Shown one piece after another: positions 1 through 64,000 of a stretch of DNA of 64,000 nt. A program made the translations under genes and the position numbers. Position 1 is the first letter of the stretch, and every line of letters starts with the position of its first letter. The stretch comes from Aphanothece sacrum FPU1 (GTDB lineage Bacteria > Cyanobacteriota > Cyanobacteriia > Cyanobacteriales > Microcystaceae), in contig NZ_BDQK01000001.1 of the NCBI RefSeq assembly GCF_003864295.1, positions 666,676 to 730,675 on the forward strand, in the 5' to 3' direction. Below the pieces are notes generated by a model. The model saw only the letters and a list, made by a program, of their open reading frames with translations, had not been told where the DNA came from and made no database searches.

Positions 1-479
1 AAAAGATGAATTAACGCATTTTTAGGATATAAATATCGCTCTTTTGAAAATGTTTGTATCTTTAAAATATGCTCCTGTTCATTTACTACCTGAACCCCAA
101 ATAAAAGAACAGGATATAACTCTTTAAAATCTTTAATCTTTTTAAGAATATTTTCAATCGAATTAGTTAATAAAAAATCATCATCGTGGAGAACTAATAC
201 ATATTTTCCCGATGCCATTTTAATTCCATTATTCCAATTTTGAGCCATACCAAGTCGGGGAAAATTAGCTTGATATTGCCACTTACCAGACCATTTTTTG
301 AGAATTGTCTGAGCAATTTCACCACAGGAAGGATCAGAGGAATCATCAGAAACAATAATTTCAACCTCTTGATAAAACTCAGCATTAACTTTCATAATAG
401 ATATTAATGCTCTTTTAAGCCACTCTGGACGATTATAAGCTGGAATACAAATACTAAGCACTGGAATAGTTAAAATCAT
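1..479 (-). CDS. Glycosyltransferase family 2, N-terminal part (runs off the window)
   Basis: Reading the minus strand from an ATG at 479 gives about 159 residues that stay open to the window edge. The first residues (ILTIPVLSICIPAYNRPEWL) are the typical beta-strand and nucleotide-binding start of GT-A fold family 2 enzymes. They are followed by an acidic VSDDSSD segment near residue 45 and an HDDDF segment near residue 107 that fits the metal-binding DXD region. Such enzymes transfer a sugar from a nucleotide-sugar donor, usually in exopolysaccharide, LPS or glycolipid assembly on the cytoplasmic face of the membrane. The acceptor cannot be judged. It is divergent from the nuclease gene at 562. 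Confidence 0.85.
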   Translation of the reverse strand, partial: MILTIPVLSICIPAYNRPEWLKRALISIMKVNAEFYQEVEIIVSDDSSDPSCGEIAQTILKKWSGKWQYQANFPRLGMAQNWNNGIKMASGKYVLVLHDDDFLLTNSIENILKKIKDFKELYPVLLFGVQVVNEQEHILKIQTFSKERYLYPKNALIHL

Positions 480-561
480 AATAATTAATATTAAGTTTAT
501 TCTTAGTTTGTACGATTCTAATTATTATATAATGATAACAGCAGAGAAACTTAATAATAAG

Positions 562-1326
562 ATGACAAACGAAAATATTAGAGATATCATTCAACAAGAA
601 CTCCCCAACATTTTACAAGATCGAGAAATGAGAGATTTTGTCTTGCGGACAGTTCATGATTATTATGCTGGTAAACAAGAAACAGAAAGCCGTTTTGACC
701 AAATAATGGCTGAATTACGACGAGATAGAGAAGAACAAGCCAGAAAATGGGACGAACAAAACCGTAAATGGGATGAAACCAACCAAAGCTTTAAAGAAAT
801 TTTCGCTAGATTAGATCGACAGCAAGAAGAATCTGATCGCAAATGGGAGGAACAAAACCGCAAATGGAACGAACAAAACCGTAAATGGGAGGAAACTCAA
901 GCAGAAATCAGAGCCATGAATCGTAAACATGATAGTACGATTGGTGCATTAGGGGCAAGATGGGGACTTCATTCAGAAAGTAGTTTTCGTAATGCTCTTA
1001 AAGGAATTTTACATGATTCTTTTGGGGTTGAAGTTGTTAATGTTACTGAATATGATGATCAAGGGGAAGTATTTGGTCGTCCCGATCAAATCGAATTAGA
1101 TTTATTAATTAAAAATGGTTTGCTAATTCTTTGTGAGATTAAATCTTCTGTTAGTAAACCGGATGTCTATAGTTTTGAAAAAAAAGTGCAATTTTATCAA
1201 ACCCGTCATCAACGCATAGCTAACCGCAAAATCTTAATTTCTCCTATGGTTAATACCCGGGCCGGAGAAATTGCTAAAGAATTAGGCATAGAAGTTTATA
1301 GTTATGCTGAAGATGTTCCAGTTTAA
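562..1326 (+). CDS. DUF3782-type protein with coiled-coil repeats and PD-(D/E)XK nuclease-like C-terminus
   Basis: The protein has about 254 residues from the ATG at 562; earlier in-frame starts at 508 (TTG) and 532 (ATG) exist but the MTNENIRDII start looks most natural. The middle is a charged coiled coil with repeated KWDEQNRKW-like units. The C-terminal part carries ELDLLIKNG followed by LCEIKSS, which fits the D...ExK pattern of the PD-(D/E)XK nuclease fold. This architecture is common in cyanobacteria, where it occurs in many copies with unknown function. A protein of the same general type lies at 3030-3620. It heads a same-strand cluster with the MNT/HEPN pair and a Uma2 gene. A role in DNA processing or mobile defence is an inference. 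Confidence 0.75.
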   Translation: MTNENIRDIIQQELPNILQDREMRDFVLRTVHDYYAGKQETESRFDQIMAELRRDREEQARKWDEQNRKWDETNQSFKEIFARLDRQQEESDRKWEEQNRKWNEQNRKWEETQAEIRAMNRKHDSTIGALGARWGLHSESSFRNALKGILHDSFGVEVVNVTEYDDQGEVFGRPDQIELDLLIKNGLLILCEIKSSVSKPDVYSFEKKVQFYQTRHQRIANRKILISPMVNTRAGEIAKELGIEVYSYAEDVPV

Positions 1327-1345
1327 GAGAAAATAATTGAAAATC

Positions 1346-1717
1346 ATGTCAGACATTATTCCTTATCTTGACTATTGGCAGAAACGACAACAAGAACAAC
1401 AATTGCGTCATCAAAAAATAGCACAAAAAGCTAGAGAAAATTTAGTTCCTATTATTGACTATTTAATCCAAAATTTTAAGATTAAGAGAATTATTTTATT
1501 TGGTTCATTAGTTAAAGGTAACTTTTGCGAATCTTCTGATATTGATCTCGCAGTTGAAGGAATTCCATCTGCTCAATATTTTCAGGTTTTAGCAAAAGTG
1601 AATTTTATGAGCGATCGCGCCATTGATCTGAAACCGTTAGAATCATTAGATACTCATTTTCTCAACCGAGTTTTGCAAACTGGAGAATGTCTTTATGCGT
1701 CAGATATCGGCCAGTGA
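1346..1717 (+). CDS. MNT-type minimal nucleotidyltransferase (MntA-like antitoxin)
   Basis: The protein has about 123 residues from the ATG at 1346; a TTG at 1337 would add three residues. A helical N-terminus is followed by the diagnostic nucleotidyltransferase signature GSLVKGNFCESSDIDLAV, a perfect GS-x10-DxD, which binds metal and ATP. In the MNT/HEPN toxin-antitoxin family, MntA neutralises the HEPN RNase HepT by transferring AMP to a tyrosine near its active site. The next gene starts 23 nt before this one stops, so the two are translationally coupled, as expected for such a pair. Family assignment is firm; activity on the neighbour is inferred. Confidence 0.85.
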   Translation: MSDIIPYLDYWQKRQQEQQLRHQKIAQKARENLVPIIDYLIQNFKIKRIILFGSLVKGNFCESSDIDLAVEGIPSAQYFQVLAKVNFMSDRAIDLKPLESLDTHFLNRVLQTGECLYASDIGQ

Positions 1718-2195
1718 ATTACGGGAAATCGCTATAGATATTGAAAACGAACTTATAAGACTTAGGCAACTAGAAAGTCAAATGATATTAGTCCAATCAC
1801 AAATGGCTAAAAATCCCGAATTAGCGGCAATTTTTTCCGAAAGTTTAGCCCTAAAACTTCATAATTTTTATACAGGATGTGAACGAATCTTTCAAATTAT
1901 TGCTTCTGAATTGAATGGGGGCTTACCGTCAGGTTATGATTGGCATAGACGATTACTGACTCGTATGACTACCTCACAAGATTATCGTCCTGCTATTTTA
2001 ACAGCGCAAACAGCCCAACAATTAGCTGAATATCTAAGTTTTAGGCACGTTGTACGCAATATTTATGGGTTTGAGTTAGAAACACAAAGAGTAGAAAATT
2101 TAGTCAATAATTATTATGAAACCTGGCAACACTTTGAACAGGATATGCAAAACTTTCTTACTTGGTTAAGAACAATGGCTGATAATCTTAAATAA
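1695..2195 (+). CDS. HEPN/HepT-like protein, putative toxin with altered active-site motif
   Basis: This 166-residue, largely helical protein overlaps the MNT gene by 23 nt and is its expected partner. HepT toxins are RNases with an R-x4-6-H motif followed by a tyrosine two residues on, the AMPylation target. Here the matching segment is FRHVVRNIYGFEL: R117, then N122 where the histidine is expected, then Y124. The asparagine codon is AAT (2058-2060), one base away from a His codon. The protein is longer than the usual HepT of about 110-145 residues and looks like the HepT-like group that has an RHxxRHxYG-type motif. It may be an inactivated toxin, or R117-H118 may serve instead. Confidence 0.7.
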   Translation: MRQISASELREIAIDIENELIRLRQLESQMILVQSQMAKNPELAAIFSESLALKLHNFYTGCERIFQIIASELNGGLPSGYDWHRRLLTRMTTSQDYRPAILTAQTAQQLAEYLSFRHVVRNIYGFELETQRVENLVNNYYETWQHFEQDMQNFLTWLRTMADNLK

Positions 2196-2220
2196 TAGTT
2201 GTATTATTAACATTAATATT

Positions 2221-3018
2221 ATGTATCAAACTGATCCGCCCCGACCCCCTAAAGAAATCCTCCCTACCATGTATCATCTCAAAAGTGAAGATCCAGAGGA
2301 ACCCGGTTTGCCTGACGAATTTCACGATCTCCAACCCGAATTATTAAAACAAACCTTTCAACCGAGTAATTATTCTTCTGAAGAATTATTTACTGGGACT
2401 GATCTTAATCTTTATTATGATCCTCGTTATCCCCAATGGTATAAAAGACCAGATTGGTTTGCCGTTTTAGGGGTTTCTCATCTCTATGAACAGCGAGATT
2501 TGCGCCTTAGTTATGTCATTTGGCAAGAAGGGGTTAATCCTTTTATTATTGTTGAATTATTATCTCCTGGGACGGAAGAAGAAGACTTAGGACAAACCCT
2601 GCGAGATGTGAATAAACCTCCGACTAAATGGCAAGTTTACGAGCAAATATTGCGAATTCCTTACTATATTGTTTTTAACCGTTATACCGATGAATTACAG
2701 ATTTTTGGCTTAGTAACTAACCGTTATCAACCCCTAATTTTAAATCAAGGACAATTATGGATAGAAGAAATTCAACTCGGAATAGGTTTATGGAGGGGAA
2801 ATTATCAGGGAATTGAGCGAAATTGGTTACGGTGGTACGATAGTCAAGGAAACTGGATACTTACCCCAGAAGAAAGGGAATATAAACGGGCTGAAACTGA
2901 ACGTCAACGGGCTGAAGATATAGGCTTACAATTAGAACAGGAACGACAAAAAGCGGCTAAATTGGCGGAGTATTTGCGATCGCTTGGATTAGATCCTGAT
3001 AATTTACCAAGGAATTAA
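2221..3018 (+). CDS. Uma2 family (DUF820) endonuclease-like protein
   Basis: The 265-residue protein is typical of the large Uma2 family that is expanded in cyanobacteria and has a PD-(D/E)XK fold. Visible elements are the RPDWF segment (P77-D78), IIVELLSPGT with E112, and K136 in the following TKWQVYEQILRIPYYIVF segment. The C-terminal 45 residues are a charged coiled coil (RAETERQRAED...) ending in LRSLGLDPDNLP, common in this family. The start ATG lies 25 nt after the HEPN gene, so it may share its transcript. A clear paralog lies at 47840-48637. The cellular substrate is unknown. Confidence 0.85.
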   Translation: MYQTDPPRPPKEILPTMYHLKSEDPEEPGLPDEFHDLQPELLKQTFQPSNYSSEELFTGTDLNLYYDPRYPQWYKRPDWFAVLGVSHLYEQRDLRLSYVIWQEGVNPFIIVELLSPGTEEEDLGQTLRDVNKPPTKWQVYEQILRIPYYIVFNRYTDELQIFGLVTNRYQPLILNQGQLWIEEIQLGIGLWRGNYQGIERNWLRWYDSQGNWILTPEEREYKRAETERQRAEDIGLQLEQERQKAAKLAEYLRSLGLDPDNLPRN

Positions 3019-3029
3019 CATAAATCCTT

Positions 3030-3620
3030 CTACCAAGTCATCGGTTGAAAATTAGAATCGTTGATAATTGTTACTGTATCACCATTCGGTTTAATCACAA
3101 ATAATCCTTTTTTATAAGCATAGCGGTCTATTCCTTCGTTGATTTCAATACCTGCCACTGCACCGTAAGCTTGATAGTTTTTGTAATGGGGAAAAGCAAT
3201 TTTAAAACGGGTGAGTTTTTCTAAAAATTCATCTACATCATCTTTAGATAATCTAGATTTACATTCAACTAAAACGAGTTCGGTATCATCAACAGCAAGG
3301 ATATCAATTTCCATGGCGATCCCTTCACGTTTGACCCTAGCGCGGGGATAAATTTCTTTGATATCAATGCCTTTCTCCTGAAAAAGTCGCAAAACGGCGG
3401 GTTCTACTAATTCTTCGACAAAACGTCCCCAACGAGTGGTAAGACTATCTACCGCACGGCTGGTTCGTTCTACTGTACGCTTAAGTTCTGCCATGCTGCG
3501 ATCGCGTTCTAATTTCGCTTCCTCCGCACGGCGATCGCTTTCCCTTAAACGGCGATCAAATTCTTCAGCAGAAGCGCGGAAAAGTTGATAAATATCTTCA
3601 ATAGTTACAGGTTCGCTCAT
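3030..3620 (-). CDS. DUF3782-like PD-(D/E)XK nuclease-family protein
   Basis: The 196-residue protein has a charged helical N-terminal half (FDRRLRESDRRAEEAKLERD) predicted to form a coiled coil. Its C-terminal half carries MEIDILAVDD and LVLVECKSRLSKDDV, that is the D and ExK residues of a PD-(D/E)XK nuclease core. The domain order is the same as in the protein encoded at 562-1326, but the sequences are clearly diverged. It converges on the Uma2 gene, with only 11 nt between the two stop codons. Function is unknown; proteins of this kind accumulate in cyanobacterial accessory regions. Confidence 0.75.
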   Translation of the reverse strand: MSEPVTIEDIYQLFRASAEEFDRRLRESDRRAEEAKLERDRSMAELKRTVERTSRAVDSLTTRWGRFVEELVEPAVLRLFQEKGIDIKEIYPRARVKREGIAMEIDILAVDDTELVLVECKSRLSKDDVDEFLEKLTRFKIAFPHYKNYQAYGAVAGIEINEGIDRYAYKKGLFVIKPNGDTVTIINDSNFQPMTW

Positions 3621-3730
3621 CAGCCTATTTTTTTATCTTCTTTAATCTATTATAATACAATTGTTAAATAGTCTATCAAATTAAAGCTTAAATAAACGAA
3701 ATAAGTTTTAAAATCATACTTAGTTTAGTA

Positions 3731-4384
3731 TCATTTCGGATAAGGATAAAGTAAGTTTCCTGTTTCTTTTCTTAATGTTATAATTGACTTTTTCAAATCT
3801 TCTATAACCCTATCTTCTGATGCTTCTACACTATAACCAAATATATGTTTTATGTTAGTATCACAATCTCGAACAGGGTAAATTTTATCTTTAATGTAAT
3901 TAAAACCATAGATTTCAATATCTTTTAATACCAACTGTTCTAAACACCAGACTTTTCCCTCCAGAGTTTTAACGATATCTGCTATTTCAGGATTAATTAA
4001 AGTTTTTAAACAACGTTTATCTCCTGTTAATAAGTAACCTAAATCTTTCTGTTGATTAAAGTCGCTAATATAACTAATTAAAAGTGCTTCTCCTACGTCT
4101 ATTCCTTTCGTTTTTTGTAATTTAATAAATATCTCTTGATTAACATCTTTTTCTGATATTTCACCACAAGATTCAGTCACATTTAAGGCTGCTTCTAAGT
4201 TGTATGTAACAGGGTTATTGCTTCTCTTTCGTTGATGATCTCGTCTAAATTTATATTTAAAGGTTTCAAGAATTTTAACCTTAGAACTATCAATCTCAAA
4301 AGTTTTTAGCGTTTTATCAAATAGGCTATAGGTTGCCAATTTCAAGATAATATCATTATCCAGACAATAAACAGAAATAGTCAA
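3731..4384 (-). CDS. PIN-like domain protein, partner of ImmA/IrrE protease
   Basis: The 217-residue protein starts 2 nt after the stop of the ImmA/IrrE gene and is surely co-transcribed with it. PIN-like acidic positions can be read in order: CLDNDIILKLA near the N-terminus, a central GIDVGEALLISYI, and LLTGDKRCLKTL near residue 125. These match the spaced D/E residues of PIN ribonucleases. PIN-like proteins of the DUF4411 kind are known to be paired with COG2856 (ImmA/IrrE) metalloproteases in predicted toxin-antitoxin modules. The assignment rests on these motifs and the gene pairing; overall similarity could not be measured. Confidence 0.6.
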   Translation of the reverse strand: MTISVYCLDNDIILKLATYSLFDKTLKTFEIDSSKVKILETFKYKFRRDHQRKRSNNPVTYNLEAALNVTESCGEISEKDVNQEIFIKLQKTKGIDVGEALLISYISDFNQQKDLGYLLTGDKRCLKTLINPEIADIVKTLEGKVWCLEQLVLKDIEIYGFNYIKDKIYPVRDCDTNIKHIFGYSVEASEDRVIEDLKKSIITLRKETGNLLYPYPK

Positions 4385-4386
4385 GG

Positions 4387-5379
4387 TTAAACTCCTAACA
4401 CCTTTTCTAAATATTCATAGCTTTCATCATTAAACTTGTCCCAATCTAATCTATCAGCTAAATACTCATTAATTATCTTTTGTCCATTAGTTTCATGGTC
4501 TAGTGTATTTAAAGCTTTATTAGCAAACCCCCAGTTGTCATTATGCCAAGCGTTATTAAGGATAATAGAAGTTACTTCAACAGTGGGATTTTCTTGAGCT
4601 TTTTTCTTCGCGTGTGTAATTAACTGTTTATTATTATAAAATTTTTTATTCTTCAAACAGTTATCACAATCTCCTAACAGTAAATAAGTCGCAAATTGAT
4701 TAGCTTGACATTCTTCATCATCATCATGACAATTGACCTCAATTTCTTCATCAACTAAAACCCCTTCTTCTAAGTGTCCTAATGCTAAATGTCCTAACTC
4801 ATGGGCTAAGTCAAAAGTGACTCTAGCAGAGTGTTTATGCTGGGAACTCAAGATAATTACAGGACGATCCCCTTGCCATTGAATTAATCCAGCAAATTTC
4901 TTAGCTTTTTTGGGAAAGTTATGGAAACACCCCACAATAATTCCCTTATTCCAACAATATTCTAACAGGGATTTTAAATTTACGGTTGTATGAGTTGTTA
5001 TGATTTCTTTTCTAATTTCTTTGACATCGGTAGGTATGGGTGTAAAATTAATTTCTGTACCGTAGGAAATCAACTCAGTTACCCGACTCGTCAAGGCTTG
5101 GGCAATATGAGGGTGTTCTTTATTATTACTGTTATGCTGTTTAAACTTGGTATGAGGGGGAGGATTAAATCTAACTTCTTCTTCAGGGACTAATAAGGAT
5201 TTTAAGTCCAAGTTGAGGTTATTGGCAATATAACCGGCTCCTTCTAAGACAGCAACGGATTTATCGTTGAGTTCTTCATCCCACCAACTCGGTAAGCCAT
5301 TTTCGCGGATGTAGTCTTGTTTTAGTCCAATTTTAGAGAGTTTCCCATAGAGGGCTGACATGGTAATCGTGTTTGTCAT
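4387..5379 (-). CDS. ImmA/IrrE family zinc metallopeptidase
   Basis: The protein has about 330 residues. The start at 5379 (MTNTITMSALYG) is preferred over the ATG at 5400 because a strong AAGGAGG ribosome-binding site lies just upstream of it, inside the longer reading. The zinc motif HELGH is seen in FDLAHELGHLALGHLEEG near the middle, the family signature of ImmA and IrrE proteases, which cleave or release repressors such as phage ImmR or DdrO. The N-terminal 70 residues have no obvious helix-turn-helix. The downstream partner is a PIN-like protein, so the pair probably works as a regulated toxin or stress module. Confidence 0.8.
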   Translation of the reverse strand: MTNTITMSALYGKLSKIGLKQDYIRENGLPSWWDEELNDKSVAVLEGAGYIANNLNLDLKSLLVPEEEVRFNPPPHTKFKQHNSNNKEHPHIAQALTSRVTELISYGTEINFTPIPTDVKEIRKEIITTHTTVNLKSLLEYCWNKGIIVGCFHNFPKKAKKFAGLIQWQGDRPVIILSSQHKHSARVTFDLAHELGHLALGHLEEGVLVDEEIEVNCHDDDEECQANQFATYLLLGDCDNCLKNKKFYNNKQLITHAKKKAQENPTVEVTSIILNNAWHNDNWGFANKALNTLDHETNGQKIINEYLADRLDWDKFNDESYEYLEKVLGV

Positions 5380-5515
5380 TTTCTTACCCTCCTTGTTCAT
5401 GCTAATAGTTAAAACTTTATCTTAGTTTCAATCTCTCATAGGGATTTTGACTCTATTATAAATCTTTCTTTATACTTCTTAACATAATCTAAGGGTCTTC
5501 TTACGGAGGAAGATC

Positions 5516-5550
5516 AAAAAACGTAGGGGTCAACGGCCGTTGACCCCTAC
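5516..5550 (-). terminator. Rho-independent terminator of the EF-G gene built from a 28-bp palindrome
   Basis: Bases 5523-5550 form a perfect 28-bp palindrome (GTAGGGGTCAACGG and its reverse complement). On the minus strand it is followed by G and then six T residues (5516-5521), directly downstream of the EF-G stop at 5574. The same palindrome occurs at 16692 and, with changes, at 50552, so the terminator belongs to a dispersed repeat family. Confidence 0.7.
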
Positions 5551-5573
5551 AAAAGATTTAAGCGAAAATTAGA

Positions 5574-7661
5574 CTAGGAAGCTGCAGCTTGTCGTTCTTT
5601 AGCCTCTTTAATCACTTCTTCTGCCACATTCGCCGGACATGGGGCATAGTGAGAGAAAGACATGGAAAACTGACCCCGACCAGAAGTCATGGTGCGTAAG
5701 TCCCCAATATAACCAAACATCTCACTTAAAGGTACATCAGCCTTGATTCTTGCACCCATTGCACCCGTATCCTGAGATTTAATCATGCCACGACGACGGT
5801 TCAAATCTCCGATCACATCCCCCATATAATCATCAGGGGTGAATACATCCACCTGCATGATGGGTTCAAGTAACTGAGGGCCAGCTTTCGGTAAAGTTTG
5901 ACGATAACCAGAACGGGCCGCAATTTCAAAGGCGATCGCGGATGAGTCAACCGGGTGGAAACCACCATCAGTTAAAGTAATTTTGAGATCCACACAAGGG
6001 AACCCGGCTAAAACACCCTTAACAATACTAGCCTCAAACCCTTTATTGACTGCAGGCCAAAATTCTCTGGGAACGTTCCCTCCAGTCACCTTAGACTCAA
6101 ACTGATAGCCACTTCCGGGTTCTCCTGGCTCAATTATATAATCAATCTTAGCGAATTGACCTGAACCCCCAGATTGTTTCTTGTGGACATAAGTATCGTC
6201 AATGCGCTTAGTAATAGATTCTCGGTAGGCCACTTGGGGTTTACCCACTTCTACCTCAACCCCATGGGTTCGTTTGAGAATATCCACTTTGATGTCTAAG
6301 TGTAACTCACCCATACCTTTGATGATGGTTTCTCCGCTTTCTTGGTCTGTTTCCACATAGAAAGAAGGATCTTCCTGAACCATCTTACTCAAAGCCATAC
6401 CCATTTTTTCATCACCGCCTTTTTTCTTCGGTTTGACGGAAATGGAAATAACCGGATCAGGAAATACCATCGGTTCCAATGTGGCGGGATTTTTGGGATC
6501 ACACAAAGTATGACCCGTTTGCACATTTTTCATGCCTACAATCGCCACGATATCACCCGCTTGGGCCGAATCGATCTCCTCACGAGAATTAGCGTGCATC
6601 TCCACTAAACGGCTAATACGTTCACTTTTTCCCGTGGCAGTATTTAAGATGGTGTCCCCTTTAGAAAGGGTTCCTGAATAGAGACGGGTAAAGGTCAAGG
6701 CCCCGAAGCGATCATCCATGATCTTAAAAGCTAAGGCCCGTAAAGGTTTCTCCGGGTCAACAATGGCAAATGTACCCGTCTCATGACCCTCTAAATCCAC
6801 TTCTGGCTGAGGTTTAACTTCCATAGGGTTCGGTAAATAGTCTATCACCCCATCGAGTACCAATTGTACCCCTTTATTTTTGAAAGAGGAACCGCAATAG
6901 GTAGGGAAAAAGTCGAGTTTAATCGTGCCTCGACGGACACACTTTTTAATTTCCTCAATAGACAATTCTTCTCCTTCGAGATATTTTTCCATGAGTTCGT
7001 CGTCTTGTTCAACAGCTAACTCAATTAATTTTTCTCGATAGGTTTCTACCTGTTCAACCATGTCGGCAGGAACTTCTTGAATTGTATAATTCATCGGATC
7101 GCCTGAATCATCCCAAATCCAAGCTTTACGGGTTAACAGATCAACCACACCTCGGAATTGATCTTCAAGGCCAATGGGCAACACCATGACTATAGGTTTA
7201 GCGGCTAGGATAGTTTCTACCTGTTTGATTACTTGATAATAATCAGCCCCTGTGCGATCAAGTTTATTAATATAAATCACACGAGCAACTTCCGAGTCGT
7301 TAGCATAACGCCAGTTAGTTTCAGACTGAGGTTCTACCCCACCAGAGCCACAAAAAACGCCAATACCGCCGTCAAGTACCTTCAGGGAACGATACACCTC
7401 AATTGTGAAATCAACGTGGCCTGGGGTATCAATAATGTTGAATTGATAATCTTTCCAGAAGCAAGTAGTCGCGGCTGACTGAATGGTAATACCACGTTCC
7501 TGCTCTTGTTCCATAAAGTCTGTGGTGGCCGCACCTTCATGGACTTCACCAATTTTGTGAATTTTACCAGTGAGTTTGAGAATTCTTTCAGTGGTAGTTG
7601 TTTTGCCCGCATCTACGTGAGCGAAGATTCCGATGTTTCGATAACGAGTAAGGTCTTTCAT
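5574..7661 (-). CDS. fusA: Translation elongation factor G (stand-alone paralog)
   Basis: This 695-residue GTPase has the EF-G signatures: G1 AHVDAGKTT at residues 14-22, G3 DTPGHVDF at 78-85, and G4 NKLD. The five EF-G domains extend over the normal length. EF-G moves tRNAs and mRNA through the ribosome with GTP hydrolysis and helps recycling. The gene is not in an rpsL-rpsG-fusA-tuf operon; it stands alone. Its switch region reads [19 protein letters not shown] rather than the usual CAVAGVQPQSETVWRQA, so it is probably a secondary EF-G like the extra copies known from Synechocystis. Whether it serves elongation or another ribosomal task cannot be told from sequence. Confidence 0.9.
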
Positions 7662-7814
7662 AATTTGCTCTATATTTTAGCGTCTACAAACCATTGGCAG
7701 GAATCAGGGTTGCTTTCATAGCTGGATCTCAATCTCGCGAAGGATGATTATTTAAGTTCCATTTGGCTCATGATCATTTATCTGACCTGTAAGATATCTT
7801 AATATAATTGTGTT

Positions 7815-8681
7815 CTAGTCGTAGCTATCTGTCATGCTTAAAGATAATTCATAGATTTCTCGACGGGGACGGGCGGTTAATTGCGCTAATTGCCGACTGG
7901 CTTGCGATCGCGTCATTCCTTGCTTTAATAATTGTAGTAATTCTTCTTTGAGTTGGCTTTCGGTTAGCTGTAGAGATAGGCTTTCTTGACATCCTCTGAC
8001 CACTAAGGTAATTTCTCCTTTAATATTTTGGGTATCTTGATAGTAATCAATGCCTTCTTCTAGGGTTCCTCGCCATAATTGTTCATAAAGTTTTGTCAAT
8101 TCTCTGGCCACTGTAATCGAACGATCTTTGCCAAAAACTTCGGCTAAATCGGTTAAAGTTGATAATAGACGGTGAGGGGCTTCATAAAAGATTAGGGTAC
8201 GACTTTCTTTTTGTAAACTACTCAGGCGATCGCGTCTTAGTTTATCTTTTGTGGGCAAAAATCCCTCAAACACAAAGCGATCGCTAGGTAAACCGGAAGC
8301 AGATAGGGCCGTAATGGCTGCCGTTGCCCCAGGAATGGGAATAACTGGGATATTGACCTCAATACAGGCTCTAGTTAAATCATAACCCGGATCACAAATT
8401 CCTGGCATCCCCGCATCTGTCACTAAAGCAATAGTTTGCCCTCGTTGCAACTTTTCGAGCAATTCAGTTTGACGGGTTAAACGATTGTGATGATGATAAC
8501 TAATCTGTGGAGTGGTAATTTGGAAATGGTGAAGAAGTTTGCCTGTATGACGAGTATCTTCTGCAGCAATTAGATCAACTGATTGTAAAATTCGGATGGC
8601 TCGTAAGGTCATATCTTCTAAATTACCGATAGGAGTTCCGACTAAATAAAGCGTTCCTTTTTCTAAGATTTCATTACTCAT
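7815..8681 (-). CDS. rsmI: 16S rRNA (cytidine(1402)-2'-O)-methyltransferase RsmI
   Basis: The 288-residue protein begins with GTLYLVGTPIGNLEDMTLRA, the signature of the RsmI/YraL branch of tetrapyrrole-methylase-fold enzymes. It continues with AAEDTRHTGKLL, VTDAGMPGICDPG and IPGATAAITAL, which form the SAM site. RsmI methylates the ribose of C1402 in the decoding centre, together with RsmH acting on N4. The C-terminal segment (LLKQGMTRSQASRQLA) is the usual small helical domain. The start is only 11 nt from the start of the divergent PfkB kinase gene, so promoter elements must lie inside coding sequence. Confidence 0.95.
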   Translation of the reverse strand: MSNEILEKGTLYLVGTPIGNLEDMTLRAIRILQSVDLIAAEDTRHTGKLLHHFQITTPQISYHHHNRLTRQTELLEKLQRGQTIALVTDAGMPGICDPGYDLTRACIEVNIPVIPIPGATAAITALSASGLPSDRFVFEGFLPTKDKLRRDRLSSLQKESRTLIFYEAPHRLLSTLTDLAEVFGKDRSITVARELTKLYEQLWRGTLEEGIDYYQDTQNIKGEITLVVRGCQESLSLQLTESQLKEELLQLLKQGMTRSQASRQLAQLTARPRREIYELSLSMTDSYD

Positions 8682-8692
8682 TTTAACGGCTC

Positions 8693-9577
8693 ATGAATGG
8701 ATTATTTGTCGGTTTAACGACGCTGGATATAATTTATCTGATTGATCACTTTCCTCATCAAAATGAAAAAATTGTCGCCCTTGATCAGACAATTTCTGCG
8801 GGCGGCCCCGCCACAAATGCGGCTATTACTTTTCAATATTTTAAACATCAAGCAACTTTATTAAGTGTGATTGGTAATCATCCCATTAGTCAACTGATTT
8901 GTGCTGAACTTGATAATTATTCTATTAGTGTTTTTGATCTTGAACCTTATCATATTGAATCGCCTCCTACTTCTTCTATTTTAGTAACTAAAGGAACGGG
9001 GGAACGGTCAGTAATTTCTCTTAATGCAAGTAAATCTCAAGCTAAACTTGATAAACTTTCTTTAGAAATTCTTCAAGATATTGATATTATTTTACTCGAT
9101 GGACATCAAATGGTTGTGGGTCAAATTATTGCTCAAAAAGCTAAAGAACGTAACATTCCTGTCGTTATTGATGGAGGAAGTTGGAAATCTGGCTTTGAGA
9201 AAGTCTTACCCTATGTAGATTATGCTATTTGTTCGAGTAATTTTTATCCTCCTAATTGTTCGACTTCTGAAGAAGTTTTACTTTATTTGCAAGGCATGGG
9301 TATTCCTTATATTGCTATTACTAACGGAGAAAATTCCATTCATTATTGGGAAAAAGATAGGTTTGGAATTATTTATATTTTACCAATTAAAGCTATCGAT
9401 ACATTAGGAGCCGGAGATATTTTTCATGGGGCTTTTTGTCATTTTATTTTAAATAATAATTTCAGAGAATCTTTAGAAAAATCTGCTCAAATTGCTTCTA
9501 TATCTTGTCAATTTTTTGGGACTCGTAACTGGATGTCTAAAGCGGCTAATAAAATTAAGATTGTTATCAATAGTTAA
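8693..9577 (+). CDS. PfkB (ribokinase) family carbohydrate kinase
   Basis: The 294-residue protein has the two PfkB signatures. The N-terminal glycine-rich segment AGGPATNAA is at residues 36-44. The C-terminal DTLGAGDIFHGAF is at 236-248, with the catalytic base expected at D242 and the anion hole in GAGD. Enzymes of this fold phosphorylate sugars, nucleosides or sugar phosphates with ATP. The exact substrate cannot be predicted, and no neighbouring sugar pathway gives a hint. The reading frame ends shortly before ruvA on the same strand (36 nt), so the two may be co-transcribed. Alternative starts are not supported because the N-terminal strand begins at once. Confidence 0.85.
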   Translation: MNGLFVGLTTLDIIYLIDHFPHQNEKIVALDQTISAGGPATNAAITFQYFKHQATLLSVIGNHPISQLICAELDNYSISVFDLEPYHIESPPTSSILVTKGTGERSVISLNASKSQAKLDKLSLEILQDIDIILLDGHQMVVGQIIAQKAKERNIPVVIDGGSWKSGFEKVLPYVDYAICSSNFYPPNCSTSEEVLLYLQGMGIPYIAITNGENSIHYWEKDRFGIIYILPIKAIDTLGAGDIFHGAFCHFILNNNFRESLEKSAQIASISCQFFGTRNWMSKAANKIKIVINS

Positions 9578-9613
9578 GCACAAAATTTATAGTAGAAGTT
9601 ATAATCTAAACCT

Positions 9614-10249
9614 GTGATTAATTATCTAAAAGGAAATTCCGTTGAACTTATCAAAAATACCAACAACCGTATGATCCTAATTTTGGAGGTTAATCAAGTT
9701 GGTTATGAAATACAAATTCCCTCAAGATTTGCTCGACAATTATCACAAGATGAGTCAGAAAACCTGCAAATTTTTACTCATCTACAAATTCGAGAAGAGC
9801 AACCCATTCTTTATGGGTTTGCTACATCTTCCGAGCGAGAATTATTTCGTCAATTAATTAGTGTTAGTGGTATTGGCGCACAATTAGCGATCGCCTTAAT
9901 TGATACATTAGGCTTAGAAGAATTAATCCAAGCTATTGTTACTGGAAACATTCGCAAACTCTCTAAAACCCCAGGAGTTGGGCAAAAAACAGCCGAAAGA
10001 ATTGCCCTAGAATTAAAAACAAAACTATCTCAATGGCGACAATTAGTGGGAATAACTCTGCCTTCTTCTTCTGCAATTCCTTCCTTAGAAATTATCGAAG
10101 ATATCGAGATGACTTTATTAGCATTAGGCTATACAAATGAGGAAATTAATCAAGCAATTTATACCCTCAGTCAAGACAATCAAATGCTAAAAAATACTCA
10201 TACCGAAGAATGGATTAGAGAAGCGATCGCTTGGTTAAGTCGAAATTAA
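9614..10249 (+). CDS. ruvA: Holliday junction branch migration protein RuvA
   Basis: The 211-residue protein starts at a GTG. It has the N-terminal OB-fold (INYLKGNSVELI...GYEIQIP), a central pair of helix-hairpin-helix motifs (VSGIGAQLAIALI and TPGVGQKTAERIALELK), and the C-terminal three-helix domain that contacts RuvB (LLALGYTNEEINQAI). RuvA binds four-way DNA junctions as a tetramer and targets the RuvB motor to them. Length and order agree with other cyanobacterial RuvA proteins. Neither ruvB nor ruvC is adjacent. Confidence 0.95.
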   Translation: MINYLKGNSVELIKNTNNRMILILEVNQVGYEIQIPSRFARQLSQDESENLQIFTHLQIREEQPILYGFATSSERELFRQLISVSGIGAQLAIALIDTLGLEELIQAIVTGNIRKLSKTPGVGQKTAERIALELKTKLSQWRQLVGITLPSSSAIPSLEIIEDIEMTLLALGYTNEEINQAIYTLSQDNQMLKNTHTEEWIREAIAWLSRN

Positions 10250-10279
10250 TGAACTGCATAATCGTACATCGAGAATTAA

Positions 10280-10606
10280 TTAGGTAGCCAATTTTTGACT
10301 GACATATCGATTTAAACTAACTTTGTTTTCAGCCGCTTCTATTGCTAATTTTCGATGAAGTTCTGGTAGAATACGCACCTGAAATTTGCCACTATAGCTT
10401 TTTTGTGCCAAAGGTTCTGGGACTTCTTCTCCATTTGCTTCCATATCAGCAACAATAGTCTGTACTAATTTAGTAATGCCCTCTAATGCAGTCCAACGAT
10501 TTTCGTTAAGATAAGACAGACTGGGATATTCTGCACAAAGTCCCACAAACTCTTGATCTTCTTCTGACCAGGTAATTTTATAGGTGTAATGTTCGTAACT
10601 ATTCAT
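10280..10606 (-). CDS. hicB: HicB family antitoxin
   Basis: The 108-residue protein has an N-terminal HicB beta-sheet domain (YKITWSEEDQEFVGLCAEYPSLSYL) and a C-terminal ribbon-helix-helix-like segment (FQVRILPELHRKLAIEAAENKVSLNRYVSQKL) for DNA binding. HicB neutralises the HicA mRNA interferase and represses its own operon. The gene order hicA-hicB is preserved, but the upstream hicA is only a 28-codon stump whose TGA overlaps the ATG of this gene. The antitoxin is therefore an orphan. Confidence 0.85.
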   Translation of the reverse strand: MNSYEHYTYKITWSEEDQEFVGLCAEYPSLSYLNENRWTALEGITKLVQTIVADMEANGEEVPEPLAQKSYSGKFQVRILPELHRKLAIEAAENKVSLNRYVSQKLAT

Positions 10607-10689
10607 GACTCATCCTTTACTAAATCCGTAAAGCTGACGTTTTTTGGGTTCTTTTTGAACTGAGCAACAAGTTTACTAATTTGTGTCAT
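10603..10689 (-). pseudogene. hicA remnant (28 codons) truncated just upstream of hicB
   Basis: On the minus strand an ATG at 10689 opens a 28-residue frame, MTQISKLVAQFKKNPKNV then SFTDLVKDES, which ends at a TGA overlapping the hicB start. The sequence resembles the N-terminus of HicA (KLIxxFxxNPKxxxWxELVKLL). The catalytic His-containing core of HicA, roughly the last 45 residues, is missing. A good GGAGGT ribosome-binding site remains upstream (10701-10706). The simplest reading is an internal deletion that kept the hicB ribosome-binding site. An independent short peptide gene is less likely. Confidence 0.65.
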
Positions 10690-10836
10690 AGACTCATTTT
10701 ACCTCCATAATAGGATCAATAATGATACTATGTCAAGCAAGTCCCAGATAAGCTAATAAACATTTAGCTACTCAATTAACCTTTAATAATCTTTAAATCC
10801 TTCATAGACAAAGGTTTTAAATTTATTCAGCAAACC

Positions 10837-11850
10837 CTAATTAGTTTGAAAAATATTTTGTACCATTTTTTTCTCTAAATGATTAGCTACCTTATCTAAT
10901 TCTGTTACCTCACCATCATTAAGTTTCCATCCCATTGCGCCTAAATTATCTTCCATTTGTTTAACACTTTTTGCCCCAGGAATAGGAATAGTTCCCTTAC
11001 AAATACACCAATTAAGAGCCACTTGTGATTGAGTTTTACTATGATGATTAGCAATTTCTTGTAAACAGTCTAAAAGTGGACGAATTTTAGGAAGTAATTG
11101 TCTAAACAAGAGGCCACGAAACCCTTTTGGTAATAAACCATTTTCTGAATATTTACCAGTTAATAATCCCAAAGCTAAAGGACTATAAGCAATTAATTTA
11201 ATGCCCAATTCATCACAAACATCTTTAAGCCCTAATTCCGTCACAGCATAAGTCGATAACAAAGAATATTGAACCTGTAAACTAACAAGAGGAATTCCCC
11301 GTGAGGAGAATCTTTGATATACTTGTTTAAGTCGTTTTGGCCCATAATTAGACAAGCCAATTCCTTTGACCAATCCTTGCTCATATAAGTCCCCTAACCC
11401 ATCTAATAAACCCCCTTCCTGCCAAGGCGCGTAATTCGCCGTTGACCAGTGCATTTGGACTAAATCAATGGGTCTGCCCAAACGCTCGGCCGATGCTTTT
11501 CCCGCAGCTATCATAGAATGGCGTGTCCATCGCCAGGGATAGGCGGCCAACTTAGTCCCTAGACAAATCTTTTCTTGACCTATCCCTTGATATTCCCGCG
11601 AAAATCTTCCTAATAAAAGTTCACTGCGTCCATTGAGTTTTCCGGTTCCGTAGGAGTCCCCCGTATCAAATAAAGTCACTCCTTGACTAACTGCTAGGTT
11701 AAATACCTTTTGTAGCTCCAAATCCATACTTTCATCATATCCCCACAAGAATCTGTTACCCCAGGCCCAAGTACCGCATCCCATAGAAGGCAAAAATAGG
11801 GAAGAATTAAGAGGATTTTGGGATAATGTTTGAGGTTGTTCAGTAGTCAT
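10837..11850 (-). CDS. Aldo/keto reductase
   Basis: The 337-residue protein has the (beta/alpha)8 barrel motifs of the NADPH-dependent aldo/keto reductase family. The catalytic tetrad can be placed at D62 and Y67 (LFDTGDSYGTG), K100 (CLGTKLAAYPW) and H134 (LVQMHWS). The C-terminal cofactor-binding segment ALNWCICKGTIPIPGAKSVKQ contains the conserved IPGAKS. The subgroup resembles plant and cyanobacterial reductases of the pyridoxal-reductase-like type. The physiological carbonyl substrate is not predictable. It stands alone between the hicB locus and a secreted-protein gene. Confidence 0.9.
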   Translation of the reverse strand: MTTEQPQTLSQNPLNSSLFLPSMGCGTWAWGNRFLWGYDESMDLELQKVFNLAVSQGVTLFDTGDSYGTGKLNGRSELLLGRFSREYQGIGQEKICLGTKLAAYPWRWTRHSMIAAGKASAERLGRPIDLVQMHWSTANYAPWQEGGLLDGLGDLYEQGLVKGIGLSNYGPKRLKQVYQRFSSRGIPLVSLQVQYSLLSTYAVTELGLKDVCDELGIKLIAYSPLALGLLTGKYSENGLLPKGFRGLLFRQLLPKIRPLLDCLQEIANHHSKTQSQVALNWCICKGTIPIPGAKSVKQMEDNLGAMGWKLNDGEVTELDKVANHLEKKMVQNIFQTN

Positions 11851-11957
11851 TTTTTGATAATTTATGATGTGCAGATATGTACATAAATATTAAATAATCA
11901 AGCTCACTGTCAATTCCCTAGCTTGTATTTAACCATAATTGAGTCAATAAAAATCAA

Positions 11958-12287
11958 TTAATGGTTAGTCGGAGTAGCATTTACTAAAAAATACTGTCCA
12001 TTTTTTTCAAGCACTACAACCTGATCTCCACGATTTCCTGCTCCACCTGGATAATAGAATCTTACCTTTGTTTTATTGGCTAATTCTACAAATAGAACAG
12101 TTCCATTTGGCCCCGAAACAATGCCAACAACCTTACCCACTTGATAGACAGAATTAGAATTAACTCCCACAGTTGAATTAATCTCTGTTTTTCTAGTTTC
12201 AGATGGATAAGTCGATTGAGCAATTGTCCCTGGAGTCACAACAGCAAGAGCAACGCTAATCATTAGCGTGCCAAAAATTTTGTTCAT
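11958..12287 (-). CDS. Small exported protein, function unknown
   Basis: The 109-residue protein starts with a short basic end, a hydrophobic stretch (FGTLMISVALAVVTPGTIAQS) and a likely cleavage site near residues 23-25, so it should be secreted to the periplasm. The mature part is small and beta-rich, with VYQVGKVVGIVSGPNGTVLFVEL and RGDQVVVLEKNGQYFLV. This suggests a compact barrel-like domain, but I do not recognise a named family. The 130-bp upstream region contains a two-block motif (12422-12460) that recurs near 45925. Confidence 0.55.
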   Translation of the reverse strand: MNKIFGTLMISVALAVVTPGTIAQSTYPSETRKTEINSTVGVNSNSVYQVGKVVGIVSGPNGTVLFVELANKTKVRFYYPGGAGNRGDQVVVLEKNGQYFLVNATPTNH

Positions 12288-12477
12288 GTGAATTCCCTCT
12301 AAATGGGAAGAAAATGTCTTTCAGCCTTGAATAATTTTCTCCCTTTCTTCAACTCTAGAAAAAGTTGCCTCAACACACCATAAAAATAAAATTACGAGGG
12401 AGGAGTTTTAACTTGGTTAATATTTCTTAAGACAAAGTCGTTTATTTATGTCCAACTACTGATCGGGAAACCTAAAA

Positions 12478-13086
12478 TTATTTATGAAGCAAGGTTTCAC
12501 CCGTTTTTCCCGTGACTAACCACAGTAGCGATCGCCCGGTATCTCTGAGGAGTTTTTCCAAGGGTTCAGGGGAAGTATGAGAATGAACACCAACAGGTTT
12601 GAGGATAATTCCATTAGTTCCAAAGATAATTTCTCCAATGATACGGGCCCGGGTCATATGGGTATCAGAAGTAACCAGATAAATACTATCAACACCCTGA
12701 GATTTTAATTCATTGACTAGGGTCGTAAAATTGGTTACGGTGTCTTTAGCTTGGTAATTGAGATGTAAGCGATCGCTTTTGACACCCGCTTTAGCAAAAA
12801 TTTTGGTCACGTATCCTTCAGGACTACCGGAAGATACCCAAATGGGTAAATTCGGATATTGTTTAGCTAATTTAGCCGCAAACCGTTCCCGATCTGCATG
12901 ACCTCCCAAAACAAAAATCGCTTCGGGTTGGATAAAATAGCTTTGTAATTGTTTATAACCTAGCCACAGTCCTAGAGATGATAATAGAACTAGCAGTAAA
13001 TGCTTTGGCCCCATTCTTTGAGAACGAACCACCTTCACATTTTGTCTTTGAGAACGAATCTTGAGCAACATCGACAGAACACTCAC
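12478..13086 (-). CDS. YdcF/ElyC-like DUF218 family protein
   Basis: The 202-residue protein has one N-terminal membrane segment (HLLLVLLSSLGLWLGYKQL) and then the DUF218 core: IFVLGGHADRERFAAKLA, LPIWVSSGSPEGYV, AKDTVTNFTTLV and YLVTSDTHMTRARIIGE. DUF218 proteins (SanA, ElyC, YdcF) act at the envelope and affect cell-wall integrity or bind nucleotide-like ligands. Here the domain would face the periplasm. The protein is shorter than ElyC and close in size to SanA. Specific function is unknown. Confidence 0.85.
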   Translation of the reverse strand: MSVLSMLLKIRSQRQNVKVVRSQRMGPKHLLLVLLSSLGLWLGYKQLQSYFIQPEAIFVLGGHADRERFAAKLAKQYPNLPIWVSSGSPEGYVTKIFAKAGVKSDRLHLNYQAKDTVTNFTTLVNELKSQGVDSIYLVTSDTHMTRARIIGEIIFGTNGIILKPVGVHSHTSPEPLEKLLRDTGRSLLWLVTGKTGETLLHK

Positions 13087-13373
13087 ACCAATACGTTAGA
13101 TCAAACTATCACCATGGTTGAACCCCTAAGGTGATAAGACGCTTTTTTAGTTATTATGCTCCCTTGCTTAAAAAACTTAATAAGAAATTCACAAACGTCC
13201 CCATTATACCGTTAGTTGCCTTAGTTAGCGATCGCGCTTTTAACGTTTATTTGTATTACTTAATTATTCTTATTGACATAATTACGTTTTTGTGTTAGTG
13301 GTTGTAGTTGAGTAAATTTTGAGTAAATAGATGCAATGGGTCATAAAGGTCAGAGGGGTAAGTTAAAATATAA

Positions 13374-13445
13374 AGCCCGTGAGCGGATTTGAACCGCTGA
13401 CCCATGCATTACGAGTGCATTGCTCTACCCCTGAGCCACACGGGC
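13374..13445 (-). tRNA. tRNA-Thr (anticodon CGT)
   Basis: The minus strand folds as a 72-nt tRNA: acceptor stem GCCCGTG paired with CACGGGC, D arm with GGCTCAGGGGTAGAGC, anticodon loop CTCGTAA with anticodon CGT at 13411-13413, and a T arm ending in GGTTCAAATCC. The discriminator base is U (13374) and CCA is not encoded. It decodes ACG threonine codons. It is a single tRNA with no flanking integrase. Confidence 0.95.
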
Positions 13446-13499
13446 AAGTTAGGGAAAATCACAAACATTAACATTCCCAAATGATCAGTATATCGTAAA

Positions 13500-13763
13500 A
13501 TGACTAATCCACACCAAAATTCTCGCCCTAAACTTGATACTCAAAAGTATGCCAAACTCAAGGCCGAAGCGAAAGCCCCTTACAAAGGGTTAAGACAGTT
13601 TTTTTATCTGGCTTTTGGGGCCTCTGGGTTTATTGGAGCTATAGTATTTTTAGCCCAATTAGCCGCCGGACGAGATGTGGTCAAAGCTTTACCTAATTTT
13701 GCCCTACAACTGGGGGTCATTGTCCTGATGGTGTCTTTATTTCGCCTAGAAAAATCTAATTAA
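13500..13763 (+). CDS. DUF3493 family membrane protein
   Basis: The 87-residue protein has a basic N-terminus containing LKAEAKAPYKGLRQFFYLAFGASG, followed by two hydrophobic helices (FYLAFGASGFIGAIVFLAQL and FALQLGVIVLMVSLF). The motif EAKAPYxxLRxFxY is characteristic of DUF3493, a family restricted to cyanobacteria and plastids. Plant members include a factor linked to photosystem II accumulation (LPA3-like). A role in thylakoid membrane assembly is an inference from that relationship. Confidence 0.8.
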   Translation: MTNPHQNSRPKLDTQKYAKLKAEAKAPYKGLRQFFYLAFGASGFIGAIVFLAQLAAGRDVVKALPNFALQLGVIVLMVSLFRLEKSN

Positions 13764-13792
13764 AGCCCGCGATCGCGGGCATTCAAAAGGTG

Positions 13793-14332
13793 TTATTTAA
13801 CCCCTAATAATTCCACATCAAAAATCAGGGTTGCATTAGGAGGAATAACTCCACCGGCCCCCCGCGCACCATAACCTAAGTCTGAAGGAATAATTAATTG
13901 ACGACGGCCTCCTACTTTCATAGTCATTACTCCTTCATCCCAACCTTGAATCACTTGACCTACACCAATTTTAAAGGAGAAGGGACTATTGCGATCGCGG
14001 GAACTATCAAATTTTGTCCCATTTTCTAAGGTTCCTGTATAGTGAACCGTCACCGTATCCCCTTTTTTGGGAGAGGCCCCTGTTCCCAATTCGAGATCAA
14101 CGTATTCGAGTCCAGAAGGGGTCTTAACGGTTTTCTTTGAGTCCATTTGGCTATTTTCCTTATTTGATGCTATTAGAGGGTTACTGGGGTCTTGGGAGAG
14201 GTTCTGAGGTTGTTCTTGTTGAAGAGAAGAAGCGATCGCTTGAGATTTTTCTCCACCATTAAACACAGAGCCAAGCAACAATAATAAACTAAAAGTGGCA
14301 ATAATACCAAAGCTAATGAAAATTTCCCGCAT
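13793..14332 (-). CDS. FKBP-type peptidyl-prolyl cis-trans isomerase
   Basis: The 179-residue protein begins with a membrane or signal segment (FISFGIIATFSLLLLLGSVF), then a low-complexity linker rich in Q, S and N. A complete FKBP domain follows at about residues 70-179 with TPSGLEYVDLELGTGASPKKG, VTVHYTGTLENGTKFDSS, GVGQVIQGWDEGVMTMKVG, LGYGARGAGGVIPPNATLIFDVELL. The enzyme accelerates prolyl bond isomerisation and should act in the periplasm or thylakoid lumen. Such one-domain FKBPs are common in cyanobacteria. Confidence 0.95.
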   Translation of the reverse strand: MREIFISFGIIATFSLLLLLGSVFNGGEKSQAIASSLQQEQPQNLSQDPSNPLIASNKENSQMDSKKTVKTPSGLEYVDLELGTGASPKKGDTVTVHYTGTLENGTKFDSSRDRNSPFSFKIGVGQVIQGWDEGVMTMKVGGRRQLIIPSDLGYGARGAGGVIPPNATLIFDVELLGVK

Positions 14333-14362
14333 AATTGTGTCCTTAATTGTAAGTTTTCTTGA

Positions 14363-14686
14363 CTATCGCCACAATTTATTTTCTAAGTCTCGAACTTGAC
14401 GTTCTAGACGATCAATACGTCCGCGTAATTCATCGACTTCAGACTGACGTGGCACTCCTAAATCTTGTAGCATATGGCGTAATTGACGTTCCATATTACT
14501 CTCAAAGTTGCCCTGTTCAGTCTTGATCTGACTCATCATATCGTCTACAAATGCCTGGGCCTGATCTGAGTTAATTTTCCCATCTTTGACCCATTGTTCG
14601 CTAACTTCTCGCAGTTTTTCGGCTGCTAGGGAGGTTGTCCCTATCCCCACTAACAATAACTGTTTAATCCAGTCATTACCATCCAT
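14363..14686 (-). CDS. Phasin-like coiled-coil protein
   Basis: The 107-residue protein is helical throughout. The N-terminus (WIKQLLLVGIGTTSLAAEKLREVSEQWVKDGKI) and the middle (QAQAFVDDMMSQIKTEQGNFE) match the phasin-like or polyhydroxyalkanoate granule-associated family found in many bacteria. The last 30 residues (RGRIDRLERQVRDLENKLW) are a regular leucine-zipper coiled coil. It may bind granule surfaces or regulate another protein. It lies 30 nt upstream of the FKBP gene on the same strand, so the two could be co-transcribed. Confidence 0.65.
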   Translation of the reverse strand: MDGNDWIKQLLLVGIGTTSLAAEKLREVSEQWVKDGKINSDQAQAFVDDMMSQIKTEQGNFESNMERQLRHMLQDLGVPRQSEVDELRGRIDRLERQVRDLENKLWR

Positions 14687-14811
14687 TGATTTCTATTCCC
14701 TCTCAAATAACTCTTAGTTTAACCACCAAAGACCTATTAAGGATACTAAGATGTTTGACGACTTGACTGATCTTACCGCAATATTATTAAGTCTTTTCAT
14801 TTTTATTCTTT

Positions 14812-15282
14812 GTGATTGAAGTTGCTTCCCATCATCTTAAACAAATTTCTCTCCATGCTCAGATGGTTTATCCTGAAGAATGTTGTGGATTATTACTTGG
14901 TCTAATTAACGAAAACTCAACTCGTTTAGTTGAGGTTCGTGAAACTGAGAATAGTTGGGATTCACCAGATGAGAAACTTTTCCTTGATCTTGTTGATTCT
15001 ACAGGTAAAAATATTAGTAAACATAATCGTTTTACTATTGCTCCAGAAATTATTTTAAAGGTACAAAAAGAGTGCCGCGATCGCAATTTAGACATTATTG
15101 GTGTGTATCATTCTCATCCTGATTATCCGGCCATTCCTTCAGAATTTGATCTGGCTATTGCTTGGTCACAATACTCTTATATTATTATCTCTCTAAAACA
15201 AGGAAAAATTACCGACATTCGTAGTTGGAAACTTGATGATAATAATCAATTTCAAGGAGAAATAATCACAAATGTTGCCTAA
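14812..15282 (+). CDS. JAMM/MPN+ metalloprotease (Mov34 family)
   Basis: The 156-residue protein starts at a GTG. It has a full JAMM zinc site: E23 in PEECCG, then H100-S-H102 followed by seven residues, S110, two residues, and D113 (YHSHPDYPAIPSEFD). Bacterial JAMM proteases of this size cleave sulfur-carrier proteins with a ubiquitin-like fold from their targets or processed forms, in cysteine, thiamin or molybdopterin pathways. The next gene downstream encodes an E1-like MoeB-rhodanese enzyme, which makes such a sulfur-transfer role likely here. The carrier protein itself is not in the window. Confidence 0.85.
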   Translation: MIEVASHHLKQISLHAQMVYPEECCGLLLGLINENSTRLVEVRETENSWDSPDEKLFLDLVDSTGKNISKHNRFTIAPEIILKVQKECRDRNLDIIGVYHSHPDYPAIPSEFDLAIAWSQYSYIIISLKQGKITDIRSWKLDDNNQFQGEIITNVA

Positions 15283-15460
15283 TCTCATTAAGATAAGCAG
15301 GAGTGTGACAACCCTTATTCTCTGGTTGAAAAAATTATCCACGACGAAATTTGAACTCCGTTCCTTTTAATACCGAACTCAGGTTGTTTAGCTAAATCTG
15401 CTACAATAGTTGAGCTATTCCCCTCAAATAACGTGCGTTTACTTAGGTCAAACAACGCCT

Positions 15461-16633
15461 ATGCTGAATCCTAATTTACAAGAAATCGAACTAAGTCGAG
15501 ACGAATTTCAAAGATACTCTCGTCATATTATTTTGCCAGAAGTGGGGCTAGATGGTCAAAAACGCATTAAAGCGGCTAGTGTCCTTTGCATTGGTACCGG
15601 AGGCTTAGGTTCTCCCTTACTGCTATACTTAGCGGCAGCCGGAGTTGGTAGAATTGGCATTGTTGATTTTGATATAGTCGATAGTTCTAATTTACATCGT
15701 CAAATCATTCACGGGACATCCTGGGTAGGAAAACCGAAAATTCAGTCAGCTAAAGACCGAATTCTAGAGATTAACCCCTATTGTCAGGTAGATTTATATG
15801 AAACCCGTATCAGTTCCGAAAATGCCTTAGAAATCATCAAACCCTACGATGTGGTCATTGATGGAACTGACAATTTCCCCACCCGATATCTGACGAATGA
15901 TGCTTGTGTTTTGCTTGACAAACCAAATATTTATGGGTCAATTTTCCGCTTTGAAGGACAAGCAACTGTCTTTAACTATCAAGGAGGCCCCAACTATCGG
16001 GACTTATACCCGGAACCCCCACCACCAGGAATGGTTCCTTCCTGTGCTGAAGGGGGGGTATTAGGGGTTTTACCAGGCATTATTGGTACGATTCAAGCTA
16101 CTGAAGCCCTAAAAATCATTTTAGGGGCTGAAGATACCCTCAGTGGGCGTTTACTGCTGTATAACGCCTGGAATATGACCTTTCGGGAATTAAAATTGCG
16201 CCCCAACCCTGAACGGCCAGTGATTACTCATCTTATTGATTATGAACAATTCTGTGGCATTCCTCAAGCCAAAGCGGCAGAAGCGCAAGAACAATCAGCT
16301 ATTCCTGAAATTTCGGTTAAAGACTTAAAAGGGTTAATGGAACATGGGGCTGATGCGTTTGTTTTAATTGATGTGCGTAATGTGAATGAATACGAAATTG
16401 CGCGCATTCCGGGATCAATTTTAGTACCCTTACCTGATATTGAACAAGGAATAGGTATTGAAAAAGTCAGAGAATTGTCTCATAATCATCGGGTTATTGC
16501 CCATTGTAAAATGGGGGGACGTTCGGCAAAAGCGTTAAATATCCTCAAAGAAGCCGGAATTACTGGTACTAATGTTAAAGGAGGAATTACAGCCTGGAGT
16601 CGAGAAGTTGATCCCAATGTTCCTGAATATTAG
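15461..16633 (+). CDS. moeB: MoeB/ThiF-type adenylyltransferase with C-terminal rhodanese domain
   Basis: From the ATG at 15461 the protein has 390 residues; a TTG at 15410 would add 17. The E1-like domain has the nucleotide motif GTGGLGSPLLLYLAAAG, the acidic DFDIVDSSNLHRQ, and VPSCAEGGVLGVLPG. Last comes a rhodanese domain with IDVRNVNEYEIARIPGS and the persulfide loop HCKMGGRSAKAL. Such enzymes activate the C-terminal glycine of a MoaD/ThiS-like carrier as an adenylate and feed sulfur to it. The CxxC zinc pair seen in E. coli MoeB is replaced by ERPVIT, which I recall as usual in cyanobacterial members. The upstream neighbour is a JAMM protease. Confidence 0.85.
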   Translation: MLNPNLQEIELSRDEFQRYSRHIILPEVGLDGQKRIKAASVLCIGTGGLGSPLLLYLAAAGVGRIGIVDFDIVDSSNLHRQIIHGTSWVGKPKIQSAKDRILEINPYCQVDLYETRISSENALEIIKPYDVVIDGTDNFPTRYLTNDACVLLDKPNIYGSIFRFEGQATVFNYQGGPNYRDLYPEPPPPGMVPSCAEGGVLGVLPGIIGTIQATEALKIILGAEDTLSGRLLLYNAWNMTFRELKLRPNPERPVITHLIDYEQFCGIPQAKAAEAQEQSAIPEISVKDLKGLMEHGADAFVLIDVRNVNEYEIARIPGSILVPLPDIEQGIGIEKVRELSHNHRVIAHCKMGGRSAKALNILKEAGITGTNVKGGITAWSREVDPNVPEY

Positions 16634-16971
16634 CTAACTGCGCACGAAGGCCTGTTTTACCAAAAATACTCTGTAGGGACGGGTTTATCTGGTAGGGGTC
16701 AACGGACGTTGACCCCTACTTGTTAGAATCAGGAAATTTTGTTCTACCGGACAAATTATTCTAAATTATTATAAATGATAGACCTTAACTCGCTCAGAGT
16801 TAAGCTATACAAATAAAGGTTGCCTACGCAACCTAGAATGGCTGTCCGCGCAGGCGGACTTAGTTTTTATAGGATCAGACATAAGGTCTGTTATCAATTA
16901 TCAATTTACCATAGTCACTCCCGTAGAACCAATATTTTATAATTCATAATTTATAATTCATAATTCATAAT
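16634..16971. repeat. Gene-free region with three repeat types
   Basis: This convergent intergenic region holds a 28-bp palindrome of the GTAGGGG...CCCCTAC family at 16692-16719 and a full copy of the multi-hairpin element at 16741-16930. It also holds most of a heptamer array (ATAATTC, eight units, 16939-16994) that runs into the 3' end of the next gene. I see no coding potential. Confidence 0.8.
16741..16930 (+). repeat. Multi-hairpin dispersed element, copy A (full)
   Basis: About 190 bp bounded by GTTCTACCGG and CCGTAGAAC inverted ends. Inside lie four small hairpins in fixed order: TTAACTC/GAGTTAA, GGTTGC/GCAACC, GTCCGC/GCGGAC and CAGAC/GTCTG. Related copies lie at 43345-43535, 56042-56197 and 60476-60665, with fragments near 50455-50545 and 60930-60950. 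Confidence 0.85.
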
Positions 16972-16994
16972 TCATAATTCATAATTTATAATTC
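16939..16994. repeat. Heptamer tandem array, ATAATTC x 8
   Basis: Eight head-to-tail 7-bp units (ATAATTC or ATAATTT) occupy 16939-16994. The array overlaps the last codons and the stop of the REC-PAS-AAA gene at 16972, so the C-terminal residues INYEL of that protein are encoded by the repeat. Confidence 0.85.
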
Positions 16995-19023
16995 TTTCAA
17001 TCCAAGTATTATTAAAAATGACTTCATAAATTCGGTTATGAACTCTTAAAAATTGTTCCTCTTTAATTACTAATCCTGATAATATTAATTCTCTTTCTTC
17101 ATCATCATCAATGGATATAATATCCTCTTGATTCAGAATTTTTTGATAACGTTTAAGTAAAGTATTTCGATTTAAAGAACTTTGTAAAATGCGATCTCGA
17201 ATAGTCCTTAAATGTTCCGGTTCATCTTGAGATTCCCAATAATTAATAATTTTCTTGGTTACGAATTCATCAACCCATAGTTTTTCCTGATTAGGGTTAA
17301 TATCTTCTTGAGAAGTTCGGATCAATTTAGAGAGTTTTTGAGTTAAAAAAGGTTGACCATTTGTCCAAGCTAAAACTTGGCTTAAAATGACTTCAGGTTG
17401 GCTAACTTTTGCTTGAAGTCCTTCTAATAATGGTTTAGCTTCATTTAATTGAAACCCCCTTAATTGAATCCCTTGTCCAATATTAAAAGGGGTTCGTTTT
17501 TTATCATAAATTAATTGAGAAGGAGTAGCAACTCCCAATAAAGCAAAAGTTAGCCGTTTATAAGCCACATTGTCTGCTCTTTTATTATAACACCCTCTTA
17601 AAAAAATAAAGAAATCATCTAGGGAAAAATCTAAGCTAAGTACACTATCAATTTCATCAATAAAAACAATAATTTTATCATTAATATTGGTTAACAAAAC
17701 TTGGTCTATAAATTCTCTTAAACGTTGAATTGGGGCTAAAAAATCATACTTTTTCCACCAATTTATAAAAGTTGGCTGATCCATTAAATTAAGACGACTA
17801 ACTAAAGTATAAGTAAATCCAGCATACCATTGATCTATGGTCAATTTACGATTACCAATTTCTGATAAATCAATGGCAATACAAGCAAATCCTTCTGTTT
17901 CTAATTGCTTCATAATTTGGACACGTAAACTTGATTTACCCATTTGTCGAGCATTGAGAATATAACAAAATTCTCCCATTTTTAAAGCTTTATAAAAACA
18001 GCGATCGGCTGAACGAACAACATAAGTTGGTGCATCCATAGGTAAACTTCCTCCTACTTGATAGTCATAGGTAGAAAACTGTTGATCACTTCTTAATAAA
18101 GCATTTTCCCTGGCTAATTTCTCTCGACTTGCTTTGAGAAATTCTATTTGTTGCCGTTGACTAATATCTTGAAAAGCTGTGATTGCATAGGTAATTTCTC
18201 CCTTTTCATTATAAATAGGTCTAGCGGAAGTTTCTAAGGGAACTTTAGCATTTCCGTGACGAATTTCCATATTATTAAGATTACTAGATTCTCCTTGTAA
18301 TGCTCGGAAAATAGGAAGTTGAGCAAGGGGGTAAGGTTCTCCTGTTTCTAGACAATAAGCTTGATAAATTTGATTTAATTCCTCAATATTCATATGAGAA
18401 AGAACTTCATAACCGAAAATTTCTTGTGCTTTTTCATTAGCATAATAAGGATATCCTTGAGCATCTACAATAAAAATTCCTACAGGAACTGCCGCTAAAA
18501 ATTGGGTTACTTGTTGTTGATTTGCTCGTAATTCTTCTTCGACTTTTTGACGTTTAGCCACTTCTTCAGTTAGCTCATTTAAGAGTTTTACTTGAGCTTG
18601 TTTAGCTAAATTTTCTTTCTCCAAAGTTGCTTTCATTTGCTGGACATATTGCAGGGTTTTATTAGTAGTAATTTCTAAATCTTCTAAATCAATTGGTTTA
18701 GTTAAAAAATCAAACGCCCCTCGATTCATAGCTGTCCGAATTTTATCCAAATCTCCATAGGCTGAAATCATAATGGCTTGAATAATAGGATTAAGTTGTT
18801 TAAGCTTAGTTAAAAGTGTTAAGCCATCCATTTCTGGCATATAAATATCTGTAATAACAATGTCAGTATCAGGATGAGCTTTTAATTGTTCTAAAGCTTC
18901 AATTCCATTGTGAGCAAAAATTAACTCAAGTTGCTTTAGCCGCAGTTTTTTTCTAAATTTTTGTCTGAATAATATTTCGAGATCGGATTCATCATCTACG
19001 ACTAAAATTTTAGCCATTTCCAT
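16972..19023 (-). CDS. Response regulator REC-PAS-AAA-like ATPase fusion
   Basis: The 683-residue protein has three parts. Residues 4-120 form a receiver domain with the phospho-acceptor D59 in [12 protein letters not shown] and the conserved K109. Residues 166-290 form a PAS sensor ([29 protein letters not shown] in two segments) after a coiled coil. Residues 330-650 form an AAA-like ATPase of the type frequent in cyanobacteria, with Walker [12 protein letters not shown] at 358-367 and Walker [11 protein letters not shown] at 451-460. There is no histidine kinase or HTH domain. It follows a single-domain REC gene by 5 nt. I infer a signalling ATPase; the output is unknown. Confidence 0.85.
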
Positions 19024-19028
19024 TGGTT

Positions 19029-19406
19029 TTAATTAACCTTTAATACTTCTAACATTTTTTGTTTAAGAGTCTCAAATTCAATGGGTTTAGATAAATAATC
19101 ATCTGCCCCATATTGAATAGCGGTATTATAATTTTTATCATCACAATAAGCTGTTACCATAAAAACAGTAAGATGAGCATATTTTTCTTTGATAATCTTC
19201 AATAATTCTAATCCATTCATTCCTGGCATATTAATATCAGCTAAAATAAGAATTAAATCATTAGGAGTATTTTGTAAACAATTTAAAGCTTCCTCTGCAG
19301 AAAAAACGAAGGTAAAAGTTATTTGTTTTTGTCTAATTTCTTTCCTAAACTTTTGCTTAAATAGAACTTGTATATCCTGCTCATCGTCAACCACCATAAT
19401 ATTCAT
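19029..19406 (-). CDS. Single-domain response regulator (REC)
   Basis: The 125-residue protein starts at the ATG at 19406, which has a GAGG ribosome-binding site; an upstream in-frame ATG at 19520 lies in a structured leader and is unlikely to be used. The receiver fold has acidic DDEQD, phospho-acceptor D57 in [11 protein letters not shown], and the conserved lysine in [10 protein letters not shown]. No output domain is present. It closely resembles the receiver of the downstream fusion protein (RQKFRK and KQKFRK segments), so the two genes probably arose by duplication and work together. The cognate kinase is not in the window. Confidence 0.9.
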
Positions 19407-19464
19407 GTTTTTTCCCTCGTAGAGAGTGCGGCCACAACTAAAATGGGTACATCGAACAGAAAAG

Positions 19465-19511
19465 GAGTACGACCAGACGTTTAGCCGGGGAGGAAACGAT
19501 GGTCGGCACTC
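19465..19511 (-). promoter_or_regulatory. Structured 5' leader hairpin upstream of the REC gene
   Basis: On the minus strand, GAGTGCCGACCA pairs with TGGTCGTACTC, and inside it CGTTT pairs with AAACG around a loop containing CCTCCCCGG. The hairpin sits about 60-105 nt before the REC start and is richer in G+C than the flanking DNA. The loop bases TCCTC can pair with the GAGGG of the REC ribosome-binding site, so a translational control element is possible. This is a reading by eye. Confidence 0.4.
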
Positions 19512-19795
19512 GATCTCCATTCTAGCATTTTTAGGTGATATGTCTCAATAACCCAGTTTTGACCTACGTTCAAGCTTAATCTTAATGATTTCGAGTAAGT
19601 GTAGTCCTAAGAATCATTAATCTTAAAAGTAAGCGATCCAGACTGACGATTGGAGATGTAGGTTGAGGGGGAAAGAAACGTTTCAATTTTCCTCGAACTT
19701 TGCCTAATATTTGACTCAATATTTTTGATTTTTGTAATGTTGTATATTTATTTATCATAGTTAACAAAATGGGTCATTTACGAAAAGTCTATGTC

Positions 19796-19831
19796 AAAAA
19801 AAACAAGGTTCAACATAGGTTGAACCTTGTT
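19796..19831 (-). terminator. Rho-independent terminator of the PEP-CTERM gene
   Basis: A 13-bp perfect stem (AACAAGGTTCAAC, loop of 4, reverse complement) lies at 19802-19831. On the minus strand it is followed by eight T residues (19796-19803). It is placed 30 nt after the stop of the gene at 19862-20716. T residues on the other side could make it work in both directions. Confidence 0.85.
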
Positions 19832-19861
19832 TTTGCCTTATAGCTGAGTGATTAATGTGGT

Positions 19862-20716
19862 TTATTTTACTTTCTTTTTAATACGACGGAAAAATGTGCC
19901 AAATCCCATAGCAGTAGCAGCACCAAGCATCGTCAGGGGTTCGGGGGTAGTGACAGCAGGGTTAATAATTGGCGTTTTTTCGGTAATAATGCGAAGTGTC
20001 TCAAAACCTTGTGTTGACCAATCTAGTTCTAATATATTTCTATTTTCTCCTTTAATTTTCACATAATCTGCTGTTTTTGAATCAGCCCATTGCAGTCCTT
20101 CTAATGTTTGAGTTGTGGGAGTATTCTGAAAGGAAGAAGTATAATTAGGAACCAATAAAGAGTTAGTAATATTAATCAGTGAAGGATCTCCCATTAATCC
20201 AATTATAGGATCATCAAAGATGATAGTAGATTTAACATTAATTCTCGATGTATTTGATGCTGTATCAAACAAATATATGATATGGCTATCGACAATCCTA
20301 TCTTTTTTAATTACATCCAAATTAGTTATATTATCCCAATCATACAATAAATCCGTGAATTTATTCGGTATAATTGATTTATTGGCAAAATAGTTGTTTT
20401 CTTGAGCTTTGAGTCCTTTAGGATTAATAAAGCTATTTTTAGCAGTAGTATTAATATCTCGACTCAATAAAACATTTTGTGCCTCATCAAAGGCCGCAAA
20501 GTTAGTATCAGATCTCTTTAATAGACGAGTTCCAGTAAAAGATGTACCAGTTCCCCAAAAAGGATTGACCTTGACTACTCCTCCTATTCCCAGGTTTTGA
20601 TTTAGTTGTATTGTCTCATCCCAGAGAATCGCTGCATGGGATGGTTGAACCATAAATGTCACACCACTTACTAAAGCAACTTGTAAGCCTAACAGTATTT
20701 TTATTGGTTTTTTCAT
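19862..20716 (-). CDS. PEP-CTERM sorting domain protein
   Basis: The 284-residue protein has an N-terminal signal peptide (IKILLGLQVALVSGVTFMV, cleavage after SHA) and a C-terminal PEP-CTERM signal: PEPLTMLGAATAMGFGTFF then RRIKKK. Such proteins are cleaved and anchored or released by exosortase/archaeosortase systems in bacteria that make extracellular polymer. The central region is rich in N, T and D with no recognisable catalytic motif, fitting an extracellular structural protein. A strong terminator follows. No exosortase gene is in the window. Confidence 0.85.
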   Translation of the reverse strand: MKKPIKILLGLQVALVSGVTFMVQPSHAAILWDETIQLNQNLGIGGVVKVNPFWGTGTSFTGTRLLKRSDTNFAAFDEAQNVLLSRDINTTAKNSFINPKGLKAQENNYFANKSIIPNKFTDLLYDWDNITNLDVIKKDRIVDSHIIYLFDTASNTSRINVKSTIIFDDPIIGLMGDPSLINITNSLLVPNYTSSFQNTPTTQTLEGLQWADSKTADYVKIKGENRNILELDWSTQGFETLRIITEKTPIINPAVTTPEPLTMLGAATAMGFGTFFRRIKKKVK

Positions 20717-20823
20717 AACTATAATTATCTAGTTTGGCTATTTCATCCTAACATACTATGTTAGAAATAATGTTAGCGTTTATCGTTTACATGCAAAAGA
20801 TAATGTAAAACTTTTCGAGAGTC

Positions 20824-20940
20824 CCAAAATTTTCTTAATTTATCTATTTTAGGGAACTTCGGAACGTAGGAGTAAATTCATAAGTACTTTGCTTTTTGGG
20901 AGAAACCCTATATATCTGTCTCAAGAATTAAGAAAATTGG
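20824..20940. repeat. Inverted repeat bounding a 117-bp segment upstream of sat
   Basis: CCAAAATTTTCTTAATT at 20824-20840 is the near reverse complement of AATTAAGAAAATTGG at 20926-20940. The segment ends about 45 bp before the sat start. It may be a small palindromic element or part of the sat leader. Confidence 0.45.
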
Positions 20941-20986
20941 TATCAGACCTTGGTAGGATAAATTTTGTTAGCTACTTCAATTAAAG

Positions 20987-22153
20987 ATGGATACCCATAA
21001 AGACGCAATCCCACCTCATGGTGGACAACTTATTAACCGCATAGCGACTCCCGCAGAAAGACAAGAATTTTTAGAGCAAGCTGACCATTTATCTAGAGTA
21101 CGTTTAGATGAACGGGCCATCTCTGATTTAGTTATGATAGCCATAGGGGGATTTAGTCCCCTCAAAGGTTTTTTAGATCAAGCTAACTATGAAACCGTCG
21201 TTGAGCAAATGCGTCTCAAAGATGGCTTACCCTGGTCAATTCCTGTTACCTTATCGGTTAGTGAAGAAGTAGCCGATACTTTAAAAGAAGGAAATTGGAT
21301 TAGATTAGATGATGCTGAGGGTAACTTTATTGGAGTTTTAGAATTAATCCAAAAATATCATTACAATAAAGCTCATGAAGCTCTCAATGTTTATCGCACC
21401 AATGACATGGAACATCCAGGGGTCAAAGTGGTCTATGAACAAGGAGCCGTTAACCTAGCTGGCCCAGTTTGGTTATTACAAAGAGATGCTCATCCTTTGT
21501 TTCCTAACTATCAAATTGATCCTGTTCAATCTCGTCAATTATTTCAAGAAAGAGGATGGCAAACCATTGTTGGATTCCAAACTCGTAACCCCATTCATCG
21601 GGCCCATGAATATATTCAAAAATGTGCCTTAGAAGTGGTAGACGGACTGTTTTTACATCCTTTAGTTGGAGCAACAAAAAGTGATGATGTTCCAGCAGAT
21701 GTCCGTATGCGCTGCTACGAAATTATGATGGAAAAATACTTTCCTCAAGACCGAGTAATTTTAGCCATTAATCCTTCGGCTATGCGTTATGCTGGGCCAA
21801 GAGAAGCTATTTTTCATGCTATTGTCCGCAAAAATTATGGATGTACCCATTTTATTGTCGGTCGAGATCATGCGGGAGTTGGGGATTATTATGGAACCTA
21901 TGATGCTCAATACATTTTTGATGAATTCAAACCCGAAGAATTGGGCATTGTTCCTATGAAATTTGAACACGCCTTTTATTGTACCCGTACCTTACAAATG
22001 GCGACAACTAAAACAAGTCCCAGTTTGAAAGAAGAACGAATTCATCTATCAGGAACAAAAGTGCGAGAAATGCTTCGACGGGGAGAATTACCCCCTCCAG
22101 AATTCTCTCGTCCTGAAGTGGCCGCCGAATTAATTAAAGCCATGCAAAACTAG
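20987..22153 (+). CDS. sat: ATP sulfurylase (sulfate adenylyltransferase)
   Basis: The 388-residue protein makes adenosine phosphosulfate from ATP and sulfate, the first step of assimilatory sulfate reduction. It has the N-terminal PUA-like domain ([19 protein letters not shown]) and the catalytic domain with [15 protein letters not shown] (the HxxH nucleotide-binding motif), [28 protein letters not shown] and [13 protein letters not shown]. Length agrees with other cyanobacterial ATP sulfurylases, which lack the APS kinase domain. It stands alone, with the pseudo-orthocaspase gene 114 nt downstream on the same strand. Confidence 0.95.
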
Positions 22154-22267
22154 ACATTAAAATGTTAAAATGGGGTTGATATTAAGAAAATAACTAATCT
22201 TAAAGCTACCCCTCTTTAATCTTGAACTCAAAAATCTGATTTTCCCACGCTTAGCTAACTAAAAATC

Positions 22268-24493
22268 ATGGAATGGGACCGGCGAACTTTTTTACAAACC
22301 TTACTTACTTGGGGAATGATTCAAGGGAGTTTAGGTGGGGTTAATACCAACCCAAAAATTAACCAATACTATCAAATTTTAGCCGCACCAACCCCTCGCA
22401 AACTAGCTTTGTTGGTGGGAATTAATGAGTATGGGGAAGGGTTGAACTTAAAAGGATGTCTCACAGATGTAGAACGACAACGAGAATTACTTATCTATCG
22501 TTTTGGGTTTCAACCTCAAGATATTATTACATTAACCGGAAAACAAGCAACCCGTGAAGGCATAGAAACCGCTTTTGTAGAACATTTAATTAAACAAGCA
22601 GAACCTGGAGATGTAGTCGTCTTTCACTTCAGTGGTTATGGCAACCTCATTAAAATTGACCCAGAATTCGCTCCTTCGGTATCTGAAGGGATGATACGAG
22701 GGTTTGTTCCCAGCGATAGTCTAATAAAAAATAAACCCCTATCAACGACTAATGATTTGTTAGAAGATACTTTAATGTTATTAGGGCAATCTCTAGCTAC
22801 TGAAAAACTAACAATGGTACTTGATACCAGTCATTATTCTATCGGTCAAACCCTACAAGGAGACTTACGAATACGCTCTTTTGCTTCAATTTCTGAACAA
22901 CCTAACCCAGAAGAATTAGAGTTTCAAACTCAATTAAAAAATCAACTCAAACAAATAACTTTTAACAGTAAACAATCATTTATTCCTGGTATTATTCTCT
23001 CTGCTGCCGGAAATCAACAAGTAGCAAGTGAAATGAGAGGCAATGGGTTTAGTGCGGGTTTATTTACTTACGCATTGACTCAATATCTTTGGCAAATAAC
23101 CTCTCCTAGTCGAGTAGAAGTTACTCTCAACAAAACTGCAGAACAGTTAGTTCCCTGGGTGGGAACTCAACAACAACCCCAACAAAATAAGGGTAATAAA
23201 CAACCTCTTTTTACTTATTATTTATTACCAAGTACCCCTCAAGGAGCAGAAGGAGTTATCATTTCAGTTGAGGATCAAAACAATCTTACTCTTAAATTAA
23301 CCGGAATACCTGCTAATATATTGTCACAATACGGACTAAACTCCTGTTTTCAAACCGTAACGACATCCTCAACCCCCAACCCCCTGATTTTACAATTACG
23401 TTCTCGTGACGGCTTAAAAGCAAAAGTTCGCCGCCTTCGGGCCACAGATACTCAACCCTTAATCGTGGGACAATTAGTACAAGAAGTCATTCGTTGTTTA
23501 CCCAAAACCGTCGGACTGATCATTGCCCTTGACTCACGGTTAGAAAGAATTGAAAGAGTGGACGCTACCAGTGCTTTTGCCTCAATTTCGGCGGTTTCGT
23601 CGGTTCTGAGTACAGGAGAACAAGCGGCAGATTGTGTTTTGGGATTTAATCCCTTACGCTTACCCGCACCCTCCAAAGAACCGAATGATACCCAAAATCT
23701 GGGGGGATACGGCATATTTTCACCTGGGGGTAGTCCTTGGCCCAATACTATCGGTAAATCAGGAGAAGCCATTAAATCCGCCGTTGAACGCTTACATCCT
23801 ACCTTAGACAAACTCTTGGCCCTTAAGTTATGGGGTTTAACCGTCAATGAAGGTTCCTCTGTGTTGCCTTGTAGTGTTACCCTAGAAACCCTAGAACCCA
23901 CTTCTCATCCCTTAAGTCAACGTCAGACTACTCGTTTAGACTTCTTACAAGAACAACCCCCTATTGAAGGAAAGACAACAGATATTTCTGTACCAAACTC
24001 AGGGTTAATTCAAGTTTCTCGCGGCAGTCGTCTACAATATCGTTTAGAAAATAAGAGTCAGCAATCGATTTATTATTTAATTGTGGGCATTAATAGTAAT
24101 GGAGAGGCGATCGCTTATGTTCCCCCAAAAACTGAATTAGAATCAGAAAATATAGGGATAATAGCATCAAGAACTACTTTTATAGTACCATATCCCGACA
24201 TAGGACTCAATTGGACTGTGGCCGCTACTCCTGGTTGGGAACAGAATTTTGTGATCTTGTCTCAAGCTCCGTTTGAAAAAACATTGAAGGTTTTGCAAGA
24301 ATCACCCGCTTTTCAAGCTAATAAAGGGCCAATTCTCATCTTAGATAATCCCCGACAAGTAGCTGAATCCGTGTTAAAAGACTTAAATAACGCAAGTGCC
24401 ATAGGTAGTGAGATCATCGGTTCAGCCATCGATAGCTACGTCCTGGATGTGAAAGTTTGGGCGACCTTAAGCTTTGTTTATCAAGTGGTCTAG
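22268..24493 (+). CDS. Orthocaspase-like (peptidase C14) protein with substituted catalytic dyad
   Basis: The 741-residue protein starts with a twin-arginine-like signal (DRRTFLQTLLTWG), suggesting Tat export. A caspase p20-like domain spans about residues 43-290 (RKLALLVGINEYG, LKGCLTDVERQRELL). The histidine of the HYSGHG motif is tyrosine here (HFSGYG, Y124). The cysteine of the DSCHSG motif is serine (DTSHYS, S188). Y and S variants of this kind are known among cyanobacterial orthocaspases and are thought to be proteolytically dead. A DUF4384 domain (RGSRLQYRLENKSQQSIYYL) lies near residues 575-650. It may be a scaffold or sensor. The stop codon abuts a tnpB scar. Confidence 0.85.
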   Translation: MEWDRRTFLQTLLTWGMIQGSLGGVNTNPKINQYYQILAAPTPRKLALLVGINEYGEGLNLKGCLTDVERQRELLIYRFGFQPQDIITLTGKQATREGIETAFVEHLIKQAEPGDVVVFHFSGYGNLIKIDPEFAPSVSEGMIRGFVPSDSLIKNKPLSTTNDLLEDTLMLLGQSLATEKLTMVLDTSHYSIGQTLQGDLRIRSFASISEQPNPEELEFQTQLKNQLKQITFNSKQSFIPGIILSAAGNQQVASEMRGNGFSAGLFTYALTQYLWQITSPSRVEVTLNKTAEQLVPWVGTQQQPQQNKGNKQPLFTYYLLPSTPQGAEGVIISVEDQNNLTLKLTGIPANILSQYGLNSCFQTVTTSSTPNPLILQLRSRDGLKAKVRRLRATDTQPLIVGQLVQEVIRCLPKTVGLIIALDSRLERIERVDATSAFASISAVSSVLSTGEQAADCVLGFNPLRLPAPSKEPNDTQNLGGYGIFSPGGSPWPNTIGKSGEAIKSAVERLHPTLDKLLALKLWGLTVNEGSSVLPCSVTLETLEPTSHPLSQRQTTRLDFLQEQPPIEGKTTDISVPNSGLIQVSRGSRLQYRLENKSQQSIYYLIVGINSNGEAIAYVPPKTELESENIGIIASRTTFIVPYPDIGLNWTVAATPGWEQNFVILSQAPFEKTLKVLQESPAFQANKGPILILDNPRQVAESVLKDLNNASAIGSEIIGSAIDSYVLDVKVWATLSFVYQVV

Positions 24494-24570
24494 TTCGTGG
24501 CTTCAAAAATTTGTTAAAATTAAGTGGACTCGTTGAACCAAGAATCCCCGCCGTTATACGGCGAGGTTGA
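24493..24570 (+). mobile_element. Scar of an IS200/IS605-type tnpB 3' end with its terminal hairpin
   Basis: Overlapping the orthocaspase stop codon, another frame reads VRGFKNLLKLSGLVEPRI followed by PAVIRRG and a stop at 24568-24570. This is typical of the last residues of IS605-family TnpB proteins. It spans the hairpin CGCCGT-tat-ACGGCG (24549-24563) within AGAATCCCCG...CGAGG, like the right-end hairpin from which omega RNAs of such elements are made. Nothing of the TnpB catalytic domain remains. This rests on remembered family features. Confidence 0.5.
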
Positions 24571-24623
24571 CAACTAGCTACCATTTTGCTAACATTAACT
24601 AACAAACGCTAACAAATCAGCGA

Positions 24624-25214
24624 ATGTTTGTTCCATTACGAAAAGCTGTTGAAATTTTGGGTTTTCATCCCAATACATTAAGAAAATATGCCGACGAAGG
24701 AAAAATCAAAAGCATTAAAAATGAAGCTGGACAACGATTGTACGATGTCCAATCCTACATTAATGGTGCAACTAGAACTTCCCTTGTTTGCTATTGCCGA
24801 GTCAGTTCAACAAAGCAACGAGACGACCTTGACCGACAAGTTAACTTCATGTACTCATTCTATCCAGAAGCAGAAATCATCAAAGATATTGGAAGTGGGC
24901 TTAACTTCAAACGAAAAGGGCTTAAAACCATACTGGACAGATTATTGCAAGGAGATAAGCTCACACTTGTTGTTGCCCATAGAGACAGATTATGTCGATT
25001 CGGATTCGAGCTTATACAATACATGGTTGAGCGAAACGGTGGACAAATCATGGTTCTCGACCAAACTGTACACAGTCCCGAATCTGAGCTTACCGCCGAT
25101 TTACTCTCAATACTTCACATCTTCTCTTGTCGAATGCACGGACTTAGAAAATACTCTAAGAAAATCAAAGAAGATAAGAATTTACCTCACAACGGAGCAG
25201 AAGAAAACCATTAA
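24624..25214 (+). CDS. tnpA: IS607 serine recombinase TnpA
   Basis: The 196-residue protein begins with a MerR-like helix-turn-helix (VPLRKAVEILGFHPNTLRKYADEGKI, in two segments) and then the resolvase catalytic domain. The domain has CYCRVSSTKQRDDLDRQV, with the nucleophilic serine in RVSS, and VVAHRDRLCRFGFELIQYM. This order, DNA-binding domain first, is the hallmark of IS607 transposases. It cuts and rejoins DNA through a serine-linked intermediate. The gene overlaps the tnpB region, which lies in the +1 frame. The C-terminus looks complete, so the element may be active. Confidence 0.9.
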   Translation: MFVPLRKAVEILGFHPNTLRKYADEGKIKSIKNEAGQRLYDVQSYINGATRTSLVCYCRVSSTKQRDDLDRQVNFMYSFYPEAEIIKDIGSGLNFKRKGLKTILDRLLQGDKLTLVVAHRDRLCRFGFELIQYMVERNGGQIMVLDQTVHSPESELTADLLSILHIFSCRMHGLRKYSKKIKEDKNLPHNGAEENH

Positions 25215-26274
25215 ACACTGGTTTGGGGTTTCTCGTTTTGTTTTCAATAAAACTGTTAAATATTTGCAGGAACCAGAAACAAAGGCTAACTGGAAAGCAA
25301 TTAAAACAGGTATTATAAACGATCTTCCAGAATGGGCTAAAGAAGTTCCTTATCAAATAAAAAGTATTGCTATCAAAGATGCTTGTACTGCGGTTAAAAA
25401 TGCAAAGCAAAAGTATATAAAAACAAAAGAAATTCAACGAGTTAAATTTCGTTCCCGCAAAGATAAACAACAATCTTGTTATATCCCTAAATCGGCTATT
25501 TCAGATAAAGGAATATACCATACAATATTAGGGGCAATTCGCTACACTGAAATATTGCCTGTTAAGCTTGGGGATAGTCGATTAGTAGCCAGGAATGGTG
25601 AATACTATTTAACTGTCCCCTATGAAGTGCAACGATACGAATCCGATAACCAAGGACGTATCGTTGCCTTAGATCCTGGTGTTAGAAGTTTTCTAACATT
25701 ATTTTCTCCCAATAGTTTCGGTTGGATTGGTAATCGGGACATAGGAAAGATTCAACGTTTATGCTATCAATTAGATAATTTAATTTCCCGTTCTACCAAA
25801 GTTAATGCCAAAACCAGAAAACGTTATCGAAAAGCGTGTGATAGGTTAAGAACAAGAATCAGGAATTTGATTGATGAACTTCATCATAAAATTGCCCGTT
25901 TTTTGGTCGATAACTATGATGTTATTCTTTTGCCTACTTTTGAAGTATCAGAAATGGTTCTTAAAAATAGCAGAAAAATTCGCACAAAATCAGTTAGACA
26001 AATGCTTAGTTGGTCGCATTATCGATTTTCTGAATTTCTTAAGCATAAAGCTTTTGAAACAGGTAAATTGGTAATAGATTGTTGTGAAGCTTATACGTCT
26101 AAAACTGTTAGCTGGACTGGTGAATTAATACATAACTTGGGTGGTAGAAAAGTAATTAAATCTAAAATTGACGGGCAAAAAATGGACAGGGATCTAAATG
26201 GCGCACGGGGGATTTTCCTTCGTGCTTTGGTAGATACACCCTCAATCAAAGACTCTTTGATTGTGCATTGTTAA
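25130..26274 (+). CDS. tnpB: TnpB, RNA-guided nuclease-family protein lacking the zinc ribbon
   Basis: The recognisable TnpB part starts near 25130-25180 (KKIRIYLTTEQKKTIKHWFG) and has about 370 residues. The frame is open back to 24688, but that part overlaps tnpA and is unlike TnpB. No ATG lies near the homology start, so the true start is uncertain and may be a non-ATG codon. RuvC residues are visible: D in VALDPGVRSFL, E in LLPTFEVSEM and D in MDRDLNGARGIFLRAL. The usual four cysteines between the last two are absent (TSKTVSWTGELIHNLGG). TnpB enzymes cut DNA guided by an omega RNA. This Cys-less branch exists in cyanobacteria as far as I recall. Confidence 0.8.
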
Positions 26275-26369
26275 CCCATTAATAGAAATGTTAGTGAATG
26301 TTAGTGAAAAAGTATCGGGAGTGTCAATTTTCTGTGCCAAAGTCTACCCCCCCCATCTACAATAATGGT

Positions 26370-28022
26370 ATGAATAATTTGCCTCAGACAACCAGACGTC
26401 GGCTTCAGAAAATCCCTCAAATTCCTAGTGTGTGGGAAGGCGATCGCCGTTCCGTAATCGGTTTTAGAGGCACGTCACCAGACAGAACTCAAGGAGATGA
26501 GGAATGTATCATCTGGGTAGATGGTTCAGAAGGTTTTGTTCGGGCCATGGATATTACCCCTTCAGATGTGGGGCCCGAAGCAGTGGTTCGTACACTCTTA
26601 CGAGCCATGGAAAATCCCCATAGTCCGGCCCAACCCGCCAGACCGCAAAAAATTGTGGTACGCAACCGAGAACTACAATTCTTTCTGCGAGGAGCTTTAC
26701 AAAGTCTGGATATTACTATTGATTATGTACCGGATTTACCCCTAATTGACCAATTATTTCGCAGTTTTGAGGAAGTAGATCACAGTCGGCCCCCGGCTCT
26801 ACCTCCCGCTTACGAAGCTTTACTCACACAAGCTTCCCAAGACTTTTGGAAAGCAGAACCTTGGGATTTATTAGCAGATTATGACATTATTGCCATTGAA
26901 CTCAATCGTTGGGAAATTGGTACAGTTTATGGCTGTGTCATGGGAATGTCGGGTCAAGAATATGGGATTATTTTATATCGTTCCCTAGAGTCCTTAAAAC
27001 AGTTCCGTCAGGCCGCTTTAAGTGATAAATCGGGTGATCAGTTAGAACAGGCCTTTTTAGGTCAAGATTGTTGGTTTCTCAACTTTGAACCCTTAGATGA
27101 GGAAGACCAAGAACTTCATCAAGAGGATGAGTTAGATTTAGAGGAGTTAGAAGCGGATCAAATTCGTCCTTTGTTTGGCAGTATTCACCCCTATGAAGGG
27201 ATTCGTTCTTTTCTGGATGAAGATGAGGCTCAAGTGGTTTATTTTGCCCTTCAAGGCTTTTTAAAGTTCTTTCGGGGCAATAAACGAGCTTTATCTGAAG
27301 ATCCCATCGGTAAGTTAGAGAAGTCTTATCGGTTTTCTTCGGTTGCGGAATCTAAGGAAAATCCCTGGATTTCTTTAAAAGTCTTTACTTTGCCGGAACT
27401 GGCAGCAGATTTTTTAGAAATGCTAGAAAGTTCGGAGGATGAGGATGAGGATGAGGATGAGTTTAACAGACTACAATTACCCATTCGAGATGATTTGATT
27501 CCTGAGAAGGCTTTCTTGAGTTTAGGGATGATTCCTTGGGATCTTGTGGAACAAATACAAAATAATCCTAAAACTTATCATCATTCTTTGGGGGCTGTTC
27601 CTAAAGGGGAAGGATTACCAGTTATTTTGGTACAAACTTCTCGCCCTAAAGCTAAAGAAATGATTGAAACTCTTCAAGAAGAGGAAAATTTACTAGGAAT
27701 TTGTTTTAATCCTGGTGAAGATCCTTGGGAAGATATTAACTATGATTTGGGTATTTTACAAACAGGGAGTGGTGTTTTATATATTTTTGGCGAATTTATG
27801 GGCAATGATCCTGATCATATTCAAGCTCGTCGTAAATGGGATCGTCGTTGTCAGCAAACTGACGGATACTGTGGTTTAATTGTGGCTATGGGAGTGACGG
27901 GGACTTCTCGTGGTAATCCTCAGTTACCTGATATGTTGGCTTTATTTGAGGCGAAATCTTTTGATCCTGAAGCCTTAGCTATGGGAGTCTTACGTTTAAT
28001 GCCTCATTTTGAAGAAGAGTAA
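26370..28022 (+). CDS. DUF6930-type cyanobacterial protein
   Basis: The protein has 550 residues from the ATG at 26370. An earlier in-frame ATG at 26298 lies inside the IS607 right end and is probably not the native start. The N-terminal half (WEGDRRSVIGFRGTSPD, IIWVDGSEGFVRAMDI) and an AEPWDLLADYDIIAIEL segment match a conserved cyanobacterial family of unknown function, which I place as DUF6930. An acidic run (SSEDEDEDEDEF) sits near residue 370. No catalytic motif or membrane segment is visible. The IS607 copy ends about 64 bp upstream, so its original promoter may have been disturbed. Confidence 0.65.
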   Translation: MNNLPQTTRRRLQKIPQIPSVWEGDRRSVIGFRGTSPDRTQGDEECIIWVDGSEGFVRAMDITPSDVGPEAVVRTLLRAMENPHSPAQPARPQKIVVRNRELQFFLRGALQSLDITIDYVPDLPLIDQLFRSFEEVDHSRPPALPPAYEALLTQASQDFWKAEPWDLLADYDIIAIELNRWEIGTVYGCVMGMSGQEYGIILYRSLESLKQFRQAALSDKSGDQLEQAFLGQDCWFLNFEPLDEEDQELHQEDELDLEELEADQIRPLFGSIHPYEGIRSFLDEDEAQVVYFALQGFLKFFRGNKRALSEDPIGKLEKSYRFSSVAESKENPWISLKVFTLPELAADFLEMLESSEDEDEDEDEFNRLQLPIRDDLIPEKAFLSLGMIPWDLVEQIQNNPKTYHHSLGAVPKGEGLPVILVQTSRPKAKEMIETLQEEENLLGICFNPGEDPWEDINYDLGILQTGSGVLYIFGEFMGNDPDHIQARRKWDRRCQQTDGYCGLIVAMGVTGTSRGNPQLPDMLALFEAKSFDPEALAMGVLRLMPHFEEE

Positions 28023-28276
28023 AAGATTGTAGTGGACTGTTTCATCTAAAATGTTGCAATAGATTGTAGGTTGGGGAGCCACTCCGGTCTTGGGGTTTCC
28101 CCAAGTAGAGGAAGTGGCGTTTGAGGCACGAAACCCAACAAACCCGAATCCTAATACACTATTTTAGCTGTGTCAATATAGTAGGGTGGGTTAAACGCGG
28201 CAATGATTTTGATGAAAAACTAATCATTTTTTATCCGCGTTGTTACCCACCATTTTTAAGAAGTCAGAAGTATAAT
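28023..28276. repeat. Gene-free region with two nested palindromic repeats
   Basis: 28066-28139 has nested stems: GTTGGG/CCCAAC outside, GCCACT/AGTGGC next, and a perfect CTTGGGG-ttt-CCCCAAG core at 28089-28105. 28185-28251 is a second hairpin (GGTGGGTTAAACGCGG against CCGCGTTGTTACCCACC) with an inner AATGATT/AATCATT pair. No gene is visible between them. Confidence 0.6.
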
Positions 28277-28372
28277 ATGAAGTTTAAAATATCTAATTTA
28301 GGCTATATCAAACAAGCAGAAATTGAGTTAGGAGACTTAACAATTATCTGCGGTAAGAATAATACAGCCCAC
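28277..28372 (+). pseudogene. N-terminal stump of an AAA/ABC-type ATPase interrupted by an IS
   Basis: The ATG at 28277 opens a frame reading MKFKISNLGYIKQAEIEL then GDLTIICGKNNT. It breaks off in the middle of the Walker A motif (GKNNTGKT expected). The IS1634-type element begins right there. The family is an SMC/OLD-like ATPase often linked to nucleases or defence. No continuation is found on the far side of the IS, so the rest of the gene was lost. Confidence 0.75.
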
Positions 28373-30369
28373 ATTCCGCACTTCAAAAAAGTAGTATTAA
28401 ATACTACAGTCTTTTCTAATTTGTTCTAAGTATAATTGCTTAAAGAAGATGAGGCAAAAAGATGAGATAATTGTTTGAGTTATCCACCATAAAGAAAAAC
28501 GAAAAAGTGTCTTATCTAGAAGAAATAGAAGTTAAAAATATAGACCATTTAGGCATAGTAGCCGGATTAATTGATGAAATAGGAATAGTCAAAATAATCA
28601 ATAATAAATTAGGAATAGATGTCAGAGAAAAAATCTCAGCAGGCACGGTAGTTAAGTCCATTCTCATCAATGGACTAGGATTTGTCTCAAGACCCCTATA
28701 TTTATTTAGCCAATTTTTTGAAGATAAAGCCGTCGAAAAATTATTAGGAGAAGGAATAGAACCTAATTATATAAATGATGATAAAATTGGGAGAGTCATG
28801 GATGAATTATATAAATATGGACTAAATAATCTCTTTATAGAAGTTATCTTAGAAGTTATAAATAAATTTGAAATAGAGATTAAATATTCCCATTTAGATG
28901 CCACATCATTCCATCTAGATGGAGAATATAAAAGTGAAGAAAAATACGAGAAAGAGCAAGAAGAAAAGATTATAAAAGAAAGACCAATTTTTATTAAGAA
29001 AGGATACTCTCGTGACCATCGACCAGACTTAAAACAATGCGTTTTAGACTTAATAACAACCCAAGATGGAGACTTACCCTTATTTGTCAGAGTTGGAGAT
29101 GGAAATGAGGCTGACAAAGCCGTATTTGGAAAAATCTTAGTAGAATTTAAAAAACAAATAGAGTTTGACAGTATCATGGTCTGTGATAGTGCTTTATATA
29201 GTCAAGAAAATCTCAAACTAATCCAACATTTAAAATGGATAACTAGGGTTCCAATGACCCTCAAAAAAGCGAAAGAATTAATACAAAATGTAGAAATAGA
29301 AGAAATAACAGATGACGAAAAAAAGAAAAGAAGTCACCTACATTTAGAAGGTTATACTTGGAAAGAGGAAATAGTAACTTATGGTGGAATCAAGCAAACT
29401 TGGTTAATAGTATCAAGTGAAAAAAGACAAAAAAGTGACTTAGAGAAACTAGAAAAACAACTCAAACAAGAAGAAGATAAATGCCAAAAACTTCTTAAAC
29501 AATTACAATCTGAAGAATTTGAGCATCCCCAATCTGCTAGATATAAATTAAAAGCCATTAACAAAAAACTGAGATTTTTTGAAATAATAGAAGTTGAACT
29601 TATTGAAGCTTGCTCTAAGAAAAATGAAACGATTTATAAAATTGTTGGTCTGGCTCAGAAAAATAATGAAGAGATAGCTAAAAGAACTAAAGAATCAGGG
29701 AGATTTATTTTAGCGACTAACTTAGTAGAGGAAAATAAATTAGAGCCGACTGAAATTCTCATAACTTATAAAAATCAGCAATCTTCTGAAAGAGGATTTC
29801 GATTCTTGAAAGATCCTTTATTTTTTGCCGATAGTTTTTTTGTCGAGAAACCGGAAAGAATAGAGACAATGTTATTTTTGATGTCTTTCTGTTTGCTCCT
29901 GTATAACTTGGGACAAAGAGAACTAAGAAAGTGTTTAAAAAGAGCCAAGGTAGGAGTCAAAAATCAAGTTGGTAAATTAACAGAGCGTCCTACATTGAGA
30001 TGGATGTTTCAATGTTTCCAAGGGATTCATTTTGTAATTTTAAACGAAGTAAAACAGATTGTTAATTTAACGGAAGAAAGACGTTTTATTTTAAGTTGTT
30101 TGCCCGCATCTTGTCAAAAATATTATCTATAATTTTAAGCAAATACAACAAAAAGAATAAATCGATAAGAGTTGAATAATATTCACAGAGGAGGGGAAAT
30201 ACTCCTCTGTTTGTGGTGACTTCTTCTAATTTTCAACGAGTTAAAATATTCTAAATTTGATAAGTTCACCCAAACATCTGATGGATTGAGAATTTTTCTT
30301 TATTCCATCTGAATTTTTTGCCTTTTCAAAGCTCTGTATTTTTTAATACTACATTTTGAAGTGCGGAAT
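28373..30369 (+). mobile_element. IS1634-type insertion sequence
   Basis: The ends are inverted repeats: ATTCCGCACTTCAAAA at 28373 and its match ending at 30369 (TTTTGAAGTGCGGAAT), followed inward by GTAGTATTAAA on both sides. A single transposase gene fills the interior. The flanks (GCCCAC before, CTAAGA after) are not a direct duplication, suggesting a deletion or rearrangement after insertion. Confidence 0.85.
28471..30132 (+). CDS. IS1634 family (DDE) transposase
   Basis: The frame encodes 553 residues. It opens at a TTG (28471); a GTG at 28507, just before SYLEEIEVKNIDHLGIVAG, is an equally good start because homology begins there. DDE candidates are D in SHLDATSFHLDGEY, D in VCDSALYSQENL and E in SSERGFRFLKDPLFFADSFF, a typical IS4-superfamily YREK-like segment. 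The C-terminal LFLMSFCLLLYNLGQRELRK is also family-typical. No internal stop is present, so the enzyme may be functional. Confidence 0.85.
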   Translation: MFELSTIKKNEKVSYLEEIEVKNIDHLGIVAGLIDEIGIVKIINNKLGIDVREKISAGTVVKSILINGLGFVSRPLYLFSQFFEDKAVEKLLGEGIEPNYINDDKIGRVMDELYKYGLNNLFIEVILEVINKFEIEIKYSHLDATSFHLDGEYKSEEKYEKEQEEKIIKERPIFIKKGYSRDHRPDLKQCVLDLITTQDGDLPLFVRVGDGNEADKAVFGKILVEFKKQIEFDSIMVCDSALYSQENLKLIQHLKWITRVPMTLKKAKELIQNVEIEEITDDEKKKRSHLHLEGYTWKEEIVTYGGIKQTWLIVSSEKRQKSDLEKLEKQLKQEEDKCQKLLKQLQSEEFEHPQSARYKLKAINKKLRFFEIIEVELIEACSKKNETIYKIVGLAQKNNEEIAKRTKESGRFILATNLVEENKLEPTEILITYKNQQSSERGFRFLKDPLFFADSFFVEKPERIETMLFLMSFCLLLYNLGQRELRKCLKRAKVGVKNQVGKLTERPTLRWMFQCFQGIHFVILNEVKQIVNLTEERRFILSCLPASCQKYYL

Positions 30370-30429
30370 CTAAGATAATAGACAATAGAAAAATCCTAAC
30401 CATTACTTCGACTACTATAATCAAAAAAA

Positions 30430-30523
30430 CCTTTCCCATTAGACATCTCCAAAAACAAAGATTTCACTGCGATGCTACAAGGGTTTGAGGTTAATTTCTG
30501 GAGATGTCTATTATAGGAAAGGC
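30430..30523. mobile_element. Small palindromic MITE-like element
   Basis: AGACATCTCCA (30441-30451) and TGGAGATGTCT (30500-30510) are perfect inverted ends, extended outward by CCTTTCC (30430-30436) and GGAAAGG (30517-30523). The 48-bp centre has no coding capacity. The TAGACATCTCC ends recall IS5/IS630-type terminal repeats. It lies between the IS1634 copy and ilvB and might also act in ilvB termination. Confidence 0.6.
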
Positions 30524-30549
30524 TGAAGGAGATGAAAAATTAAGCTAAT

Positions 30550-32415
30550 TTACAACTTAGTCCCACATTCAGGACAAAAATGATTCGTTGTGGCATTTTT
30601 CGCCCCACAATGGCTACAATATAATTCTGTTGTTTCCCCTGTCCCTTGACGCTCTGGTAAACCAATCATCTGAGCATTACTCTTACCAGGAGCCACCATC
30701 GGATAACAATTCTCGTCTTTGGTGACATGGACATCCATTAATACTGGGCCATCATGTGCTAACATTTCGGCAATAGCCCCTGAAAGTTCAGCCCTTTCTC
30801 GTACAATCATGCCTTTAACCCCAAATGCTTGAGCTAACAGTTCAAAATTAGGCATTCCAGGCTGCATATTCGAGGAAGAATACCTTTCCCCATAAAAGGT
30901 TTGTTGCCATTGACGCACCATCCCCTGCCAACCATTATTAATAATAATAGTCTTGACATTAATACCATATTGTGCTAGGGTCGCCAATTCCTGTAAATTC
31001 ATTTGGAAACTGGCATCCCCACTAATACAGATCACTTCTTCATCAGGGAGAGCGACTTTTGCCCCTAAAGCGGCAGGCATTCCATAACCCATTGTTCCTA
31101 AGCCACCACTAGAAATCCAACGACGGGGGCCATTTTTCAAGAACTGGGCGGCCCACATTTGATGTTGTCCGACATCAGTAGTGTAATAAGCATGGGGAGA
31201 TTGACGGCCTACTTCCACAATAACTTCTTGAGGTGCAATACTATCATCATAATGGGGAACAGTCAAAGGATAATCTTCGCGCCAACGGTCAATGCGTTCC
31301 AACCAAGATTGAGTTGTTTGAGAAGACACAGGTAAATCTAATTCCCTGCTTCCTTGTAGAAGTTGTTCTAATACCTGACGCACATCCCCCACAATAGGGA
31401 CTTCAGGACTCCGATTTTTGCCCACTTCTGCGGGATCAATATCAATATGAATGACTTTAGCATGGTTTGCAAATTCATCTAATTTGCCCGTTACGCGATC
31501 ATCAAATCTTGCCCCTACAGCAATCAATAAATCACATTCACTGACGGCAAAATTGGCGTAAGCGGTTCCGTGCATCCCCAACATTCCCACTGACAGGGGA
31601 TGATGTTCGTCAAAAGCTCCAATTCCCATTAGAGTAGTAGTAACAGGAAATTGGAAACGTTCGGCCAGTTCCTTAATTTGATTATGAGCATTAGCGGCGA
31701 TCGCACCTCCTCCTACATATAATAAAGGACGTTCAGCACTTGCCATCAAGTGTAAAGCTGCATTAATCTGACGGGAGTTACCTTTGAAGGTGGGCCGATA
31801 ACCAGGTAACTTAACTTGTCCGGGTTCAACGGGAATATAATCACATTCTTCTAGTCCCACATCTTTAGGGATATCTATTAAAACCGGCCCTGGCCGTCCC
31901 GTACTGGCAATATGAAAAGCTTCTGCTACAATTCTAGCCATATCTTGGGCTTGACGTACCACATAAGAATGTTTAACTAGAGGTAAGGTAATGCCAAAAA
32001 TATCTGTTTCCTGAAACGCATCACTACCAATAGAGGCCCGTCCCACTTGACCTGTAATGATCACCATGGGGATAGAATCCATATGAGCAGTAGCAATACC
32101 CGTGACTAGGTTTGTGGCCCCTGGTCCTGATGTAGCAAAGCAGACCCCCACTTTACCAGTAGCGCGGGCGTAACCATCAGCCGCATGAGCGGCCCCTTGT
32201 TCGTGTCTGACTAAAAAGTGTTGAAGTTCTCCCCTAGCTTCCGAGCGATATAATTCGTCATAAATAGGTAAAATGGCTCCTCCTGGATAACCAAAGATGT
32301 GTTTAACACCATGACGTACCAGACTATCCATTAACACGAAAGCACCTGTCCGGCGTTGGGGAGTTGCGACTGAAGGTGAAATTATTTTTTCGATTGAAGA
32401 AACCACAGGGCGCAC
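30550..32415 (-). CDS. ilvB: Acetolactate synthase, large (catalytic) subunit, with C-terminal zinc ribbon
   Basis: The 621-residue thiamin-diphosphate enzyme condenses two pyruvates, or pyruvate and 2-oxobutyrate, in branched-chain amino acid synthesis. The N-terminal Pyr domain has [19 protein letters not shown] with the catalytic glutamate. The central domain binds FAD, and the C-terminal PP domain has [18 protein letters not shown] and [12 protein letters not shown]. After the catalytic part, the last 25 residues form a small zinc ribbon ([19 protein letters not shown]), absent from E. coli IlvB but, as I recall, seen in some cyanobacteria. The regulatory subunit gene ilvN is not adjacent. 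Confidence 0.95.
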
Positions 32416-32616
32416 CGTCTCAATTTGTCTATTGTTTATATTCTAGTTTTGTTTTTTGTTGTCTGTGATACGACACAAAAATTATCAACATGGCTAAGCT
32501 ATCTGACCTTATAGCTTACGATAATTAGGTGAGAGTTGTCGAGACAAGAACTCAATTAATTAGTAGTTATTTCTATATTATGGTCAGATTAATGGGTTTG
32601 AATTCTAAATCAACGA

Positions 32617-33186
32617 TTAAGATTCGTTAATTTCTTGTTCTAAGTTCTTGACTCGTTGCAACAACCAATCAAACCTTATTTGAGCTAAAGGAAGGTTATC
32701 TAGGAAACTGGAGGGAAAATCTTCTTTATGGACGGTTTGCGGGGCTAAATATTCTTTTTCCACCTCCCATTCTTTGAGCAATGTTCGTAAGCGAGTAGAA
32801 AGAAATAAGGCGATCGCACGATAAAAACGGGAAGAAAAGCCAATATCTTGATAAAGTCGATTAGCTAATTTTTGACGAGGAATCGACAAAACTAGGGAAT
32901 CGTCAATGGTTTCTACGGTTGCGGAGGGGAGACTATTATCAATAAAGGACATTTCGCCAAATACCTCCCCACTTCCCAAGATAGCAATTTCTTGGGTGGT
33001 GTCAAACACAGAAACGGAAACTGTCATCGTCCCTTCTAATAGAAGATAAAGGTAGTCTAGCGGTTCTCCTTCTTGAATCAAAACTGTTCCCGTAGGAATT
33101 TGTTCGATTTTTCCCGTACCAATGATCCAATCGAGATCATCATCGTTTAATTCTCCAAAGAGAAATAAAATTTTCTTCATACACAA
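32617..33186 (-). CDS. Cyclic nucleotide-binding domain protein
   Basis: The 189-residue protein has a cNMP-binding beta-roll at about residues 5-120: DLDWIIGTGKIEQIPTGTVLIQEGEPLDYLYLLLEGTM (in segments), LGSGEVFGEMSFIDNSLPSATVETIDDS. The phosphate-binding cassette GEMSFIDNSLPSATV lacks the arginine usual for cAMP binding (RPxxAT expected), so the ligand is uncertain. The C-terminal helices carry no HTH, so it is not a CRP-type transcription factor but a single-domain sensor or adaptor. An alternative start two codons downstream is possible. Confidence 0.8.
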   Translation of the reverse strand: MCMKKILFLFGELNDDDLDWIIGTGKIEQIPTGTVLIQEGEPLDYLYLLLEGTMTVSVSVFDTTQEIAILGSGEVFGEMSFIDNSLPSATVETIDDSLVLSIPRQKLANRLYQDIGFSSRFYRAIALFLSTRLRTLLKEWEVEKEYLAPQTVHKEDFPSSFLDNLPLAQIRFDWLLQRVKNLEQEINES

Positions 33187-33203
33187 ATTCTTTACTATAG
33201 CAA

Positions 33204-33394
33204 TGGCGAAACCTAAGATAATCTTAGATTATCTTAGATATCTTAGAAAGTCAGAGCGTCAGCTTGAACGACTTCAAAAGCGAGTATCTAAGAAATTCAA
33301 GAAAGCTAAACCTTTTAAGTGTTTGAGGATTGGTCGTCACCCTCTACTTGAAAAGGATTTTCCCCGATTTGAAGTTCATTTTTACTTTTTTTGA
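33204..33394 (+). CDS. Small basic ORF, doubtful
   Basis: From the ATG at 33204 a 63-residue basic, helical peptide can be read (IILDYLRYLRKSERQLERLQ, then KRVSKKFKKAKPFKC). Its 3' third overlaps the gene on the other strand (33315-33593). A real small protein is possible because the first 37 residues lie in otherwise gene-free DNA, but no family is recognised and the overlap speaks against it. Confidence 0.25.
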
Positions 33395-33593
33395 GTTGTT
33401 TCCAGAGGGCTTTAATTTGATGATAAGCTTGATCTGGGGGGATTTTACCCCCCGTTTCTAAGTTACACAGATAGCTAACTCGTTGAGCAAACTCTTGTAA
33501 ATTAGCATTGAAAACCAAGTTTTCGGGTTTGATTTCTCCATAGTAGGAACTACGGGGATAAAAAAATTGCTCGTGATTGGGATTAGTCGTCAT
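33315..33593 (-). CDS. Conserved small cyanobacterial protein (DUF7219-like)
   Basis: The 92-residue protein has FFYPRSSYYGEIKPENLVFNANLQEFAQRVSYL in its N-terminal half and GKIPPDQAYHQIKALWKQLKKS in the middle. This pattern is familiar from short, conserved cyanobacterial proteins now listed as DUF7219. It contains no catalytic or membrane signature and its role is unknown. The 22-residue tail is acidic and poorly conserved in appearance. Confidence 0.65.
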   Translation of the reverse strand: MTTNPNHEQFFYPRSSYYGEIKPENLVFNANLQEFAQRVSYLCNLETGGKIPPDQAYHQIKALWKQLKKSKNELQIGENPFQVEGDDQSSNT

Positions 33594-33680
33594 AGTGATA
33601 CTTTATTGGCCAAGGTTGACTATTTTTCTGGTTGCTTGATGATGAATAACGTAAGTTTCTATAGCGGTTCTATTTAATTT

Positions 33681-33713
33681 GTGAGAAAATAGCATCTCAC
33701 CGACCTTCGGTCG
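33681..33713. repeat. Two adjacent small hairpins upstream of purC
   Basis: GTGAG (33681-33685) pairs with CTCAC (33696-33700), followed at once by CGACC-ttc-GGTCG (33701-33713). They sit about 50 bp before the purC start. They may be a short dispersed repeat or part of the leader. Confidence 0.4.
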
Positions 33714-33761
33714 AGGCAAATTGGGTTAATAAATGTTCACTGTTACAATTGTAAATAACTA

Positions 33762-34493
33762 ATGGAAAAACTCTACGAAGGAAAAGCCAAAATTCTCTAT
33801 CCGACCGATGATCCGGAGGTTTTGTTGACACAATTCAAAGATGATGCAACGGCATTTAACGCTTTAAAAAAGGGGACAATTGTCGGCAAAGGAGAAATTA
33901 ATTGTACAATTTCTACCGCCTTATTTCAATGGCTAGAATCCGTCGGCATTTCCACCCATTTTATCGCCCAACCAGCCCCCACACAAATGTTAGTCCGTCG
34001 AGTCAAAATAATCCCCCTTGAGGTAGTGGTCAGGAATATTGCGGCTGGAAGTCTGTGCCGGCAAACCGGATTAGTCGAAGGTCAGATTTTACCTTTTCCC
34101 CTAGTAGAATTTTACCTAAAAAATGACGAATTAGGAGATCCATTATTAACAAGCGATCGCTTATTAATTTTAGACTTAAGTACCCCCGATCAAGTAGAAG
34201 AACTAAAAAGCTTAGCTTTAAAAATTAATCAGCATTTGAGCAATTTTTTCAACAGTTGTCAAATTACCCTAGTAGATTTCAAATTAGAATTTGGCTTAGA
34301 TAGTCAAGGAAAACTATTATTAGCCGATGAAATTAGCCCTGATACTTGTCGGTTGTGGGATCACACAGAAAATGATCCACGAGAAAAAGTGCTAGATAAA
34401 GACCGATTTCGGCGAGATTTAGGTCAAGTTGAGGCTGCTTATCAAGAGGTTCAACAAAGGGTTTTAGAGAAAATTGCTTCCGAAAAACCCTAA
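33762..34493 (+). CDS. purC: SAICAR synthase (phosphoribosylaminoimidazole-succinocarboxamide synthase)
   Basis: The 243-residue enzyme joins aspartate to CAIR with ATP in de novo purine synthesis. The start LYEGKAKILYPTDDPEVLL, the middle KIIPLEVVVRNIAAGS, and LADEISPDTCRLWD are the PurC signatures. Length is that of bacterial PurC proteins of the E. coli type. The neighbour downstream is the Omp85 gene; purC next to omp85 is a gene order I also recall from Synechocystis. Confidence 0.95.
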   Translation: MEKLYEGKAKILYPTDDPEVLLTQFKDDATAFNALKKGTIVGKGEINCTISTALFQWLESVGISTHFIAQPAPTQMLVRRVKIIPLEVVVRNIAAGSLCRQTGLVEGQILPFPLVEFYLKNDELGDPLLTSDRLLILDLSTPDQVEELKSLALKINQHLSNFFNSCQITLVDFKLEFGLDSQGKLLLADEISPDTCRLWDHTENDPREKVLDKDRFRRDLGQVEAAYQEVQQRVLEKIASEKP

Positions 34494-34636
34494 AGAACTT
34501 GGAACATTCTACTGTAGTGACAGTCAGGATTCTGGGTACTTTGGCTCAGCTTTTAGGCACTCTATTGACTATGATGGAGTCAATAATAGGCAATGGATTA
34601 TATTAAGAACGTTATAGCTTGATTGGGTGTGTGGAA

Positions 34637-36898
34637 GTGTCAAACCAGATTAAAAGGTTACGTTTATCTCCTTTGTTGGGAATTGTATTGATTACAACAA
34701 CTCTGTTCCATGAGGGAAAATCCGTTAGGGCCGAAAATGCCCCTTTAACGACGGCGGCCGCCCAAAGCGACTTGGAAGCTATCCCTAAAGCTGTTACCGA
34801 GTCAGAATTGCCAAATTGGAACGAGGAGAACCCTTTAGCTGATGCTGAGTCTGAGGTTGAAGTTCCTGTTTTCTCCTTAGAAAAAGAGATCGCGGCGGAA
34901 TCGAATTCTAGCCCTGCTGTTGTTCCTTCTGAGGTACCCCCAACCCCCCAACCTGAAGGAGAAGGGAGTCCCCCCCCCGCGACTGAAACACCTCCACCAG
35001 ACACCTCTCAACCAAAACCCCCCTCAGGAGAAATTCCTAGTCCAGTTGAAAAACCTATATTACCGACAGGAGAAACCCCATCAGGTACAGAACCACGAGT
35101 CTTAGTGGTGGAAGTATTAGTTGATGGTGTGGACAAAGAATTAGAAAATTTAGTTTATAACACCATTCAAACCAAACCAGGACGAACGGCCACCCGTTCC
35201 CAACTGCAACAGGATGTTAATGCGATTTATGCCACCGGATATTTCGCCAATGTTAAAGTCACACCGGCCGATACACCATTAGGGGTACGCATTACTTTTG
35301 CCGTTGCTTCTAACCCTATTTTGCAAAAAGTGGTTATCGATACGGTTCCAGCGACAGAAACCCCACGAGTTTTACCAGCAGAAGAGGTTGAAAAGATTTT
35401 TGGTAAACAATACGGCAAAGTTCTCAACCTCAGAGACTTACAAAGTGGGATTAAAGCCATTACTACATGGTACTCAGAACAAGGCTATGATTTAGCGCAA
35501 GTGATTGGTTCCCCGAAAGTAGGGGAAGATGGGGTTGTAACCCTAGAGATTTCTGAAGGGGTTATTGAAAATATTCAAGTAAGATTTTTTGACGCAGAAG
35601 ATGAACCAGTTAACGGTAGAACCCGTGATTTTATTGTCACCCGTGAGATGAAGTTAAAACCCAGTAATGTCTTTAACCGAAAAACGGCCCAAACAGATTT
35701 ACAACGTATTTTCAGCTTAGGATTATTTGAAGATGTCAGGATTTCCTTTAGTCCAGGAGAAGACCCCAGGGAAGTTATTGTTAATATCGATGTGGTAGAA
35801 GGTAATACGGGATCACTGGCCACTGGGGCCGGGGTTAGTTCCACTAGCGGATTATTTGGGACAATTAGTTATCAAGAACAAAACCTGGGAGGAAATAATC
35901 AAACTATTGGGGGAGAAGTTCAAGTTGGGGAACGGGAATTACTATTTGATGTCAATTTTACTGATCCTTGGATTGCTGGTGATCCCTTCCGTACTGCTTA
36001 TACGGTTAACGGATTTCGGCGACAAACCATTTCTCTAGTATTTGATGGGGATGACTCATCTATTAGAACCTTAAATAATTTTGATAGTCCCAGGGTTGTG
36101 CGTACTGGGGGAGGGGTTACTTTTGCTCGTCCCTTGGCCGATGACCCCTTTAGTATACCTGATTGGCGATTATCGGCTGGTATTGGTTATCAACGAGTGG
36201 TCATAGAAAATGATGATGGTGATGTTGCTCCTTTATCCGCTCCCCTTAATGGTTTTCCAGAACAACCTTTATCCTTTAGTGATTCGGGGAAAGATGACCT
36301 CTTAACCGTTAGTTTTGCTGCTTCTCAAGATTTTCGTAATAATTCTCTACGTCCTACCAGTGGTTATGTAGTACGTCTTGGTCTAGAACAAACTGTTCCG
36401 GTAGGGTCGGGTAGTATTGCTTTTACTCGTGTAAGAGGTAATTACAGTCATTATATTCCGGTAGATTTGGTTGATTTCGGGTTTATTGAGGAAAATCAGC
36501 CTAAACCTCAAACTTTAGCTTTTAATGTTCAATTAGGAACGGTACTTAATGATTTACCCCCTTATGAGGCCTTTGTCTTGGGGGGTAGTAACTCAGTTCG
36601 GGGCTATAATGAAGGGGAACTCGGAAGTGGTCGTAGTTATTTCCAAGCAACGGCAGAATATCGATTTCCCGTTATTCCCTCTGTAGGGGCAGTCTTCTTT
36701 TTTGATTATGGCAGTACGATTAAGTCTCAACGCTCGGTTAGAGGTATTCCTGGAGTAGTTCGTGGTTTACCGAGTGATGGTTATGGATATGGTATTGGAT
36801 TGAGAATTCAATCCCCTGTTGGCCCCATTCGGGTAGATTATGGGTTTAGTAATGATGGGGATTCTCGTCTCAATTTTGGTATTGGAGAACGATTCTAA
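34637..36898 (+). CDS. Omp85/BamA-type outer membrane assembly protein
   Basis: The protein has about 753 residues from a GTG at 34637 (a TTG at 34619 is also in frame). It has a signal segment (LSPLLGIVLITTTLFHEG) and a Pro-, Glu- and Thr-rich spacer to about residue 150. POTRA repeats follow (VLVDGVDKELENLVYN, QKVVIDTVPATE, GVIENIQVRFFDAEDEPV). The C-terminal half is a beta-barrel with the conserved VRGYNEGELGSGRSYFQ motif, ending in ERF; a terminal aromatic residue is the usual outer-membrane signal. It inserts beta-barrel proteins and is related to chloroplast Toc75. lpxC follows after 32 nt in the same direction. Confidence 0.9.
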   Translation: MSNQIKRLRLSPLLGIVLITTTLFHEGKSVRAENAPLTTAAAQSDLEAIPKAVTESELPNWNEENPLADAESEVEVPVFSLEKEIAAESNSSPAVVPSEVPPTPQPEGEGSPPPATETPPPDTSQPKPPSGEIPSPVEKPILPTGETPSGTEPRVLVVEVLVDGVDKELENLVYNTIQTKPGRTATRSQLQQDVNAIYATGYFANVKVTPADTPLGVRITFAVASNPILQKVVIDTVPATETPRVLPAEEVEKIFGKQYGKVLNLRDLQSGIKAITTWYSEQGYDLAQVIGSPKVGEDGVVTLEISEGVIENIQVRFFDAEDEPVNGRTRDFIVTREMKLKPSNVFNRKTAQTDLQRIFSLGLFEDVRISFSPGEDPREVIVNIDVVEGNTGSLATGAGVSSTSGLFGTISYQEQNLGGNNQTIGGEVQVGERELLFDVNFTDPWIAGDPFRTAYTVNGFRRQTISLVFDGDDSSIRTLNNFDSPRVVRTGGGVTFARPLADDPFSIPDWRLSAGIGYQRVVIENDDGDVAPLSAPLNGFPEQPLSFSDSGKDDLLTVSFAASQDFRNNSLRPTSGYVVRLGLEQTVPVGSGSIAFTRVRGNYSHYIPVDLVDFGFIEENQPKPQTLAFNVQLGTVLNDLPPYEAFVLGGSNSVRGYNEGELGSGRSYFQATAEYRFPVIPSVGAVFFFDYGSTIKSQRSVRGIPGVVRGLPSDGYGYGIGLRIQSPVGPIRVDYGFSNDGDSRLNFGIGERF

Positions 36899-36930
36899 TC
36901 AGTTAATAGTTAATAGTTATCAGGGAAGCT

Positions 36931-37764
36931 ATGAAATCAACAATTGACAAAGAATTTACTTTATCCGGTATTGGTTTACATTCTGGGGTTAATACTCAGG
37001 TTAAAGTATTACCCGCAAATTCTGGAGAGGGGCGTTATTTTGTGCGGGTCGATTTACCGGATCAACCTATTATTCCTGCTCATGTTTCTGCTGTTAATCA
37101 AACTACTTTATCTACTCAATTAGGGGTAGGAAATGCTCAAGTTTGTACCGTAGAACATTTATTAGCTGCTTTGGTGGCCTCTGGTATAGAAAATGCTCGT
37201 ATTGAAATTGATGGACCGGAAGTTCCTTTATTAGATGGATCGGCTAAAATTTGGCTAGAAGCTTTGGTTAAATCTGGCTTTATTCCCTCAAAATTAGAGT
37301 CAGCAAACCCTATATTAGAACCCATATGGGTGCGGGATGGCGACACTTTTGTAGCAGCTATTCCTGCTTCAGAAATACGTTTTAGTTATGGGATTGATTT
37401 TGCTTATGAAGCAATTGGAAATCAGTGGTATAGTTGGTGTCCTAAACAAGAATCTTTTGCTGAAATGATTGCCCCGGCCAGAACGTTTGGTTTTGCTGAT
37501 CAAATTGAACAATTGAAGCAAGCAGGGTTAATTAAAGGGGGCAGTTTAGATAATGCTTTAGTCTGCGATCGCCAAGGTTGGTTAAATCCTCCCTTACGGT
37601 TTGATAATGAACCTGTACGTCATAAATTATTAGATTTAATCGGAGATTTAAGTTTATTAGGAACTATTCCTCAAGCTCATTTTTTAGCCTATAAAGCTAG
37701 TCATAAACTTCATGTTCAGTTAGCTCAAGAAATTTCAGAAAAATATCATACAATTAGTCATTAA
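36931..37764 (+). CDS. lpxC: UDP-3-O-acyl-N-acetylglucosamine deacetylase
   Basis: The 277-residue zinc amidase carries out the committed step of lipid A synthesis. Metal-binding and catalytic segments are visible: [20 protein letters not shown] in the first domain, and [15 protein letters not shown] and [15 protein letters not shown] in the second, giving the H, H and D ligands and the catalytic histidine. The protein is slightly shorter than E. coli LpxC (305). In Nostoc the order is omp85-lpxC-fabZ-lpxA-lpxB; here lpxC is followed instead by a toxin-antitoxin remnant, so fabZ and lpxA are not in their usual place. Confidence 0.95.
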
Positions 37765-37876
37765 TTAATAATTTTTTAAACTTGAAGACATTTATCAAAC
37801 AAAGTATTGCTAAGATTAAACAATAAAAAATTAGATAATTATGTTATAATGACAAGCAAAAAAAAACTTCAGTATT

Positions 37877-38287
37877 ATGAGAATCATACAGATAAAAGGA
37901 ATTGTTAAAGATGGTGAAGTTAAAGCAAAAGTTCCTCAAGAATTTAGTGAAGGTGAAGTAAATATAGTTATCGTCGCAGAAAATGAACCCGATGAACTAG
38001 AAAAAATGGGTCAAATAGCAAAAAATAAAGGTTATAATTCTAAAGAGAAAATATTAGAATTAATCAAAGAAGTAAAATTAGAGATGTTAGAAAAAAAAAC
38101 TAACACAACGTATTTTTTAATTTTCTTGGACATTTGGGAAAATATCCTTAGTCTTTTACCATCTGAAGAAGAAGAAATAGAAGACAGTAAAGAAGAAATA
38201 TTAGCTGATTTAAAACAAAGCATTTTAGATGGAAAGAGAGGAAAAACCTTTCCTATTGAAGAACTTTGGGAAGGTATAGAAAGTTAA
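37877..38287 (+). CDS. Antitoxin-like protein of a decayed toxin-antitoxin pair
   Basis: The 136-residue protein begins with a beta-rich segment (RIIQIKGIVKDGEVKAKVPQ) and ends with EEILADLKQSILDGKRGKTF then PIEELWEGIE. The latter is the typical C-terminal element of cyanobacterial antitoxins that pair with RelE/ParE-like toxins. A TATAAT box lies about 25 nt before the start. The next frame, 5 nt downstream, is only the first 22 codons of a toxin, so this antitoxin has lost its partner. The central region (TYFLIFLDIWENILSLLPSE) is unusual and could be an insertion. Confidence 0.6.
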   Translation: MRIIQIKGIVKDGEVKAKVPQEFSEGEVNIVIVAENEPDELEKMGQIAKNKGYNSKEKILELIKEVKLEMLEKKTNTTYFLIFLDIWENILSLLPSEEEEIEDSKEEILADLKQSILDGKRGKTFPIEELWEGIES

Positions 38288-38291
38288 AAAT

Positions 38292-38811
<520 letters not shown>

Positions 38812-39951
38812 TTAATGTAACCATCCTTTAAGACGACGGGCCACCTGGGGACGACGTAATTTTCTCATGGCCTTACTCTGAATCTGACGGACTCGTTCCC
38901 GTGACAAATTAAACATTCCTCCTACTTCTTCTAAAGTATGGGGTTGACTGGTACATAAACCATAACGCAAGGAAATGACATCTTTTTCCCGTTCTGTGAG
39001 AACATCGCTTAAAACTGCAGAGATTTCTTGCCGTAGCATCCCCTCATTCATCCGTTCTTCAGGCAGTTGTAACTCTTGATCTTCGAGTAAATCTACTAAT
39101 TCTGTATCTTCTCCTTTACCTACCCGATGATTTAAAGATAAAGATTGTCGTCTTAATTGAAGTAACTGACGTAGTTGAGGGGGAGTCACTTCTAATTCGT
39201 CAGCGAGTTCTTTTTCACTGGGGTTACGCTGTAATTGTTGTTTTAAGATACGTTGCGCTTTTTTGAGTTTATTAAGCTTTTCTACAATATGAATGGGTAA
39301 ACGAATCGTACGGGCATCATTGGCAATAGTACGGGTGATTGCCTGACGAATCCACCAATAAGCATAGGTAGAAAACTTATAACCTTTATTGGGATCAAAT
39401 TTTTCTGCGGCCCGATTAAGTCCGATGGCCCCTTCTTGAATTAAATCTAGGAAAGGCACTCCTCGATTGAGATATCGTTTAGCAATGGAGACAACTAAGC
39501 GCAAATTTGAGCGAATCATCTTGCGTTTGGCGGTACGACCCCGATAAAGGCGAGTTTCAAATTGTCGTGCAGTCTCAAAACCCAGTGCATTAGACCATTC
39601 GTCTTTTGTGGGGGGACGGTTGAGTTCTTCTTGTAGTTCTCGGCGTTTTTCGTCAGCTTCTACCAAAAATTGAACACTACAAGCCAGTTCAATCTCTTCT
39701 TCTGCTTTCAGCAGGGGATAACGAGCCATTTCTTTGAAAAATGCTCCTACCGTATCATCAGACATGGTCTTGCGATATCCAGCCGGATATTTATTGCCCA
39801 ATTCATCGGCTAATTCAGAAAATTCAACTTGAATCGATTGAAGATCATTCTCACTGTGATCGAAATCTAAGGTTTCTAATACTTCAGGAGTAAAGGAGTC
39901 AGTTAATTCAGGATTTTTTAGCATATTATTCATGTTCATCAACGGGGACAA
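38812..39951 (-). CDS. Group 2 sigma-70 factor (SigC-like)
   Basis: The 379-residue protein has sigma region 1.2 (DTVGAFFKEMARYPLLKAEEEIEL), a long 2.1-2.4 block (IRSNLRLVVSIAKRYLNRG, FLDLIQEGAIGLNRAAEKF, KFSTYAYWWIRQAITRTI), region 3, and region 4 with LEEVGGMFNLSRERVRQIQSKAMRKLR. The lack of a long 1.1 region and spacer marks it as a non-essential group 2 factor, not the principal SigA. The MARYPLL form of region 1.2 suggests SigC, but I am not certain of the letter. It directs RNA polymerase to an alternative promoter set. Confidence 0.85.
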   Translation of the reverse strand: MSPLMNMNNMLKNPELTDSFTPEVLETLDFDHSENDLQSIQVEFSELADELGNKYPAGYRKTMSDDTVGAFFKEMARYPLLKAEEEIELACSVQFLVEADEKRRELQEELNRPPTKDEWSNALGFETARQFETRLYRGRTAKRKMIRSNLRLVVSIAKRYLNRGVPFLDLIQEGAIGLNRAAEKFDPNKGYKFSTYAYWWIRQAITRTIANDARTIRLPIHIVEKLNKLKKAQRILKQQLQRNPSEKELADELEVTPPQLRQLLQLRRQSLSLNHRVGKGEDTELVDLLEDQELQLPEERMNEGMLRQEISAVLSDVLTEREKDVISLRYGLCTSQPHTLEEVGGMFNLSRERVRQIQSKAMRKLRRPQVARRLKGWLH

Positions 39952-40790
39952 AAAGCGACAAGAAAGTAAAACGGGCCAGGGAACAATTAGCAGCTAACAA
40001 GGTTCATAATTTCTGTAGTGCTGACTGTTACACTCCATTAACTTGTTTGAACAAACTTAAGATTCTCTTAAGTAATGATTCACCTATTTAAGACAACAAG
40101 GAATCAAAAATCTCAAACAAACAAATCCAAAACAGAAAAACTATAACAGACCTGTAGAATGTTGACTTTAGAGGGAAATGTGGTCTTTAGCCTCAAGAAC
40201 CATAGGTTCGGGACAATTGCTGCTTATCAGACTAACAGAACCATTGACAGTTTTTGTTTGTCTAATTACAAAATGACAAATTTGGTGAGGCGTATCCCAT
40301 AAGTTTAGGATTAATTTACAATTGGTTAACATTTTGTTGTCTGCTCAACTCTAGAATCAAAGCGGATATCAATGGGTTTGATCTCGATTCACTTATCTGA
40401 TGGAGAACAAATTACTCAAAAGCTTAATATAAAGTTATGTTACAAAAAAAAAGTCAGATAAGCTAGGGGAAAATCGGAAATAAAAATAAGTATCGTATGC
40501 ATTTATACTTTAACTGATTTCTTTAAGATTTGCCTAGGAAAAGATGATCTTTCTTAACACAATGGGGGTAAGCTGTCATGCATCTAAATTACTCATTGGG
40601 GGTGATGGGGTGATGAGGTGATGAGGTGATGGTTTGATGATTTGACGGTTTATTTCCGCGCTTTGCCAATATACAGTTTAAATTCGTCTTAGCTTATGTA
40701 ACACAGCCATCTTACCTGTATTATTATCTGTGTTATTTGTTAATATTAAATATTAGTTAAATATTTAATAATTCCTCAAAATCCAAGATT
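39952..40790. other. Long intergenic region between the sigma factor and priA
   Basis: This divergent region of 839 bp holds the promoters of both flanking genes but no gene I can support. It contains an octamer tandem array (GGTGATGR, 40601-40649) of the same kind as the arrays inside priA and the trpE-like gene. Runs such as TACAAAAAAAAAGTC near 40440 are low complexity. Confidence 0.7.
40601..40649. repeat. Octamer tandem repeat, GGTGATGG/GGTGATGA
   Basis: Four clear 8-bp units (GGTGATGG, GGTGATGA, GGTGATGA, GGTGATGG) followed by degenerate units lie at 40601-40649. Their reverse complement CCATCACC matches the arrays at 62784-62839 and around 42191-42240. Confidence 0.8.
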
Positions 40791-43337
40791 ATGTCTTATC
40801 CCCCTGGCAGTTTTAGAGTCGCTGAAACTCAATCTACCTATCAATTAAGCTCATCTTCACCCCAATGGATTGATGTTTTAATTGATTGTCCAGGCGTACA
40901 GGGGTTATATACTTACCGCCTTAGAAGCGATTTAACTATCAAACCAGGGGATATTTTAAGCGTTCCTTTTGGTACTCAAATAGTCGGCGCGATAGCCATT
41001 CGTTTCGTCAATTCTCTCCCAGACACCCTATATACTTCCAAGGTCAAAGAGGTAGAAGATGTCATTATATCGTTATGTTTTCCTGATACTTATTGGGAAT
41101 TACTTCAGCAAGTCTCTCAATACTACTGTACCGAATTTATTACTGTAATTAGAGGTGCATTACCACCGGGGTTATTAGGGCGATCGCAACTTCGTATTAG
41201 ACTAAAAAAAGAGAGTCTTCCTCCTGGGTACGAAATGTTTTGTAGTCCCCTTGCACTTAAAATTTTGAATTTATTGCGATCGCAAAAAGAAGGTGATTAT
41301 AGTAGTCAATATTTACAGCGTCAAATTAAAGGTGCAAATCGAGGAATTCGAGAATTAATTAAACGGGGTTGGATTGAAAGTTATTTAGAGCCTCCCAAAA
41401 ATGCCCAACCGAAACTACAAAAAGCCGTTACTTTAGTCATAGATAATTTTCCTTTAGACTTAACTCCAAAACAATTAGAAGTCTTACAAACATTGCGTCA
41501 TGAAGGTGGAGAATTATTACTAACCCAATTATTAGAAATGTGTCAGGGAAGAAGTCAATCCATTGTTAAAGAATTAGAGAAAAAAGGGTGTGTTGTTATT
41601 GAAGATCAAGAAATATTAAGGCTAGATCAAGGTATTAAACAAAATAAAGATCAAGCTAAACAACTAAATGCTTCTCAAACTAGAGCATTAGAAATCATTA
41701 ATAATGTAGAAGGTTATGCTAAAATACTATTACATGGAGTCACCGGCTCAGGAAAAACCGAAGTTTATTTACAAGCGATCGCCCCTTTATTAAAACAAGG
41801 AAAATCTGCCTTAGTCTTAGTGCCTGAAATTGGCTTAACCCCTCAATTAATAGATCGATTTCGTGCCAGATTTGGGAAAAAAGTATGTGTCTATCATAGT
41901 GAATTATCCGATGGAGAAAGATACGATACTTGGCGACAAATGTTAACCGGAGAACCTCAAGTTATTATTGGAACCCGTTCAGCAGTTTTTGCGCCTTTAC
42001 CCCATCTGGGATTAATTATTTTAGACGAAGAACATGATTCTAGCTTTAAACAAACCCAAATATTACCTACTTATCATGCCAGAAATGTAGCACAATGGCG
42101 AGGAGAATTAGAAAACTGTCCGGTAGTTTTAGGTTCAGCAACTCCTTCCTTAGAAACTTGGGTTTCTATTACTAAACCTCCCCTATCTTCAGCCCATCAC
42201 TCCCCACCGAAGGTGCGCGTAGCGACCACCCCATCACCCCGTCCCTCTTATTACTTATCCTTACCAGAAAGAATTCAATCTCGTCCCTTACCACCCGTAG
42301 AAATTGTCGATATGAGACAAGAATTAAAACAGGGAAATCGTTCTATTTTCAGTTATTCTTTACAAGATGCGTTAGTTAATTTAAAACAAAAACAACAACA
42401 GGGTATTTTATTTATTAATCGTCGGGGTCACAGCACCTTTGTTTCTTGTAGAAGTTGTGGTTATGTGATGGAATGCCCCAATTGTGACGTATCTTTATCC
42501 TATCATTATACCCATGAAGGTGCGACAGAATTATTGCGCTGTCATTATTGCAACCATAGTCAAATTCAACCCCCTAAATGTCCTGAATGTGAGTCACCTT
42601 ATCTTAAATTTTTTGGCAGTGGAACACAAAAAGTTACTCAAGAATTAGTCAAAGAATTTCCTGAATTGCGTCCCCTAAGATTTGATAGTGATACCACTCG
42701 AAATAAAGGGGCCCATCGTCGATTATTAACCCAATTTGCTCAAGGGGAAGCGGATATATTAGTAGGGACACAAATGTTAACTAAAGGGTTAGATTTAGCT
42801 CAAGTTACCTTAGTAGGTGTTGTCTCTGCTGATGGATTATTACACTTATCTGATTATAGAGCCGCAGAAAGAGCTTTTCAAACTTTAACACAAGTAGCAG
42901 GGAGATCAGGGAGAGGGGACGAACCAGGACAAGTTATTATACAAACTTATTCTCCTGAACATCCGGTAATTCAAGCGGTTAAACAACATGATTATCATCG
43001 ATTTATTGAAGAAGAATTACCCAGACGACAAGAGTTAAATTTTCCGCCGTATGGGCGATTAATTTTAATTCGATTAAGTGGATTAGATGCAGCAGAAGTA
43101 CAACAATCAGCAATGATTTTAGGAGAATTTTGTCAGCAAAAAATAGGGTCAGGTTGTGAAATATTAGGGCCGGCTCCTGCTAGTATTATGAGAATTGCTA
43201 ATCGTTATCGTTGGCATATTTTATTAAAATTTGACCCAAATCCTGAAGTAATTATACCTGATGTCAATGAGTTTAAAAAGTTATGTCCTCAATCAGTTAG
43301 TATTAGTTTGGATATTGATCCATTAAGAATTGATTAG
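40791..43337 (+). CDS. priA: Primosomal replication protein N' (PriA helicase)
   Basis: The 848-residue helicase restarts stalled replication forks. The N-terminal 3'-DNA binding domain (GVQGLYTYRLRSDLTIKPGD) is followed by the helicase core with Walker A HGVTGSGKTEVYLQA, LDEEHDSSFKQTQILPTYHAR, and GSATPSLETWVSI. A zinc-binding region has paired cysteines in CRSCGYVMECPNCD and CHYCNH...CPEC. An extra segment of about 23 residues (near 464-487, SAHHSPPKVRVATTPSPRPS) separates SLETW from YYLSLPERI, which are usually much closer. It is encoded by a CATCACYC-type repeat insertion at about 42184-42250. Confidence 0.95.
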   Translation: MSYPPGSFRVAETQSTYQLSSSSPQWIDVLIDCPGVQGLYTYRLRSDLTIKPGDILSVPFGTQIVGAIAIRFVNSLPDTLYTSKVKEVEDVIISLCFPDTYWELLQQVSQYYCTEFITVIRGALPPGLLGRSQLRIRLKKESLPPGYEMFCSPLALKILNLLRSQKEGDYSSQYLQRQIKGANRGIRELIKRGWIESYLEPPKNAQPKLQKAVTLVIDNFPLDLTPKQLEVLQTLRHEGGELLLTQLLEMCQGRSQSIVKELEKKGCVVIEDQEILRLDQGIKQNKDQAKQLNASQTRALEIINNVEGYAKILLHGVTGSGKTEVYLQAIAPLLKQGKSALVLVPEIGLTPQLIDRFRARFGKKVCVYHSELSDGERYDTWRQMLTGEPQVIIGTRSAVFAPLPHLGLIILDEEHDSSFKQTQILPTYHARNVAQWRGELENCPVVLGSATPSLETWVSITKPPLSSAHHSPPKVRVATTPSPRPSYYLSLPERIQSRPLPPVEIVDMRQELKQGNRSIFSYSLQDALVNLKQKQQQGILFINRRGHSTFVSCRSCGYVMECPNCDVSLSYHYTHEGATELLRCHYCNHSQIQPPKCPECESPYLKFFGSGTQKVTQELVKEFPELRPLRFDSDTTRNKGAHRRLLTQFAQGEADILVGTQMLTKGLDLAQVTLVGVVSADGLLHLSDYRAAERAFQTLTQVAGRSGRGDEPGQVIIQTYSPEHPVIQAVKQHDYHRFIEEELPRRQELNFPPYGRLILIRLSGLDAAEVQQSAMILGEFCQQKIGSGCEILGPAPASIMRIANRYRWHILLKFDPNPEVIIPDVNEFKKLCPQSVSISLDIDPLRID
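42190..42241. repeat. Octamer-type repeat insertion inside priA
   Basis: The DNA reads CCCATCACTCC, then CCACCGAAGGTGCGCGTAGC, then GACCACCCCATCACCCC. Two CCCATCAC units flank a GC-rich linker. The insertion is in frame and gives a His/Pro-rich loop in the protein. Confidence 0.65.
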
Positions 43338-43344
43338 AATATTT

Positions 43345-43535
43345 GGTTCTACCGGACTTGTTATGTTAAATTAATAATTAATGACAGACTCAAGTCTGAT
43401 CCTATAAAGACTAAGTCCGCCTGCGCGGACGCTCATTATAGATTGTGTAGGCAACCTTTGTTTGTATAGCTTAACTATGAACGAGTTAAGGTCTATCATT
43501 TGTAATAATTTAGCATAACTTGTACGGTAGAAACC
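43345..43535 (-). repeat. Multi-hairpin dispersed element, copy B (full, inverted)
   Basis: This copy runs from GGTTCTACCGGAC at 43345 to the inverted end at 43535 and lies in the opposite orientation to copies A and E. The hairpin stems are kept: GTCCGC-ctgc-GCGGAC and CAGACT-ca-AGTCTG here. The CAGAC hairpin gains a base pair with a different loop, and one stem pair of GGTTGC/GCAACC becomes a G-U wobble. Confidence 0.85.
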
Positions 43536-43634
43536 ATTTTTGTGACCTTTTCTCTAACTCTTAATTTTCCTTTTTGTTCTATATTTTTCTGATGAATTAA
43601 TCGATTATTTTTTTGTACATCAAGCCCCTTAAGA

Positions 43635-43814
43635 ATGGAAATTCAGAAAAATGGGCAAATTTTTCGGGTAAATCAACTCTCCGATGGAGAAAAATGTCTG
43701 ATTGCTATGATTAGTGATCTCGCTCGTCGTCTGGCGATCGCCAACTCAACAGAAAATCCTCTAGAGGGAAAAGGTATTATCCTGATAGATGAAATTGACC
43801 TTCATCCAAAATAG
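43635..43814 (+). pseudogene. C-terminal fragment of a COG3950-like AAA ATPase
   Basis: The frame from the ATG at 43635 gives 59 residues: KNGQIFRVNQLSDGEKCL with the ABC-type signature, LARRLAIANSTENPLEGKG, and the Walker B segment IILIDEIDLHPK before a stop. In intact COG3950-type ATPases, Walker A lies some 200 residues earlier and more sequence follows DLHPK. Both ends are missing. It is not the other part of the stump at 28277, which belongs to a different ATPase family. The rest of the 43338-43952 gap is the repeat copy B and AT-rich DNA. Confidence 0.7.
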
Positions 43815-43952
43815 GCGTTTTAAGCCAGTATTTTTTAAAAACTAACTGGCTTGAATTGCTGTGTTTATTTTCTCAAGATGTTCCTTAATTTTTGACGAAT
43901 TTTCTCCTTTTTATTACATCGAACTCAGGTAACTTGACAAATTTGTGTTAAT

Positions 43953-45335
43953 TTATGACAAAATAACTAGATTTTTTTGCTTATTATTTAATTTTAATTG
44001 CCACTCATTTAAGTCACTTAAAGCGCGATCGCGGTATTTACCATATCTTTCCCGTTTTTGGCGTATTTTACCGGTTAATTCTGGTAAAATACCAAAATTA
44101 GGAGGCATAGGTTGAAAATGTTTAGGAGATGCACTACTAATAAACTCAAATAACGCCCCCATCATCATTGTTTCTGGGAGAGTTACTGTCTCTAACCCTA
44201 ACACCAGTCGCGCTGCATTTGTCCCCGCTAACCAACCCCCTGCGGTTGCTGCAGTATAGCCTTCTGTACCAATTAATTGACCGGCCGCCAAAAGGGTCGG
44301 ACGAATTTTAAACTGTAAGGTAGGATCAAGTAGTTGGGGAGAGTTAATGAAAGTATTACGGTGCATAACTCCCATCCGGACAAATTCTGCCTTTTCTAAG
44401 CCAGGAATTAGTCTAAATACTCTTTTTTGTTCACCCCATTTCAAATTAGTCTGAAATCCGACCATATTCCATAATTGGCCCTGTTTATCTTCTTGGCGTA
44501 GCTGTACCACCGCGTAGGGGCGTTTTTCTTTATTTTCTGGTTCCCGAAAGTCTCCTAAACGTCCATCAAAGAGGCCGATAGGTTTAAGGGGGCCATAACG
44601 CATGGTTTCTTCTCCCCGTTGGGCTAATTCTTCGATAGGTAGACATCCTTCAAAAAATTTGGCAGTTTCTCGTTCAAAATCCTTTAATTCGGCTTGTTCT
44701 GCCTGACATAAGGCTTCTCTAAACTGTAGATATTGGTCTTTGTTGAAGGGACAGTTCAAATAAGCGGCATCTCCTTTATCATAACGGGAGGCTAAAAAAG
44801 CGATGTCTTGATTGATGGACTCCCCTACAATAATAGGGCTTGCTGCGTCAAAAAAGCTCATATATTCCATTCCTGTGAACTTTTGCAAGTCTGCTGCTAG
44901 GGAGGGAGTGGTGAGGGGGCCAGTGGCTAAAATGACGATGTCTTCTGAGGGTATTTCGGTTATTTCTGAGCGTTTTAGTTCAATGAGGGGATGATTAGAT
45001 AATGTTTCTGTTAATTGATGGCTAAAGATGCCTCTATCTACGGCTAAGGCCCCACCCGCAGGGACGGCGTGTTGATCTGCGGTTTGGATTATAATGGAAC
45101 CAAGACGGCGTAATTCTTCATGGAGGAGTCCGGCAGCGCGATCGCTGGACATGGCCCCAAAGGAGTTGCTACAAACTAATTCGGCTAATTCTTGGCTATG
45201 ATGGGCGGGACTGGTACGAATTGGGCGCATTTCGTGTAAGATGACGGGTATACCAGCTTGTGCAACTTGCCAAGCGGCTTCGGTTCCTGCTAAACCGCCA
45301 CCAATTACTTGAACTTTTGCTGTTGAAGATATCAT
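43953..45335 (-). CDS. trmFO: Methylenetetrahydrofolate-tRNA-(uracil-5-)-methyltransferase TrmFO
   Basis: The 460-residue flavoenzyme makes ribothymidine at position 54 of tRNA, using methylene-THF as carbon donor. The FAD-binding start is [20 protein letters not shown]. Other family segments are [34 protein letters not shown] with the conserved cysteine, and [18 protein letters not shown]. Length and order are as in Bacillus and Thermus TrmFO. It stands alone. The divergent LRR gene is 780 bp away across a gene-poor gap. Confidence 0.95.
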
Positions 45336-46115
45336 TAATTAAGTTCTAGTTTCTTATTGGTTGACTGAGAATATCTTTATTTTAGTATAGCTTAATCTAT
45401 GGTTCGCTCTGATAATCCTGGCCTAGTTGAAAAATAATTAATTAGGAAGTTTTTAGTATTTTTTTCTAGTTCTTTATTACAAAAGAAAGTTATGAGAAGT
45501 TAAAGCGAGTTTAGGACTCAAATGATTAAAAAAATCAACCAAAGACTCCGCTTGAGATGGACTAATTTCTTGTTTTTCTGTCATGACTTCTTCTACTCCA
45601 AAAATATCAAGAAGACTCTTATCATTAACATACTTTACTTTTGATTCGTCATTAATAGGTGTGATTTGATGATTATTTGTTGTAAAATTAATTCGTACGA
45701 GTAAAATAAATTAGAAAATAATCATGATTTTCTAAATAACTGAAAGTGGTGACCAAGAACAAAAATCTTTAGTCCCCTGATCACTACATTTTAATTATTG
45801 TTCCGTTTTTAAGTTTCATCTGCTACACTGGTGAAAATACGGTTAACACCCTCTCATAAGTACCTGGATAAAAATAAACGCTACTGATTGAGTTAAGCAG
45901 AGAGAGAGTTAACAGCTAATTTACATTTCTTAAGACAGTTGACTTTATTTATGTCCGACTACTTAGCAGTCAAAGCAAATCTTAAGAATCTTCTATTCCA
46001 GCGTTCCCAACTATAATTAAACGAATCTAGGGTCATTCATCGTTCTAATTTCCCATAATGCTTATTGAATCATTGAAATTATCTTAACTTTTACCTTTAT
46101 CAGTAGGTTATTTAT
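45336..46115. other. Gene-poor region upstream of the LRR gene
   Basis: The region contains a degraded open frame on the minus strand at 45477-45710 and a two-block motif (ATTTCTTAAGACA, six bases, TTTATTTATGTCC at 45925-45956) that also occurs at 12422-12453. No intact gene is supported. Confidence 0.6.
45477..45710 (-). pseudogene. Degraded ORF fragment, family not recognised
   Basis: The minus strand is open for about 77 codons without a start codon at its beginning: FILLVRINFTTNNHQITPIN, then DESKVKYVNDKSLLDIFGVE, then EVMTEKQEISPSQAESLVDF. It looks like the C-terminal end of a larger protein cut off upstream. I do not recognise the family. Confidence 0.4.
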
Positions 46116-47165
46116 ATGTCACGTCTCAAAGTTGTTTTTCTGTCTTCTCGTATCATACAATTTCTGACTGGATTATTATTCTTTTTGATTTTAAATGAAA
46201 CAGTTCTTAATTATACTTCTCTCAATGCTACTACTGTTTTTACTGAGTTATGTTTTGGAAAAGATCATCTTTCTAAGGAGACTAAATACACGATTGAAGT
46301 CTTATTAAAGATAGTAAAAGAAAAAGATTGTGTCGCCGCTTTTCATGAATTATCTGAACGAAATGAATTAGATTTATCGGGAACTAATATATCAGATATT
46401 ACTCCTTTATCATCTTTTAAACGGTTATCTAAATTATATCTAGCTGATAATAATATTTCCAATATTAACCCTCTTTCATCTTTAACTAATTTAGAAAAAC
46501 TAGAGTTATCCAATAATCAAGTTAGTAATATTAACGCTTTGTCAGGAATGACTAAGCTAGAAACTCTTTGGATGTGGAATAATAAAGTAAATAATATAAA
46601 ACCTCTTTCCTCTCTGACAAATTTAACTCATATTTATCTTCCTTTTAATAAAATTTCAGAGATTAATGCTTTATCTTCGTTAACTAAATTAAATATTTTA
46701 ATTCTTGATAATAATAAAATTACTAATATTTATGCTCTATCTTCTCTTGAGGAATTGAGAGGAATTTCTATGGCAAATAACAAAATAACTGATTTAACTT
46801 CTTTAGCCAACCTCAATCAGTTAAAAGTGCTAATTTTGACTAATAACCAAATTTATGATGCTACTCCTTTATCAGAACTATCAAATCTTACTCTATTAAT
46901 TCTGGATAATAATCAAGTGGATAATATTGAACCTTTATCATCATTATCTAACTTAAAAACTCTATATTTACATAATAATAAAATTAAAGATATTAGTCCT
47001 TTAACAAACCTTAATTATTTATCTGATCTTCAACTAGGAAAAAATAAAATTGAAGAGATTAGTCTTCTTGCTTCTTTGGGTAAACTAGAAAAATTAGAAC
47101 TATCTAATAATCCAATAAATAATAAAGTTTGTCCGATTCAACCTGAGTCAATTTGTCAATTTTAG
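46116..47165 (+). CDS. Internalin-like leucine-rich repeat protein
   Basis: The 349-residue protein has an N-terminal hydrophobic segment (IIQFLTGLLFFLILNETVL) that serves as signal or anchor, a short cap region with a CVAAFHELSER segment, and then about eleven 22-residue LRRs of the bacterial SDS22/internalin type (LSSLTNLEKLELSNNQVSNI). The repeats give a curved binding surface, so it probably binds a protein outside the cytoplasm. No C-terminal anchor is seen. The lipoprotein gene starts 20 nt after its stop on the same strand, so they may be transcribed together. Confidence 0.9.
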   Translation: MSRLKVVFLSSRIIQFLTGLLFFLILNETVLNYTSLNATTVFTELCFGKDHLSKETKYTIEVLLKIVKEKDCVAAFHELSERNELDLSGTNISDITPLSSFKRLSKLYLADNNISNINPLSSLTNLEKLELSNNQVSNINALSGMTKLETLWMWNNKVNNIKPLSSLTNLTHIYLPFNKISEINALSSLTKLNILILDNNKITNIYALSSLEELRGISMANNKITDLTSLANLNQLKVLILTNNQIYDATPLSELSNLTLLILDNNQVDNIEPLSSLSNLKTLYLHNNKIKDISPLTNLNYLSDLQLGKNKIEEISLLASLGKLEKLELSNNPINNKVCPIQPESICQF

Positions 47166-47185
47166 ATAGGTTAAATAATTTAATT

Positions 47186-47818
47186 ATGTTGAAGAAACGT
47201 CCTCAAATTTCAACTTTTACCTTATCATTAATCTTATTATTAGTGACTGAGGGTTGTTCTTTGATAAATGATCCAAATAAAGTAAAAGAAATCTCTAATA
47301 TGCAGTTAAATTCCTCTAATAAAATAGTCAGCAAGGAACTGCAAACAGATATCTTAGCTTATCTTCAAAAAAACATTAAAAAGCTTTCAATTTGTGAAGG
47401 AGAAATTGATCCAAATTTTTCTAAAGAATTGTCATCTGTTTATCCATTAGGAAAAGATAAATATTTAGTGGAATTTCTCTGTTTTATGGGGGCTTATCAA
47501 GGAAATTATCAATATTTACTTTATCAAAAACAACCGTCAGGCAATTATCTAACTCCTTTAGAATTAGAGATATTTGATGCAGAAACATTTCGCAAACCTA
47601 CTAAAATAAAAGTTAGTTCAATAGCTGGATTTCCTACTTATAATACTGATAATAAAATCTTAACAGTTATTACTAAATATAGAGGATTATCCGATTGCGG
47701 TTCTTTAGCTAAATATCAATGGAAAAATACACGATTTCAACTATTAGAATATCGGGCAAAAGAAGCCTGTGATGGAACCTATATCGAACCTGAAAATTAT
47801 TCTCAAATTTATCCTTAA
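47186..47818 (+). CDS. Putative lipoprotein, function unknown
   Basis: From the ATG at 47186 the protein has 210 residues; the frame is open further upstream into the LRR gene, but homology is not expected there. The N-terminus (KKRPQISTFTLSLILLLVTE then GCS) is a lipoprotein signal with the acylated cysteine at C24. The mature part has paired cysteines and a beta-rich layout (KDKYLVEFLCFMGAYQGNYQ) without a family I recognise. Its closeness to the LRR gene suggests a joint envelope role, which is an inference. Confidence 0.65.
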   Translation: MLKKRPQISTFTLSLILLLVTEGCSLINDPNKVKEISNMQLNSSNKIVSKELQTDILAYLQKNIKKLSICEGEIDPNFSKELSSVYPLGKDKYLVEFLCFMGAYQGNYQYLLYQKQPSGNYLTPLELEIFDAETFRKPTKIKVSSIAGFPTYNTDNKILTVITKYRGLSDCGSLAKYQWKNTRFQLLEYRAKEACDGTYIEPENYSQIYP

Positions 47819-47839
47819 TCGGCTAACGAAACCTCAGAA

Positions 47840-48637
47840 TTAAAGATTATCGGGATCAATATTTAATTCTCGTAATTTAGCGGCTAGTCTAGCTGCTTTT
47901 TGTTCAGCTAGTTGAGTCTTTTGTTCAGCTAGTTGGGTTTTTTGCTTAGCTATTTCCACTAATTCTAAAGCATTAAAAATCAGTTCTCCTTCTAAGGTAA
48001 ACCAACGTAACCAAAGACGGTTAATATTTTCATAACTTCCTTGCCATAGTCCTAAACTTAATCCTAATTCTGGCAAAGGAAAACGTCCATTAATTAATTG
48101 TCTCCGTTCATATTGACCACCCATTAACTGAAAAATTTGTAACTCATTGGTATAACGACTAAAGACAATATAATAGGGAATTTTGAGAATTTTTTCGTAA
48201 ACTTCCCATTTCGTAGGAGGCTTTCCTAATTGTCTCACGGTTCTTCCTAAATCTTCATTTTCTGTCCCAGGAGATAGTAATTCAACTGCAATAAATGGAC
48301 TAACTTGTTCTTGCCAAATGACATAACTTAACCTTAAATCTTGATTTTCATACAATCTTTCAATCCCCATTACTGCAAACCAATCAGGACGCTTATACCA
48401 ATTAACATGACGAACATCATAATAAAGATTGATATCGGTGCCGATAAATATTTGATTTTCTTCATAATTAGACGGTTTAAAGGTTTGGCGTAATAAAGCA
48501 GGTTGATAACAGTGGTATTCGTCTGGCAAACCCGGTTCCTCTGGATTTTCACTAGGTAAATCATACATGGTTGGTAAAGTATCTCCCTGAGATAGGGGAG
48601 GATCAGATTGAGGGGGAAAACGAGTAAATTTTGTCAT
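47840..48637 (-). CDS. Uma2 family (DUF820) endonuclease-like protein, second copy
   Basis: The 265-residue protein is a paralog of the one at 2221-3018; both share TMYxLxSExPEEPGLPDEYH, GTDxNLYYDxR, KRPDWFAV, ELLSPGTExEDLG and YYIVFxRYTxELQIF. The PD-(D/E)XK residues are conserved here too (PD in RPDW, E in AVELLSPG, K in TKWEVYEK). The tail is a heptad coil (LAEQKTQLAEQKAARLAAKL) ending in NIDPDNL. It is divergent from recR. Substrate and role are unknown. Confidence 0.85.
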   Translation of the reverse strand: MTKFTRFPPQSDPPLSQGDTLPTMYDLPSENPEEPGLPDEYHCYQPALLRQTFKPSNYEENQIFIGTDINLYYDVRHVNWYKRPDWFAVMGIERLYENQDLRLSYVIWQEQVSPFIAVELLSPGTENEDLGRTVRQLGKPPTKWEVYEKILKIPYYIVFSRYTNELQIFQLMGGQYERRQLINGRFPLPELGLSLGLWQGSYENINRLWLRWFTLEGELIFNALELVEIAKQKTQLAEQKTQLAEQKAARLAAKLRELNIDPDNL

Positions 48638-48726
48638 TTTTACTGTAAATTTTATTTTAATTTTATTGTTTAGCTGCTATTTTTTATTATAATAAAGATA
48701 CTCATAAAAGTAAAGGTTATCTAACT

Positions 48727-49320
48727 ATTTATACTCCACCACTTGCCCGCTTAATTGAACAATTACAACGCTTACCAGGGGTTGGTCCAAAAACTGCCCA
48801 ACGACTTGCTTTACATATTCTTAAACGTCCTGAAGTTGAGATTCAAGCTTTAGCGAATGCTTTAGTTGAAGCGAAAAAAAAGGTAGGATTATGTCAAGTT
48901 TGTTTTCATTTTTCGGCTGAACCTATTTGTGAAATTTGTCGTAATCAAAATCGAGATCAAGAGACAATTTGTGTGGTAGCTGATGCTCGTGATGTCATTG
49001 CTTTAGAAAAGACGAGAGAATATAGAGGAAAATATCATGTATTAGGGGGAGTTATTTCTCCGATGGATGGTATTGGACCTGAACAATTATACATTCAAGC
49101 TTTAGTTAAACGGGTAGCGCAAAATCAGATCAAAGAAGTGATTTTAGCTATTAGTCCTACTGTAGAAGGAGAAACTACTACTCTTTATATTGGACAACTA
49201 TTAAAACCCTTTACCAAAGTAACAAGAATTGCTTTTGGTTTACCGATGGGAGGGGATTTAGAATATGCGGATGAAGTAACTTTAGCAAGAGCATTAGAAG
49301 GACGGCGAGAATTAGAATAA
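48727..49320 (+). CDS. recR: Recombination protein RecR with an apparent ATT start codon
   Basis: The frame encodes 197 residues, the normal RecR length, if translation starts at ATT (48727). The start of RecR homology ([20 protein letters not shown]) follows immediately. There is no in-frame ATG, GTG or TTG nearby; the first GTG start (48973) would remove the helix-hairpin-helix and most of the zinc finger. An AAAGG ribosome-binding site lies 10 nt before the ATT. Visible domains are HhH ([13 protein letters not shown]), the four-Cys zinc finger ([16 protein letters not shown]) and Toprim ([14 protein letters not shown]). RecR loads RecA together with RecF/RecO in gap repair. Confidence 0.85.
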
Positions 49321-50442
49321 ATGGATGTTGTTGTTACTGGAATTGGTTTGCGTTCTTGTTTAGGAAATTTAGCCCAAACTTGGCAATCTTTAGTAGCTGG
49401 AAAATCAGGAATAAAGTTACAACAACCTTTTGTTAAACTGTCTCCTTACCCGATGGGATTAATTGAAAATAAGCCAATTTCTCTAAGTTATTTGACTCCA
49501 TTAATAGTAGCAGATGCTTTAACCGATGCTCAGCTTAAATCTCCTTTACCTGACTGTGGTGTAGTGATAGGTTCAAGTCGAGGATGTCAAGGTATTTGGG
49601 AACAATTATTAACTCCAGAAAATACCTTAGATTTGTCAAATTGGTTAGATAATTTACCTCATCAAGCTGCTCTGATAACTGCTCGTCAAATTGAAACAAA
49701 TCATATTGTTGGTGCGCCAATGAATGCTTGTAATACAGGACTTTGGGCTATTAGTCAAGGGGTTGAATTAATTAAACAAAAAAAATGCGATCGCGTAATT
49801 GTGGGTGCGATAGAAACTCCGATTACTCCTTTAACCTTAACAGGTTTTCAACAAATGGGAGCGTTAGCTAAAACGGGTTGTTATCCCTTTGATAAACGTC
49901 GAGAGGGCTTAGTTTTAGCAGAAGGTGGGGCGGTCTTTGTTTTAGAATCAGCCGCATTAGCGTTACAAAGAAAAGCGTCAATTTATGGTCAAATTTTAGG
50001 ATCTAGTTTTACTTGTGATGGCTATCATATGAGTGCGCCCCCAACTGATGATAAAATGGCTTTAATTGCCATTGAACAATGTTTAGAACGCAGTGAATTA
50101 AACTCTCAAGAGATAGATTATATTCACGCTCATGGAACCAGTACACAGCTAAATGATCGCCGAGAAGCTGCTTTAATTAAGTCTCTATTTTCTCCGAATA
50201 TTCTTGTTAGTTCAACTAAGGGGTCAACGGGACACACATTAGGCGCATCAGGGGCAATAACAGTTGCTTTAAGTTTAATGGCTTTACGTTATCAATATAT
50301 ACCCCCTTGTGTGGGTTTAGAAACGTCAGATTTTGACTTAAATTTAGTGAAAGAATCCTATCAGTATCCCCTTAAAAAAGTGTTATGTTTAGGGTTTGGA
50401 TTTGGGGGACAAAATGGAGTGATAGGGTTAGGGAAATTTTGA
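49321..50442 (+). CDS. Beta-ketoacyl-ACP synthase family protein
   Basis: The 373-residue thiolase-fold enzyme starts directly after the recR stop with no spacer. The active-site cysteine is C137 in PMNACNTGLWAISQG. The two histidines are in YIHAHGTSTQLND and SSTKGSTGHTLGASGA. It is about 40 residues shorter than the main FabF (about 416), and the N-terminal region is reduced. It may be an auxiliary KAS for a special fatty acid or lipid rather than the housekeeping condensing enzyme. Coupling to recR appears to be positional only. Confidence 0.85.
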   Translation: MDVVVTGIGLRSCLGNLAQTWQSLVAGKSGIKLQQPFVKLSPYPMGLIENKPISLSYLTPLIVADALTDAQLKSPLPDCGVVIGSSRGCQGIWEQLLTPENTLDLSNWLDNLPHQAALITARQIETNHIVGAPMNACNTGLWAISQGVELIKQKKCDRVIVGAIETPITPLTLTGFQQMGALAKTGCYPFDKRREGLVLAEGGAVFVLESAALALQRKASIYGQILGSSFTCDGYHMSAPPTDDKMALIAIEQCLERSELNSQEIDYIHAHGTSTQLNDRREAALIKSLFSPNILVSSTKGSTGHTLGASGAITVALSLMALRYQYIPPCVGLETSDFDLNLVKESYQYPLKKVLCLGFGFGGQNGVIGLGKF

Positions 50443-50454
50443 TTTTAAGCTAAA

Positions 50455-50545
50455 CTAATAATTAATAAAAGGCTAAAGCCTTATACTATAGAAACGAAGT
50501 CCGCCTTCGCGGACTAAATTTTAGGTTGGGTAGGCAATCTTTGCC
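50455..50545 (-). repeat. Multi-hairpin element, copy C (degenerate)
   Basis: The segment keeps the GTCCGC-cttc-GCGGAC hairpin (50499-50514) and a diverged GGTTGGGTAGGCAATC part, but the CAGAC hairpin is replaced by GGCTAAAGCC. Terminal ends are missing. Confidence 0.6.
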
Positions 50546-50551
50546 TGTTTT

Positions 50552-50579
50552 GTAGGGGTCAACGGCCGTTGATCTCTAC
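50552..50579. repeat. 28-bp palindrome of the GTAGGGG...CTAC family, imperfect copy
   Basis: It is the same as the perfect palindrome at 5523-5550 except for two changes in the right arm (GATCTCTAC instead of GACCCCTAC). It lies between two convergent genes, where a terminator is expected. Confidence 0.7.
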
Positions 50580-50587
50580 TCTTTATA

Positions 50588-51930
50588 CTAATATTCTTTT
50601 TTTCCTTTTAATTGCCAATATGAAAATCCTAAATACAGTAAACTTAACCCAATTAATGAAAACCAACTTAACATTAAATTATTATTATTAGCAACATAGA
50701 TATCAAAGGTATCTTTTAGATTAGGATGAACTAAACTTTGAATATCAACTAAGCTTCCATAGGCGCGAATAGACCAACGACTTAACATAGAATTCGCCAA
50801 TATTTCAACCTTACCTTTTAGTTCAAATAGGACTCCAGCAAAAACAGTTTGTGCCAACAGAATTAGAGGTAAAATACTATTAGCCTCGTTCGGATTTTGC
50901 ACGAAAGATGAGATAGCTAGTCCGCAGCAAACATTACCAATTAATGTTAAAAAAGTTGTGATAGATAATCCTAATAACCAATTTGTGTTACCAGGATAAA
51001 CAAAACTGACTGCAATAATTAAAGTAATAATTAAGGATTGAATCAATGCTAATAAACTAAAAACTCATAACTTTGAGCCAAGATAAGGAATAATTTTCAA
51101 ATTAACTAAACGTTCTCTTATATAAATACTTTTTTCATGAATAATTGATGTAACCGAGTTAGATAAACCTACCCAGGTAGTAGCACAAGTAAAAATAAAC
51201 AAGACTTTTAATGCTAAAAAAGCTCTTTGTGGATCAATATTTTTTGGGTCAATATTTTGTGGTTTAAATATCTCACTTCTTACTATTTTTGAAAAAGGAT
51301 CTGTTAAAACGAACCAGGTCAAAAATATACCTATAGGGGCAATACTCAGTAAAAGTATGAAGTTCTTGCGATCGCGCCAAACAAGAGTAAAATACCGTTT
51401 ACTAAGAATCCATAATTGAGGTAATGCTGAACTTTTTGACCCGATTTAATTCTTTGAGATAAGGAAGAATTAGTATGATCATTGCCTTTACTTAGGGGAT
51501 CACGAATATACTGATGATAATAACTAGATTGACGGAATAAATTTTCCCATTGTTCTACAGTTTGTTGAATTTTATCTGTTGAATTTCCTGTATTCAGTTT
51601 ACGATAAATATCAGGAAAATAGGTTAAATCATCTGAAGGCATTTGAAAAAATGACATTGCTTGAATGGGAGGGCCAAAATAACATAAATATCCCCCTAAA
51701 CCCATAAAAGCAATGCGATCGCATACAGCAATATTGGTCGTTGCATGGGTAACTAAAATAATTGTTCGACCTTGATCCGCTAAATCTCGTAACAGCAACA
51801 TTAAATCTTTATCTAACCCTGGATCAAGTCCAGAAGTTGGTTCATCTAAGAAAAATAGTTTAGGATCAGCTAATAATTCTACCCCAATACTGACCCGTTT
51901 TCTTTGTCCTCCACTAAGTTCTCTATTTTG
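50588..51930 (-). pseudogene. ABCG-type ABC transporter (ATPase-permease), broken
   Basis: The minus strand encodes pieces of one protein. First is the ATPase end, with signature LSGGQRKRVSIGVELLADP, Walker B FFLDEPTSGLDP and H-loop VTHAT. Then come ABC-2 permease helices (LALKVLFIFTCATTWVGLSN, LALIQSLIITLIIAVSF). Walker A and everything before it are missing; the 5' end is replaced by the antitoxin array at 51925. A frameshift at the T5 run 51433-51437 shifts the frame into WILSKRYFTLVWRDR, and an in-frame TGA at 51065-51067 splits the permease. Three independent lesions make function unlikely. Confidence 0.85.
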
Positions 51931-51970
51931 AACATTATATGTATGGCGCACCGAGAGAAGATGAGGAAGA

Positions 51971-52006
51971 ATAAAACCAATTTTTCTAGATATATTTCAT
52001 CTATAA
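51971..52006 (+). pseudogene. vapC stump, copy 0
   Basis: The codons ATA AAA CCA ATT TTT CTA GAT... match the start of the intact toxin at 52633 (ATG AGA CAA ATT TTC TTG GAT...). It reads IKPIFLDIFHL and stop, against MRQIFLDTSYL in the toxin. The start codon is ATA and the frame ends after 11 codons. Confidence 0.6.
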
Positions 52007-52062
52007 AGAGAATTTTTGTTATAATTAATTTATGGTATTAATTACAAAACTAAAACCTAATT

Positions 52063-52305
52063 ATGACTACCTTAAATGATCGTTCAACTTCCGATACTAA
52101 TGAGTTATCAATGGAAGAACTCAATGCTAAATGGGATGCTCTTGAAAATGACCCCGAATTTCTAGCAAAACCCTTTTGGCAGCAAATTGTTGAGATTGGT
52201 AACGTTGTCCCTCAGTCAGAATGGCGAAAACACTTTCCCAGAGACTTTGCGCGTAATTTTGAACATTATATGTATGGCGCACCGAGAGAAGATGAGGAAG
52301 AATAA
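52063..52305 (+). CDS. VapB-like antitoxin, tandem copy 1 (no toxin)
   Basis: The 80-residue acidic protein (TNELSMEELNAKWDALENDP, EFLAKPFWQQIVEIGNVVPQ) is nearly identical to the copy at 52394. The differences are Thr/Ser at residue 2-3, Asn/Asp in ELNAKW against ELDAKW, and Phe/Ile in KPFWQQ against KPIWQQ, plus some synonymous changes. It is followed not by a toxin but by an 11-codon toxin stump and the promoter of the next copy. It would therefore add antitoxin dosage, if expressed. Confidence 0.75.
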   Translation: MTTLNDRSTSDTNELSMEELNAKWDALENDPEFLAKPFWQQIVEIGNVVPQSEWRKHFPRDFARNFEHYMYGAPREDEEE

Positions 52306-52337
52306 AACCAATTTTTCTAGATATATTTCATCTATAA
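52302..52337 (+). pseudogene. vapC stump, copy 1
   Basis: Identical in layout to the stump at 51971: IKPIFLDIFHL, stop. It overlaps the antitoxin stop exactly where the toxin start of copy 2 overlaps its antitoxin (52633). Confidence 0.6.
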
Positions 52338-52393
52338 AGAGAATTTTTGTTATAATTAATTTATGGTATTAATTACAAAACTAAAACCTAATT

Positions 52394-52636
52394 ATGACTA
52401 GCTTAAATGATCGTTCAACTTCCGATACTAATGAGTTATCAATGGAAGAACTTGACGCAAAATGGGATGCTTTAGAAAATGACCCCGAATTTCTAGCGAA
52501 ACCCATTTGGCAGCAAATTGTTGAGATTGGTAACGTTGTCCCTCAGTCAGAATGGCGAAAACACTTTCCCAGAGACTTTGCGCGTAATTTTGAACATTAT
52601 ATGTATGGCGCACCAAGAGAAGATGAGGAAGAATGA
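52394..52636 (+). CDS. VapB-like antitoxin, tandem copy 2, paired with a PIN toxin
   Basis: The 80-residue protein has an acidic, helical N-terminal half and a conserved tail (SEWRKHFPRDFARNFEHYMY). I see no clear ribbon-helix-helix or AbrB domain, but the size, the ATGA overlap with the toxin gene and the downstream PIN domain fix the role as antitoxin. A TATAAT box lies about 40 nt upstream (near 52350), so this copy has its own promoter. It is almost the same as copy 1. Confidence 0.8.
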   Translation: MTSLNDRSTSDTNELSMEELDAKWDALENDPEFLAKPIWQQIVEIGNVVPQSEWRKHFPRDFARNFEHYMYGAPREDEEE

Positions 52637-53046
52637 GACAAATTTTCTTGGATACATCCTATTTACAAGCTCTCACTGATTCTGGAGATAATCTTTATCC
52701 ACTTGCTATCAATATGACAGCAAGACTCGGTAAATTTAGAAGTGTTACCAGTGAAATGGTTCTCACAGAATTGTTGAATGCTTTATGCAGTAGAGGGGAA
52801 TATTTAAGGAAATCAGCTATTCGCTTAACCCATAGACTACGCAATGATAGCAACACCATAATTATTCCTCAAACTAGTGAACAATTTGAGCAAGCTTTTG
52901 CTTTTTATCAAAGACGTTTAGATAAAGGTTACAGTTTAACAGATTGTGCCTCAATGCAAATCATGAGACAACTAGAAATCAATGAAATATTAACCTTTGA
53001 TAAGCATTTTCAGCAAGAAAGATTTAGTGCTTTACTCAGAGAATAA
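52633..53046 (+). CDS. vapC: PIN-domain toxin (VapC-like ribonuclease)
   Basis: The 137-residue protein starts in the stop codon of the antitoxin (ATGA overlap). PIN residues are visible: D in FLDTSYLQAL at the N-terminus, E in TSEMVLTELLNALC, D in GYSLTDCASMQIM, and D in EILTFDKHFQQ. These bind the metal used to cleave RNA. The protein looks complete, so this module is probably functional. Confidence 0.9.
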   Translation: MRQIFLDTSYLQALTDSGDNLYPLAINMTARLGKFRSVTSEMVLTELLNALCSRGEYLRKSAIRLTHRLRNDSNTIIIPQTSEQFEQAFAFYQRRLDKGYSLTDCASMQIMRQLEINEILTFDKHFQQERFSALLRE

Positions 53047-53098
53047 TCAAGAAAAAGATTCATCATCAGAACTTTTAATCAAACAGGATTAATCACAA

Positions 53099-53314
53099 AT
53101 GAATACAAAATTAGTGGTATCTCTCATACAAATTATTCAATCTCTTTCAGAAGAAGAAAGCACACTATTAGAACAAAAATTAGCTGATAAAATTTCCTAT
53201 TCATCAGCTAAAGAAATAGAAAATTTAGTTCAAATAGGGGGAGCATTTGATTTCCTTTACGATGAACCAGATATTTATACTCTTGAAGATGGAGAACCTA
53301 TTCAGTGGCACTAA
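53099..53314 (+). CDS. Antitoxin-like protein of a second decayed pair
   Basis: The 71-residue protein (LVVSLIQIIQSLSEEESTLL, EQKLADKISYSSAKEIENLV) ends in an acidic FDFLYDEPDIYTLEDGEPIQW tail like that of antitoxins found before MazF/PemK-type toxins in cyanobacteria. The next frame overlaps its end and encodes the first 26 residues of such a toxin. It lies 53 nt after the PIN toxin and may be in the same transcript. Confidence 0.6.
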   Translation: MNTKLVVSLIQIIQSLSEEESTLLEQKLADKISYSSAKEIENLVQIGGAFDFLYDEPDIYTLEDGEPIQWH

Positions 53315-53385
53315 AAAAAGGCGATATCGTTTTAGTACAATTCCCCTTTACTGAAACGATAACCCAAGGATTTCAGCACCTCTGA
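53305..53385 (+). pseudogene. MazF/PemK-like toxin stump (26 codons)
   Basis: A GTG start inside the end of the antitoxin gene opens VALKKGDIVLVQFPFTETIT then QGFQHL and stop. KKGDIVLVQFPFT is the characteristic first strand of MazF/PemK-type toxins (KRGDIVLVxFPFTD). About 85-90 residues are missing. A short ORF reads through the same DNA in the other direction (53348-53494). Confidence 0.7.
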
Positions 53386-53494
53386 AAAAAGCTAACGTGC
53401 AAAAATGGGATGCTCCCTGTATTTTATCTAAAGCAGTTTGGTAATGTCCTAAAGCAACATCAAGAGGTTTTGGTGGGGATGAAGACGAATTCAT
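53348..53494 (-). CDS. Short helical ORF, doubtful
   Basis: The minus strand from the ATG at 53494 gives 48 residues (PPKPLDVALGHYQTALDKIQ, GASHFCTLAFFRGAEILGLS). It overlaps the MazF-like stump. It could be the N-terminal part of a gene cut by the same event, or chance. No family is recognised. Confidence 0.25.
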   Translation of the reverse strand: MNSSSSPPKPLDVALGHYQTALDKIQGASHFCTLAFFRGAEILGLSFQ

Positions 53495-53785
53495 AAGCTG
53501 TGACGAATTTAAGTTACACTGAAATATTGTATTATTTTATATAATTTGATAATGCAAGCATTTTTTGAGAGACGCGGGACCCAGGGATTTAACTGATAAC
53601 TGTTTACTGTTCACTGTTCACTGTAAAATCTGTCTGTGTATTTTTGTTAGGTTTAAGCTTTAATGTTAAGGAGAACCAGATAAACTCAAACCTTAACTGA
53701 TGTTAGTTTTGCAATCAACATTGAATAGAGGTAATATAAAGTTTATAGTGGAATTTGTTCTCAATAGAGGAGTTATCAAAGAAAA
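53386..53785. other. Intergenic region upstream of ndhC
   Basis: Apart from the doubtful ORF at its left end, this region holds a small heptamer array (ACTGTTY, four units, 53599-53626) and the presumed ndhC promoter. The segment near 53730 (GGTAATATAAAGTTTATAG) is a plausible -10 region. No other gene is visible. Confidence 0.55.
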
Positions 53786-54148
53786 GTGTTTGTCCTCAAT
53801 GGTTACGAATATTTACTGGGCTTTTTACTCGCTTGTAGTTTAGTCCCTATTTTAGCCTTAACAGCCTCAAAATTATTACGGCCTAGTGGTGGCGGCCCCG
53901 AAAGACTCACAACCTATGAATCAGGGATGGAACCCATTGGGGGAGCTTGGATTCAATTCAATATCCGCTATTATATGTTTGCCCTGGTATTTGTGGTTTT
54001 TGATGTAGAAACCGTTTTTTTGTATCCTTGGGCAGTAGCATTCAGCCGTTTAGGACTGTTAGCATTTGTGGAAGCCCTGATTTTTATTGCCATTCTTGTT
54101 ATCGCTCTGGTTTACGCTTGGCGTAAAGGGGCCCTCGAATGGTCCTAA
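53786..54148 (+). CDS. ndhC: NAD(P)H-quinone oxidoreductase subunit 3 (NdhC)
   Basis: The 120-residue protein starts at a GTG with an upstream AGAGGAG. It has three transmembrane helices and the conserved loop [20 protein letters not shown], followed by [20 protein letters not shown]. It is a membrane subunit of the thylakoid NDH-1 complex, which works in respiration and cyclic electron flow around photosystem I. It is the first gene of ndhC-ndhK-ndhJ, the order conserved in cyanobacteria and chloroplasts. Confidence 0.95.
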
Positions 54149-54195
54149 TAACTAAGCCATAATGGTTGATCGAAATTATTCATTATAAGTGCATC

Positions 54196-54936
54196 ATGAG
54201 TCCAAATCCCACGAATTTAACGAGTTTCGAGCAAGAACAAACGGAAAAGATTCTGAACCCTATTGCTCGCAGTCAGGTAACTCAAGAACTCTCAGAGAAT
54301 ATCATTCTCACCACCGTTGATGACCTCCATAACTGGGCCCGCTTATCAAGTTTGTGGCCCCTACTCTATGGAACCGCTTGCTGTTTTATCGAATTTGCGG
54401 CTCTACTGGGTTCGCGCTTCGATTTTGACCGTTTTGGTCTAGTACCCCGTTCTAGCCCCCGACAAGCTGATTTAATCATCACTGCGGGGACAATTACCAT
54501 GAAGATGGCTCCAGCTTTGGTACGGCTTTATGAAGAAATGCCCGAACCTAAGTATGTCATTGCTATGGGTGCTTGTACTATTACTGGGGGAATGTTTAGC
54601 AGTGACTCCACTACCGCAGTGCGAGGGGTTGATAAATTAATTCCGGTGGATGTGTACATTCCTGGTTGTCCTCCCCGTCCTGAAGCGATTTTTGATGCGG
54701 TCATTAAACTTCGTAAGAAAGTGTCTAATGAGACGATTCAAGAACGGTCATCGGTGATGCAGCAAACCCATCGTTACTATAGCACCACCCATAATATGAA
54801 GGCTGTTGCCCCCATTTTGACAGGAAAATATTTAGCCACTGCTACTCGTCAAGCTCCTCCTAAAGAATTGACTGAGGCCATCGGTATGGAAGTTCCCCCC
54901 GCTTTAGTGTCCCAGAAACAGAAGGAGGGAGTATAA
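54196..54936 (+). CDS. ndhK: NAD(P)H-quinone oxidoreductase subunit K (NdhK)
   Basis: The start at 54196 ([11 protein letters not shown]) is preferred over a TTG at 54166, giving 246 residues. The cysteines that bind the N2 iron-sulfur cluster are visible: C62-C63 in [12 protein letters not shown], then [11 protein letters not shown] and [11 protein letters not shown]. It is a peripheral (hydrophilic arm) subunit of NDH-1 and passes electrons to plastoquinone. The C-terminal extension after residue 180 is typical of cyanobacterial NdhK. ndhJ starts 2 nt after its stop. Confidence 0.95.
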
Positions 54937-54937
54937 C

Positions 54938-55474
54938 GTGGTTGATGAAAATACACAAGAAACAGCTATTATTCAAGCTGGCCCTGTTTCTAGTTGGTTA
55001 ACGGAAAATGGCTTTGATCATGATCTGTTGGAACCGGATCATTTAGGCATAGAGTTAATTAAAGTGGCCCCGGAATTTTTGATCCCTTTGTCTACGGCCC
55101 TATATGCTTATGGGTTTAACTATCTGCAATGTCAGGGTGCTTATGATTTGGGGCCGGGTAAAGAGTTAGTTAGCTTCTATCATTTGATTAAGGTAGCAGA
55201 TAATAGCGGTGCAGCCGCACTCGCAGGGCGAGACCGCCCGGAAGAAGTTCGTCTCAAAGTGTTTTTACCTAGAGATAACCCTCATATTCCGTCTGTTTAC
55301 TGGATTTGGAAAGCAGCAGACTGGCAAGAACGGGAAAGCTATGATATGTATGGGATTATCTATGACGGACATCCTGATCTTAAACGGATTTTGATGCCAG
55401 AAGATTGGGTAGGTTGGCCCATGCGAAAAGATTATGTTTCCCCTGATTTTTACGAGTTACAAGATGCTTATTAA
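54938..55474 (+). CDS. ndhJ: NAD(P)H-quinone oxidoreductase subunit J (NdhJ)
   Basis: The 178-residue protein begins at a GTG with a strong AAGGAGG site inside the end of ndhK. The core sequence ([74 protein letters not shown]) is the 30-kDa subunit signature. It is a peripheral NDH-1 subunit that contacts NdhH and NdhK near the quinone site. A terminator follows at 55498. Confidence 0.95.
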
Positions 55475-55497
55475 TATTTGTGTCTTTTAATAATTAT

Positions 55498-55530
55498 TCC
55501 CCTCAGATTTGTTAGTTTGAGGGGATTTTT
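55498..55530 (+). terminator. Terminator after ndhJ
   Basis: TCCCCTCA (55498-55505) pairs with TGAGGGGA (55518-55525), with a 12-nt loop, followed by TTTTT. It ends the ndhCKJ transcript and faces the convergent DUF29 gene. Confidence 0.85.
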
Positions 55531-55533
55531 ATT

Positions 55534-55965
55534 TTATTTTATATCAAGATAGGTAGTTAATTCATCAAGGGAATAAGGGCAATCTTGGGGCAAATCAAGG
55601 TTATAATTTTCTAAAATCGTGCGTCTTGCCCTTTTATAAGGCTTTTCAAGGTCAATTTTGTTGATCATAGATTTAGTCAATTTATCTTCGAGATTATCAA
55701 TAAAGGCATTAATTTCACACTTCCAATGATGTCTAGAATAAATTTCAGGGGAATAATCAAGTTTTAAGCGATGAATAATAATTTGCTTTAAAAGATTATT
55801 AACCGCGTGAATCTGTTCGTTACCCAAATATTCTATTTCCTCTAATAAATTAATCCAATCTAAATTGTTAATATCACGATTTTTAAGCGCGATCGCTTGT
55901 TTTTCTAGCCATAAAGGATAGTCGGTTTCATATAGTGACTTACTAATTGTAACTTGTTCAATCAT
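55534..55965 (-). CDS. DUF29 family protein
   Basis: The 143-residue protein has the DUF29 pattern: SLYETDYPLWLEKQAIALKN at the start, LEEIEYLGNEQIHAVNNLLK in the middle, HRLKLDYSPEIYSRHHWKCE, and ARRTILENYNLDLPQDCPYS near the end. The fold is all-helical. DUF29 proteins occur in many copies in cyanobacterial genomes and their function is unknown. The stop codon lies just past the ndhJ terminator. Confidence 0.9.
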   Translation of the reverse strand: MIEQVTISKSLYETDYPLWLEKQAIALKNRDINNLDWINLLEEIEYLGNEQIHAVNNLLKQIIIHRLKLDYSPEIYSRHHWKCEINAFIDNLEDKLTKSMINKIDLEKPYKRARRTILENYNLDLPQDCPYSLDELTTYLDIK

Positions 55966-56480
55966 TGCTTAAACTCCTAATTTTTTTTACTTTCCCCTAA
56001 TTTTATTTTACTACATATTAGGGCTTAATGGTATTAAGCCCCTACCGGACTTACTATGCTAAATTAATAATTAATAACAGACCTTATGTCTGATCCTATA
56101 AAAACTAAGTCCGACGAACGCGGACAGCCATTCTAGGTTGCGTAGGCAACCTTTGTTTATATAGCTTAACTATGAACGAGTTAAAGTCTATTATTTTTGA
56201 AACATTTCCTGAATTTTATCAAGCGTGGCATTCTTGATAAATAGAGGAAAATTAGGGAATGGGTAAATGTACGATTTGGTCTTGATATTCAGCATCCAAA
56301 GAGCATTCAGCAATGAGAATTAATTCTTCAATCATCAGATATTGCAGCTTCATAAACTTGATTTTTTGCTTTTCTTTCCGCTTTAATTTTCAGTGATTTT
56401 TGTACAGCATGTGAAGGATTTTGCTTTTAGTCAGTATCATGTTAGAATCTGGTTAAGATACCCGTAATTTAGAAATTTTA
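55966..56480. other. Intergenic region with repeat copy D and remnants
   Basis: It contains a hairpin GGGCTTAAT-ggt-ATTAAGCCC (56021-56041), the partial multi-hairpin element (56042-56197), and between about 56250 and 56410 short minus-strand open stretches (MKLQYLMIEELILIAE; HAVQKSLKIKAERKAKNQVY) that look like decayed coding sequence. No intact gene is supported. Confidence 0.6.
56042..56197 (-). repeat. Multi-hairpin dispersed element, copy D (one end missing)
   Basis: It starts with CTACCGGACTTACTATGCTA and keeps the CAGAC/GTCTG, GTCCG/CGGAC, GGTTGC/GCAACC and TAACT/AGTTA hairpins, but lacks the second terminal repeat. The GTCCG hairpin has a larger, different loop (ACGAACG) with an intact stem. 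Confidence 0.8.
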
Positions 56481-56666
56481 ATGATAGAACCAACGGAGGA
56501 GCAATATTTAATTATTCAAGCATTAGATACCCTTGAATTGCTAGGTTCTCACTTTTTTGATGGAGAAACAGGAGACTGGTATATTCAGACCCCTAGCCTC
56601 AATCTTCCCCATGCCATTATTTTACTGGATGGCTCTATTGTATCCTTAAACTGGAAGCAACTATAA
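56481..56666 (+). CDS. Small hypothetical protein, first gene of a two-gene unit
   Basis: The 61-residue protein (EEQYLIIQALDTLELLGSHF, FDGETGDWYIQTPSLNLPHA) overlaps the next gene by one base (TAATG), so the two are translationally coupled. The end AIILLDGSIVSLNWKQL looks like a compact beta unit. No family is recognised; a small toxin-antitoxin or immunity-like pair is possible but not shown. Confidence 0.55.
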   Translation: MIEPTEEQYLIIQALDTLELLGSHFFDGETGDWYIQTPSLNLPHAIILLDGSIVSLNWKQL

Positions 56667-56917
56667 TGAATCAAGCTAATGAGATCCAAAAACAACAATA
56701 TCAGAGATTTACGGAGATTTTCGAGCAAGGAAAACAGCGATATATTGAAGCAGTTGGCCACAGTAAAGGCTATATTCCAGGAGTAAAAGGGAAAGATTAT
56801 TTATCAGATGAAGAAAGAGAAGAAGCTAAACAATTAATTCAAGAAATTTTTGAGAAAAGTAACTCACAAAAACCGAGAACTATCTCATCAAAATTAAGTC
56901 AAAACGTAAGTCTATAA
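56666..56917 (+). CDS. Small hypothetical protein, second gene of the unit
   Basis: The 83-residue protein is helical and charged (NQANEIQKQQYQRFTEIFEQ, KGKDYLSDEEREEAKQLIQE). The segment GHSKGYIPGVKGKDYLSDEE is reminiscent of short cyanobacterial proteins of unknown role. It starts inside the stop of the previous gene and lies 16 nt before the DUF1499 gene, so the three may share a transcript. Confidence 0.55.
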   Translation: MNQANEIQKQQYQRFTEIFEQGKQRYIEAVGHSKGYIPGVKGKDYLSDEEREEAKQLIQEIFEKSNSQKPRTISSKLSQNVSL

Positions 56918-56933
56918 AATAGGAGATCCGACC

Positions 56934-57311
56934 ATGTTTAATTTTTCAGGAACCAGACCTACAAATTTAGGAGTTAAAGACGGTAAGTTAACCGCTTGTC
57001 CAGGTACACCTAATTGTGTTAATAGTCAAAGTTCAAATAATCAGTTCAAAATAGATCCCCTTCCTGCTGTGGCTATTTCTACCTTAAGAAAAGTCATTGA
57101 AAGTATGGAAAGAACAACCATTATTGAAGCAACAGACAATTATCTTTATGCCGAATTTAAAACCCCATTAATGGGCTATGTTGATGACGTAGAATTTTAT
57201 CTAGATCCTAACGAAAATGTCCTTCATGTGCGGTCAGCATCACGTCTAGGTAAATCTGACTTAGGGCTGAATCGTAAAAGAGTAGAACAAATTCGTGCTA
57301 AACTGAAATAA
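56934..57311 (+). CDS. DUF1499 family protein
   Basis: The 125-residue protein has the DUF1499 layout: GTRPTNLGVKDGKLTACPGT then PNCVNSQS with the conserved CPxxxNCVSS-type cysteines, then YLYAEFKTPLMGYVDDVEFY and VLHVRSASRLGKSDLGLNRK. The family is widespread in cyanobacteria, algae and proteobacteria, and its function is unknown. No signal peptide is present. A GGAG ribosome-binding site precedes the start. Confidence 0.9.
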   Translation: MFNFSGTRPTNLGVKDGKLTACPGTPNCVNSQSSNNQFKIDPLPAVAISTLRKVIESMERTTIIEATDNYLYAEFKTPLMGYVDDVEFYLDPNENVLHVRSASRLGKSDLGLNRKRVEQIRAKLK

Positions 57312-57393
57312 CAAGCCTAAATTTATCTCACTTTAAATTAATTTTGACTCAGGGAAAAGTGAGAATTGCTTATTAAGAATTAATTACTAACTT

Positions 57394-58305
57394 ATGGCTG
57401 AACAATTTACGAAAGGCGGACAAGAAGCTTGGTATCATGATCGGGGACATTGGGCCGGATATTTTCATACTTATGACAATTTTCAGGTAGGAGATTCTTT
57501 TGATACACCTAGACGAATTCATGTTTTTGTACCGAGAAACTACGAATCAAGTCAAGAAAACTATCCTGTTATTTATATGAATGATGGGGATACCGCCTTT
57601 TTTCCTGGGGGTGCATATCAGAAAACTTGGAATATGGCAGGTCTTCTAACTAGACTATATTTAAGCAATCAAATTCGTAAAGTGATTGTAGTTGCGATCT
57701 GTCCCATTAACCGAGATTATGAATATACTCATGCCCCTGTATGGGGTGCAGAATGGGGAGGATTAGAACATTATTCTAATTATGTTGCCCAGTCAATTAA
57801 AGGGTTTATCGATGCTAATTATAGAACCATTGCTGACCCTTACAATTCAATGGTTTTAGGGGCATCTCATGGGGGTTTAGCTGCATTTTATACTGCCACT
57901 AGACACCCGGATAAATTTCGTTGTGTAGCCGCTATGTCTCCTTCATTTTGGGTAGGATTAGATTCCACTGTTGATTTTGCTTTGTTAGAATTATCAGGAG
58001 ATTTTTTTGCCTCTTTAGAATATTCAGCTTTATTGCTTGAAGGATCAAATGCCTTAAAAGATCCTAATTTACAGCCTAAAATATATTTAGATTGGGGTTT
58101 AATTCGTGAAGGAGGATTTCATAACTCTTTTATCGAAGAAAGGGCAACCGCAAGAGGTCGAGAAATGCGCGATTTATTAATCCGAGATTTTGGCTATCGA
58201 GAACATGAAAACCTCTTTATTGTGGAAGATGGAATCGGACAACATAGTGAAGAATCTTGGGCAGGTCGCCTAGAAAATGTGTTAAAAATATTCTTTAGTT
58301 GGTAA
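57394..58305 (+). CDS. Putative esterase (alpha/beta hydrolase, esterase D/enterochelin esterase-like)
   Basis: The 303-residue protein has the alpha/beta hydrolase features of the esterase PF00756 family: PRRIHVFVPRNYESSQENYP, VIYMNDGDTAFF, and the nucleophile elbow GASHGGLAAFY with serine in GxSxG form. An acid residue and a histidine near IGQHSEESWAGRL complete a possible triad. No signal peptide is seen, so it is probably cytoplasmic. It is about 240 nt upstream of glgA on the same strand; a shared role is not evident. Confidence 0.8.
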   Translation: MAEQFTKGGQEAWYHDRGHWAGYFHTYDNFQVGDSFDTPRRIHVFVPRNYESSQENYPVIYMNDGDTAFFPGGAYQKTWNMAGLLTRLYLSNQIRKVIVVAICPINRDYEYTHAPVWGAEWGGLEHYSNYVAQSIKGFIDANYRTIADPYNSMVLGASHGGLAAFYTATRHPDKFRCVAAMSPSFWVGLDSTVDFALLELSGDFFASLEYSALLLEGSNALKDPNLQPKIYLDWGLIREGGFHNSFIEERATARGREMRDLLIRDFGYREHENLFIVEDGIGQHSEESWAGRLENVLKIFFSW

Positions 58306-58549
58306 ATTTCATTAATCTTTAAATCATCATTGACCCGACAAAAACAATAACTTATCAATCTGAATATAGTTACTAATCTACCGACATCTGGGCAGGTAAT
58401 GTATAACAAAATACAATATCTGCCAAAATGTTTTAAGCTAAGACCCATTTAAGTTGATCAAACAAGACTTATTTGACAGATATCATTTAGAATATTAAGA
58501 ATTAATACAATAGTAGCCCCAATCGTCAGGGATTAGATAAAAAAACACT

Positions 58550-60022
58550 ATGTATATCGTCCAAATTGCCTCAGAATGCGCCCCCGTCATCAAAGCGGGT
58601 GGTTTAGGTGACGTTGTTTATGGATTGAGTCGTGAACTCGACAATCGAGGTCATTGCGTTGAATTAATCCTCCCGATGTATGATTGTATGCGCTATGACC
58701 ATATTTGGGGAATGCACGAAGCTTATCGGGATTTATGGGTACCTTGGTATGGTGGGGCGATTCATTGTTCTGTATTTTATGGTACAGTGCATGGAGTAAA
58801 ATGTTTCTTTATTCAACCCCACTCCGGTGATAATTTCTTTAACCGAGGTCATTATTATGGGGCATTAGATGATCATTTTCGCTTTGCTTTTTTCAGTAAA
58901 GCGGCTTTAGAATTCTTACTTAAGAGTAATAAACGGCCTGATATTATCCACTGTCATGATTGGCAAACCGGACTAATTCCGGTAATGTTATACGAGATGT
59001 ATAAATTTCATGGCATGGACAGACAACGAGTTTGTTATACCATTCATAACTTTAAACATCAAGGAATTACCGGAATTGATGTTTTGTGGGCAACTGGCTT
59101 AAATAATGATCTTTACTACCTGAATTATGATCGTCTACAAGATAACTTTAATGGTAGTGCCATCAACTTAATGAAAGGGGGTATTGTTTATGCTAATTAT
59201 GTTAATACTGTTTCCCCTCATCATGCTTGGGAAGCCCGTTTTGAAAATGAAGGATATGGGTTAGGACATACCCTAGAAGTCCATCAACAAAAATTTGGTG
59301 GCATTCTCAATGGACTCGATTATAGTATTTGGAGTCCCGAAGTTGATCGTTATATTCCTACTCAATATGGGGTTGAAGATTTTGAGTTAAAAGTACAGAA
59401 TAAAAAGGCTTTACGGGAACGGTTATTACTCCGAGATGAAGACAAACCTCTAATTGCTTATATTGGTCGTTTAGACGATCAAAAAGGGGTTCATTTAGTG
59501 CATCATGCCATGTATTATGCTATGGCCCGTAACGCCCAATTTGTGTTATTAGGATCAGCCACTGCCCCCGATATTAATAGTTGGTTCTGGCACGAAAAAC
59601 AACATCTAAATCATAATCCTGATGTGCATTTAGAACTTAGTTTTAATGAAGAATTATCACACCTAATTTATGCCGGTGCAGATATGTTCGTTGTTCCCAG
59701 TAATTATGAACCTTGTGGCTTAACTCAAATGATTGCCTTAAAATATGGAACAGTTCCCATTGTTCGGGGTGTTGGCGGTTTAATTAATACCGTTTTTGAT
59801 AAGGATTATGATCAATTTCATCGCCCTGAAGAACGCAATGGATATGTGTTTTTCCAAACGGATTCTAGTGCTTTAGAATCAGCTATGCACCGTGCTTTAG
59901 AGTTATGGTATACAAATCGAGAGGGATTTTATCAATTAGCTAAACAAGGCATGAGATATGATTACTCTTGGAATGATCCAGGGGATAAATATCTCGAAGT
60001 TTATGACTTTATTAAGGCTTAG
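58550..60022 (+). CDS. glgA: Glycogen synthase (ADP-glucose type), GlgA2-like
   Basis: The 490-residue GT5 enzyme extends alpha-1,4-glucan chains from ADP-glucose. It begins YIVQIASECAPVIKAGGLGD; the KAGGLGD loop binds the donor and the acceptor end. Other segments are IIHCHDWQTGLIPVMLYE, NHNPDVHLELSFNEELSHLI and VPSNYEPCGLTQMIALKYGT, which includes the C-terminal ExxxxGLTQ nucleotide motif. The N-terminus is of the GlgA2 type (compare Synechocystis sll1393), not the KVGGMGDV-type GlgA1. A palindromic terminator follows. Confidence 0.95.
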   Translation: MYIVQIASECAPVIKAGGLGDVVYGLSRELDNRGHCVELILPMYDCMRYDHIWGMHEAYRDLWVPWYGGAIHCSVFYGTVHGVKCFFIQPHSGDNFFNRGHYYGALDDHFRFAFFSKAALEFLLKSNKRPDIIHCHDWQTGLIPVMLYEMYKFHGMDRQRVCYTIHNFKHQGITGIDVLWATGLNNDLYYLNYDRLQDNFNGSAINLMKGGIVYANYVNTVSPHHAWEARFENEGYGLGHTLEVHQQKFGGILNGLDYSIWSPEVDRYIPTQYGVEDFELKVQNKKALRERLLLRDEDKPLIAYIGRLDDQKGVHLVHHAMYYAMARNAQFVLLGSATAPDINSWFWHEKQHLNHNPDVHLELSFNEELSHLIYAGADMFVVPSNYEPCGLTQMIALKYGTVPIVRGVGGLINTVFDKDYDQFHRPEERNGYVFFQTDSSALESAMHRALELWYTNREGFYQLAKQGMRYDYSWNDPGDKYLEVYDFIKA

Positions 60023-60065
60023 TTTTAGCTTTAATAAATTACGACTGAGTAATAGACAATAATTG

Positions 60066-60104
60066 GTAGGGGCATAATAGATTATGCCCCTACATCATTT
60101 TTTT
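60066..60104 (+). terminator. Palindromic terminator after glgA
   Basis: A 28-bp near-palindrome (60066-60093; one mismatch pair) has the same GTAGGGG and CCCCTAC ends as the repeat at 5523 but a different core (CATAATAGATTATG). It is followed by a T7 run (60098-60104). It lies between convergent glgA and the lapA-like gene. Confidence 0.75.
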
Positions 60105-60130
60105 GCCTTAGACTAAAAAATCTGGATAGT

Positions 60131-60415
60131 TCACGATTCATCGAAGTCAAAATCAAATTCCTTTGAGTCTTCTTGTTCTTGAGATAAAGGTCTTTTGCGA
60201 GATTTAGGTTGTTGCCAAAGCAAAGGAAGCAATGCACCGATTATAAAACCGCCTCCCAGAGCAAAAGATAGTAAAACACCGATAGGCAGTGTAATAGACT
60301 GCCATGCCAAGAAATTGAGGGAAACCTGACTAATATTTTGAATCGAAAAAATAGCGACAACGCTAATCCAAAAGGCAATCAGAATCCCTACTATTAGATT
60401 AGTGAAAATTTTCAT
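60131..60415 (-). CDS. LapA/DUF1049 family membrane protein
   Basis: The 94-residue protein has two transmembrane helices (NLIVGILIAFWISVVAIFSI and ITLPIGVLLSFALGGGFIIG) separated by the short QNISQVSLNFLAWQ segment, the DUF1049 (LapA) signature (QNxxxVxLxFL). It ends with a basic stretch and an acidic tail (EDSKEFDFDFDES). In E. coli LapA works with LapB in LPS assembly control; in cyanobacteria the role is not known. Confidence 0.85.
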   Translation of the reverse strand: MKIFTNLIVGILIAFWISVVAIFSIQNISQVSLNFLAWQSITLPIGVLLSFALGGGFIIGALLPLLWQQPKSRKRPLSQEQEDSKEFDFDFDES

Positions 60416-60965
60416 AAGTTAGATAAAGTTGGCTGTAGTTAAGGTTCCGGTTAAACCTGTGATCTCAATAATGGCGGTTCTACCGGACAAATTATGCTAA
60501 ATTATTACAAATGATAGACCTTAACTCTTAAGAGTTAAGCTATACAAACAAAGGTTGCCTACGCAACCTAGAATGGGTGTCCGCGCAGGCGGACTTAGTC
60601 TTTATAGGATCAGACATAAGGTCTGTCATTAATTATTAATTTAGCATAGTAAGTCCGATAGAACCATAATGGCATCAGTAGAAGCATCAAATCCGGCTAT
60701 TTCATTATCATCTAAGTTTACCGGATAAGGAAGATGAGACGGATAGCTTTGCTTTCTACCCAACCTATAAGCAAGTAGACAAAATTAATTACATAAAATC
60801 TGTAGGGGCGGGTTTTTTACATAAATGCATGATTCTCACCAAAAAACTAGATAAACCCGCCCCCTATTGCTCAAGTATTACGACTATATCAAAACCCGCC
60901 CTGCCTGTACAATTAATTTTTATTAAAGCATAGTAACTCCGGTAGAACCAAGACTTAAGAAGAAT
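60416..60965. other. Gene-free region with several palindromic repeats
   Basis: It contains multi-hairpin copy E (60476-60665), an inverted repeat GGGGCGGGTTT/AAACCCGCCCC (about 60803-60866), and a solo element end (TTAAAGCATAGTAACTCCGG then TAGAACC, about 60931-60950). I see no gene; it separates lapA from pfkA. Confidence 0.75.
60476..60665 (+). repeat. Multi-hairpin dispersed element, copy E (full)
   Basis: It runs from GGTTCTACCGGAC to GTCCGATAGAACC with 190 bp between outer ends. Terminal inverted repeats extend inward through AAATTATGCTAAATTA and TAATTTAGCATAGT. All four inner hairpins are perfect: TTAACTC/GAGTTAA, GGTTGC/GCAACC, GTCCGC/GCGGAC, CAGAC/GTCTG. Confidence 0.9.
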
Positions 60966-62048
60966 TTAATCTCCTAAACAAATCCCTAACCCTCTAGCAG
61001 TTTTAACCAAGGTTTCTTCAGGGTCAACCGTACGATAAGTTTTAATTGCTTCAGCAATAGGAACACTGATAATTTGTCGGTTTTGCCAAGCTACCATTTG
61101 ATCAAATTTTTCTTGGGCAATTAAATCAACTGCTGCCACTCCAAATGCTGATCCTAAGAGGCGATCAACAGGTGAAGGTATCCCCCCCCGTTGAATATGT
61201 CCTAATACTGTAACACGGGTTTCTGCCCCTGTTTCTTCTGCAATTTGTTCGGCGATATATTTGCCAATACCGCCTAAACGATCCTCTCCAAATTGTTTAA
61301 TTTCCTTTAGTTGATCCCCCACATCTGTGCGCACAGCTTCTGATACCATTACCAAACAAAAATGTTTACCAATTTCTTGTCGTTGACGAATTTTTTCGCA
61401 AACTTTGTCAATTTTATAGGGAATTTCCGGGAGCAAAATAATATCGGCACCTCCCGCTATTCCTGCAGCTAAAGCAATATGTCCCGCATCCCTTCCCATG
61501 ACTTCTAAAATCATGACTCGGTTATGACTTGCTGCGGTAAAATGGAGACGATCTAAGGCTTCTGTGGCAATATTTGTGGCAGTATCAAACCCGATAGAAA
61601 CTTCAGTTGCACCCACATCATTATCAATAGTTTTAGGAATACCAATTAGGTTAATTCCTCCTTGTTGAGCAAGACGACGTAAAATGGCTAAACTGCCATC
61701 TCCACCAATACCAATTAAGGCATCTAATCCTAAACTATTATAACCGTCAATGATCTCTTGAGAGCGATCTCGTAAGGAACCATCGAGCATGGGAAAAGCA
61801 AAAGGATCACCTTTATTTGTTGTCCCTAAAATTGTTCCTCCCATTAACAATAAGTTATCGAGTTTATCTATCTTAAATTCCATGATTTGTGGGGGACGAG
61901 TCATTAACCCGTGGGTTGCTTCTCTAATGCCAATAACTTCCCAATTATAGGTTCCTATTGCATGATGAACTACTGCACGAATTACGGCATTTAAACCCGC
62001 GCAGTCTCCACCACTGGTAAGAATTCCAATGCGTTTTTTCTCACCCAT
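60966..62048 (-). CDS. pfkA: 6-phosphofructokinase
   Basis: The 360-residue enzyme phosphorylates fructose 6-phosphate in glycolysis. The nucleotide site has RIGILTSGGDCAGLNAVIRA and IGIGGDGSLAILRRLAQQGG; the glycine in GGDGS speaks for ATP, not pyrophosphate. The catalytic loop reads IPKTIDNDVGATEVSIGFDT; the lysine in PKTIDND is the residue of pyrophosphate enzymes. This G/K mixture is found in a group of bacterial ATP enzymes, and I favour ATP. FDTATNIATEALDRLHFTA and LGHIQRGGIPSPVDRLLGS complete the family pattern. Confidence 0.93.
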   Translation of the reverse strand: MGEKKRIGILTSGGDCAGLNAVIRAVVHHAIGTYNWEVIGIREATHGLMTRPPQIMEFKIDKLDNLLLMGGTILGTTNKGDPFAFPMLDGSLRDRSQEIIDGYNSLGLDALIGIGGDGSLAILRRLAQQGGINLIGIPKTIDNDVGATEVSIGFDTATNIATEALDRLHFTAASHNRVMILEVMGRDAGHIALAAGIAGGADIILLPEIPYKIDKVCEKIRQRQEIGKHFCLVMVSEAVRTDVGDQLKEIKQFGEDRLGGIGKYIAEQIAEETGAETRVTVLGHIQRGGIPSPVDRLLGSAFGVAAVDLIAQEKFDQMVAWQNRQIISVPIAEAIKTYRTVDPEETLVKTARGLGICLGD

Positions 62049-62283
62049 TTCTATTATCTGTTAAATCAATCCAATTTTATTTTTAGCTATAAGAGTAATA
62101 GTCGCTTTAATCTTAAGGAAAATTATAGAAATCAAAATTATTTTTTTGATTAACTCAATAGATATTCTCCAGAAAATTACATTAATAAAATACGAACGTT
62201 TATGGTAAAATCTAATTGTTATCTTTAGAGAAAGATTGATTAACCCCATAAAACCAATCTTAAAGATTAATCATTAGTTTAAT

Positions 62284-63666
62284 ATGAACCCAGTCTATCC
62301 GTGGTATTGGCGATCGCTTCCTTTGAACCAGCGTATTGGTTCAGATATTTTTCAATGTTTGTTTGCTGATCATACGATCGCTACTTTGTTAGAAAGTCCT
62401 TTTCCCACTCCAACAGACTATCCTTATTTATCGCGTTATTCTATTTGTGCGGGAGAACCTCGTATTATAGGGGGTAAAACTCAATTATGGACTCCTCAAA
62501 TTGGAGAAATTTTACCTTTTTTAACTGATTTATTACAAAAGGATCAGTTTATCCCCCAACAACCAGATCATCTACCCTTTATTGGGGGTTGGTTAGGGTG
62601 GTTAGGCTATGATTTAGCCAGAGAAATTGAGCAATTACCCCAGTTTAACCAAGATCCTCTCCCTTTTCCTCTGGCTTATTGGTATGAACCTGCTTCTTTT
62701 GCTATTTTAGACCATCTTGAACAAACTTTATGGTTAGCTAGTACGACCCTCTCAGAACTCGATCATTTGCAACACCGTCTTATCTCATCACCCCATCACC
62801 CCATCACCTCATTACTCCATCACTCCATCACCTCATCACCTATCTCTTTTTATACTGCCCAAAATGAATACGAAAATGCTGTCCGTCAGGCCAAAAAATA
62901 TATTCAAGCTGGGGATATTTTTCAAGCTAATTTATCCTTAAGATTTCATAGCACTACCCCTACAGATAGTTGGTCAATTTATCGTAAACTACAACAAATT
63001 AATCCTTCTCCTTTTGCTAGTTATTGGCGAACTCCTTGGGGAGATGTTATTAGTTGTTCACCGGAAAGATTAGTTAATTTACAAGGAAATATTGCTCAAA
63101 CTCGTCCTATTGCTGGAACTCGTCCCCGTGGCAAAACTCCTCAACAAGAACAATCTTTATGGCAAGAATTAACCCGCGATCGCAAAGAATTGGCGGAACA
63201 TATTATGTTAGTAGATTTAGAACGCAATGATTTAGGACGAGTATGTGAATGGGGAACAGTAAAAGTTGATGAACTTTTAACGGTGGAACGTTATAGTCAT
63301 GTCATGCACTTAGTTAGTAATGTCAAGGGAATTTTAAGCCGCGATCACACTCCAATTGATTTAATTAGCTCATTATTTCCTGGAGGAACTATTACGGGAT
63401 GTCCTAAAGTTCGCTGTATGGAAATTATAGAAGAACTCGAACCTGTTAAGCGTAATCTATTTTATGGGTCTTGTGGTTATTTAGATCGACGAGGCAATCT
63501 TGACTTAAATATTTTGATTCGGACACTTTTATATACTCCTTTATCTGCTAGTTTAAATGGGGTTTGGGGACAAGTTGGGGCCGGAATAGTTGCTGATAGT
63601 GATCCCCATAAAGAATGGATAGAATCTCTACAAAAAGCACAAGCACAGTTAGCAGCTTTGCAATAA
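62284..63666 (+). CDS. Chorismate-using enzyme, anthranilate synthase component I / PabB family
   Basis: The 460-residue protein has the TrpE/PabB fold: N-terminal LPFIGGWLGWLGYDLAREIE, and the C-terminal chorismate-binding domain with QAGDIFQANLSLRF, RPIAGTRPRGKTPQQEQSLW, ERNDLGRVCEWGTV, FPGGTITGCPKVRCMEIIEE and GVWGQVGAGIVADSDPHKEW. The alanine in PIAGTRPRG is the TrpE residue (PabB has lysine, PIKGT), but the short N-terminal part is PabB-like, so I leave the symbol open. A linker near residues 165-190 (SSPHHPITSLLHHSITSS) is encoded by an octamer tandem repeat. The glutaminase partner is not adjacent. Confidence 0.85.
   Translation: MNPVYPWYWRSLPLNQRIGSDIFQCLFADHTIATLLESPFPTPTDYPYLSRYSICAGEPRIIGGKTQLWTPQIGEILPFLTDLLQKDQFIPQQPDHLPFIGGWLGWLGYDLAREIEQLPQFNQDPLPFPLAYWYEPASFAILDHLEQTLWLASTTLSELDHLQHRLISSPHHPITSLLHHSITSSPISFYTAQNEYENAVRQAKKYIQAGDIFQANLSLRFHSTTPTDSWSIYRKLQQINPSPFASYWRTPWGDVISCSPERLVNLQGNIAQTRPIAGTRPRGKTPQQEQSLWQELTRDRKELAEHIMLVDLERNDLGRVCEWGTVKVDELLTVERYSHVMHLVSNVKGILSRDHTPIDLISSLFPGGTITGCPKVRCMEIIEELEPVKRNLFYGSCGYLDRRGNLDLNILIRTLLYTPLSASLNGVWGQVGAGIVADSDPHKEWIESLQKAQAQLAALQ
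62784..62839 (+). repeat. Octamer array (YYCATYAC x 7) inside the trpE/pabB-like gene
   Basis: Seven perfect 8-bp periods run from 62784: CTCATCAC, CCCATCAC, CCCATCAC, CTCATTAC, TCCATCAC, TCCATCAC, CTCATCAC. Because 8 is not a multiple of 3, the repeat is translated in all three phases, giving the Ser/His/Ile/Thr-rich linker. Confidence 0.95.
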
Positions 63667-63818
63667 AAATACTAGATATTATTCTTACTTCACGGTCAAA
63701 AATTCTGACTTGACAACTGAAATTAATCTGTGTTGGTTGTATTGGTTTAATTTGTAGGGGCATGGCATCATTAATCTAAGGATGAAACCTAAATAATTAT
63801 ATTGCCATTCATCTGCTT

Positions 63819-64000
63819 TTAATTAGAATTTTTTGGCTTTAAACTCTTAACTAATGCTTGAAATTGTTGTTGCAAATACTCTAAATTTTGGGTATTTTCT
63901 CCATATCGCCAACTCACATAAGCTTGAGAAATTTCTGCAATAATTTCTGCTTGTTCGCTGGGATGTTGTTGACGGGAAACTTCTACATATTCTAAGGGCG
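63819..64000 (-). CDS. C-terminal end of a transglutaminase-like (TgpA/DUF4129) protein, partial
   Basis: The minus strand encodes about 59 residues to a TAA at 63819-63821: PLEYVEVSRQQHPSEQAEII, then AEISQAYVSWRYGENTQNLE, then YLQQQFQALVKSLKPKN. The IAEISQAYVxWRYG pattern is typical of the DUF4129 segment that ends cyanobacterial membrane transglutaminase-like proteins. The catalytic part lies outside the window. Confidence 0.65.
   Translation of the reverse strand, partial: PLEYVEVSRQQHPSEQAEIIAEISQAYVSWRYGENTQNLEYLQQQFQALVKSLKPKNSN

Follow-up and report, generated by a model that had tools for sequence, protein, structure and literature searches.

recR probably starts at a weak, lineage-specific codon in most sampled Cyanobacteriia

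Conserved non-canonical start codons are already known in bacteria. The IF3-sensed start of infC, which lowers synthesis, is ATT in E. coli and ATC in Streptomyces (PMC5472188), and it is AUA in S. aureus (PMC13009471). The recR gene studied here resembles infC in having a non-canonical start, but it encodes a repair protein, so that no autoregulatory loop is evident, and unlike that of infC its codon turns over among ATT, ATC, ATA, ACG, GTT and CTG. A further parallel is sigR of Streptomyces, which has a strong, conserved ribosome-binding site, AGGAGGTG, and starts with GTC in 32 and with GTT in 2 of 34 species; its GTC start lowers synthesis and is repressed by IF3 (PMC5472188). With sigR, recR shares a conserved non-canonical start, which in most non-canonical recR loci of the class, though not in Aphanothece sacrum itself, also has a strong Shine-Dalgarno (SD) sequence in front of it; however, the sigR state is confined to one genus in the account of PMC5472188, whereas that of recR spans a class and involves several unrelated codons. 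In S. aureus, ccpN (AUA) and cvfC1 (AUU) give about 10% of the output of AUG in one, poor, medium (PMC13009471), and a title cited in the same paper has expression of E. coli pcnB (AUU) limited by an inefficient start. In these genes, as proposed here for recR, an inefficient start behind an extended SD limits expression, but they are other genes in other phyla and, unlike recR, do not use ACG or GTT. Belinky et al. 2017 report that weaker start codons accompany stronger or more conserved SDs (PMC5622118), which resembles the pairing of weak codon and strong SD in recR; yet their account deals mostly with AUG, GUG and UUG and with selection that maximises initiation, whereas recR looks held low. 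Proteogenomics of Nostoc 7120 corrected eight genes to ATA or ATT starts, with recR unnamed in the main text (PMC8557916). Our search of the open-access literature found no report on recR start codons. One study is said to cover genes that prefer non-AUG starts and may already mention recR, and Hecht et al. 2017 reportedly dealt with all 64 codons.

The window, a stretch of 64,000 nucleotides from Aphanothece sacrum FPU1, carries the gene of the recombination mediator RecR at 48727..49320 on the + strand (197 codons plus the stop TAA at 49318-49320), identified by domain and profile matches. The gene is intact and single-copy in this genome (G000; 4.49 Mb, 20 contigs). Its product scores 278.2 bits against TIGR00615 (cut-off 162.55), with residues 2-194 on profile positions 3-196 of 196, and contains the RecR domains PF21176, PF02132, PF13662 and PF21175 (HhH, Cys4 zinc finger, Toprim and C-terminal domain). 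The reading frame opens at an in-frame TAA (48658..48660, +), and from this stop up to GTG 48973..48975 (+), which lies inside the Toprim part, it holds no ATG, GTG or TTG. As a start, this first canonical codon would remove RecR_HhH (residues 7-49) and RecR_ZnF (residues 53-73), and we rejected it for that cost. Frame and family alignment make ATT at 48727..48729 (+) the most likely start codon. It is preceded, with 10 nt in between, by AAAGG at 48712..48716 (+), a weak SD-like match (-4.0 kcal/mol in the region -20..-4). The two codons directly before ATT, CTA ACT at 48721..48726 (+), are not start-like; the homologous positions elsewhere hold ACG in Nostocales-type genomes, CTG in picocyanobacteria and an in-frame stop in close relatives. 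The first-pass annotation of this DNA had named the ATT and the 197-residue product, the AAAGG, the lack of canonical codons before the zinc finger and the domains that a GTG 48973 start would delete, and all of this is borne out by our reading. One correction concerns the gene upstream: this neighbour, a putative Uma2-type endonuclease gene (47840..48637, domain match), lies on the minus strand and is divergent, and recR in the window therefore does not stand behind another operon gene. Downstream, the recR stop abuts the ATG of a beta-ketoacyl-ACP synthase gene (NF004618; 49321..50442, +) in the junction TAAATG at 49318-49323, and this neighbour lies outside the conserved feature. A scan for promoters and terminators did not exceed the shuffled controls, with 2 promoter-like sites against a shuffle mean of 3.0, and no terminator.

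For comparison, the start region was aligned in all 50 family genomes searched, including that of Aphanothece sacrum, the sole member of its genus in the genome collection used. The class set added 80 named contigs, the best 80 of 331 confirmed matches. A phylum-wide search gave a recR match in 376 of 386 genomes, and 30 loci and 100 stretches were taken from among the matches listed; further loci came from 30 outgroup or basal genomes and 24 additional class genomes. Removal of identical loci reduced 314 loci to 294 distinct ones, 262 from Cyanobacteriia and 32 from the outgroup (29 from other Cyanobacteriota and 3 from Firmicutes-like MAGs). Three near-complete Cyanobacteriia genomes (G198, G211 and G316) had no recR match in the phylum-wide search; G316 has recO. 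A start was labelled canonical if a canonical codon lay at -2..+3 of the homologous site, and otherwise as ACG, ATN, CTG or GTT/GTC, in that order. Under this rule, 45 loci where a canonical codon is found no nearer than three codons upstream counted as non-canonical, and in Crocosphaera-like loci this far-upstream codon is a TTG that overlaps the SD.

Within the family, the codon homologous to ATT 48727 is ATT in 43 of the 50 genomes, ATA in 3, ATC in 1 and ATG in 3, so that the alignment of sister-species starts, which had been suggested as a check, places ATT at the same codon in most of them. Three family loci (L002, L004 and L005) have an in-frame stop at the position of CTA 48721, 6 nt before ATT, and therefore only the next codon or ATT itself can start there; 12 ingroup loci have an in-frame stop at the codon two before the start site. 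Across the 262 Cyanobacteriia loci, 217 have no canonical codon at -2..+3, and 172 have none anywhere from the upstream stop to the conserved Tyr. The starts assigned to the 217 non-canonical loci are ACG (91), ATT (72), CTG (24), GTT (20), ATC (5), ATA (3), GTC (1) and one other; the picocyanobacteria have CTG in 20/20 loci read, among the matches listed. The remaining 45 ingroup loci have a canonical codon nearby (ATG in 28, TTG in 12, GTG in 5), as do 31 of the 32 outgroup loci, at the homologous place. The odd start, first described as a trait of one gene in one strain, is common to most sampled Cyanobacteriia, with codons that differ by lineage.

Conservation of the protein sets in at the assigned codons. 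In the ATT/ATC/ATA loci, the commonest residue is shared by 20 and 26 of 80 loci at the two positions before the codon, by all 80 at the codon itself and by 71 and 78 at the next two positions; at the codon and the positions that follow, the range is 71-80 of 80, except for one position with 60. The step is also visible in the ACG loci, where the commonest residue goes from 46/89 just before the codon to 89/89 at it, and in the CTG loci of picocyanobacteria (7/20 before, 20/20 at the codon). GGAG is present in 54 of the 80 ATT/ATC/ATA loci, at distances from the codon that fill the whole range 6-12; the intervening stretch is therefore no part of the reading frame. Most ACG loci have a distance of 8 nt (82 of 91), and most GTT/GTC loci one of 7 nt (15 of 21). 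A search of the Aphanothece sacrum genome for the pattern GGAG + ATTTAY... gave 0 matches, because its own SD is AAAGG.

Codon choice at the site points the same way. Where Thr-Val occupies the site, Thr is encoded by ACG in 83 of 91 loci versus 170 of 935 internal Thr codons, and Ile at the site is ATT in 72 of 80 versus 703 of 1155 internal Ile codons; Val there is encoded by GTT in 90 of 91, with GTG excluded by definition. ACG stays in place where the following codon is GCT, CTG or AAC (L177, L208 and L164, respectively), and one locus (L042) reads stop-ACA-ACG-Tyr; judged from these sequences, the start of the ACG clade would be ACG rather than the GTT after it. The ACG group shows a further peculiarity, in that its codons 2-4 are fixed at the nucleotide level (GTT for 83/83 Val, TAC in 81/89, GCA for 59/59 Ala), while 47 later four-fold codons have a mean homozygosity of 0.35 and a maximum of 0.59. 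In loci of the L136-L232 type, the synonymous sites of GTT TAC GCA after ACG are invariant and relax from codon five. In this group, an additional signal may lie immediately after the start.

These observations bear on three readings in which the odd codon is no start at all or no natural one. Translation could begin at an internal canonical codon and yield a shorter RecR, the upstream homology being a relic or untranslated. Such a codon does lie within index 20 (Tyr = 3) in 116 of the 172 loci that lack one before Tyr (within about 8 residues after Tyr in 46, within the next ten in 70 more), and loci with an early one may make a slightly shortened RecR. Yet 24 of the 172 have no canonical codon before index 40, the first one in the window falls beyond HhH and zinc finger, outgroup recR starts canonically at the homologous place, the spacing of the SD to the upstream codon is kept, and the residues from the putative start onward are conserved while third positions vary, as in translated sequence; we regard an internal start as improbable. 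A sequencing or assembly error, raised earlier as a possible refutation, or a strain-specific mutation that made recR a pseudogene, is excluded for practical purposes: the 43 ATT codons come from separate assemblies, which makes the codon neither an error nor a strain oddity, and recR in Aphanothece sacrum is the intact, single copy described above. We give just as little credence to a special route, by RNA editing of the start codon or by frameshifting from an upstream out-of-frame start. Editing of ACG to AUG exists in chloroplasts (PMC9845219), but C-to-U editing cannot make AUG from ATT, GTT or CTG, and neither the sequence upstream of recR nor its stops and frame show conservation.

Other genes served as controls for the reading of starts. 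For recO, a canonical start was found at the site in 28 of 29 loci (the motif was missing in 1 of 30). For infC in the family, the start is GTG in 18 of 18 readable loci (the motif was missing in 12 of 30 loci in this reading and in 2 of 30 in the SD control); the infC parallel drawn in the first-pass annotation stands for E. coli but not for the readable infC loci of this family. The genome of Aphanothece sacrum has two IF3_N matches (G000:C6:218348-218557 and G000:C13:571476-571682), i.e., two infC-like genes, as do several of its relatives. A control with neighbouring gene families, which counted members without a canonical codon upstream of an anchor, gave 87/127 for recR and 8/9, 14/17, 7/9 and 5/11 for others; its anchor rule was judged faulty and rejected, at least two anchors lying within a conserved leader, ahead of a Met that can be seen. 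A second neighbour control counted how many conserved columns are lost when translation begins at the first canonical codon: at least 15 in 42 of 127 recR members and in none of the 119 members of 17 other families. One 5-member family loses at least 15 columns in 4 of 5 members and may, at a guess, be an antisense ORF; recO and infC are therefore the better controls.

The strength of the SD was estimated from duplex energies with a 16S tail, and -5 kcal/mol or stronger was called strong. Mean energies (in kcal/mol) are -11.6 for GTT, -9.7 for ATC, -7.8 for ACG, -7.2 for ATT, -6.4 for ATA and -3.7 for CTG, versus -1.6 for TTG, -1.2 for ATG and +0.8 for GTG among canonical recR loci. A strong SD precedes 193 of 217 non-canonical versus 10 of 45 canonical recR starts (Fisher 6e-19, kinship ignored), and it is found in 10 of 32 outgroup recR loci, 5 of 28 recO loci, 1 of 28 infC loci and 2 of the window's 31 long ATG ORFs. 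Among genes of the sampled genomes, recR thus stands out by having an SD at all, and its SDs are best where its codons are poorest. The CTG loci, 18 of 24, fall below the threshold, as does recR of the window. Cyanobacterial genes often have no SD, so a canonical start without one may be the ordinary state rather than a sign of compensation. Correction for relatedness leaves the trade-off between codon and SD, strong by count, thin: the RecR protein tree offers 5 supported independent pairs, 3.8 of which go the same way and none the opposite way (p 0.125), and the recR DNA tree offers 6, with 4.7 the same way and none opposite (p 0.0625). GTT against very strong SDs gives 2 independent pairs (p 1). 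For mRNA folding around the start, assessed in at most 60 loci per group against mononucleotide shuffles, the mean z is positive in all groups, canonical ones included, which gives no sign of a structure.

Gene order separates the two kinds of start. recR stands behind ybaB in 31 of 32 outgroup loci and 5 ingroup loci (L301 and L371-L374), and 35 of these 36 loci have canonical starts; none of the remaining 248 ingroup loci whose upstream sequence is long enough (208 non-canonical, 40 canonical; 9 with <350 nt upstream were left out) has ybaB before recR. In L291-L320 and L371-L374, from outgroups and basal cyanobacteria, recR lies directly behind ybaB, sometimes with a stop/start overlap, TAATG. 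On the RecR trees, the start switches between canonical and non-canonical 16-17 times, and the six start classes require 44 changes versus about 140 for shuffled labels; the start states are therefore kept and not random. Gene order and trees together indicate that recR acquired its non-canonical start after leaving the ybaB operon, retained a start of this kind and changed the codon many times. It had been proposed that the weak start may govern how fast the ketoacyl synthase gene is translated as well, but the synthase gene stands behind recR in just 5 of the 163 ingroup loci that have at least 300 nt of downstream sequence, and we dropped coupling as the reason for conservation. In the 4 ingroup loci that share this adjacency with the window, the junction has gaps.

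The same history could be read as drift, in which a poor start was merely tolerated once recR had left the ybaB operon, little RecR being needed, and the strong SDs do no more than make the start work. The absence of ybaB before recR in all 208 testable non-canonical loci, against its presence in nearly the whole outgroup, agrees with such a history, as does the failure of the trade-off to reach significance in the tree tests. So does the ATG that replaces ATT, with a good SD kept, in three relatives of Aphanothece sacrum (L016, L017 and L018 in G040, G041 and G039) with small, single-contig genomes of 2.5-3.1 Mb. Judging from the reduced genomes, these are probably endosymbionts, and their ATG possibly reflects relaxed control; a canonical start combined with an SD is otherwise rare in the recR set. 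With 45 of 262 ingroup loci canonical, the weak start is dispensable in some lineages. Drift nevertheless appears unlikely to us, since the non-canonical state lasts through large families with strict codon conservation, as in the ACG loci compared with internal Thr codons, since ATG is one mutation away from ATT or ACG and yet the non-canonical state persists, and since the labels change far less often on the tree than shuffled ones.

We therefore return to the ATT codon as the start. Canonical codons are missing, the codon is conserved in a lineage-dependent pattern, an SD, usually a strong one, stands at a kept spacing, and protein conservation runs from the codon onward; translation probably starts at ATT in the window, and recR is probably held at a lineage-specific weak codon in most sampled Cyanobacteriia, which would throttle RecR. 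So wide a lack of the usual starts suggests that evolution holds RecR production throttled, and the first-pass proposal that the weak start may lower RecR levels is kept here as the best reading. In the proposed working, the SD would recruit the 30S subunit to the recR start site, fMet-tRNA would pair poorly with the weak codon, and IF3 would reject most initiation complexes, leaving few RecR molecules per mRNA. Initiation with fMet at these codons, its slowness, the part of IF3 and the benefit of low RecR are all presumed in this scheme. The preserved trait would then be slow initiation, possibly together with a response to IF3, and no particular triplet, which is why weak codons would be interchangeable over evolution. 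In its full form, namely that a strong SD and the weak codon of each lineage have kept RecR low and tied to IF3 or initiation fidelity in most cyanobacteria ever since the exit from the ybaB operon, the proposal is a tentative one, with somewhat less than even chances; scarcity of RecR may be the need that it serves, or IF3 may link repair to translation. The recR case is real and wider than first claimed, and it is translation from these codons that we infer.

The finding has a practical side. A gene finder that allows no start other than ATG, GTG and TTG is bound to shorten or misplace recR in the majority of these genomes, and the absence of recR from three cyanobacteria according to one survey (PMC5101192) could be an artefact of start-codon annotation. 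If the starts are real, they amount to an experiment, repeated by nature, on how weak a start can be and what SD it needs, ACG and GTT included, as well as a pointer to a need for scarce RecR, and why initiation stays poor on purpose is directly testable in laboratory strains. If the SD and weak codon do hold RecR low as proposed, a recombination gene would have been under translational control across the class for a long time, and ACG and GTT would be natural, conserved bacterial start codons.
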